A stretch of DNA of 38,161 nt. It comes from Gammaproteobacteria bacterium. GTDB lineage: Bacteria; Pseudomonadota; Gammaproteobacteria; Pseudomonadales; Pseudohongiellaceae. Each line of letters opens with the position of its first letter. Position 1 is the stretch's first letter. Shown one piece after another: positions 1 to 38,161 of this stretch. The stretch spans positions 1 to 38,161 of the forward strand of contig JAESQX010000202.1 of assembly GCA_016764875.1 (NCBI GenBank), written 5' to 3'. Below the pieces are notes generated by a model. It was given only the letters and a program-made list of their open reading frames with translations, was not told the DNA's origin and did not search any database. A program made the position numbers and the translations under genes.

Positions 1-1
1 G

Positions 2-637
2 GTGGTATCAGTCATCGGGGCCGCTCTGGCCGCCGGAGACTCTCTGGAAGAATCCACCGCCCTTGCAAATCTGGCGGCAGGCCTGGTAGTTGGTAAATTG
101 GGTACGGCGGCTATCAGTGCCCCGGAGTTACGTCGAGCGACTTTACGCGAACAGGGGACAGGTCGAGGCGTCATGAGCTCTGATCAGCTATTGATTGCTA
201 TAGAGGATGCTCGTGCTCATGGCGAAAAAATTGTTTTCACCAATGGATGCTTCGACATCATTCATGCTGGTCACGTTGGCTATCTAACCCAGGCCCGTAA
301 GCTGGGCGATCGTCTTATTGTGGCGGTCAATGATGACGATTCCGTGCATAATTTAAAAGGGGCCGGACGTCCCATAAACCCTCTGGAAAGGCGAATGGCG
401 GTGTTGGCTGGACTGGAGGCAGTTGACTGGGTGGTATCTTTTCCCGAGGATACCCCGGAAACACTTTTAGAAAAGCTTAAGCCAGAAATTCTAGTAAAGG
501 GGGGTGACTACACGGTGGACGAAGTAGTGGGTGCTGGTTACGTTTCTAATTATGGTGGAAGTGTTCAGGTGCTGGAGTTTTTGGATAATTGTTCAACATC
601 TGCAATTGTGGAAAAATTGCAGGAAAACAATAAATAA
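2..637 (+). CDS. hldE: Bifunctional heptose kinase/adenylyltransferase HldE, C-terminal part
   Basis: HldE makes ADP-heptose for the LPS inner core; its C-terminal domain adenylylates heptose 1-phosphate in the cytoplasm. The window opens inside the gene. The first ~45 residues look like the end of the PfkB-type sugar kinase domain (ALAAGDSLEESTALANLAAG). The rest is a complete nucleotidyltransferase domain, with the FTNGCFDIIHAGHVGYL motif (HxGH class) at about residues 78-94 and LKPEILVKGGDY near residue 160. The 5' end of the gene lies outside the window, so the kinase active site cannot be judged. The stop is two bases from the end of the convergent aldo/keto reductase gene. waaA, another LPS core gene, is 2 kb away. 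Confidence 0.95.
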   Translation: MVSVIGAALAAGDSLEESTALANLAAGLVVGKLGTAAISAPELRRATLREQGTGRGVMSSDQLLIAIEDARAHGEKIVFTNGCFDIIHAGHVGYLTQARKLGDRLIVAVNDDDSVHNLKGAGRPINPLERRMAVLAGLEAVDWVVSFPEDTPETLLEKLKPEILVKGGDYTVDEVVGAGYVSNYGGSVQVLEFLDNCSTSAIVEKLQENNK

Positions 638-639
638 GG

Positions 640-1440
640 TCATGAGCTAGCGGAAAGCACTTCGATAGCATCTCTGACATTTTCTCTTAAATGTCCCGGA
701 TCAATTGTTCCTACAACAATGCTGCTGACTCCCGGTTTCTGAAATATAAATCTAACACTGTCTTCTACTGAGTCGCTGTCATCGCCTGTTAATGACATAA
801 GGTGACCGCTGGATAATCCTTTCTTTATTAATACCCCGGTGCCGAAACGAGCGGCATGGTCAATTACCAATCCATCTACCATTTCAACCGGGTTGTAAGT
901 CACCATTACTACATCCGAATTTTCTGCTGCCAGCAGACCACCGGCAACTGTTTTGGTGGACATGCCATAGGCTTTTATCAGGCCTCGTTCTTTAAGGTTT
1001 TGTAGAGCGTCAAAGCAGTCAGATTTGTTTATTATGTCTTCATCATTGCCATCTGAATGTACCAGAACAATATCCAGATAATCAGTTTTCAGTCTTTTGA
1101 GGCTACGCTCTACACTGAACTTGACGTGGCTCGATGAGAAATCAAAAGTCGATTTTCCCTGATCAAATTCTTCTCCAACTTTGGTACAGATAATCCAATC
1201 GTGACGATTGGTAAGAAGCTCACCAAGTCTCTTTTCACTCTCTCCATAAGCCGGGGCAGTATCAAGCAGGTTAATGCCAAGCCTTCGAGCTTCACCCAAC
1301 AGGCGCACTACATGTTTATCGTCGGGAATATCAAACCGGCCGGGGTACTTTAATCCCTGGTTGCGGCCGATTTTTACTGTACCAAGGCCGATACTGGAAA
1401 CGACGATGCCGGTCTGGCCTAAAGGTCGATGCTTAAGCAT
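640..1440 (-). CDS. Aldo/keto reductase family oxidoreductase
   Basis: A 266-aa NAD(P)H-dependent aldo/keto reductase of unknown substrate. The family's catalytic tetrad is visible: D60 and Y65 in DTAPAYGESE, K87 in CTKVGEEF and H128 in DIVLVHSD. The C-terminal GVSSIVVGT segment is the usual cofactor-phosphate region. I chose the ATG at 1440 because the N-terminus MLKHRPLGQTG is typical; the frame stays open upstream to 1710, but that part reads as low-complexity, non-homologous sequence antiparallel to nothing and in the shadow of the preceding gene. The start overlaps the stop of the upstream FAD oxidoreductase by 8 bases (ATGCTTAA), so translation is probably coupled and the two enzymes may act together. 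Confidence 0.9.
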   Translation of the reverse strand: MLKHRPLGQTGIVVSSIGLGTVKIGRNQGLKYPGRFDIPDDKHVVRLLGEARRLGINLLDTAPAYGESEKRLGELLTNRHDWIICTKVGEEFDQGKSTFDFSSSHVKFSVERSLKRLKTDYLDIVLVHSDGNDEDIINKSDCFDALQNLKERGLIKAYGMSTKTVAGGLLAAENSDVVMVTYNPVEMVDGLVIDHAARFGTGVLIKKGLSSGHLMSLTGDDSDSVEDSVRFIFQKPGVSSIVVGTIDPGHLRENVRDAIEVLSASS

Positions 1441-2668
1441 GATCGAAAAGGGTCTCCCATGGTGACAGTGCCAAGGATGGAGTTGGCAACATATCATAAA
1501 GTAATTCAGGGGGTTGGCAAAATTTGGGGACAATAGCCTGAATTTCCAGTGCTGACAGCACTTCCTCGGCCAGTGCGGGGCTGAGCGTAAACTTGGTGGG
1601 CCAGGCCACCATAATACGAGATTCGGTTTGCAGAAAAGCCGCATCGGGGCGATGTTGGCCAGCCGCCTTGCCTTCCGCCCGGTTAATAGGCAGACATTCC
1701 CATCGCGCATCTGTCAGATTGAGCCATGGGAATAATTTATTCAGTAACTCGCTCGCCGCTCTAATTTGTTGATCCCGGTTTCTTGCTACTCCGGATTCCG
1801 CGATTTCGCCGCCCAAGTACCAGACCACGTCGCCGTTTTTACATACATGAGAAGTCAGTGTGAGAACAGGAGAGAGCGAAAAACTGTCACCTATACAGTG
1901 CAGGTAGAGCAAGGGTAAATGTTTTTTCCTCAGCATTACCATGTTCAAAGGGCGGACTTGCATGGCGGGAGAATCAAGCCCGGCTTTCTGCATCAGGCCT
2001 AGATTTCCTTCCCCTGCGGCAAAAACGCTACGCTGGAATTTAATGTCGACAATACGGCCGCCTTTTTTGATTCGAACGCCATCCGGGCCGTGTCCGTTAT
2101 CCTGCAGAAATTCTATATCACTCGGCTCAACGCAAAATATTCTATCTTTATGAGGGGCTGAAAGTGATGCGATAAGCGAACCGGTATCAATTACAAAATC
2201 AGGCAGTTGGTAGAGTGAACCCGGTACAGTGCAGTCAGCAAAAAACGGTGGATATTGATCCTCTGCAAGGAGTTTAATCTTGCCGCGTAACGATTTACTT
2301 CCAAGGAAGGTTTTTAATCTTGATCGCAGACTGCCATCTGACCACATGAAATATTGTTCGGATAAAAGATTGCATCGAGACAGGTCTATATCTCCTTTCC
2401 CGTCCAGACAGGCTCGCCAGTGTGCCGGCATTGATGCGATAGCATTTGAGGCGGTGGACACAGAACCACTCAGCGCATACTTCAGGCCACCATGAATGAT
2501 GCCCTGGGACGCGACGGACTGGCCGCTTCCCATGGCCTTGGCTTCCAGCAAAATGACATTGAAACCTTTGTCGTGCAGTCGGTTTAATAACCAGAGCCCG
2601 GCGATACCTCCACCAAAGATGAGGATGTCAACCTTGCAACTGGAGGAATTTGAATCGGGTTCAGTCAT
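1433..2668 (-). CDS. FAD-dependent oxidoreductase, DAO-like
   Basis: A 411-aa flavoprotein with an N-terminal Rossmann FAD site, DILIFGGGIAGLWLL (GGGIAG at residues 19-24) followed by the acidic strand end VILLEA. SQGIIHGGLKYALSG is typical of glycerol-3-phosphate dehydrogenase/D-amino-acid-oxidase-like enzymes (DAO fold). Substrate cannot be told from sequence. No membrane segments or signal peptide are apparent. The ATG at 2668 is preferred: a TTG at 2743 would add 25 non-conserved residues. No clear Shine-Dalgarno precedes the ATG. The gene is divergent from waaA (120-bp gap) and overlaps the aldo/keto reductase downstream, forming a two-gene redox operon. Confidence 0.85.
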   Translation of the reverse strand: MTEPDSNSSSCKVDILIFGGGIAGLWLLNRLHDKGFNVILLEAKAMGSGQSVASQGIIHGGLKYALSGSVSTASNAIASMPAHWRACLDGKGDIDLSRCNLLSEQYFMWSDGSLRSRLKTFLGSKSLRGKIKLLAEDQYPPFFADCTVPGSLYQLPDFVIDTGSLIASLSAPHKDRIFCVEPSDIEFLQDNGHGPDGVRIKKGGRIVDIKFQRSVFAAGEGNLGLMQKAGLDSPAMQVRPLNMVMLRKKHLPLLYLHCIGDSFSLSPVLTLTSHVCKNGDVVWYLGGEIAESGVARNRDQQIRAASELLNKLFPWLNLTDARWECLPINRAEGKAAGQHRPDAAFLQTESRIMVAWPTKFTLSPALAEEVLSALEIQAIVPKFCQPPELLYDMLPTPSLALSPWETLFDHA

Positions 2669-2788
2669 TGCGTTAGATAAAGGTTGCCAACTATAGGCGA
2701 AGAAAACTTGCGTAAGTATACCGACCTGCGAGAGTATTCCCAACCAGCTAACCTGTATCGCGCGTCAATTTTTAAAGTACCCATCTGA

Positions 2789-4072
2789 ATGATTCGGTTA
2801 ATTTACAGTGTTGTATTTTACCTTGCAGTTCCCCTGTTGCTTCTCAGGTTGCTCTATCGGTCATTGAAAGCACCGGCCTATGGTCGTCGCTGGGCTGAGA
2901 GATTTTCCTTTATTGACTTACCGAAAGATTTCAAGCGCACTGAGAAATCAATCTGGGTTCATGCCGTATCGGTTGGCGAAACCCAGGCAGCCGTTCCGCT
3001 GATTAAAAATCTATTACGGAATTATCCTGATAAATCAATCGTAGTCACTACCATGACACCTACGGGTTCGGAACGAGTAAGGGTGCTATTCGGTGACAGT
3101 GTCTTTCATACCTACATTCCTTACGATCTGCCAGGGGCTATGGGGCGTTTTATTCATAAGATTAATCCCGGGGTTCTCATAATAATGGAGACTGAGTTGT
3201 GGCCAAACGTCTTGCACCAGTGTCACAAGGCCGGTGTCCGGACTATATTGGCTAATGCCAGAATGTCTGAAAAATCAGCCAATGGGTATCGGCGGATCAG
3301 TTCCATCACGCGAAAAATGTTAGGCGAGATTGATTGTATTGCGGCACAGGCAGAAGCAGATTCAATTCGTTTTGTTGAACTCGGTGCGGATAAAGAGAAA
3401 GTCAGTGTTACTGGTAGTCTGAAATTTGAAATAGAGCCGCCGGATATTAAAATAGATAATCTACCGAATATATTTCGGCAGATTAAACAGAGCAACCGAC
3501 CGGTTCTTATTGCGGCCAGCACCAGGGAAGGAGAAGAAAAAAAAATAATAGCGGCCTTTCGGCAATGCCTGGAACAGGAGCCCACGCTATTGTTGGAGTT
3601 GGTGCCCAGACATCCGGAACGGTTTAACGCGGTGGCCAGGTTGTGTGATGAGCATCATCTTGAATTGGTTCGTCGTAGCAGCGAAGCCCCGGTCACAGCT
3701 CAGACCCAGGTCCTTCTTGGCGACTCCATGGGGGAGATGTGGTTCTACTTTTCTGTGGCTGATATCGCGTTTGTTGGTGGTTCTCTGGTAAATACCGGAT
3801 GCCAAAACGTTTTGGAGCCGGCCGCATTGGGGATACCGGTACTTGTTGGTCCCTCGCAGTTTAATTTCGAAACTATCTGTAACCAGCTACGCGAAGCAGG
3901 TGCTCTTGTTACGGTTGAAAATGAGCAGGACCTGGCCGGGCAGGTATTACAGCTTCTTGGCGATCCCAGGCAACGAAGCGCCATGGGTACAGCTGGCAAG
4001 GGTATAGTGGAATCAAACAAAGGGAGCCTGGGTAGACTCACCAGTGTGATCGAACAACAACTCGGCTATTAA
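2789..4072 (+). CDS. waaA: 3-deoxy-D-manno-octulosonic acid (Kdo) transferase
   Basis: WaaA (KdtA) transfers Kdo from CMP-Kdo to lipid A at the cytoplasmic face of the inner membrane. The 427-aa length is normal. An N-terminal hydrophobic anchor (IYSVVFYLAVPLLLLRLL, about residues 5-22) is followed by the GT30 domain: VHAVSVGETQAA with the expected catalytic acid E64, TTMTPTGSERV, YIPYDLP, METELWPN and ANARMSEKS. The C-terminal GT-B half contains FVGGSLVNTGCQNVLEPAALG (shown here only as landmarks; conserved donor-binding region). The gene stands alone on the plus strand, divergent from the FAD oxidoreductase and convergent with pepQ, with a 16-base gap and no clear terminator. Confidence 0.95.
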   Translation: MIRLIYSVVFYLAVPLLLLRLLYRSLKAPAYGRRWAERFSFIDLPKDFKRTEKSIWVHAVSVGETQAAVPLIKNLLRNYPDKSIVVTTMTPTGSERVRVLFGDSVFHTYIPYDLPGAMGRFIHKINPGVLIIMETELWPNVLHQCHKAGVRTILANARMSEKSANGYRRISSITRKMLGEIDCIAAQAEADSIRFVELGADKEKVSVTGSLKFEIEPPDIKIDNLPNIFRQIKQSNRPVLIAASTREGEEKKIIAAFRQCLEQEPTLLLELVPRHPERFNAVARLCDEHHLELVRRSSEAPVTAQTQVLLGDSMGEMWFYFSVADIAFVGGSLVNTGCQNVLEPAALGIPVLVGPSQFNFETICNQLREAGALVTVENEQDLAGQVLQLLGDPRQRSAMGTAGKGIVESNKGSLGRLTSVIEQQLGY

Positions 4073-4088
4073 TACCAATTATTGGAAA

Positions 4089-5420
4089 TTATTGCCGGGT
4101 AAGGTTTTCAACACCCGTAGTTTTAACCTGCACATTGTCCTCTACTCGTATTCCCCCAAGTGGAACCAGTTCATCAATAAGCTTCCAGTTCAGGTATTTG
4201 CCTATAGCCGAATCTCGCTCCCTGTCCAGTATCACGGGAATAAAATAGAGGCCCGGCTCAACCGTAAATACCATGTTTTCTTCCATGATTCGCGTATTGC
4301 GAAGGTAGGGGAAAGTCGATGGTGGCGGTCTTGTGCCTCCATTCGGGTCAGCCAGATGCCCGCCGGCATCATGTACCTGAATCCCCAGTAGATGACCAAT
4401 GCCATGAGGCATAAACAGCGAGGCTAATCCCAGTTCCAGGGACTGCTGCGAGGGGCAGTTGATAATATCGCCGTCAATCAGAACCTGATTAAGTAACTCC
4501 AGTGCGCTTCGGTGAAACTTTACGTAATCAAGGCCGGGGCTTACCTGATCGACAAGGTTCAATTGCAGTTTTTCCATTTCTTCCAGCAATGACCTGAACA
4601 CGTCATGGGTGTGAGGGCGGACCGAGGTTCTGGTGATATCAGAACAGTAATTATTGACCCGGCATCCTGCATCAATCAGTAACACCTGGCTTTTATCTTT
4701 AGCGTTGTGGTCGGCGTTGTGGCGTTTATGCTGGTAGTGCAGAATCGCTGATTTTTCATTCAGCGCGACAATATTAGTGTAAGGACTGTGTTGCTCGATA
4801 ATATTACATTCCAGCAGATAGGCCATGTGAATATCATATTCACTACCGCCATTTTCAAAGCAGTTCTTTGCCGAACTGTGCCCGATCAAAGCCTGTCTAT
4901 TGGCTGACTTCAATTGCTCAATTTCATAACCGCTCTTGTAGGCCCGGTAGTAATCGAGGCTGTGTAATAATCGGGGCGGATTTATTTGCTTGTTATTAAA
5001 TCCGGCCGCCGCCGCGAAATCCGTATTCTCCCCCAAAAAAGCAAGGTCTCGTTGGTGCTTGAGGTAAGCGTTTACCTGTTGGCTTTCGGTGAGGGTCACC
5101 ACTTCGAACTCGTCACACCACCAACTGGCATTCTGGATACTCTGGTCATACCAGTGATCAGAGGGGATTACCTGGAAATAGGTCGGACGTTCACCGGGGG
5201 TAATCAGCAGCATCTGATCCGGCTGGTTAATGGGCAGCCAGTGGCAGAAGTGCCCATAGGCACGAAAAGGAACGGTTTGATCATCGCCATAATAAAAATT
5301 ATCCGAGCCACTGTGTATAAGTACCGCGCTAACTGGCGATCCCTGTAACCGCAGTTTTTCGAATTCTCTCTGGTAGCGATCTAGCAAACCGGCGATGTGA
5401 TTACTGTAACTATTGTGCAT
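4089..5420 (-). CDS. pepQ: Xaa-Pro dipeptidase
   Basis: PepQ, an M24B 'pita-bread' metallopeptidase, cleaves Xaa-Pro dipeptides in the cytoplasm using two divalent metals. The length, 443 aa, equals that of E. coli PepQ. The five metal ligands can be placed: D250 (LLIDAGC), D261 (YCSDITRTS), H343 (PHGIGHLLGIQVHD), E388 (FTVEPGLYF) and E427 (GIRVEDNV). The N-terminal half is the creatinase-like domain. The ATG at 5420 has no obvious Shine-Dalgarno; a TATAGT box lies about 40 bases upstream on the minus strand. The gene ends 16 bases from the waaA stop in a convergent arrangement. Confidence 0.95.
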   Translation of the reverse strand: MHNSYSNHIAGLLDRYQREFEKLRLQGSPVSAVLIHSGSDNFYYGDDQTVPFRAYGHFCHWLPINQPDQMLLITPGERPTYFQVIPSDHWYDQSIQNASWWCDEFEVVTLTESQQVNAYLKHQRDLAFLGENTDFAAAAGFNNKQINPPRLLHSLDYYRAYKSGYEIEQLKSANRQALIGHSSAKNCFENGGSEYDIHMAYLLECNIIEQHSPYTNIVALNEKSAILHYQHKRHNADHNAKDKSQVLLIDAGCRVNNYCSDITRTSVRPHTHDVFRSLLEEMEKLQLNLVDQVSPGLDYVKFHRSALELLNQVLIDGDIINCPSQQSLELGLASLFMPHGIGHLLGIQVHDAGGHLADPNGGTRPPPSTFPYLRNTRIMEENMVFTVEPGLYFIPVILDRERDSAIGKYLNWKLIDELVPLGGIRVEDNVQVKTTGVENLTRQ

Positions 5421-5622
5421 GAAAAGGTGGAAGGCTATTGAGCGAGGCGGCCACTATAGCAAGGCATGCAGCAAACTTGTATTGTTGCAGCAACCGGTAT
5501 ACCCAGGAAATAGTCAGCAAACTAACAGAGAGCTTTGGACCTTTATTCAAGAGGCAGCAACAACGTGCAAATTGATGCCATTTAAGTAAGTACTCACATA
5601 CATTGAAATTGGAGAGGCAGAT

Positions 5623-5685
5623 ATGCTTAAGGAACCTTTGAATAGGTATTTCAATGCGCTTGCAATCAAAACAGGTTCAAATTAA
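5623..5685 (+). CDS. Possible 20-aa small ORF
   Basis: The frame MLKEPLNRYFNALAIKTGSN starts at an ATG preceded by GGAGAGG at 5611-5617, good spacing for a ribosome binding site. It has no recognised family and could be chance. It lies upstream of the candidate promoter for the next gene, so it would need its own transcript. Confidence 0.2.
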   Translation: MLKEPLNRYFNALAIKTGSN

Positions 5686-5698
5686 CTCATCTGGTTTT

Positions 5699-5727
5699 TT
5701 GCGCGGTTGAAGATCCTGGTCTACAAT
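5699..5727 (+). promoter_or_regulatory. Candidate sigma70 promoter for the transposase-like gene
   Basis: TTGCGC at 5699-5704 and TACAAT at 5722-5727 are separated by exactly 17 bases. The -10 matches five of six consensus positions and the -35 three of six. It sits about 95 bases before the start at 5822. Confidence 0.35.
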
Positions 5728-5821
5728 TTAGTCAGACTGATCGGTTACAGGTATACAGGACGTATTCAAAGCACCTTGAAGGTTGCCACCTGATACTGAT
5801 TATTTCCAGGGAGGGAAAATT

Positions 5822-6523
5822 ATGGGGTCAGGGAAAAGATATTTATTGCAGGGAGAAACTTACTTCATATCGCTGCTTGGCCATGACGGAAACATTTGTT
5901 TCTTTGATGATGCCTGTTATGACCGATACCTGACACAATTAACCCAGTGTCTGGGCGCTTTTCAGGTTCAACTTCACAGTTTTGTATTGCTACCAAATGA
6001 AATTCACCTGTTAATGACCTCCGCAACACCCACAGGAATTCCTGGTTTGATGAAGCTTGTCAGTGATGCCTATGTTCGTTATTACAACAACCGTTTTGAA
6101 CGAAGCGGGACTATCTGGAAAGGAAAATTCAAAAGCAGCCTGATCAAAGGAAATGATCTGGTGTTGGAATGTCAGAAGTATATAGAGCTGGCTCCGGTTA
6201 GGGCCGGACTGGTTTCTTTTCCCGGCGAGTACTGGTGGTCAGCTTTTTGTATTAATGCCTTTGGTGGTCACGGAGCCGGAGTCACCATGCATGATCAATA
6301 CAGGAATTTTGGTAAGCACTCGCCTAATCGCTTTCAGCATTATCGTAATTTCATTGCTAAAACCAGCAGCGAAACAGAGCAACATTTGTTTGAACATCGA
6401 TTAAGCGCTGGATTTCCACTTGCTATGCAGGTCTATGGAGCCAGGCGAGTCAAGGCAGTTAAAAGATGTCACCTCCATTCCGGCTTACCGAGTCGTGTAA
6501 CTGAAGTGCGCGCCATAGCCTGA
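5822..6523 (+). CDS. REP-associated tyrosine transposase (Y1/IS200-like) relative with altered HUH motif
   Basis: A 233-aa protein of the Y1 transposase fold used by IS200 and by REP-associated transposases (RAYTs), which nick single-stranded DNA via a tyrosine and an HUH metal site. Family landmarks are HSFVLLPNEIHLLM (residues 52-65), RSGTIWKGKFKSSL and CQKYIELAPVRAGLV, with Y120 in the position of the catalytic tyrosine. The usual NHxH is NEIH here: E60 replaces the first histidine and only H62 remains, so normal HUH activity is doubtful. The ATG at 5822 is chosen for its GGGAGG ribosome binding site seven bases upstream. No flanking inverted repeats or REP sequences were found. It may be a domesticated or decayed copy. 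Confidence 0.8.
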   Translation: MGSGKRYLLQGETYFISLLGHDGNICFFDDACYDRYLTQLTQCLGAFQVQLHSFVLLPNEIHLLMTSATPTGIPGLMKLVSDAYVRYYNNRFERSGTIWKGKFKSSLIKGNDLVLECQKYIELAPVRAGLVSFPGEYWWSAFCINAFGGHGAGVTMHDQYRNFGKHSPNRFQHYRNFIAKTSSETEQHLFEHRLSAGFPLAMQVYGARRVKAVKRCHLHSGLPSRVTEVRAIA

Positions 6524-6564
6524 AAAGCTGTTGACTCAAGGTGATACTGCAAAGTGCTCACTGG

Positions 6565-7719
6565 CTACTTTACCCTGGTGAAATTGTTCCCCAGATCTTT
6601 CAAGTTAACCGGGTCGTAGGAAATGGGTACCCGGGTGGTAAAGCTATTGAGGCGCTGTGAATAACACAGATTATCCTGCTCAAGGAACTTGAGCGCCGCC
6701 TTATGCACCATTACCGGCAATGTTGATTGCTTCTCGCGTTTTAATACCTGCATCACCCGCGGTTCCTTTTTGAAGCCATCCCCGTGATAGTGGATAGTAA
6801 AATTGTCCCGTACAAGATCGTAGTCCACCCACTTGAACAGGGGTTTGGAAAACGTTACTTCCGGTGATTTAACAGAGTCTTGCAGACTCTTTATCATGTG
6901 ATCCAGAGAAATGTTTCCCAACTGGCAATCGTGATAGCTGCCACCCACGTCGCCGTGGACGCCGGGCATCCATATTTCCTCAGAGCGCTGGTTGAAATTG
7001 GTCAACGTAGGAACGAAGGCTTCGCGACTTTCGTCAATGGCCACCAGGTGCACCGCTTTCTTGATATTGGGAGCCAGGGTCAGGTCGCGGAACAGGTTTA
7101 TCTTTTGAAAATTCAGGGGGCCTATCTTCAATGGAATGCCAAATGCTCCCACTGTATCAAACAGTCCAAGAAAGCTGATATCCACGTCCCGGCTGTCTTC
7201 CTCTTCAGCCTTGTAGTGAGTAAACAACCATTCCTTTATAGAGGTGTTTTTATTTTTGGCCTGTCGGTAAAATAAGGTGATTTTTTTTGGCAAACCGTGT
7301 TCGTTCAGTTTACTTGCAAGCAGCCTTGCGCTGGCGGCACCACGGCTGAAGCCAAAAATACAAATCTGATCCCCAGGGCGATAATGTTTGCAAATTGATG
7401 CGTAGGCGTGGTCGCGAATATTCCTTTCGCCTGCACCGAATGCGCCCTGGTAAAAACCGATGGATTTTATGTTTTCTTCGTCATTGCCTACACCTCGAAA
7501 GTACAGGCCGAGATGTTTTGCCGTGGATTTTATATGGGGGATATCAGTGTTCTCATGATGGCCGGACAAAGAGGAGAACATTTTGTATATATTGGTAATG
7601 GCACCGTCGTTGTTACGACCGTTCTCATCGTTGAAGGTCCCGTCCATAAATATTAGCAGGGTGCGGGGAGTTGGCCTGTCCTGGAGGTTGACCTGAATGG
7701 TGTCTTTTTTCTGTGCCAT
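6565..7719 (-). CDS. DUF2235 alpha/beta hydrolase (Tle1-like phospholipase domain)
   Basis: A 384-aa protein whose whole length matches the DUF2235 hydrolase fold. It starts with RTLLIFMDGTFNDE, carries the nucleophile elbow IFGFSRGAASAR (S125, GxSxG), LGLFDTVGAFG (D188 as likely acid) and MPGVHGDVGGSY (H255 as likely base). Proteins with this domain include type VI secretion phospholipase effectors (Tle1) but also housekeeping or unknown proteins. No vgrG, PAAR, adaptor or immunity-like membrane/lipoprotein gene is adjacent, and there is no signal peptide, so effector status is unsupported. The start is backed by CGGAGAA upstream. It is convergent with the transposase-like gene (41-base gap). 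Confidence 0.8.
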   Translation of the reverse strand: MAQKKDTIQVNLQDRPTPRTLLIFMDGTFNDENGRNNDGAITNIYKMFSSLSGHHENTDIPHIKSTAKHLGLYFRGVGNDEENIKSIGFYQGAFGAGERNIRDHAYASICKHYRPGDQICIFGFSRGAASARLLASKLNEHGLPKKITLFYRQAKNKNTSIKEWLFTHYKAEEEDSRDVDISFLGLFDTVGAFGIPLKIGPLNFQKINLFRDLTLAPNIKKAVHLVAIDESREAFVPTLTNFNQRSEEIWMPGVHGDVGGSYHDCQLGNISLDHMIKSLQDSVKSPEVTFSKPLFKWVDYDLVRDNFTIHYHGDGFKKEPRVMQVLKREKQSTLPVMVHKAALKFLEQDNLCYSQRLNSFTTRVPISYDPVNLKDLGNNFTRVK

Positions 7720-7848
7720 TATTATTCTCCGGTCACATCACTGGAGAACATTATTAGGAATAATTTATAAAGCTGCAATAGTCAAATAAGAAAACTTACA
7801 GCTAATGAAAGAATACTCTAGGGCTGATCAGAGACTTCCAGGAGATAT

Positions 7849-10770
7849 TTACTGATAGTCAGCAACAACCGGGCAGGAGCAGAACAGGTTTCGGTCACCG
7901 TATACATTGTCGATGCGATTAACGGCGGGCCACACCTTGTGGTCTTCAAGGTGGCTCATGGGGAAGGCCGCTTCTTTCCTGGAATAAGGTCTATCCCAGT
8001 TTTCATCGAGAATATCGGCCACAGTATGAGGGGCATTTTTCAGCGGATTATTGATGCTATCAAGCTCACCGGATTCCACCCGGCTCACTTCATTGCGAAT
8101 ACTGATCATCGCTTGAATAAAGCGATCCAGCTCATGTAAGGACTCACTTTCGGTAGGCTCTATCATTAACGTGCCGGGTACCGGAAAGGACATTGTGGGA
8201 GCATGGAAACCGTAGTCCATCAGTCGCTTGGCGATGTCCTCTTCACTGATGCCGGAGGCAAGTTTCAAAGGGCGTAGATCAATAATACACTCGTGGGCCA
8301 CCATATCATTGCGACCTGTATACAGAACCGGGTAAAAATTACGCAGGGCAACGGCAATGTAATTGGCATTCAGGATGGCTACCTGGGTCGCTTTCAGCAA
8401 TCCCTTTGCGCCCATCATGGTGATGTAGGTCCAGGAAATTGGCAGAATGCTCGAACTACCCCAGGGAGCCGCCGCCACGGCAGAATTATCCTGTCGTGGC
8501 CCATCCAGTTTAATCACCGCATGGTTCGCCAGGAAAGGAGCCAGGTGTTCCTTTACTCCAATGGGTCCCATGCCAGGGCCACCACCACCGTGGGGGATGC
8601 AGAAAGTTTTATGCAGATTAACATGGGAAACATCGGCACCAATGTCTGCGGGTCTGGCGATACCCACCTGGGCGTTGAGATTGGCACCGTCCATATACAC
8701 CTGGCCACCATGTTCATGTATCACTTTACACACTTCGGTAACAGACTCTTCATAAACCCCATGGGTAGATGGGTAGGTAATCATCAGGGCCGCCAGGTTA
8801 TCGGCGTGATATTCCACCTTGGTTTTGAGGTCTTCCAGGTCAATATTGCCACTGTCATCACAGCGTACAACCACAACCTGCATTGAGATCATCTGGGCAC
8901 TGGCGGGATTGGTCCCGTGTGCGGACTGGGGAATCAGACAGATATTGCGGTGTTGCTGCTGCTTGCTGTCGAGGTATTTTCTGATCGCCAGCAACCCGGC
9001 ATATTCCCCCTGGGCTCCGGAGTTGGGTTGCATACTAATGGCATCAAAGCCGGTAATTTCCTTCAGCATCTGCGCCAGCTCTTCGATCATCTGTTGATAA
9101 CCCAGGGCTTGTTCCCTGGGGACAAATGGATGGGGCTTGCTGAATTCCGGCCAGGTAACCGGAATCATCTCGGTGCTGGCATTCAACTTCATGGTGCAGG
9201 AACCGAGGGGGATCATGGAATGGGTAAGTGAAATATCCTTGTTCTCCAGCCGTTTCAGATACCGGAGCATCTCTGTTTCGCTGTGGTAACTGTTGAACCA
9301 GGGATGTTGCAAATAAGAAGACTCTCTGCACATGTGCGCCGGTATAAAGCCAGGGCCGCTCTGTGATTGCAGGGATTCATCCAGCGCCTGGACAGATAAA
9401 TCTTCGCCACCGCTGCCCAGCAAAATTTGCCACAGTTGGCTGATATCTTCACCACGGGTACATTCGTCAAGACTGATGCTGATACTGCCATCGCCATACC
9501 AGAGATTCACACCGGCTGATTCTGCCCGGGCTTTGATGGATGCCAATTGTGTACCGTCGACATTAAGTGTCAGGGTATCGAAGAAGTGCCGGTGCTGAAG
9601 TTTCAGGCCCTTGCTGATGAGGCCCGATGCAAGAATGGCAGTGAGGCGGTGGATTCGCGTTGCAATACGTTTAATGCCCTGTGGGCCGTGATACATGGCA
9701 TAGAGCGCGGAAATAACGGCCAGCAGAACCTGGGAGGTGCAGATATTGCTGTTGGCCTTTTCCCGGCGTATATGTTGCTCGCGGGTCTGCAGAGCCATAC
9801 GGAAGGCCTGTTTGCCACGGCTGTCCACCGATACGCCAATGATTCGTCCAGGGACGGCTCTTTTAAATCGATCACGGGTAGCAAAATAAGCGGCGTGGGG
9901 GCCACCGTAACCCATGGGTATTCCGAATCGCTGGCTGGTACCCACCACTACATCGGCCCCCGCCTCACCCGGTGGCTTAAGAAGTGCGAGGCTCATCAGG
10001 TCAGCCGCCACAACAGCGATGGCATTTTGTTGATGCAGCAACTCAATGCTGGATGAGAGATCCCTGGCTTCTCCTGTTACCGAAGGGTACTGGAAAATAG
10101 CGCCAAATAGACCGCTGCCCGGCATGGCCTCAAGTTTGTCTATTATCAGGTTAAAACCGAAACACTGGGCCCTTGTTTTAATGACATCAATAGTCTGTGG
10201 TAAGCACTGATTATCCACGAAAAAATCATTGGCCTTGCGGTTCTTGCTGACCCGCTTTGCCAGTGCCATTGCTTCGGCCGCTGCGGTGGCTTCATCGAGC
10301 AGCGATGCGTTAGCCAGGTCCATGGCCGTTAGATCCAGAATCATCTGCTGGAAGGCCAACAGACATTCCAGGCGGCCCTGGGATATTTCAGGTTGGTAGG
10401 GTGTATAGGCCGTGTACCATCCAGGGTTTTCAAGCACATTGCGCAGAATTACATTTGGCGTAATGGTGTCGTAATAGCCAAGACCGATGTAGGATCGGGT
10501 CGGCTGGTTCTTACTGGCCAGGGCTTTCAGTCTGGTCAGCGCCGCACTTTCATCCATGGGAGGACCCAGCTGCAGCGGATCATCAAGCCGGATGGATTCA
10601 GGGACTGTTGCTGCAATTAGATCATCCAGTGAATCAAGGCCCAGCGTCTCTAGCATCAGGCTGATTTGCGCGTCATCCGGACCGATATGCCGATGAATGA
10701 ATTCTTCCGGGTTTTGCAGATCATCGAGGGAATTGATCGGGCAGGGTGTTGAAGATTCAGCTTTATTCAT
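7849..10770 (-). CDS. gcvP: Glycine dehydrogenase (decarboxylating), P protein
   Basis: The P protein decarboxylates glycine with PLP and passes the aminomethyl group to the lipoyl arm of GcvH. The single 973-aa chain is the homodimeric type of gammaproteobacteria. Landmarks include [10 protein letters not shown] near the start, [32 protein letters not shown] in the N-terminal half (conserved block at about 99-130), [14 protein letters not shown] near 517-530, and the PLP lysine K721 in [18 protein letters not shown]. It is the last gene of gcvT-gcvH-gcvP, 90 bases after gcvH. No clear terminator is visible in the 129 bases between it and the DUF2235 gene. Confidence 0.97.
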
Positions 10771-10860
10771 CTCAATCCGGGAAATAAAAAAGGGCCGACA
10801 TTTGCCGAACCCCTTGCCAATAAAGTTACGCTGAATTGTAAAATTGTTTGTTCTTAATAG

Positions 10861-11250
10861 CTATTCTTCGTCGCACATTTCCTTATAGGTATCTGCATCC
10901 ATTAGCTCATCCAGATCGGCCTCATCACTGGGCTTAAGTTTGAATAACCAGCCCTGCTCATAGGGATCGGAATTGACTATTTCCGGCGCGTCAACCAGCG
11001 CTTCATTAATATCGATCACCTCACCGGATATAGGCGTGTAAATATCCGATGCCGCCTTAACGGATTCCACCACGGCTATATCGTTCCCGGCTGCCACTAC
11101 GGTATTGAGTTCGGGCAATTCTATAAAAACAATATCACCAAGGGCTTGCTGTGCATGGTCGCTAATGCCCACTGTTGCAATGCCATCATCATCAATTTTG
11201 ACCCACTCATGGGAACTGGCATATTTCAGGTCATCAGGATATGTGCTCAA
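10861..11250 (-). CDS. gcvH: Glycine cleavage system H protein
   Basis: GcvH carries the lipoyl group that shuttles the aminomethyl intermediate between P, T and L proteins. It is 129 aa with the standard order [30 protein letters not shown] and the lipoylation motif [11 protein letters not shown], where K65 is the modified lysine. The C-terminus [14 protein letters not shown] is typical. The start codon is TTG at 11250, supported by GAGG eight bases upstream and by the conserved N-terminus; I see no better ATG. It lies 41 bases after gcvT and 90 bases before gcvP. Confidence 0.97.
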
Positions 11251-11291
11251 TTGGGTTGCCTCGTGATACGTGTGTGGTTATGGCTCGGGTG

Positions 11292-12383
11292 TTATTGAAA
11301 GACCTTCTTGCCAAACCGGACAAAACTTGGTGTAACAATCCTGACCGGTGTCAGAGTCCCCCGCAGATCCACCTGGCAGTTTTTGCTCTCAACCGGGATT
11401 CTAGCCAATGCAATTGAATGCTTCAATGTGGGAGAAAAACCACCACTGGTAATGATACCTTCGCCCTTGTCGGTAATTACTTTCTGGCCTTCGCGTAACA
11501 CACCTCTTGATTCCAGTACCAGCCCTGTAAGTTCGGGAAGTCCACCCTGCGCTTGCAGCTTTTTGTGTCGAGCGAGCGCTTCACTACCGATGAATTTTCG
11601 GGACTCAGGCGTCCAGGCGATGGTCTGCTCCATGTTGGCAGCTAGCGGGGAAGTAGATTCATCCATGTCATGGCCATAAAGGTTCATCCCAGCTTCCAGT
11701 CGCAGGGTATCCCTTGCTCCAAGGCCGATTGGCTGAACTCCAGACCCCAGTAGAGTGTCCCAGATTTGCCCAGCCAGTGCCCGGGGGAACATCAACTCCA
11801 GGCCCTTTTCTCCGGTGTAACCCGTGCGTGCGATGAACCAGTTATCCGGCAACTCAACCCCACGAAAATTCCCCAACCCACGCACTGTATCCCGTTGCGG
11901 CGACGGTAGAATACTGCATACTTTTTCAATGGATTCCGGGCCATGTACCGCCAGAATGGCCAGGTCAGGCCGCTCTTTAATCACAACCTTGAATTCACCC
12001 GCTTGTGCAGCCATCCAGTTCAGGTCTTTCTCACGGGTGGCACAGTTGACCACCAGTCGATAGCCCTGTTCAAGTCGGTAGACTATGAGATCGTCTATGA
12101 CCCCGCCTTCTTCATTGAGCATGGCGCTGTAGAGCGCGCGGCCCACGGCATCAAGTTTCCCTGCATCATTGGCCAGAAGGTATTGCAGGTAGCTCAGAGC
12201 ATCCTCGCCGGATATATCCACAACGGTCATGTGTGACACGTCGAAAACTCCGGCGTGTTCTCGTACCAGCGTATGTTCTGCAATCTGGGAGCCGTAATTG
12301 ATGGGCATGTCCCATCCGGCAAAGTCGACCATCTTGCCGCCGGCATCAAGGTGTTTTTGATAAAGAGAAGTTTGAAGGCCCAC
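11292..12383 (-). CDS. gcvT: Aminomethyltransferase, glycine cleavage T protein
   Basis: GcvT releases ammonia from the H-protein-bound intermediate and forms 5,10-methylene-tetrahydrofolate. The 363-aa length is normal. Visible features are KMVDFAGWDMPINYGSQ near the N-terminus, DVSHM, the folate-site region NCATREKD and YTGEKGLELMFP, and the C-terminal barrel. The start is GTG at 12383, fixed by the conserved LY...GGKMVDF register; no strong Shine-Dalgarno precedes it. Only 69 bases separate it from the stop of the DUF5916 gene upstream on the same strand, leaving no room for a glycine riboswitch. It therefore has a compact promoter or is partly read through from upstream. Confidence 0.97.
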   Translation of the reverse strand: MGLQTSLYQKHLDAGGKMVDFAGWDMPINYGSQIAEHTLVREHAGVFDVSHMTVVDISGEDALSYLQYLLANDAGKLDAVGRALYSAMLNEEGGVIDDLIVYRLEQGYRLVVNCATREKDLNWMAAQAGEFKVVIKERPDLAILAVHGPESIEKVCSILPSPQRDTVRGLGNFRGVELPDNWFIARTGYTGEKGLELMFPRALAGQIWDTLLGSGVQPIGLGARDTLRLEAGMNLYGHDMDESTSPLAANMEQTIAWTPESRKFIGSEALARHKKLQAQGGLPELTGLVLESRGVLREGQKVITDKGEGIITSGGFSPTLKHSIALARIPVESKNCQVDLRGTLTPVRIVTPSFVRFGKKVFQ

Positions 12384-12452
12384 GGATTCAGGATTTATAG
12401 TGGCAGAAAATCATCGGTCTAGTGTAACTGTTGATCCAGTCTTTTCACAAGC

Positions 12453-14708
12453 TCAAAGCTGCCAGGCATAACTCAACTTGGCAAAGATGGTGCGATTGGT
12501 TGACTCGATGGAGTCGAGATCATCGTCCTGAAAACCCGCATCCGAGTAACCAATAAAAAAGCGAGAAGCCGCGTTCAGCCGGTAACTGTACAGCAACTGG
12601 GTAGCCAGGGTTTTGGATCGACTTTGTACTGGATTTACGTAGAGAGACTGATCACGATCTTTGTCTGTGTATTGCAAAGTAAAACGCAGAAAACTGCGGG
12701 TGGTGAACTGGTAGTTAATCCTCGCATCGGTAAGCTTGGCGGTAAATAATCTGCCGCCGTCCACGTCGAACCTCTGCAGTGTGTGATCAAGATTAATTTG
12801 CAGGTGTGGGCCCCAATTGTAAGTTACCTCGGGGCCTATACGTACGGATCGGCCGAGGCGGGTATTGGCGAAATCCACCACGTCTTCCAGGCGAAAATAG
12901 AGATTAAGAAACAGGTCCGAGTTAGGTCTGAAGTTCAATCGAAGCTGATTAAATTGTTCGTCAAAATACTTACCGTTGAAATAGGTCTGGCTGGCACCAA
13001 ACAAGCCTTTCAATCGTGATTGTAGGGGACTGTCCATTTCGATAAAAAACTCGATCTCTTCTTCCAGCTTAAGCCCGGACTGATCAAGAGTCTTGTCCCA
13101 GTCTCCTGCAAACCAGATGCGACTGAAAAAATTATCGTCATCCCAGCGCCAGGTATGGCCGACCCGAATGGTAAATTTGCGATAGTCCACCTGGTTGATG
13201 AAACCAAGGTCGGCGCGAAAATCCTTGCCATAGTCAACGTAGGTGGCAAACCCATCCCAGCGGCTGTCCCGATGTCGGAAGTTCACTACATGTGCATCGT
13301 CACTGAGATTGGCCAGCTGACCAAATTGGGTCTGGATAGCCAGGGGGTATTCGGATTCAGAGTGCAGACTTTGTATGCTCAGGGTGTCGCTGTCAGTTAG
13401 CTGAAACACCCCGTCAACGCCGGTAACAGTGTTTTTGTAACCATCAGCCTGCCGGTCTGTGACTATGGCGCCGATGGTGGAATTATTCAGCACATCGTAG
13501 CGGTAACGCAGCACCGAGATGTCGCTTTCAACGTCACCGAGGGAGCCAACACTGGAACCGAGACTACCGGGAATCAGAAAGCTGGTGCTGGTATCGTTTG
13601 CTGCCAGCAGGCCATAGGAATGATTGCCGGATTTGCCGGTGAGCTTGGTGCCGTAGTCAGGGTCACTAATATTTCTGGTGTGAACAACATTCAGGTAGCT
13701 ATTGAAATAGTCGGCACCGTCCAGGAAGAAAGTTCGCCGCTCTGGAATGAAAAGGCTGAAGGTGGTATTGGTATCCAGCTGGGTTCTATCTGCCTCCACC
13801 TGGGAGAAGTCGGGGTTCAGGGTGGCATTTAAATACAGGTTCTGGTTAATACCCCAGCGCACATCCAGTCCGCCATCGGGATCCAGATTCTCCCGCTCCC
13901 ATTTGCCCGACACCGGGTCACGGGTTTCTACCACAGTGGTGGTGAGGGTGGGCACAACTTCCAGGTTTCTTCCTCTTTCAAGGTTTTCGAATCCCTGGGC
14001 CTTACTGATATCGCACAGGTAGCAGGAAATATTACGATCCCTGGCGCTGTCACTGATCTGGTAGTCGCGGCCTCGGGGATAACGGCGGACAAAGTTTATG
14101 CCCCAGGTTTGTTGAGCCAGGCTCTGGTCAAACCGTAATTGTTTTAGCGGAATGGCTATTTCAACGGTGTAGTTGTCGTCGTTAATTCTGCCAGCACTGT
14201 CCCAGATGGCGTTCCACGAGTGGTCATAGTCGTTGTTAACATCATCATTGATGGCATCCAATTGAACCCCGAATGGATTGACGAAAAACTCGTAGGCACG
14301 CCGCTCATCATTGAAGGTGTCCAGCACGATTCCCACCTGGTCGTGGTTGCGCACATCATCACGATCGCGGTAGTAGGCCCGGATTTCAGTAACGTCGGGA
14401 TCGAAGGAAATGAAAGCAACATACAGCGTTTCTCCATCACCCATGATCAGTGCTTCGGAGGTCACACTGGAGGGGATATTTTCTCCCGGGTTGGTCTCAA
14501 TATTGAGCATCACGCGGGTGGCGGCAGCCCATTCCAATTCACCAATATTGCCATCAATCTCGGGCAGGTCAGTAATTCGTGGAATCTGGTAATCGATATT
14601 CGATTGCTGCGCCACCGACTCAGAGGATATCGAGCCAGAGCCAATAGTCAGAAGCAAGAATATTAGTCGGAGGAATTTGACTGGCCCATTTAACAATACA
14701 GGTCGCAA
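12453..14708 (-). CDS. Outer-membrane CBM9-like/DUF5916 protein
   Basis: A 751-aa exported protein of unknown function. A hydrophobic N-terminus (FLRLIFLLLTIGSG) ending near VAQQ looks like a Sec signal peptide. Residues ~45-240 resemble a CBM9-like beta-sandwich: PEIDGNIGELEWAAA, LYVAFISFDPD, YRDRDDVRNHDQVGIVLDTF and NFVRRYPRGR. Residues ~260-751 are alternating beta-strands of the DUF5916 type (LDPDGGLDVRWGIN, NPDFSQVEADRTQLDTNT, FIPERRTFFLDGADYF), probably an outer-membrane barrel ending FAKLSYAWQL. The start is TTG at 14708 with AAGGA eight bases upstream; no nearby ATG exists. Related proteins are often predicted to act in TonB-linked uptake or surface binding, but no such partner is next door. 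Confidence 0.8.
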   Translation of the reverse strand: MRPVLLNGPVKFLRLIFLLLTIGSGSISSESVAQQSNIDYQIPRITDLPEIDGNIGELEWAAATRVMLNIETNPGENIPSSVTSEALIMGDGETLYVAFISFDPDVTEIRAYYRDRDDVRNHDQVGIVLDTFNDERRAYEFFVNPFGVQLDAINDDVNNDYDHSWNAIWDSAGRINDDNYTVEIAIPLKQLRFDQSLAQQTWGINFVRRYPRGRDYQISDSARDRNISCYLCDISKAQGFENLERGRNLEVVPTLTTTVVETRDPVSGKWERENLDPDGGLDVRWGINQNLYLNATLNPDFSQVEADRTQLDTNTTFSLFIPERRTFFLDGADYFNSYLNVVHTRNISDPDYGTKLTGKSGNHSYGLLAANDTSTSFLIPGSLGSSVGSLGDVESDISVLRYRYDVLNNSTIGAIVTDRQADGYKNTVTGVDGVFQLTDSDTLSIQSLHSESEYPLAIQTQFGQLANLSDDAHVVNFRHRDSRWDGFATYVDYGKDFRADLGFINQVDYRKFTIRVGHTWRWDDDNFFSRIWFAGDWDKTLDQSGLKLEEEIEFFIEMDSPLQSRLKGLFGASQTYFNGKYFDEQFNQLRLNFRPNSDLFLNLYFRLEDVVDFANTRLGRSVRIGPEVTYNWGPHLQINLDHTLQRFDVDGGRLFTAKLTDARINYQFTTRSFLRFTLQYTDKDRDQSLYVNPVQSRSKTLATQLLYSYRLNAASRFFIGYSDAGFQDDDLDSIESTNRTIFAKLSYAWQL

Positions 14709-14754
14709 ATTGTTTTTCCTTTTTGTTACGGAGCCCGAAGGTACTTTTTTTACT

Positions 14755-14790
14755 CAAATAAAAACAGGAAGCATGGCCTCCTGTTTTTTA
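14755..14790 (-). terminator. Intrinsic terminator after the redoxin gene
   Basis: An inverted repeat AACAGGA/TCCTGTT (stem arms at 14763-14769 and 14779-14785, 9-base loop) is followed on the minus strand by TTTTTATTT. It lies between the redoxin stop and the DUF5916 start, both on the minus strand. The plus strand also has a T-run (TTTTTT), so it may work in both directions. Confidence 0.75.
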
Positions 14791-14806
14791 ATATCTCGAA
14801 AAATGA

Positions 14807-15379
14807 TTACATACTTGCGGCCGCTTCCAGCACATTGGCAAAATCAGGCCTGATGCGGAAACCTTCTTCGGCAAACTTGTGGCGGATCACACCATCTGGA
14901 TCTATCAGGAAGATGCCCGGATAGGGAATCCCGTAAGCACGATCTCCAGGATCATAATCCAGGTTGCGGATTCCCAGGGCATTAACGTGGCTAACGTCTT
15001 CGTCATGTAGCAACGTAAACTTGATATCCTGGTCTTCTTGCACTTCTTTTAATAGTTCAACGGAGTCGTAGGTAATTGTGGCGATATTAATACCCATAGC
15101 CAGAAACTGATCCTGAATCTCTGTCAGCTGCACGAGCTGAGCTTTACAGAATGGTCACCAGTCAAAGGAGCGGTTGAGTAGCAATAACAAGCCTTTTTCG
15201 CCCTTCAGGTCATCAAAGGTTTTAACATCACCGTTTTGATCGGCGGCCTCAATGGCCACAATGCTGGCGCCTACGGGAAAATCCGGCGCCCAGACATAAT
15301 CCTGGGCCAGGGCGACCTGGCTGAAGGCAATGACAAGCAGTGCAGTCATCAGGTTTGGAAGTCGAAACATGCTCTGCAT
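14807..15379 (-). CDS. Exported redoxin (AhpC/TSA-like), probable selenoprotein with UxxC
   Basis: Read through one in-frame TGA (15157-15155), this is a complete 190-aa thioredoxin-fold protein. Residues 1-26 form a Sec signal peptide (TALLVIAFSQVALA|QDY). The redoxin core begins APDFPVGA and includes LLLLLNRSFDW-U75-PFCKAQL, then YGIPYPGIFLIDPDG with the cis-proline, and VIRHKFAEEG. Relatives have Cys at position 75 (WCPxC); here it is TGA, with resolving C78 kept. The frame before and after is conserved and uninterrupted. A SECIS-like hairpin follows the TGA. ATG at 15379 has AGGAG eight bases upstream. A terminator follows the true stop, none follows the TGA. Selenocysteine is inferred; it needs selA/selB/selC elsewhere in the genome. 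A nonsense mutation is the alternative. Confidence 0.85.
15121..15157 (-). promoter_or_regulatory. SECIS-like element and UGA(Sec) codon
   Basis: On the minus strand TGA (15157-15155) is followed after 14 bases by TCAGCT (15140-15135), loop CGTGC (15134-15130) and AGCTGA (15129-15124), a perfect 6-bp stem. The loop begins 20 bases after the UGA and has G at its second position, as described for bacterial SECIS elements. A lower helix CTGT/ACAG may extend it in place of the outermost T-A pair. Confidence 0.75.
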
Positions 15380-15633
15380 TATTTTCTCTCCTCGAAATTT
15401 AATAAAATGTTCGGCTGCGCCCAGTTAACGAGTAGCTGAGTAGACCGGGAAAACACTTTGTTTTATTACAATAGGAATGCCATATATTTTTGATAAACAA
15501 ACGGGAATTCAGGCTTTGGCCAGCATAATACTGTGTTTTCCAAGCTACTGAAACTAAAAAGACGGCTTGGATATGGGTTATATTCAAGTACACTGAACCT
15601 TGGAATCTGTTACTTCATTAGTGGGCAAGAACT

Positions 15634-16719
15634 ATGTTTGAGGAATTTCAGTCCTTCATTTTACCGGCTTTAACTATCTTTGGTGATAATCTCTATATAC
15701 AAGCGATGCTGGCCGTACTCCTGTCTTTCGTGGCGGCCTGGTTTTTTAACCGTGTCATCATCAGTGGTTTGAACAAGCTGGCGCGTAAGACTCGCTTTGC
15801 TCTTGATGATCATGTGCTGGAGTTACTCCACTCGCCAATCTATAACAGTATCCTGTTACTGGGGTTAGCCAGCGCAATTCTGATTCTGTCGCCACCGCAG
15901 CTGACCCTCGATATCAGTTTTTCGATACTTCAATCTATTGCCCTGGTGGTGTGGACCACTTTCTTTCTACGCGCCAATCGCATCTTGTTGACCGGAATTT
16001 CCAGGAATGAAAAAAGAATAAAAATAATTCATACCCAGACCCTTCCCCTATTTTTGAATCTGATCAGCATCATCATAGTAGCGTTGTCGGTTTATTTTCT
16101 ATTCTCAGTCTGGCGTATCGACATGACCGCCTGGCTGGCCTCCGCTGGCATAGTGGGGATAGCAGTTGGATTCGCGGCTAAAGATACTCTGGCAAATTTG
16201 TTTTCCGGCGTATTTATCATGGCCGATGCCCCTTTTAAAATTGGTGATTTTATCGTACTTGATACTGGCGAACGCGGAGAGGTGACACATATCGGAATTA
16301 GAAGTACCCGTATTCTGACCCGTGCCGATGTTGAGTTAACTGTCCCTAATTCAGTCATGGGCAATTCCAAAATCACTAACGAATCCGGTGGTCCCTATGA
16401 AAAATTTCGTTGTCAGATTTCCGTCGGTGTGGCCTATGGGTCTGACATCGATAAGGTTCGCAAAATCCTGTTGGATATAGGTCGAGCAAATGAACTGGTT
16501 TGTGAAGATCCCGAACCGAAAGTGCGGTTTCGCTTGTTCGGGGCATCGAGTCTGGATTTTGACTTGCTGGTCTGGATTAGAAAACCAGTTCTACGTGGCA
16601 CTGTAGTGGATGCACTAAATTGCGAAATCTATCACCAGTTTATTCAGCACGATATTGAAATTCCCTACTCTAAGCACGATCTATACATCAAGGAACTCCC
16701 TCCAAATTTGACTAGCTAA
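15634..16719 (+). CDS. MscS-family mechanosensitive ion channel
   Basis: A 361-aa inner-membrane channel of the small-conductance mechanosensitive family, which opens under membrane tension to release solutes after osmotic downshock. About five hydrophobic segments are visible (near 20-42, 70-86, 98-118, 137-160 and the pore helix 165-197). The pore-lining helix and following beta-domain give WLASAGIVGIAVGFAAKDTL, NLFSGVFIM, FKIGDFIVL and GERGEVTHIGIRSTRILT, which is the MscS signature. The C-terminal alpha/beta domain ends at FIQHDIEIPYSKHDLYI. It is longer at the N-terminus than E. coli MscS by roughly two helices. It is divergent from the redoxin gene and convergent with yccF. Confidence 0.93.
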   Translation: MFEEFQSFILPALTIFGDNLYIQAMLAVLLSFVAAWFFNRVIISGLNKLARKTRFALDDHVLELLHSPIYNSILLLGLASAILILSPPQLTLDISFSILQSIALVVWTTFFLRANRILLTGISRNEKRIKIIHTQTLPLFLNLISIIIVALSVYFLFSVWRIDMTAWLASAGIVGIAVGFAAKDTLANLFSGVFIMADAPFKIGDFIVLDTGERGEVTHIGIRSTRILTRADVELTVPNSVMGNSKITNESGGPYEKFRCQISVGVAYGSDIDKVRKILLDIGRANELVCEDPEPKVRFRLFGASSLDFDLLVWIRKPVLRGTVVDALNCEIYHQFIQHDIEIPYSKHDLYIKELPPNLTS

Positions 16720-16869
16720 TTGGAGGTTATCCGTAGCTCAGTCACACCACTATCAGCCGAATAATACGGTGGTATATTACAGATACCTGTAAATTACCAT
16801 CAATAAAAACAAGAGGTTAGGTGGTTATATTTGTGGGTGTCCAAATTGTTCTTTAATTGTTCTTTTTTC

Positions 16870-17328
16870 TTACTTTAAATTTGCTCTATCAATAACTTTC
16901 TGTGCTTTTCGCCTTTCCAGCTCATCCACAATAGCGGAATTTACACATTTTTTGTTCACTGGATTTAGATATGTGCCGAGAGATTTTGCTATCACCAGGG
17001 CTGCTGGTATTCCGAGGATACTGATAAAGAGACCAACCACCTGAAAGACGGCTAAAAAAGCAAGAATTAACCCAAACGGAAAATACAAAATCATGACTAA
17101 AGTTGAGTACGTTTTCCATACAGGATTTTGTTCTATATTCATTTCCTTTTTGCTGATCATGGCACGGCCAAATGGCCAGAATAGAAATTTACCGAATTCC
17201 ATAAGTCCCAAACCTATCGGAGCCGCTATCACTGTCACAGTCAATAGGAGTCCGAGCACATAAACGGCTATTGCACTAACAAAGCCTAAGAAGGGAATGT
17301 GCCATAAAATATTACCCAATGTCTTCAA
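16870..17328 (-). CDS. yccF: YccF-domain inner-membrane protein
   Basis: A membrane protein of about 152 aa with the YccF domain, whose function is unknown. LGNILWHIPFLGF at the start, then APIGLGLMEFGKFLFWPFGR, is the conserved YccF core. Three or four hydrophobic stretches are seen (about residues 6-45 and 85-125), with a basic C-terminal tail ERRKAQKVIDRANLK. The start is taken as TTG at 17328 because AAGGAGAG lies six bases before it; the ATG at 17346 would place that ribosome binding site inside the gene and has none of its own. It is convergent with mscS and on the same strand as lepB, 249 bases downstream of it. Confidence 0.8.
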   Translation of the reverse strand: MKTLGNILWHIPFLGFVSAIAVYVLGLLLTVTVIAAPIGLGLMEFGKFLFWPFGRAMISKKEMNIEQNPVWKTYSTLVMILYFPFGLILAFLAVFQVVGLFISILGIPAALVIAKSLGTYLNPVNKKCVNSAIVDELERRKAQKVIDRANLK

Positions 17329-17576
17329 GGCTCTCTCCTTAAACATGCGCTATTAATTTTATTAGAACGCCAAACGGAATTGTATGGTGATAGTACGGCC
17401 TTCAAGCACTCGTACGTATCGATGATTTCCTGATCCCGATCTATTAACGAAAGATCGTTCCAATTAGGTTTATTTGAAATAGGACAAAGTTGAATATATT
17501 TTAGGAAACGAACTGCGGTAACTAATTCCTTGTGTTGGAATACATAACGCCAGGGATTGCTATGGATGATTCGGTC

Positions 17577-18272
17577 TTATTGCAGAGCGGCAAGAAATCG
17601 GTCACGGCGAGGCATATATCTTTTGTCCGAATCAAGGGAGAACACCACAGAACTTGAACGGCCTATGAGTTCAGCCCTGGGTATAAAACTGTAAACTCGA
17701 CTGTCGGCACTGTTATCCCGATTATCACCAAGTACAAAATACTTGCCGGAGGGGACTTCGATGGGGCCGTAACTGCGGGAGGTGCGACTAAAGGAATTGC
17801 GTGACAGTTTGGCCTGGTGGCTGAATTCCAACAATTCTTCAATTATGATCATGGAGTTTGTTTCCTCGGTCACCACTTCATAATTTGCCGCCTGGCCATT
17901 AATCACCAGGGCATTATCCTGTAAATAAATTGTATCACCGGGGATTCCCACTATGCGCTTAACCAGCCGTTTGTCAGCCGCCGCCGAATCTATAATTACG
18001 ATATCGCCGCGCTCCGGATCCGACACAGAAGCTAGGGTTATCTCTGTAAAGGGAATTTTTACATCATAGGCGAGCTTGTTAACCCAGACTTTGTCACCGT
18101 CCAGCAGAGTTGGCTGCATGGAGGCTCCGGAAATTGAGCTGAGATCGGCGATAGCAGTTTTAAAGAAGACGATACAGCAAAGCATAAAAACGAATTGCCG
18201 ATTTTCACGCCAGAACAGCCCGAGATTTTCTTTCACTCGGTCGGGAAGATTGGAATTTAGGAATCGGGCCAT
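17577..18272 (-). CDS. lepB: Signal peptidase I
   Basis: LepB cleaves signal peptides from Sec- and Tat-exported proteins at the periplasmic face. The 231-aa chain has one hydrophobic anchor (FVFMLCCIVFFKTAIA, about 27-42), the catalytic serine S51 in SGASMQPTL, the catalytic lysine K105 in RLVKRIVGIPGDT, and the conserved GDNRDNSADSR box. It is shorter than E. coli LepB and has one apparent membrane segment rather than two, as in many SipS-like forms. There is no LepA or Era/Rnc neighbour, so this is a stand-alone copy. The genome may hold a second lepB. It is divergent from lhr. Confidence 0.93.
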   Translation of the reverse strand: MARFLNSNLPDRVKENLGLFWRENRQFVFMLCCIVFFKTAIADLSSISGASMQPTLLDGDKVWVNKLAYDVKIPFTEITLASVSDPERGDIVIIDSAAADKRLVKRIVGIPGDTIYLQDNALVINGQAANYEVVTEETNSMIIIEELLEFSHQAKLSRNSFSRTSRSYGPIEVPSGKYFVLGDNRDNSADSRVYSFIPRAELIGRSSSVVFSLDSDKRYMPRRDRFLAALQ

Positions 18273-18509
18273 AGGTAGAACTCACTCGTACGCATTGTGA
18301 GGCCTATTATGCTGTCCTTTCGGGGAATTACAACTCTGGCTGAAGTAAATGCCCTGCTGCTAAACTGATAAAAACCCCAATATGCCCGAGTCTACGTGCA
18401 TAGGGTTCTGCTGCTGAGTGACGAACAGGTTTAAGCCAGTGGGTAAATCGTTATAGACTTACTGAGCAACATCAAAGATAGCTATCGGTGGCCGCTCCTA
18501 TGCCTTTGA

Positions 18510-21500
18510 GTGATTTTAGTCCTGTATGCAGAACCTGGTTTGAGGAGCAGGTTGGGCTGCCCACGCCTGCCCACGCCTGCCCAGCGGGATGCCTGGCCCG
18601 CCATACAGGCCGGTAAGCACACGCTGATATCCGCTCCAACGGGAAGCGGAAAGACCCTCGCAGCCTTCTATGCCGTGATCAACTCTCTGATTGAGCGGGG
18701 CATGGACAATAATCTCAGTGACGGTGTACAGGTAGTCTACATTTCTCCGCTCAAGGCGCTGAGTAATGACATCCATAGAAATCTGGAAGTGCCCCTTGAT
18801 GGCATAGCAGAGCAACTGCATCTACAGGGGCATGCGCCGGTGGACATCAGAGTCGCTGTCAGAACCGGGGATACGCCGCAAAATGAACGCCAGAAAATGG
18901 CGAAAAATCCTCCCCATATACTGGTTACAACACCGGAATCTCTCTATCTGCTGCTGACCAGTGCCAGCGGCCGCCACATGTTACGTAATGTAAACACCCT
19001 GATTATTGATGAGATTCATGCCTTGCTGGGTGACAAAAGAGGCTCACATCTTTCCCTGAGCGTGGAACGGCTGGACAAGCTGGTGGCAAATCCTTTACAG
19101 AGGATCGGCCTGTCGGCGACTCAGAAGCCGGTGGAAATGGTGGCCTGTTACCTGGTTGGTAATAACAATGTGCACGATGAAAAAGCAGATTGTGTCATCG
19201 TAAATACCGGCCATCGTCGGGAGCTCGACCTGAGTCTCGAGGTGCCAGGCTCACCACTTACCGCGTTAATGAGCAACGAAGTCTGGGATGAACTTTACCA
19301 GCGACTGGTGCAGTTAATCGAATCTCATGACACCACGCTGGTGTTCGTAAATACCCGTCGCTTATCTGAGCGACTGGCATTGGCCCTGACAGAAAGGCTT
19401 GGCGAGGGAAGTGTGTGCTCACATCACGGCAGCATGAGCAAGGATCACCGGCACAATGCCGAGCAGCGACTCAAGTCCGGGAACTTGAAAGTCCTGGTGG
19501 CTACGGCATCAATGGAACTTGGCATCGACGTAGGATCGGTTGACCTGGTGGTGCAGTTCTCTTCGCCGAAAAGCATCGCCACGTTTTTGCAAAGGGTCGG
19601 GCGTAGTGGACACTCCGTTACCGGGACCCCCAAGGGGGTTTTGTTTCCCCTGACCAGGGATGACCTTGTCGAGTGCACAGCCTTGCTGCATAGCGTGGTT
19701 CAGGGCGAGTTGGATCGGATTGTTATGCCCGATAAGCCGGTAGACATCCTGTGCCAGCAGATAGTGGCGGAAGTTTCTGCCCCGGGAGCAGCCGACGACC
19801 AGCCTGATCAGGCTTATGGCCTTGATCAATTGTATACACTATTCGTCAACGCTTATCCCTATCGCAATCTGAAGCGGGAAGAGTTTCTTGATATTGTAAA
19901 AATGCTGGGGGAAGGATATACGACCCGGCGCGGGCGACGTGGCACTCATCTCCATCTTGACTTGATTAACAATCGGGTTCGTCCGCGACGGGGCAGCGGG
20001 TTGGTTGCCCTCACTAACGGCGGTGCAATCCCGGATATGTTTGATTACCAGGTAGTGCTTGATCCTGATGATATCGTGGTGGGAAGCCTGAACGAGGATT
20101 TCGCTCTTGAGGCTCTGCCGGGCGATGTTTTTACTCTGGGAACCCATAGCTGGCAGTTGCTGCGAATTGATGGACTGAAAGTAAGAGTCAGAGATGCGCA
20201 GGGAATGGCTCCAACTATTCCGTTCTGGTTTGGTGAGGGGCCAGGTCGCACGCGCGAGCTATCCGAGGCGGTGGCAAATATCAGGACACTTATAGCGGAG
20301 AGTTTGCTCGATACATCTCTCGAGCAAACAATAAAACAGGTCGTCGACAAAACAGGCATATCTCAAATTGCGGCGATACAGTTGGTGGAATATCTTCAGT
20401 CTGGCATGCAGGCACTGGGAACCATGCCAACCCGGGAAACCCTGGTAATGGAGCGATTCTTTGATGAGATCGGGGACATGCATGTTGTCATCCATTCTCC
20501 CTTTGGCAGTCGTCTCAACCGGGGCTGGGGCCTGGCATTGCGCAAACGCTTCTGCCGGAGTTTCAACTTCGAATTGCTGGCGGCGGCAAACGAAGACAGT
20601 ATCGTAATATCCCTGGGCTCTGTGCACAGCTTCCCTCTTGATGAAGTTTTTAATTATTTGCAGGCTGCGAGTCTGCGGGACGTTCTGGAACAGGCATTAC
20701 TGGATGCCCCCATGTTTGAAGTAAGGTGGCGCTGGAATGCAACCCGGTCACTGGCTATTCAACGCAATCGCGCTGGTAAAAGGGTACCGCCGCAGTTTCA
20801 ACGAATGGATGCCGAAGATCTGGTGGCCTACGTATTTCCGGATCAGATAGCCTGTTTTGAAAACATACAGGGCAAGCGGGAAATTCCTGATCATCCCCTG
20901 GTTAACCAGACTATCCATGACTGTCTTACCGAAGCCATGGATATAGAGGAATTGACTGAACTAATCAGTGCTATTGAAAACAATCGGTTGACCCTGGTAG
21001 CAAAAGATCTCAGGGAGCCGTCGCCTTTCGCCCAGGAGATTATTAACGCGCGTCCTTATGCATTTCTCGATGATGCGCCCTTTGAGGAGCGTCGTACCAA
21101 CGCTATCAAAAACCGCCGCTGGCTGGACCCGGCTGAAACCGGCAATCTGGCGTTACTTGATGGCGCTGCCATAACGGCGGTTAAAGAGCAGGCCTGGCCC
21201 CTTGTCAGAACTTCAGACGAACTTCACGATGCGCTGCTGAGTCTTGCCTATATATCCGATGGCGAAGTCATCGATTGCAGCTACCAGGACTTAATGACAG
21301 CCCTGGTGAATGAAAACCGAGCCTGTCAATTGCGGACAGGGACTGTGAACCTGTGGATTGCCGCAGAACGTTTTCCCTGTTTCGAATCTGTATTTACAGA
21401 CGCCGTATTTACGCCCTCACCCGATTTGCCCGCTTCTATCCAGAGGCAATCCTGGCAGAGGGAGGATGCAATTCGCGAGATTATGCGCGGTCGACTGGAG

Positions 21501-22964
21501 GGCCTGGGCCCGGTAACGGTAAATCAGCTGATTCACAATAGTGGCCTGACTTGCCGTTCAGTAGAAGCCGCGTTGCTGGCATTGGAAGTTGAAGGATTTG
21601 TTTTCCAGGGACAATTTACACCTCCTGGTGGCAAGGGAGATATTGAAGTTGAATGGTGTGAGCGGCGATTGCTGCAACGAATTCACCGCTACACCATTGA
21701 TGCTCATCGAAAAGCAATCAAACCGGTGTCAATACAACATTACATGCAGTTTCTTTTCCAGTTACATCAGTTGCAGCTCGAAATTGATGTTATGGAACCC
21801 CAGGCTCCCCGCTTTCTCATGGATGGACAGACCCGGCTGCAATCTTCGTTGGCTTTACTGGACGGCATAGCGGCACCGGCAGCCGCCTGGGAGGCAGATA
21901 TTTTCCCTGCTCGTATTCAGGATTACGACCCCAGTTGGTTGGATGTTATGTGTATCAGTGGAAAGGTAGCCTGGGGTCGATATACCAAACCATCAAGTAA
22001 TGGCCCAAGAGAAGACAGAAAGAAAGCCGGGCCTATTAGAAGTACGCCAATTATTCTTTCGAGTCGGGAAAATCTGGATATCTGGCAGGCATTATCCGGT
22101 AATACCCATAGCAATTCGGAAGCCGTGATACCGGGTCATGAAGCAGCACTGGTGGCACAGGATTTACAGAAATTCGGTGCCAGTTTTTTTTCTGACATCC
22201 AGACCAGAACCGGGCTGTTACGAACACAGATAGAACAGGGACTGGCTGAACTGGTGAGCCTGGGACAGGCTACCAGCGACAGTTTTACCGGATTGCGCGC
22301 CCTGCTTACACCCAATGATCGGAAGCCCGGTGGTAAAAGCCGTCGTAACCGCAAGGCAATGTTTGGTGTTGAAGATGCCGGCAGATGGTCTTTGCTTTAT
22401 CGTCAGCGTGATGTTGAATCTACCAGAGCCCCATTACCGGACCAGCCGTTGGATGATGAGCAATTGGAGCGATTAGTGGTTGTTTATCTGCAACGTTGGG
22501 GGGTGTTATTTCGCAAAGTGCTGGAACGTGAATCTTTCGCACCGCCCTGGCGAGTTATGTTAAGGGTTTTACGCAAATTGGAACTCAGGGGGACAATACG
22601 CGGTGGCCGTTTTGTGGCCGGTATTGGTGGCGAGCAGTTTGCCTTTTCCGACACTGTTGATGCCTTACGCTCTGCTGCCAGAAATGCGACCAGTCAGGGA
22701 GCTGCCCGTAATCAATACATAAGCCTGGCCGCCGCTGACCCTTTAAACCTGTTGGGAGTTATTCTGCCGGAGATTCGGCTACCTCGAGTGGCGAACAACC
22801 GGGTGCTCTATCGAGACGGGATTCCAGTGGCTACGTTGCGAGGTGGTCAGGTATCTTTTCTGGCGCAAATTGATCCACAGGATCAATGGAAGCTACAGCA
22901 GAGGTTACTCAGAAGGAAATTCCCACCCCGCTTACGCAGCTATTTGGGCAAACAGGTTCACTGA
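18510..22964 (+). CDS. lhr: Lhr-like ATP-dependent helicase (N-terminus frameshifted)
   Basis: A very large superfamily 2 DNA helicase (1484 aa from GTG 18510) related to Lhr, linked to DNA repair. Helicase motifs are clear: APTGSGKT (42-49), DEIH (167-170), LSATQ (~200), ATASMELGIDVGSVDLVVQ, and LQRVGRSGH (~360-368). A winged-helix and Lhr-core region (TPxQRDAWPAIQAGKH upstream; RTRELSEAVANIR around 580) and a long C-terminal extension follow. The natural start is probably ATG 18500, giving MPLSDFSPVCRTWFEEQVGL, but a 10-bp tandem duplication at 18559-18583 shifts that frame. With one copy removed, that N-terminus runs straight into LPTPAQRDAWPA. As sequenced, only the GTG frame is open and its first ~20 residues are not native. 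It stands alone, with a terminator at 23005-23040. Confidence 0.92.
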   Translation: MILVLYAEPGLRSRLGCPRLPTPAQRDAWPAIQAGKHTLISAPTGSGKTLAAFYAVINSLIERGMDNNLSDGVQVVYISPLKALSNDIHRNLEVPLDGIAEQLHLQGHAPVDIRVAVRTGDTPQNERQKMAKNPPHILVTTPESLYLLLTSASGRHMLRNVNTLIIDEIHALLGDKRGSHLSLSVERLDKLVANPLQRIGLSATQKPVEMVACYLVGNNNVHDEKADCVIVNTGHRRELDLSLEVPGSPLTALMSNEVWDELYQRLVQLIESHDTTLVFVNTRRLSERLALALTERLGEGSVCSHHGSMSKDHRHNAEQRLKSGNLKVLVATASMELGIDVGSVDLVVQFSSPKSIATFLQRVGRSGHSVTGTPKGVLFPLTRDDLVECTALLHSVVQGELDRIVMPDKPVDILCQQIVAEVSAPGAADDQPDQAYGLDQLYTLFVNAYPYRNLKREEFLDIVKMLGEGYTTRRGRRGTHLHLDLINNRVRPRRGSGLVALTNGGAIPDMFDYQVVLDPDDIVVGSLNEDFALEALPGDVFTLGTHSWQLLRIDGLKVRVRDAQGMAPTIPFWFGEGPGRTRELSEAVANIRTLIAESLLDTSLEQTIKQVVDKTGISQIAAIQLVEYLQSGMQALGTMPTRETLVMERFFDEIGDMHVVIHSPFGSRLNRGWGLALRKRFCRSFNFELLAAANEDSIVISLGSVHSFPLDEVFNYLQAASLRDVLEQALLDAPMFEVRWRWNATRSLAIQRNRAGKRVPPQFQRMDAEDLVAYVFPDQIACFENIQGKREIPDHPLVNQTIHDCLTEAMDIEELTELISAIENNRLTLVAKDLREPSPFAQEIINARPYAFLDDAPFEERRTNAIKNRRWLDPAETGNLALLDGAAITAVKEQAWPLVRTSDELHDALLSLAYISDGEVIDCSYQDLMTALVNENRACQLRTGTVNLWIAAERFPCFESVFTDAVFTPSPDLPASIQRQSWQREDAIREIMRGRLEGLGPVTVNQLIHNSGLTCRSVEAALLALEVEGFVFQGQFTPPGGKGDIEVEWCERRLLQRIHRYTIDAHRKAIKPVSIQHYMQFLFQLHQLQLEIDVMEPQAPRFLMDGQTRLQSSLALLDGIAAPAAAWEADIFPARIQDYDPSWLDVMCISGKVAWGRYTKPSSNGPREDRKKAGPIRSTPIILSSRENLDIWQALSGNTHSNSEAVIPGHEAALVAQDLQKFGASFFSDIQTRTGLLRTQIEQGLAELVSLGQATSDSFTGLRALLTPNDRKPGGKSRRNRKAMFGVEDAGRWSLLYRQRDVESTRAPLPDQPLDDEQLERLVVVYLQRWGVLFRKVLERESFAPPWRVMLRVLRKLELRGTIRGGRFVAGIGGEQFAFSDTVDALRSAARNATSQGAARNQYISLAAADPLNLLGVILPEIRLPRVANNRVLYRDGIPVATLRGGQVSFLAQIDPQDQWKLQQRLLRRKFPPRLRSYLGKQVH
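18559..18583 (+). repeat. 10-bp tandem duplication in the lhr start region
   Basis: The unit GCCCACGCCT occurs two and a half times in tandem. Since 10 is not a multiple of three, it moves the reading frame by one base between the probable native start (18500) and the helicase core. Confidence 0.9.
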
Positions 22965-23004
22965 AACCAATTTCCCGTCTGGTTTTCCCCGTGTAGAAAA
23001 TAAA

Positions 23005-23040
23005 GATCCCGCTACTGTGTTGCCACAATAACGGGATTTT
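23005..23040 (+). terminator. Intrinsic terminator after lhr
   Basis: ATCCCG (23006-23011) pairs with CGGGAT (23032-23037), with inner TA/TA and TGTG/CACA pairs around a TTGC loop and two mismatches. It is followed by TTTT on the plus strand. On the minus strand it is followed by CTTTATTTT, so it could also stop transcription coming the other way. Confidence 0.7.
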
Positions 23041-23073
23041 GTACTGATGGGAGCTAACTCCAGCCATTCCTGT

Positions 23074-23105
23074 TTACCCAAAAACCCCGGTGGGGTAGCA
23101 AGGTA
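23074..23105 (-). terminator. Terminator-like hairpin of the minus-strand RNA unit
   Basis: On the minus strand ACCCC-ACC-GGGGT (23096-23084) is followed by TTTTT. An outer helix TTTACC/GGTAAA can extend the structure. The inner stem is only five pairs, so efficiency is uncertain. Confidence 0.45.
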
Positions 23106-23231
23106 AATTTAGGAAAAATAACCGGAGGCTCCCTTTATAGATTGACTATTGATGGGATCACCTCCTTTCGTGTTCAGGGCGCTAGTCGAATGTTAGGAGC
23201 CCCCCTGTTGGAGCGGCTAACACTAATTCCT
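23079..23231 (-). ncRNA. Candidate structured small RNA or leader with extreme Shine-Dalgarno
   Basis: About 150 bases transcribed leftward from the promoter at 23237-23265. In order it holds a hairpin TGTTAG/CTAACA (plus 23191-23196 and 23217-23222), whose loop contains GGGGGCTCC. That 9-mer can pair with GGAGCCTCC at 23132-23124 (eight Watson-Crick pairs and one G-U), making a pseudoknot-like fold. Between the two arms lies GAAAGGAGGTGATCC (23169-23155), complementary to the 3' end of 16S rRNA over about 13 bases. Seven bases after AGGAGG comes ATC rather than ATG; from it a 14-codon frame runs to TAA (23153-23109). A terminator-like hairpin follows. I recognise no known RNA family. It could be a free small RNA, a ribosome-binding decoy, or a leader peptide. 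Confidence 0.5.
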
Positions 23232-23236
23232 GATGG

Positions 23237-23265
23237 TTTATAACTTACTGTATCTGCTCTGTCAA
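23237..23265 (-). promoter_or_regulatory. Near-consensus sigma70 promoter, minus strand
   Basis: TTGACA (23265-23260) and TATAAA (23242-23237) with a 17-base spacer: six of six and five of six consensus positions. The predicted start is near 23231-23229. No protein gene lies downstream on this strand before the lhr 3' end, so it appears to serve the RNA-like unit. Confidence 0.65.
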
Positions 23266-23577
23266 AAATAAGTTTGGCCTGATTTCTAACGGCTGAAAGT
23301 GCTCTTCTTTCCCTGGTTATTTGCCCGGATTCCTCTGGGGCATTTCTGAAATAATTTCATAACTACGCTGGTATACAGGCACAAGGTTGTTTGCAATATC
23401 AACAGCTTAGTTTGTGCATATAAATGTGCAAGTACCCATTCAGGCACTGAAACGGCCCGATTTTGTGTTGCAGGTCACACAATGAGGATAGCCAGTGTGC
23501 AGTAGGTCACATCATTGGAGTACCCGCTTGGCCTAGACTTTTCCTATCGCTATTTATTGTTATTCAGGAACAAGAAA

Positions 23578-23949
23578 ATGCAAATGCAAATGATAGAAAG
23601 ACGTCGGCACAAACGGGTACCAGTTCAGTTCTGGGTCAGTCTTTCCCACCCTCTGCTGGGTGTGGTAACTGGCCAGGTTCAGGAAATGTCTCACGGCGGA
23701 CTTTCACTTACCCTTGACGATGACATCGGGTTCTTTTCCATGATGGAACTGGAAGCACGTATTCATGGTGAAGGTTGGGATGATTCCATGCCACCCCTTG
23801 CGGTTCAAGTGGTACGGGCACAGAATCGCGAAATTGCAATGAAGTTCATGGATGTTGATGATGAAGACAGCTGGGAGTACTCCCTGTTGGAAGATGAGAT
23901 CGCGTTTGACTTCAATGATATGTACAGAGAAATACAATCCATTGCATAG
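23578..23949 (+). CDS. PilZ-domain protein
   Basis: A 123-aa single-domain PilZ protein, a family that binds cyclic di-GMP and adjusts motility, biofilm or envelope functions. The RxxxR motif is present as RRRHKR (R9/R13), followed by beta-strands and QEMSHGGLSL, the position of the second motif [D/N]xSxxG. Here the first residue is E36, an uncommon change that might weaken binding. The acidic C-terminus (DVDDEDSWEYSLLEDE) is extended beyond the barrel. The ATG at 23578 is chosen because AGGA lies eight bases upstream and the sequence matches from ERRRHKR on; an upstream frame start at 23515 adds unrelated residues. No effector gene is adjacent. Confidence 0.85.
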   Translation: MQMQMIERRRHKRVPVQFWVSLSHPLLGVVTGQVQEMSHGGLSLTLDDDIGFFSMMELEARIHGEGWDDSMPPLAVQVVRAQNREIAMKFMDVDDEDSWEYSLLEDEIAFDFNDMYREIQSIA

Positions 23950-23986
23950 CAGGCAACTCTAGAGGCAGCACTGTAGTTTGATGATC

Positions 23987-24030
23987 GTTAAATAAGAGTT
24001 AAATAAGAATTAAACAAGAGCTAAATAAAC
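23987..24030. repeat. Four tandem 11-bp repeats
   Basis: GTTAAATAAGA, GTTAAATAAGA, ATTAAACAAGA and GCTAAATAAAC follow one another without gaps. The first two units are identical. The array covers the space between PilZ and DUF6164 and supplies the DUF6164 stop codon at 24021-24023. Confidence 0.85.
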
Positions 24031-24374
24031 AATTGCAGTGATAGGTAAATAACAATCGTAATAAACCCCACATACAGAGTTACCTTCAGGGGGCTTTCCA
24101 GAAAGTTGCTCCACATCGTTCTATTTCTTCCTTGCTGTTTTTGTTCTTCATATTCCTCTCTTGCCCGCTGATAACGCCCTTGCTGGTATTCTTGCAGTAA
24201 TTTTTTTGCCAGAAGAAGTTGTTGATCATCTTTCAACCAGATCGCCGGCATGGAAATTTTCCAGTTTCCAGCAGAAGTTTCATAGGTATCGATACCATTT
24301 TTCTCGAAAAGGGAACGAACTTCTTCCGCTTCGTCTTCAGGAACATTTCGTAGTTTGAAAAGAATGGTGGCCAT
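24021..24374 (-). CDS. DUF6164 family protein
   Basis: A 117-aa protein matching a small gammaproteobacterial family of unknown function (DUF6164). The N-terminal half, LFKLRNVPEDEAEEVRSLFEKNGID then YETSAGNWKISMPAIWLKDD, looks like a compact alpha/beta domain resembling signal-transducing DUF2007-type folds. A charged helix (EEYEEQKQQGR) and one C-terminal membrane segment (VTLYVGFITIVIYLSLQLFI) follow, so it is probably a tail-anchored inner-membrane protein with its domain in the cytoplasm. It is convergent with the PilZ gene. Confidence 0.75.
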   Translation of the reverse strand: MATILFKLRNVPEDEAEEVRSLFEKNGIDTYETSAGNWKISMPAIWLKDDQQLLLAKKLLQEYQQGRYQRAREEYEEQKQQGRNRTMWSNFLESPLKVTLYVGFITIVIYLSLQLFI

Positions 24375-24546
24375 AATTAACAGTGAAAGAGCCGATTATT
24401 TTGTTGGTTAGATATTTTTAAGGAGAACGCCTTGTTCTTTTGCACATCCACCAGCCATGATACCTTTATAAACTGTTCTGTGCCTGAAGAACCCCTGATG
24501 AATTTTATAGATGCTAATACCTTAAATGCAGCTAAAGGAAATTTCC

Positions 24547-25449
24547 ATGAACCTTACTTTTCTTGATCGATTTTTATTCCCGGTGGGCCCGGCGAGATAT
24601 TTTCTGGGCTTAATGCTAATGACCCTGGTAAGTGCTAATTCCTTTGCTGACAGTTCGGTCTGGGTTGCATCATCCGATGGCAACAAGGTTTACCTTGGCG
24701 GAACTGTTCATTTATTGAGAGAAAGCGATTATCCATTACCGGAAGAGTTTGAACGAGCTTATGACGATTCGGATCGCCTGTTTTTTGAAACCGACATCAG
24801 CTCAATGAATGATCTGGCGGTTCAAACCCGCATGTTGCAGCAGCTTATGTACACTGACAGCCGTACGCTTACTTCAGTCTTGAGCACGGAGGCCTATGAG
24901 GCGCTTTCCAAACATCTCGACACTGTTGGTATGCCGATAATGATGATGGAAAAATTCAAACCGGGGCTGGTTGTAAGCACGCTTCAGGTTATAGAGTTCC
25001 AGAAGATGGGCTTCACGCCTCTGGGAGTAGATGCCCATTTTAATAATCGTGCCATCGGCGATGCCAAGCCCGTGGGAGAATTGGAGTCGGTACAGGCGCA
25101 AATTGATTATATTGCAAACATGGGTGAAGGCAATGAAAGTGAATTTATCTTGCTGTCTCTATCGGATATGAAGGAAATTGCCACAACCATGGATGACCTC
25201 ATTGCGGCCTGGCGAGGCGGTGATAATAACATGCTGGCTGAACTGTTCGTAAATGATATGAAGGCTGAGTCGGAAGAGTTATACAATTCTTTACTGGTGG
25301 AACGTAATCGAAACTGGATGCCAATTATTGAACAGATGTTCAGCCAGGGCGGAAATGAATTTGTACTGGTAGGTGCGGCACATCTTGTGGGAGAAGACGG
25401 GTTGCTTAGTATGCTGCGGGAAAAAGGTTACCAGATAGAGCAGCTGTAG
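24547..25449 (+). CDS. TraB/GumN family protein, exported
   Basis: A 300-aa protein of the TraB/GumN (Tiki-like) fold, some of whose members are metalloproteases. A signal peptide is evident (GLMLMTLVSANSFA|DSS). VYLGGTVHLL near residue 50 and FVLVGAAHLVGEDGLLSML near the C-terminus are the two family motifs with the paired G-x-x-H histidines, along with FFETDIS after the first. The mature protein would be periplasmic. The ATG at 24547 has AAAGGA seven bases upstream and fits the signal peptide; an ATG at 24526 adds seven residues with no ribosome binding site. The gene appears monocistronic. No conjugation or xanthan genes are near. Confidence 0.85.
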   Translation: MNLTFLDRFLFPVGPARYFLGLMLMTLVSANSFADSSVWVASSDGNKVYLGGTVHLLRESDYPLPEEFERAYDDSDRLFFETDISSMNDLAVQTRMLQQLMYTDSRTLTSVLSTEAYEALSKHLDTVGMPIMMMEKFKPGLVVSTLQVIEFQKMGFTPLGVDAHFNNRAIGDAKPVGELESVQAQIDYIANMGEGNESEFILLSLSDMKEIATTMDDLIAAWRGGDNNMLAELFVNDMKAESEELYNSLLVERNRNWMPIIEQMFSQGGNEFVLVGAAHLVGEDGLLSMLREKGYQIEQL

Positions 25450-25487
25450 ATTATCCCGATCCAGGGGAAATAATTAGGAGTTCGATT

Positions 25488-25607
25488 ATGGCAGGCACAG
25501 GATTGCCGCATATTCTTTTAATAGCGTTACTGAATAGATGCTGGATTCGGTGTGAATTGACCCGGTCTGAACCGGGTCGGAAATCGAATCAGGAGCTGGT
25601 TTTATGA
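25488..25607 (+). CDS. Possible 39-aa small ORF
   Basis: An ATG with AGGAG seven bases upstream opens a 39-codon frame (MAGTGLPHILLIALLNRCW...). It runs through the 25559-25578 hairpin and overlaps the end of the opposing 58-aa gene. I recognise no family, and the hairpin inside argues against it. Confidence 0.15.
   Translation: MAGTGLPHILLIALLNRCWIRCELTRSEPGRKSNQELVL
25559..25578. terminator. Perfect 8-bp hairpin between convergent genes
   Basis: GACCCGGT-CTGA-ACCGGGTC is an uninterrupted GC-rich stem-loop lying between the TraB/GumN gene and the opposing small gene. Neither side has a T-run, so it could be a rho-assisted terminator, an mRNA-stabilising stem, or a REP-like palindrome. Confidence 0.5.
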
Positions 25608-25765
25608 CTCAGGACAATCTGGCGAGGGCCGCTGGTTGATGTTTGACCACTGACGCCGGAGGGAATTTGCTGAACTTTGCCACCGGACTTCAAAAACGCC
25701 TCGACATGCCGCTCCAGGTCAACACGATTCGCGACAGGGGCAGACTTCTTGGATTTATTGGCCAT
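25589..25765 (-). CDS. Small basic conserved-looking protein, 58 aa
   Basis: The frame begins ATGGCCAATAAATCCAAGAA, encoding a lysine-rich start (MANKSKKSAP), then an amphipathic helix RVDLERHVEAFLKSGG, the turn-like KVQQIPSGVSGQ and a short tail QIVLSHKTSS. The pattern 'helix, GG, QxIPxGxSG' recalls short gammaproteobacterial proteins of unknown function; a relation to the RNA-polymerase-binding SutA group is a guess only. A weak GAG lies upstream. It follows the XRE gene on the same strand by 118 bases. Codon use looks like that of neighbouring genes, which supports it being real. Confidence 0.55.
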   Translation of the reverse strand: MANKSKKSAPVANRVDLERHVEAFLKSGGKVQQIPSGVSGQTSTSGPRQIVLSHKTSS

Positions 25766-25883
25766 AGCTATTTACATCTCGTTAGAAGAAAAGCCGACTA
25801 GTATACACGAAAAGCCCGCAGGCTGCGAAAACGCGTATCGGCGAGGCTTCTCTCAAGTCTATCGTTGTTGATTATTCCCTAAC

Positions 25884-26180
25884 CTATGACGCAAGCTTTT
25901 TACGTGGCCGAATGTAATAGTCGGAAAAATAGTCCTCGGGCAACTCACCCAGTAAATCGTCCAGAGAGGCGGCATAAACCATTTTGATTTTTGCAAGAAT
26001 CTCAAGATCAAGATGACAGCCGTAATTTCGAACGGTTTCAATATCTTCCAGCTGCTTGCGTGACACGCTGAGCAATCTGGCGCCTTCGTTCATAGAGTAA
26101 CCTCTTACCAACCGTAGTCGCCGGACGTTCTTTTTCACAGTAATGGTTATGGGGGAGAATTTTGAAATTGTTTGATCCAT
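25884..26180 (-). CDS. XRE-type helix-turn-helix transcriptional regulator
   Basis: A 98-aa protein with one Cro/C1-type DNA-binding domain spanning about residues 14-75: VKKNVRRLRLVRGYSMNEGARLLSVSRKQLEDIE is the expected helix 1 to helix 4 pattern (the recognition helix falls near SVSRKQLEDIE). The C-terminal YFSDYYIRPRKKLAS is short, with no sensor domain. Its target is unknown; inverted CTTAAG elements just upstream (26232-26248) would suit autoregulation. The ATG at 26180 has no strong ribosome binding site. Confidence 0.75.
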   Translation of the reverse strand: MDQTISKFSPITITVKKNVRRLRLVRGYSMNEGARLLSVSRKQLEDIETVRNYGCHLDLEILAKIKMVYAASLDDLLGELPEDYFSDYYIRPRKKLAS

Positions 26181-26231
26181 GTTTGTCAGAATACCTCGTG
26201 TCGTATTTTAAGCTAATGCGGCGGGATTTCG

Positions 26232-26248
26232 CTTAAGGCAAGCTTAAG
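26232..26248. promoter_or_regulatory. Possible operator, paired CTTAAG palindromes
   Basis: CTTAAG-GCAAG-CTTAAG lies 51 bases upstream of the XRE start. A related TTAAGCT occurs at 26210-26216. Two matching palindromes near a small HTH gene suggest its own binding site. The remaining 26249-26444 is AT-rich, without a gene. Confidence 0.3.
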
Positions 26249-26444
26249 TAACGTTTTTTCCCAATCTATCAATGACAGATTTTCAATCAGGCTAACACAC
26301 AGATTACCTGGTGATAATTTTATTGTAAAAAAGTTCAAAAAAATCAATAATTTAAAAACATAGTGAGTAAGAATTCAAAATTTCATTTCGGAAATCGACG
26401 ATTCGCTGTCTGAAATCAAGCTTGGGCCTGGTTATACGATTTGT

Positions 26445-27454
26445 TCAGTTTCGTTTCAATGACCCTGCCAGTTTTTTAACTAAACGGGAGGTATTATTGA
26501 GGAGGTTCTGGGTGATAGTCGTGCGATCAAAATCGAAATGAGATCGAGCGTTTTCAACGAATGGGCCCATATTTTCTTTTAAATAATTACCCGGACCTTT
26601 TTCCTGCAGGTCGGTCAGGGTCTCCCGATAGTCGCTGAGCAGGGCATCATCGAGCAAGGTGATCGAGGTTTTGCCAAGGGCATTTGCGGTATTTACGCTC
26701 CCACTCAATACGGACCCGGTGTGAACAGTAAGAATACCGAGAACCTCCTCTATGCTGATATTGTTAACTTTGGCAACGTCTGTGATTTGTGTCCAAATCG
26801 ACTCAAAACTCGGTAACAGTGCGGTTGCATTAGCCGCCAGAGTAGACATTGTGCTGGACAATTCGTGGCTTAGATCCCGCAGTTCACGAGCTGTAATCGG
26901 AGGTGTATCTATGGCGGTAGCACTCTGGAGCCCTATGCGATGTATTAAATCGAGTATCTGCTCTATATTTTCGGGATTACTTTGTTTATCAATTACCCCA
27001 TTTTCCTTTAAATAGTACACAAGCCTTTGCAGAAAACCTGTCCTCCCTTGGCTGTATCCGAGGCAATGGCAAACACCCACACCGGTGAAAACTGCATAGT
27101 GAGCAGGCCCGCTGCTTCCAGCGAGGAGCCTAACAGCTTGCGGGTGGCAAACTCATCCCTGAGTTCGGTATCGGTTTCGGTTGACGACATGCCAGCAATA
27201 TTCTTAATCAAAAATGTCTGAAACATCCCGGCCGTGAATCGATAGCTTACCGATTGCCTGATTGATTCAGGCAATAAGGTGGCGGTCAGCATCATGGTGG
27301 TTCCGCCTACAATCGCGCTTAATGCCCGGGCTGCTCGTTCAGGAACAGAAAGGCTAAGGGCCAGATAACGGCTCAGTTGTTCCAGGTAGTTACTGCTATC
27401 CGGTAACGGAACCGGCAAGTTTGTTTGCAGGAAGGGGACTTTTTTATCCGACAT
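26445..27454 (-). pseudogene. Unknown protein, split by a one-base frameshift
   Basis: Two overlapping frames (27454-27008, and 26445 up to about 27036) read as one ~336-aa protein if one base is added to the T-run at 27033-27036 (AAAA on the plus strand). The joined sequence becomes DTAKGGQVF-LQRLVYYLKEN. The first part (MSDKKVPFLQ..., YLEQLSRYLALSLSVPERAARAL) includes moderately hydrophobic stretches; the second is rich in polar helices (ELRDLSHELSSTMSTLAANATALL). I recognise no family, though the style resembles unknown gammaproteobacterial proteins. It follows MmcQ/YjbR by 25 bases, in the same direction. A homopolymer sequence error, a true mutation, or -1 frameshifting at GTTTTC are all possible. 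Confidence 0.65.
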
Positions 27455-27479
27455 GGGTAGTCTGTCCTCGGAACTGCCG

Positions 27480-27842
27480 TCAGGGCAACCTGGCCAACAA
27501 GGAAAGGCGCTGAAGTTTGGGTAATTTCATTACTACCAGGTAGTAGGAATTATCGATCATTCGCTGTATTTCCCCGCTGGGGATGCTGCCATCCAGTGTT
27601 ACTGTATTCCAGTGCTTCTTGTTCATGTGGTAGCCCGGCTTAACTGATGGGAAAATATCGCGTAGCGCCAGCGCCTCATCGGGGTCACACTTCAAATTTA
27701 CTTCACTGATGCCATGACGCTGGTGCAACAAAGCAAACATTTTGCCTCTGACTTTGGGTACCAGAGCATTCAGGGAGAATGGGTAGTCCGCAATTGCTTC
27801 CGGTTTCCCCAGCAGGTAGATTCGCGTCTCTTCGTAATCCAA
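27480..27842 (-). CDS. MmcQ/YjbR family protein
   Basis: A 120-aa member of the MmcQ/YjbR (CyaY-like fold) family, small cytoplasmic proteins of unclear function, some suggested to bind DNA. KVRGKMFALL, VNLKCDPDEALALRDIFPSVKPGYHMNKKHWNTV and the IDNSYYLVV helix are the family landmarks (given as spaced blocks). The start is TTG at 27842, backed by GGGGAG eight bases upstream. It lies between the SRPBCC gene and the frameshifted unknown, all on the minus strand with short gaps, probably one operon. Confidence 0.88.
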   Translation of the reverse strand: MDYEETRIYLLGKPEAIADYPFSLNALVPKVRGKMFALLHQRHGISEVNLKCDPDEALALRDIFPSVKPGYHMNKKHWNTVTLDGSIPSGEIQRMIDNSYYLVVMKLPKLQRLSLLARLP

Positions 27843-27913
27843 CAGTAATCTCCCCGCGCGGATTTAACAATTCGGAGTATCCTCGGTCGCCAACGGAATT
27901 AATTTCACCAGCG

Positions 27914-28351
27914 TCAGTCCATTTTGATGTTTAGTTCCAATACCTGCTTAATATTCCGCCTGTGTCGACGGGCCCTACGCTTTGCCGACCACATAACGAA
28001 GGGCAATAAAAATAACATCATACCCTTTACGTCGAGAGTGAGTTCAAGTTGTAATAGGGTATCCTTACCAACAGCCTCCAGTTTATAGGAGCTATTCTTC
28101 GAAATATTGTTTTCATTCAGCGACAAAGTAAAGCATTTATCCGGCTCCCAGTAACTTACAATCAGGTTCTGTGCTGCGTTTTCTGATTCATACCGCAGAA
28201 TGCTCCCGCGACCCAATTCACCTTCATCTAATTGATGAACTCGCTTTACATCGGACATCCATAACGGCGCATTGTTAAAATCGGTAATAAATTTCCATAC
28301 ATCATGTGGTGGTCGGGCAATGGCAGTGCTGCTAGAAAAACTCGTCTTCAT
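27914..28351 (-). CDS. SRPBCC (START/polyketide-cyclase-like) protein
   Basis: A 145-aa protein of the SRPBCC lipid/ligand-binding fold. TAIARPPHDVWKFITDFNNAPLWMSDVKRV is the usual opening, with GRGSILRYE and the long C-terminal helix. The segment KGMMLFLLPFVMWSAKRRARRHRR is more hydrophobic than usual and followed by arginines, so the protein may touch the membrane. Ligand unknown. A TTGACA box lies upstream on the minus strand (28447-28442), with a poor -10. It is likely the first gene of the MmcQ/unknown operon and is divergent from the molybdoenzyme gene. Confidence 0.85.
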   Translation of the reverse strand: MKTSFSSSTAIARPPHDVWKFITDFNNAPLWMSDVKRVHQLDEGELGRGSILRYESENAAQNLIVSYWEPDKCFTLSLNENNISKNSSYKLEAVGKDTLLQLELTLDVKGMMLFLLPFVMWSAKRRARRHRRNIKQVLELNIKMD

Positions 28352-28591
28352 TCTTGCTGTGACCTTGCGTCTGTTTTATCTTTTGGAGTGTTAATAGGCA
28401 ATACTTCTGGCTCGCTGAATAGTGTGTGTTTGAGTCAAAGCTGTCAATTGCCAAGGCGTCATCCAGAGGCTATAGACTGAATTTGCAGTTGTGCTATTGT
28501 TGCAAACGCGTAATCAAACTACTGACAAATTCAGCACATACCGCCGATAGATCTGGTGAACTTAACAGCCACGACTAAACAGAGAATCGTA

Positions 28592-29755
28592 ATGAACCCG
28601 GATGATAAAGGTCGAAGAAGACTGCTTAAAGGAGCCCTGGGAAGCGGAGTATTGGCCGCAGGCGCCGCATCAGTTCCCAGCTGGATAATACCGGCGCTGG
28701 CACAAGGCGAGACCCTGGTCCCCTTTACCGATGTGCCGGAAACATTTGCCCCACGGAAAAAAAGGGTGGGAAGCAATTATTACCAGGACACCCGCGAGAT
28801 CACTTCGTTTTTCAGTTCGTATGAACAATTTTACGTAGTGCAGCACTACGGACAGCCGGAGCTGGATATTGATAGTTACAGTCTGAAGGTCTCCGGCATG
28901 GTTGATAACCCCATTCAACTCAGCATTGGGGATATCATGAATCGGGATTCGATCGGGTTGGATGCTGGATGGGAGTGTGGCGGTAACCGGGAGACTATTT
29001 TTAATGGCCTCATCGGAAATGCACGCTGGCAGGGTATATCTTTAAGAACTTTACTGGAGCAGGCTGGAATTCAGGAGGGTGCCAAGGAAATCGTATTCTT
29101 TGGCGGTGATATCGGTTCCGAAGAAATTAGAGGGCGTGAAGTAGATAAAGCGTTTGCCCGCAGTTTGTCCATTGAAGATGCCATGCGGCCAGAGAATATG
29201 CTGGCCTTTGAAATGAATGGCGAACCCCTTCCGTTAGTTCATGGACGCCCGCTACGATTGATTGTTCCGGGTTGGTACGGCGTAGCTAACGTTAAGTGGC
29301 TAACCCAGATTCACGTGCAGGATACACGTTATATGGGTCGGTTTATGGGGCGCGATTATGTCACGCTGAAGCGGGATGTAGTTGGAGGCGTTGAGCGCTG
29401 GGTTGAAAACTCGGTTACCACCATTAACCTTAAATCAGCCATTGTGAGAGTCACTCGGCTGGGTAATCAGTATCATATCCAGGGCTTCGTGCTGAATGAC
29501 GGAACACCTATTCAAAGTGTGGAAGTCAAGATTGACAACGGACCCTGGCAAAAGGCCGAAATTAATCCTCGCTCCAGCCAGTACTCCTGGAAGCTGTTCA
29601 ATTTTAACTGGAATAATGCGGTACCAGGCGAACACACCATAGTTTCCAGAGTGACTGATATAGAAGGTAATGTTCAACCAACCTCTGATCAGGTTCCTGA
29701 AAAAGTAAGTTATTGGGAAAACTTTTCCCAATTTCCAAGGACCGTAAGAATCTAG
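28592..29755 (+). CDS. Tat-exported sulfite-oxidase-like molybdoenzyme
   Basis: A 387-aa molybdopterin oxidoreductase of the SoxC/sulfite oxidase group. The twin-arginine signal is GRRRLLKGALG followed by a hydrophobic stretch to ALAQ, so folded enzyme is exported to the periplasm. The molybdenum-binding domain contains GWECGGNRETIF, with C129 as the metal ligand, and LVHGRPLRLIVPGWYGVANVKWL. A C-terminal Ig-like dimerisation domain (VEVKIDNGPWQKAEI, ... DIEGNVQP) follows. The usual motif is ECAGNGR; this one differs at two positions. No soxD, cytochrome c or molybdopterin-synthesis gene is nearby, so substrate and electron acceptor are unknown. The ATG at 28592 is preferred to GTG 28556, as it matches a Tat start. 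Confidence 0.88.
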   Translation: MNPDDKGRRRLLKGALGSGVLAAGAASVPSWIIPALAQGETLVPFTDVPETFAPRKKRVGSNYYQDTREITSFFSSYEQFYVVQHYGQPELDIDSYSLKVSGMVDNPIQLSIGDIMNRDSIGLDAGWECGGNRETIFNGLIGNARWQGISLRTLLEQAGIQEGAKEIVFFGGDIGSEEIRGREVDKAFARSLSIEDAMRPENMLAFEMNGEPLPLVHGRPLRLIVPGWYGVANVKWLTQIHVQDTRYMGRFMGRDYVTLKRDVVGGVERWVENSVTTINLKSAIVRVTRLGNQYHIQGFVLNDGTPIQSVEVKIDNGPWQKAEINPRSSQYSWKLFNFNWNNAVPGEHTIVSRVTDIEGNVQPTSDQVPEKVSYWENFSQFPRTVRI

Positions 29756-29828
29756 CCGGCTGTTCGAAAATGTTATGAGCGCAGCAAAGTCGAGGTAGAA
29801 CAGGCGCCGCTGCGGCAGGGGAAAGGCA

Positions 29829-30341
29829 ATGACTACATACCTCGTATTGACAGTAATTGGGGACGATAAACCCGGGTTAGTGGAGCAGCTGGCACAAACC
29901 GTAGCAGCCAACTCGGGCAACTGGCTGGAAAGCAGCATGTCTCAACTGGCGGGGAAATTTGCTGGAATACTGCGAGTCAGCGTGGCGGATGACAACGCCG
30001 ACGAACTGATCGCTTCTCTGGAAACATTATCTGACAGCCTGAAACTGGTTATTGAAAAAGTCAGCGCCGAAGATATTGGCAAAGCTAGCCGCACATTGAG
30101 CCTGAGCCTGATCGGCAACGATCGCCCGGGCATTATCAAGGAAATTTCCTCTGCCATAGCAAGCCAGGGAGTTAATGTGGAGGAGCTGAACACTCAATGC
30201 ACAATAGCACCGATGTCGGGCGAGACCCTGTTTAATGCAAAAGCGACGTTGAAGGTTCCCGGGGAACTGGATCTGGATGAATTACAGCAGAGTCTTGAGC
30301 GAATTGCAGACGATTTAATCGTGGAAATTCAGTTTGAATAA
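29829..30341 (+). CDS. gcvR: Glycine cleavage system transcriptional repressor-like, two ACT domains
   Basis: GcvR in E. coli binds GcvA and glycine to repress gcvTHP. This 170-aa protein has two ACT domains, about residues 3-80 (TYLVLTVIGDDKPGLVEQLAQTVAANSGNWLESSMSQLAGKFAGILRVSV region) and 90-168 (SLIGNDRPGIIKEISSAIASQGVNVEELNTQ), the pattern of GcvR. ACT pairs also occur in other proteins, so assignment to gcv regulation is by similarity. The gcv operon lies 17 kb away with no gcvA in view. The ATG at 29829 is preceded by GGGGAAAGGCA. It lies 73 bases after the molybdoenzyme. Confidence 0.85.
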   Translation: MTTYLVLTVIGDDKPGLVEQLAQTVAANSGNWLESSMSQLAGKFAGILRVSVADDNADELIASLETLSDSLKLVIEKVSAEDIGKASRTLSLSLIGNDRPGIIKEISSAIASQGVNVEELNTQCTIAPMSGETLFNAKATLKVPGELDLDELQQSLERIADDLIVEIQFE

Positions 30342-30349
30342 ATATTCAG

Positions 30350-30376
30350 AGCCTCCCCCGGTGCGCCGGCGCAGGC
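30350..30376. terminator. Weak GC-rich hairpin between convergent genes
   Basis: GCCT...AGGC with inner CCGG/CCGG lies in the 36-base gap between gcvR and the HAD gene. There is no T-run on either strand, so it would be a poor intrinsic terminator. Confidence 0.3.
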
Positions 30377-30377
30377 C

Positions 30378-31037
30378 TTAACGCAAGCTGATAATCTTCC
30401 AGGATTTTTGTCGGGCAAGTGCTTCCAGTTTTTCATCGGGATCAACCGCCACCGGCGTAGCGACAGCTTCGAGCAATGGCAAGTCGTTAATGGAATCACT
30501 GTAGAATATGCTGTCTGCCAATATAAACGCTTCGTTCTGTAATTTTATCCATTGTTTTAATCGGCCTACCTTGCCTTCCTTGAAGCAGGGCATCCCGGCA
30601 ATTTCTCCAGTGTAGAAGCCATCCTTAACTTTGAGGTCTGTTGCGAGAATATCATGGACCTTTAAAGCCCGGGCAATGGGCTCGGTGATAAAGGAATTGG
30701 TTGCCGATATTATCAGGCAATAGTCGCCCAGGCTCTTATGGTGTGTTATCAGATCCTGGGCCCTGGGCAGGAATATGGGGATTATGAATGAACGCATAAA
30801 CTCCTCACGAAGTACCTCAAGCTCGACAATGGGCTTATCCAGGACTGGATCGAGGGTAAATCGAACATAGTCGTTTATATTGAGGGTCCCTTCGGTGTAA
30901 TGCTGGTAAAACCTGTCATTTCTTGACGCATGGATATCCGCATTCACCAGACCTTTGGCTATCAGAAACTCGCCCCAGACATGATCACTGTCTCCACGTA
31001 ACAGGGTGTTATCCAGATCAAAGATCGCCAGCGACAT
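30378..31037 (-). CDS. HAD-superfamily (type IB) phosphatase
   Basis: A 219-aa HAD subclass IB hydrolase, the group of phosphoserine phosphatase and histidinol-phosphatase-like enzymes. Motif I is IFDLDNTLL (nucleophile D7, acid D9), motif II is LIISATNSF, the conserved lysine falls in CFKEGKVGRL and motif III is YSDSINDLPLL. The helical cap lies between residues 15 and 90. The specific substrate cannot be told. ATG at 31037; it is divergent from rppH and convergent with gcvR. Confidence 0.88.
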   Translation of the reverse strand: MSLAIFDLDNTLLRGDSDHVWGEFLIAKGLVNADIHASRNDRFYQHYTEGTLNINDYVRFTLDPVLDKPIVELEVLREEFMRSFIIPIFLPRAQDLITHHKSLGDYCLIISATNSFITEPIARALKVHDILATDLKVKDGFYTGEIAGMPCFKEGKVGRLKQWIKLQNEAFILADSIFYSDSINDLPLLEAVATPVAVDPDEKLEALARQKSWKIISLR

Positions 31038-31222
31038 GAAATATTTGCTTCCCTGATTAAAAAGCCGCCATTATACCTGCTCGGGAGGTGGTAAAGGAGG
31101 AGATCGAGTTTTAGTACCGAAATGTAGATGCAGCGCCTCTGACATTGTAACCCACAGATATACAACATATTATTGCGATTGCGAAACAATGAGGGAATTA
31201 TAGTGTCTAAGGTTCGAAATTC

Positions 31223-31708
31223 ATGATTGATGCACAGGGATTCCGTTCAAATGTTGGAATCATAATCTGCAACAATGATGGCAGGTTATTGTGGGCCAAG
31301 CGCATTGGTCAGAATGCCTGGCAATTCCCTCAAGGTGGAATCCAGCAGGGGGAAACCCCGGAGCAGGCGTTGTATCGAGAACTTGACGAGGAGGTTGGTT
31401 TACGGGCCCAGGATGTAAAAATAGTCCACAGTACCAAAGGCTGGCTTCACTACCGCTTGCCCAAGAATTTCATCCGCCACCATATGAGTCCGGTGTGTAT
31501 CGGGCAAAAGCAGAAATGGTTCTTGCTGGGGCTTGAAACCGGAGAGTCGGGGATAAATTTGCAACGTAGCACTACTCCTGAATTTGATTCATGGCGATGG
31601 GTGGATTATTGGCACCCTCTACGTCAAGTAGTGGAATTTAAAAGAGAAGTTTATAAAAAAGCATTACAGGAACTGAGAAAACCTTTAACACGCTACCTTA
31701 ATTCATAG
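31223..31708 (+). CDS. rppH: RNA pyrophosphohydrolase
   Basis: RppH removes pyrophosphate from the 5' end of mRNAs, exposing them to RNase E. The 161-aa protein has the full Nudix box [23 protein letters not shown] at residues 38-60 (shown for landmarks), and the RppH-specific [17 protein letters not shown] and [11 protein letters not shown] strings. It precedes ptsP by 89 bases, as in E. coli and many gammaproteobacteria. The ATG at 31223 has only a weak ribosome binding site (AAGG, 11 bases away). Confidence 0.95.
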
Positions 31709-31797
31709 AATCTGTTTGCTGATTTAACCTTGGTAAATAGACATCTTACGCTGGAACTTTGTAAGCCCCTGAGTTCCTGACATATTGGGAAAGCTCT

Positions 31798-34071
31798 ATG
31801 CTGGAAAAATTGCGCAGTATTGTGCAAGCAGTAAACTCGGCCCAAGACTTGCAGTCGGCCCTGGATATAATCGTCACGCAAGTGAGCAAGGCGATGGACA
31901 CTCAGGTTTGTTCCGTATACCTGCTGGATTCCGACATCAATTGCCATGTTTTGATGGCATCGGAAGGTCTGAACAAATCGGCGGTGGGACACGTGAATCT
32001 GGAGGTGGGTGAAGGCCTGGTGGGATTGGTTGCCAAGCACGCTGAACCCATTAACCTGATGGATGCAAAAGAGCATCCGAGCTATCACTATCTACCGGAA
32101 ACCGGGGAGGAAGCCTTCACCTCATTCCTTGGGGTTCCCATTATTCACCATCGATCTGTGCTTGGAGTCCTGGTGGTGCAGCACCAGCAAAAGCGCCGCT
32201 TTGATGAAGGCGAAGAAGCCTTTCTCATCACTCTTTCAGCCCAGCTGGCCGGTGTTATTGCCCATGCCGAGGCAACCGGGGCAATTGAAGGCACCAGCCC
32301 TTCTGGCCATAAATCCACCAATACAACATTTAGTGGTGTATCCGGTGCCAGTGGCGTCGCCATTGGCCAGGCACTGGTTGTTTTTCCGCCAGCTGATTTG
32401 AGCCAGATTCCCAGGCGCAAAGCCAAAAACATAGAAAAGGAAATAAAATTATTCAACAATTCCCTGGCCGCCGTACGTGATGACATTAAGGCAATCCACA
32501 AGAAAATGGCAGGTCGTGTTCCTGAAGAAGAAAGAGAGCTGTTCACAGTTTATCTACACATGCTGGATGATGATGCCCTGGGCAAGGAAGTTGTTGAGCA
32601 GATAAAGCTCGGAACCTGGGCGCAGGGCGCCCTGGCCCATGTGGCAAATGAGCACGTGCGCAGTTTTGAAATGATGGATGATGCCTATTTGCGCGAGCGC
32701 GCGATCGATATCAAGGACCTGTGCAGCAGGGTATTGTTTTATCTGCAGGAAAAAGAACCGGTAAAACCCGAATACCCGGAAAATACGATTTTAGTCAGTG
32801 AAGAACTCACACCGGCGATGCTGGCTGACGTACCGAAGAAACGCCTTAAAGGGCTGATTTCAGTTAAAGGTTCCGGTAGTTCACACGTGGCAATTCTTGC
32901 ACGGGGTCTGGGTGTCCCCACTGTTATGGGTGTGTCAGATGTCCCTATTAATCAGCTCGATGGCAGGGAAGTAATTGTTGATGGCTATAATGGACAACTG
33001 ATAAGTAACCCCACTGATCAATTGCGTAACAGGTTCCTCAATACCATCAAGGAAGAGGACGTTCTGGTCAAGGGACTTGAGGGGATAAAGGAGCTGCCCA
33101 GTGAAACGGCGGATAACCATCGCGTACACCTTTGGGTTAATACTGGATTAGAATCGGATATTTCGCGGTCTCTTGACCATGGAGCGGAAGGAATAGGTCT
33201 GTATCGAACGGAAGTACCGTTTTTACTGAGCGAAAGATTCCCCAGTGAACAGGAACAGGCGACTATCTATCGCGAACAACTTGAAGCTTTTGCGCCGAAG
33301 CTGGTAACCATGCGCACATTGGATGTGGGGGGAGATAAAGACCTACCGTATTTCCCAATTGATGAAGAGAATCCTTTCCTGGGATGGCGAGGTATAAGAG
33401 TTACACTGGATCACCCGGAGATTTTTACCGCGCAGATCAGAGCTATGTTACGAGCCAGCATAGGCCTGAACAATCTGCAGATTATGTTGCCCATGATCTG
33501 CAACATTAACGAAGTGATTGCCTCTACTCAATTGATCAAGAAAGCCTACCGGGAGCTGTTACAAGAGGGTCTTGAAGTAACTTATCCTCCGGTGGGTGTA
33601 ATGATTGAACTTCCGGCGGCGGTGTATCAGGCAAGGGTGCTGGCGCGTATGGTGGATTTTATTTCTGTGGGCAGCAATGACCTTACCCAGTACATACTGG
33701 GTGTAGATCGTAACAATCCCCGGGTTGCCCATCTCTACAGTTCGTTTCATCCCGCCGTATTACGATCGCTACATTACGTAGTGATCCAGGCCCACCTGGA
33801 AAACAAGCCGGTGAGTATCTGTGGTGAAATGGCAGGTGATCCAGGTGCTGCTGTGCTGCTGATGGCCATGGGGTTTGACGTGCTGTCCATGAACACATCA
33901 AGCTTGCTTAAAGTTAAATCCGTGATCCGAACCCTGACCATGGAAGTGGCGCAGGATTTACTTGAGCAGGTTATGGAGCTGGATGACTCGCAAATGATTC
34001 GCAGTGCCGTGGACATGGCGTTGTACAATGCTGGCGTTGACCGGTTGCTACGCACATCCCGACTACATTAA
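31798..34071 (+). CDS. ptsP: Phosphoenolpyruvate-protein phosphotransferase PtsP (EI-Ntr)
   Basis: The first enzyme of the nitrogen PTS; it takes phosphate from PEP and passes it to NPr. The 757-aa chain starts with a GAF sensor domain (about 1-160, which binds glutamine/alpha-ketoglutarate in E. coli). This is followed by the PEP-utiliser N-terminal domain, the swivelling histidine domain with H363 in GSGSSHVAILARGLGVPTVMG, and the PEP-binding TIM barrel (GIGLYRTEVPFL, DVGGDKDLPYF, GSNDLTQYILG, SICGEMAGD). Start ATG 31798. Located between rppH and lgt as in many gammaproteobacteria. Spacing to rppH, 89 bases, suggests co-transcription or a separate promoter. Confidence 0.96.
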   Translation: MLEKLRSIVQAVNSAQDLQSALDIIVTQVSKAMDTQVCSVYLLDSDINCHVLMASEGLNKSAVGHVNLEVGEGLVGLVAKHAEPINLMDAKEHPSYHYLPETGEEAFTSFLGVPIIHHRSVLGVLVVQHQQKRRFDEGEEAFLITLSAQLAGVIAHAEATGAIEGTSPSGHKSTNTTFSGVSGASGVAIGQALVVFPPADLSQIPRRKAKNIEKEIKLFNNSLAAVRDDIKAIHKKMAGRVPEEERELFTVYLHMLDDDALGKEVVEQIKLGTWAQGALAHVANEHVRSFEMMDDAYLRERAIDIKDLCSRVLFYLQEKEPVKPEYPENTILVSEELTPAMLADVPKKRLKGLISVKGSGSSHVAILARGLGVPTVMGVSDVPINQLDGREVIVDGYNGQLISNPTDQLRNRFLNTIKEEDVLVKGLEGIKELPSETADNHRVHLWVNTGLESDISRSLDHGAEGIGLYRTEVPFLLSERFPSEQEQATIYREQLEAFAPKLVTMRTLDVGGDKDLPYFPIDEENPFLGWRGIRVTLDHPEIFTAQIRAMLRASIGLNNLQIMLPMICNINEVIASTQLIKKAYRELLQEGLEVTYPPVGVMIELPAAVYQARVLARMVDFISVGSNDLTQYILGVDRNNPRVAHLYSSFHPAVLRSLHYVVIQAHLENKPVSICGEMAGDPGAAVLLMAMGFDVLSMNTSSLLKVKSVIRTLTMEVAQDLLEQVMELDDSQMIRSAVDMALYNAGVDRLLRTSRLH

Positions 34072-34096
34072 ATCGAAGTATTTCAGCCAATCAAAT

Positions 34097-34124
34097 AGTC
34101 AGCTGGCGATGATGCAAGCTGACT
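34097..34124. terminator. 8-bp perfect stem-loop between ptsP and NRDE gene
   Basis: AGTCAGCT and AGCTGACT are perfectly complementary, with a 12-base loop. It sits between two convergent genes and touches the stop of the NRDE gene. No strong T-run follows on either side. Confidence 0.45.
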
Positions 34125-34905
34125 AATTCAGGGAAAAATCGAAATAACGGCGGGAAGTAACTGATGTGTCACGGCCGTAGTTTTGTTCGCTGAACCTGAT
34201 ATTACGTTGATCGTTCATGACAATAGCGGTAGAGCAGCGAGTACCGTAATCCCGTTGCGGGTTATTAATAAAGCTCGCAGACAACAGTCGCTCCAACTCA
34301 AGAGGAATCCCGGTATCGGGTAGCTGAACATCTGGAGCAATATCCTTATTTGTCATGATTTTTATCAAGGTGTGAGTATCAACGTCCTTACCGCTGTCCA
34401 GCAGATCTTGAACCTGGGATTTCCCCCGGTTCACCTTGGGCCAGGGTGAGTCCAGAGTTCCATTGGATAAACCATAAATTCCCGGCGGCAGTTTCCGAAC
34501 CTCTCTGTCCATATTGTTGAGATAATACAACCCCTCATCGTCACCAAGCAGCAGGTTGAACCCGGCAAATAAATCCAGTGAAGAAATCAGCCCTTGCAGG
34601 TAATCCTGTGCAGGGATCTCACTCTGGAGGAAGTCACTGACCAGGAAGCCTCTCGATTTTTCCCCGCTACTGCTTTTATCAGGATTCCGAATATTGGTAA
34701 CGGCGGCAAAATGTCCGCCAGGATTGATGCCCAACCAGGTTCCACCCTGGGTGAGATCCTTACCCGCAAGCACAGCTTTTGATGGCTCGTTTCCCTGCCA
34801 CAAGCCTGCAGATTGTGTCGGACGCGAGAAAAATTCGTCACGGTTTGCGGCTACAACCAGTGGGAATTTACTCTGATATTGGTAAGCACAAATAATCAAA
34901 CACAT
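34123..34905 (-). CDS. NRDE-family protein (TANGO2-like)
   Basis: A 260-aa protein of the NRDE/TANGO2 family, of uncertain function, with reports in eukaryotes linking relatives to heme or lipid handling. The name-giving motif is at residues 21-24 (VVAANRDEFFSRP), following MCLIICAY whose Cys2 is the expected N-terminal nucleophile. Further blocks are GGTWLGIN, FAAVTNIRNP, YGLSNGTLDSPWPK and YGTRCSTAIV. Its place between ptsP and lgt, on the opposite strand, interrupts the usual ptsP-lgt-thyA run. Its start is divergent from lgt with 202 bases between. Confidence 0.9.
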   Translation of the reverse strand: MCLIICAYQYQSKFPLVVAANRDEFFSRPTQSAGLWQGNEPSKAVLAGKDLTQGGTWLGINPGGHFAAVTNIRNPDKSSSGEKSRGFLVSDFLQSEIPAQDYLQGLISSLDLFAGFNLLLGDDEGLYYLNNMDREVRKLPPGIYGLSNGTLDSPWPKVNRGKSQVQDLLDSGKDVDTHTLIKIMTNKDIAPDVQLPDTGIPLELERLLSASFINNPQRDYGTRCSTAIVMNDQRNIRFSEQNYGRDTSVTSRRYFDFSLN

Positions 34906-35001
34906 AGAGAAAAGTTAAGAAACCTCTGCCTGGTTACAGGATCATGCTGGCATATTGCAGCATGCAATTATCAACTACTTTTGTTGTATTATCAGCTTTT
35001 C

Positions 35002-35028
35002 TTGACAGCTCAATCCCCTTGGTAGAGC
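35002..35028 (+). promoter_or_regulatory. Candidate promoter upstream of lgt
   Basis: A consensus -35 TTGACA at 35002-35007, but the best -10, TAGAGC at 35023, is weak and at a 15-base spacing. The site is about 80 bases before lgt. Confidence 0.25.
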
Positions 35029-35107
35029 ATCCGGGCCACAATGCCAATTAAACGGTGCGTCCGGCATTAACATTCAAGGACCTGTCGAACCAATCAAGAA
35101 TTTATTC

Positions 35108-35902
35108 ATGCTCACCTATCCCAATATAAACCCCATCGCCATTTCTATTGGACCACTATCAATTCACTGGTACGGCATCATGTACATTGTGGCCTTTGGT
35201 GGAGCCTGGGCACTGGCCACGATGCGGGCGCGGAAATCACCTGGAAGCTGGACTGCCGAGCAGATATCTGACCTGATTTTTTACGGAGCCCTGGGAGCGG
35301 TAATTGGCGGCAGAATGGGCTCGGTGCTTTTCTATAACTTCTCCCAGTTTCTGGCAGATCCCCTCTGGTTGTTACGGGTATGGGAAGGCGGCATGTCATT
35401 CCATGGCGGATTTCTGGGAGTCATGGTCGCCTTTTACTGGTATTCGAGGAAACTGAACAAACCTTATTTCGAACTACTTGATTTTATTGCTCCGTTGGCG
35501 CCATTCGGACTTGGTGCCGGACGCCTGGGTAATTTTATTGGCGGTGAACTATGGGGGCGACCGACTGATGTTGCCTGGGGTATGGTGTTTCCACACGTGG
35601 ATCAACAGCCAAGGCATGCCTCCCAGCTATATGAGTTCGCCCTGGAAGGGGTGGTGTTATTTACCTTGATCTGGTGGTTTTCCTCCAGGGATCGTCCCCG
35701 TTATGCCGTTTCAGGTTTATTTAGCCTTGGATACGGAACGTTTCGGTTTTTCATTGAATTTTTTCGCGAGCCTGATGAAGGAATTGGCTTTATTGCCTTC
35801 CAGTGGATGACCATGGGGCAGCTGCTGTCTACGCCCATGATCGTGGCCGGGGTAGTATTGCTGGCCCTGGCATACCGAACGCAAGAAGCGAAATCCAGGT
35901 AA
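35108..35902 (+). CDS. lgt: Prolipoprotein diacylglyceryl transferase
   Basis: Lgt adds diacylglycerol from phosphatidylglycerol to the lipobox cysteine of prelipoproteins in the inner membrane. It is a 264-aa, seven-helix protein. Conserved landmarks include [26 protein letters not shown] (H99) and the signature [17 protein letters not shown] (R139, E147), then [14 protein letters not shown] and [12 protein letters not shown]. thyA follows by 16 bases and folA after that, forming a lgt-thyA-folA operon. Confidence 0.96.
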
Positions 35903-35918
35903 TGAGAGTCACCCACTA

Positions 35919-36770
35919 ATGCGGCAGTATCTGAATTTATGTCAGCGGATTATTGACCAGGGCGTATGGATTGAAAACTCCAGAACTGGCAAGAAATGCC
36001 TCACCGTGATTAATGCAGACCAGTCTTACGATGTTGCTCACAACCGGTTTCCCATTATCACCACCAGGAAAAGTTTCTGGAAAGCGGCCATTGCCGAATT
36101 ACTGGGTTATCTGCGTGGTTATGACAACGCGGCTGACTTCCGGGCTCTGGGAACCAGGTCCTGGGATGCCAATGCCAATGAAAACGAAGCGTGGTTGAAT
36201 AATCCTCATCGTAAAGGAGACGACGACATGGGGCGGGTCTATGGCGTTCAGGGTCGTAGCTGGCAGAAACCTGACGGAAGCACCATAGATCAGTTGAAAA
36301 AAATCATTGATAACCTTTCCCGGGGGATTGATGATCGCGGTGAAATTTTGAGTTTTTACAACCCCGGTGAATTTGATCTGGGTTGCCTGCGTCCGTGTAT
36401 GCATACCCACACGTTTTCACTACTGGGGGACACGCTATACCTGACCAGCTATCAACGATCCTGTGATGTTCCACTGGGTTTGAATTTTAATCAAATTCAG
36501 GTTTTTACGCTTCTGGCACTGGTTGCGCAAATTACCGGGAAAAATCCCGGATTTGCCTATCACAAGACAGTTAACTCGCATATCTATGAAGACCAACTGG
36601 AGCTTATGCGAACAGTACAGTTGCAGCGCGAACCCTTTGACTCACCCAGTCTGCATATCAATCCCGAGATAAAGTCACTGCAAGACATTGAATCATGGGT
36701 AACCCTGGCTGATTTTAGTGTGGAGGCATACGAACACCATGACCCAATTGCGTATCCTTTTTCTGTCTAA
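35919..36770 (+). CDS. thyA: Thymidylate synthase
   Basis: ThyA methylates dUMP to dTMP with methylene-tetrahydrofolate, giving dihydrofolate for FolA to reduce. At 283 aa it is longer than the 264-aa E. coli enzyme and is of the Vibrio-like variant ([25 protein letters not shown] opening, in blocks). The active-site cysteine is C160 in [12 protein letters not shown], and the dUMP-binding arginine region is [17 protein letters not shown]. Starts 16 bases after lgt and ends 20 bases before folA. Confidence 0.97.
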
Positions 36771-36790
36771 ATAAATTTGAGATTTTATTG

Positions 36791-37300
36791 ATGCATTTAT
36801 CGATTATTTGCGCCATGGATGAAGACATGGTGATCGGAAGAAATAATAGTTTGCCCTGGCACCTTCCCGAGGACCTGAAACATTTCAGGCGCACTACCAT
36901 GGGTAAGAGCATCATCATGGGAAGGAAAACCTTTGAGTCCATCGGCAAACCACTTGCTGGGCGCACGAACATAATTGTTACCAGAAACAGGGATTATGAA
37001 GCTGATAATGCGCGTATAGTAAACAGCCTCACCGAGGCAGTTGAACTGGCAGAAAATATCGCCTTCATCGATGGTTCCGAAGAAGCGTTTATTATTGGTG
37101 GAGCGGAGCTTTACGAAGGCGCATTGCCCCTGGTGAATCGTATGCACCTTACTATGGTTCATGCCAAAGTGGAGGGTGATACCTGGTTCCCAGATTTTGA
37201 TGCGTCACAGTGGGAGGAGGTAAGTAGCATATCTTACGATGAAGATGAAATTAATCCCTACCCCTACAGTATATGTAGATATGAGCGTATCCGGCATTAA
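36791..37300 (+). CDS. folA: Dihydrofolate reductase
   Basis: FolA reduces dihydrofolate to tetrahydrofolate with NADPH. The 169-aa protein has MHLSIICAMDEDMVIGRNNSLPWHLPEDLKHFRR in blocks, with D28 as catalytic acid, KSIIMGRKTFESIG and FIIGGAELYEGALP. The ATG at 36791 is used; a TTG directly before it (36788) would only add one residue. Its ribosome binding site is weak, so translation may be coupled to thyA, 20 bases upstream. Pairing with thyA suits their shared folate cycle. Confidence 0.96.
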   Translation: MHLSIICAMDEDMVIGRNNSLPWHLPEDLKHFRRTTMGKSIIMGRKTFESIGKPLAGRTNIIVTRNRDYEADNARIVNSLTEAVELAENIAFIDGSEEAFIIGGAELYEGALPLVNRMHLTMVHAKVEGDTWFPDFDASQWEEVSSISYDEDEINPYPYSICRYERIRH

Positions 37301-37329
37301 GCCGAAGTTTCTTAAGTGTTGGACATATC

Positions 37330-38161
37330 TTAAAGATGTTTTACCAGCACCTTCGAATTTCTCTGGTAGTTGTATAGCTGCTTCTTCGATTCCGGTAGTT
37401 CTTCAACAGTTGATTCATTAAACCCGTTTTCCAGGAACCAGTGCGTTACCGCTGTGGTGAGAATATATATTTTCGCCAATCCCTGTTCCCGGGCATCCTG
37501 TTCCATGGCCCTCAGCAAACGATTGCCGTGACCTCTTTTCTGGTAATCCGGGTGAATCGCGATGCAGGCTATTTCTCCACTGGTATTGTCCAGGGGATAC
37601 AGTGCGGCACAGGCAATCACCATTCCCTCATAATTAACCACCTTGAAATTGCCGACCTCGGTTTCAAGCAACTCTCTTGATCGCTGAACCAGCGTGCCAG
37701 AGCGTTCCATCGGTTTAATCAGCTGCAGAATTCCACCAACATCTTCCACGGTGGCGACGTGCAGTTGTTCGAAGTCCTCGTTGCTCACCAGAGAGCCGGT
37801 TCCTTCGCGGGTAAACAGTTCCTGCAACAGAGCGCCATCGTGATGATGGCTGATCAGATGACTGCGTTTTACTCCGCTTTGGGCTGCTTTTATGGCAGCG
37901 GTCAGGGCATGCCGGATCGGGCCATATTCCGAACTATGGGTGTCTTTGTTTTGTTGCAGGTAGGTTTGTGCATCGTCAGGGCTCAGGGATGCTATCAAAT
38001 CTCCCTTACTGTCCGTGACCCCCTGTCCGGGAATAAAGAAAATCAGTTTGTCGGCCCCCAGAGCAATGGCTGTTTCAGTTGCCACCTCTTCGGCACAGAG
38101 ATTAAATACCTCGCCGGTTGGTGAATATCCCAGGTTTGATAAAAGCACGATATTTCCCTGA
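37330..38161 (-). CDS. argA: N-acetylglutamate synthase, C-terminal part
   Basis: ArgA makes N-acetylglutamate, the first step of arginine synthesis. The window ends inside the gene; about 277 codons of its 3' part are present. The N-terminal part seen is the end of the amino-acid-kinase-like domain (LLSNLGYSPTGEVFNLCAEEVAT, in blocks; KRSHLISHHHDGALLQELFTREG). The C-terminal ~140 residues are a GNAT acetyltransferase domain, with IACIAIHPDYQKRGHGNRLL as the acetyl-CoA site. It ends LPESKKQLYNYQRNSKVL, as in E. coli ArgA. It is convergent with folA (29-base gap, no clear terminator). Confidence 0.95.
   Translation of the reverse strand, partial: QGNIVLLSNLGYSPTGEVFNLCAEEVATETAIALGADKLIFFIPGQGVTDSKGDLIASLSPDDAQTYLQQNKDTHSSEYGPIRHALTAAIKAAQSGVKRSHLISHHHDGALLQELFTREGTGSLVSNEDFEQLHVATVEDVGGILQLIKPMERSGTLVQRSRELLETEVGNFKVVNYEGMVIACAALYPLDNTSGEIACIAIHPDYQKRGHGNRLLRAMEQDAREQGLAKIYILTTAVTHWFLENGFNESTVEELPESKKQLYNYQRNSKVLVKHL

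Follow-up and report, generated by a model that had tools for sequence, protein, structure and literature searches.

Prx-like thiol:disulfide oxidoreductases with a PF00578 domain and a UxxC motif are an established family of predicted selenoproteins (PMC2398784, PMC9312934, PMC13188914). They include "Prx-like 1" of the GOS survey (PMC2398784) and the UxxC/UxxU proteins in Table 1 of PMC13188914; they occur in marine bacteria and have a bacterial SECIS (bSECIS) just past the UGA. In the bSECIS model, the hairpin lies 16–37 nt from the UGA and has a stem of 4–16 bp, a loop of 3–9 nt with G in one of the first two positions, and an MFE ≤ -7.5 (PMC13188914). Sec-peroxiredoxins (PF00578, TxxU) share the fold but carry Sec at the peroxidatic position. 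The ResA/TlpA/DsbE proteins, which are structurally similar, are secreted or membrane-anchored and have a thioredoxin fold with a CxxC motif.

We analyzed a 38,161-nt stretch of DNA (the window) from a member of the family Pseudohongiellaceae, whose genome (G000) is a 2.75-Mb, 248-contig MAG that is 92.5% complete. We assign a probability of about 0.96 to the reading that one gene in the window encodes a Sec-containing Prx-like (AhpC/TSA-fold) UxxC thiol:disulfide oxidoreductase with a signal peptide, its UGA being decoded via a hairpin. The relevant features are as follows.

14807..15379, minus strand: predicted Sec-containing redoxin CDS, 190 aa with the TGA decoded, matching PF00578 and PF08534
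15302..15379, minus strand: predicted Sec/SPI signal peptide (from sequence), cleavage near ALA/QD, with the A-Q pair kept in relatives
15155..15157, minus strand: in-frame TGA, predicted Sec75, first residue of UxxC, aligned with Cys in 30 homologs and with TGA in 54 others
15146..15148, minus strand: Cys78, putative resolving Cys of UxxC, invariant across all homologs
15124..15140, minus strand: putative bSECIS hairpin (comparative evidence), 6-bp stem, CGUGC loop at 15134–15130, 20 nt after the TGA
14760..14788, minus strand: terminator hairpin, -16.9 kcal/mol, z = -4.6
12453..14708, minus strand: downstream neighbor, DUF5916/CBM9 protein, syntenic in most Sec loci
17577..18272, minus strand: upstream neighbor, S26 signal peptidase, syntenic in nearly all Sec loci

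The redoxin ORF (15379–14807, minus strand) runs from an ATG preceded by AGGAG, through the in-frame TGA at codon 75, to a TAA. Under translation table 11 it is read as two ORFs, 15379–15155 (74 aa) and 15133–14807 (108 aa); the preliminary description had proposed that decoding the TGA joins these truncated genes into one 190-aa redoxin, and the coordinates and length agree. The product matches PF00578 (AhpC-TSA) with 76.1 bits, against a gathering score of 26, and PF08534 (Redoxin) with 52.2 bits. Its active-site motif is WUPFC, and the 30 homologs with Cys at this codon bear out the proposal that the TGA falls exactly at the catalytic Cys of WCPFC with the second Cys retained. As had also been suggested, the N terminus has the appearance of a Sec/SPI signal peptide that ends in ALA/Q. 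The hairpin at 14788–14760 is a genuine terminator downstream of the redoxin stop, in line with the earlier description, although a simple terminator scan made no call there. When the window was scanned for unexplained TGA-interrupted ORFs, only the redoxin and two ORFs antisense to called ORFs were found. Elsewhere in the window, the product of positions 6565–7719 (minus strand), 384 aa long, has a catalytic domain of the Tle1-like phospholipase type (PF09994, 168 bits); no obvious secretion genes surround it.

We aligned 85 distinct homologs from the Pseudohongiellaceae, the window's own included. At the catalytic codon, 55 have TGA, 23 TGC, and 7 TGT, with no other codon represented. As 55 of the 85 share a TGA at one codon and the other 30 have TGC or TGT, the conserved TGA is not due to chance. 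The frame is intact downstream of the TGA and the protein is conserved there (52%–76% identity). The preliminary description had held that TGC or TGT in close relatives of the same species would refute Sec; the nearest relatives carry TGA. In a phylogenetic tree the Sec and Cys forms are set apart by one change, with the exception of a TGA form in genome G014. Most Sec loci share a block consisting of an Lhr-type helicase, the S26 signal peptidase, the redoxin, the DUF5916 protein, and gcvTHP. None of these neighbors was found beside the Cys forms within the stretches examined, and so strict positional orthology may not hold for every Sec and Cys form. A search of phage and viral collections found no relative.

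The hairpin downstream of the TGA, with its 5-nt loop, 6-bp stem, and 20-nt spacing, agrees with the bSECIS hairpin rules in Fig. 2 of PMC13188914. We scored it in 54 of the 55 TGA forms and in the 30 Cys forms. The 15-mer CAGCTCGTGCAGCTG, located at +18 to +32 after the TGA, is identical in 50 of the 54 TGA forms; of the four exceptions, two differ at the last base, one in the loop, and one by a compensatory double change. In L097 a G-C pair of the stem is replaced by A-T, and the paralogs described below likewise contain compensatory changes. Codon choice within the element is frozen in the TGA forms (Leu+7 is CTC in 54/54, Val+8 is GTG in 54/54, and Leu+10 is CTG in 51/54), whereas the median fraction of the commonest codon at their other 4- and 6-fold degenerate columns is 0.48. 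A bSECIS-like hairpin of ≤ -3 kcal/mol was present in 51/54 Sec forms but only 3/30 Cys forms, and the near-invariant 15-mer hairpin is absent from the Cys forms. Such a hairpin arose in 34% of cases under a synonymous-codon null, so the amino acids alone partly favor it. The MFE criterion (≤ -7.5 over +3 to +53) is not discriminating, because it was satisfied by 25/30 Cys forms as well as 53/54 Sec forms. The fold energy of the window hairpin taken singly was no better than that of shuffled sequences, so the support for a SECIS element is comparative. An Rfam search gave no match at this position. The case for a putative SECIS element rests on the frozen sequence together with the compensatory changes.

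The preliminary description had called for a search of the genome for selA, selB, selD, and tRNA-Sec (selC), and regarded the absence of selA, selB, or selC from a complete genome as decisive against Sec. That case does not arise here. In this incomplete MAG, SelA (G000:C84, 518 bits) and SelB (322 bits against a cut-off of 242, with its C terminus lost at a contig end) are present, as is SelD in the form of an Ndh-SelD fusion (276 bits against a cut-off of 125); tRNA-Sec was not found, either over cut-off or by a core-pattern search. The fusion protein (L055:3340-5640, minus strand) is the only SelD over cut-off in G000, and its match to TIGR04369 ("fusion_not_SelD") is 461, below that model's cut-off of 700. 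Fusions of this type are known from GOS data (PMC2398784), and a fusion is also the best SelD match in the Sec-using genomes G004 and G011. A SelD-like fusion over cut-off is present in the Sec-using genomes G004, G011, G014, and G001 and absent from G002, G008, and G009.

Of 19 genomes tested, 16 have a tRNA-Sec over cut-off; those lacking one are G000 plus two Cys-form genomes, G030 and G034. It was found in 9/9 genomes of genus g5 that carry the TGA ortholog, including the single-contig genome G059, and the anticodon in the relatives is UCA. In g5 (L063–L074), tRNA-Sec is separated from selB and in most cases sits beside the same conserved gene for an exported protein, while in other genera it adjoins selA or selB. 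We rejected the truncated selB contig as the sole reason for the missing tRNA-Sec in G000, given its separation from selB in g5. The gene that adjoins tRNA-Sec in the g5 relatives is also absent from G000, which suggests, but does not prove, that both fall in an assembly gap. Among the matches listed, SelA is present in 15/15 genomes with a TGA redoxin (ortholog or paralog) and in 17/81 others (Fisher p = 4e-9, with relatedness ignored).

If this genome were viewed singly, the TGA could be a Cys codon that had mutated in a pseudogene or been misread in sequencing, and a fragmented MAG in which tRNA-Sec was not found would allow such a reading. The recurrence of the same TGA in 55 distinct homologs, with a conserved downstream protein and a frozen hairpin, makes it extremely improbable, and we regard it as refuted by the conserved TGA and intact downstream frame in many species. 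The missing tRNA-Sec in G000 might also be taken to mean that the UGA is read as Trp or Cys through recoding or a variant code. This too is very improbable, if marginally less so: in the alignment the TGA is matched by Cys but in no case by Trp, the genome encodes SelA and SelB, the hairpin conforms to the SECIS model, and the relatives have a tRNA-Sec with a UCA anticodon. The pairing of Cys with TGA, the TGA-specific bSECIS, the SelA/SelB/SelD-fusion set, and the relatives' tRNA-Sec thus uphold the proposed UxxC selenoprotein, and the apparent stop codon almost certainly encodes Sec at the catalytic position.

Which reaction a selenoprotein of this kind would catalyze is a separate matter. 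An AlphaFold model (pLDDT 84) places Sec75 at the start of the long helix. The PDB structures that match the model best are BCP/PrxQ-type peroxiredoxins, and ResA scores highly as well. These folds, together with the AhpC-TSA match, are what one would expect if the main activity were that of a thiol peroxidase, a reading that we take seriously but consider the less probable one. Against it, alignment with the solved peroxiredoxin 5enu puts Sec75 at the Thr of TxxC and Cys78 at the peroxidatic Cys; UxxC is the pattern of thiol:disulfide oxidoreductases, while Sec-peroxiredoxins have TxxU; and ResA/DsbE relatives match too. Because of the positions of Sec75 and Cys78, we think, without strong confidence, that the protein is more likely a periplasmic thiol:disulfide oxidoreductase than a dedicated peroxidase. 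The periplasmic location is probable in view of the predicted Sec/SPI signal peptide, the one feature from which it was deduced. For Sec insertion, export, chemistry, and substrates, we infer the following course: the hairpin 20 nt downstream would direct the decoding of UGA75 by SelB and Sec-tRNA-Sec; in the exported protein, Sec75 would be the nucleophile that attacks a disulfide or peroxide; its resolution by Cys78 would give a selenylsulfide; and a periplasmic reductant would then recycle the selenylsulfide.

The statement that UxxC thioredoxin-fold selenoproteins are known from marine metagenomes is borne out by "Prx-like 1", and the window protein shares with that class its Pfam domain, its UxxC position, and a predicted bSECIS just past the UGA. 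It differs from the GOS Prx-like proteins, which we compared by description only, in its predicted signal peptide, its RSFDWUP[FY]C motif, and its near-invariant SECIS. Unlike Sec-peroxiredoxins, it lacks TxxU and has Sec as the N-terminal residue of its motif. Relative to ResA/TlpA/DsbE, it has Sec in place of the first Cys and scores far below the family cut-offs. The best NCBIfam match, over residues 41–137, is to the SelL-related redox protein NF040769, but at 53.1 bits against a cut-off of 120 the redoxin is not a member by that model. As no NCBIfam model reaches its cut-off, current annotation pipelines, it seems, would not recode the TGA; this, with the split under table 11, fits the earlier expectation that gene callers would miss the gene. 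Among the papers searched, none names Pseudohongiella together with selenoproteins. What is known, then, is the UxxC Prx-like class; what is new is a conserved, signal-peptide-bearing Pseudohongiellaceae subfamily that lies below every NCBIfam cut-off.

Besides the window redoxin, G000 contains three more redoxin genes with a TGA, in the motif W-U-P-Y-C.

L056:1699-2892, minus strand: paralog, in-frame TGA at W-U-P-Y-C
L057:3215-4384, minus strand: paralog, in-frame TGA at W-U-P-Y-C
L058:4873-5622, minus strand: paralog, in-frame TGA at W-U-P-Y-C

Two of the products are ~390–400 aa long and one is ~250 aa with N-terminal membrane segments. The L056 and L057 genes share the SECIS hairpin of the window redoxin, and a compensatory change distinguishes the two. 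The single-contig genome G059 (6.6 Mb) has four TGA redoxin paralogs of ~400 aa in addition to the ortholog (L158, at 5338 and 6695; L159; L160), two of them in tandem. A DUF5916 gene also adjoins the C38 paralog; we rejected a functional link, as paralog loci elsewhere have no consistent DUF5916 neighbor.

The TGA redoxin of G014 (L167:5357-5869, plus strand) falls inside a clade of Cys redoxins from the same genus (UFBoot 99, SH-aLRT 98). G014 has SelA, tRNA-Sec, and a SelD fusion, and its sisters G002, G009, G030, and G036 lack SelA; the family hairpin is absent from the G014 gene. Its TGA may reflect a Cys-to-Sec change, retained ancestral Sec, or a sequence error. A broader reading, which we hold to be rather unlikely, would combine a Cys-to-Sec reversion in the G014 lineage (genus g3), visible between close relatives, with an expanded extracytoplasmic selenoredoxin network in the Pseudohongiellaceae; in such a network a genome would have as many as four or five UxxC redoxins, with two subfamilies sharing one SECIS sequence.

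These findings point to a whole marine family with predicted exported selenoproteins, each of which standard gene calling would break into two pieces. With 55 homologs in the Sec form and 30 in the Cys form, a near-invariant putative SECIS, and one Sec form within a Cys clade, the data set would be a good test bed for how aerobic ocean bacteria gain and lose Sec and how RNA-level constraint acts on it.
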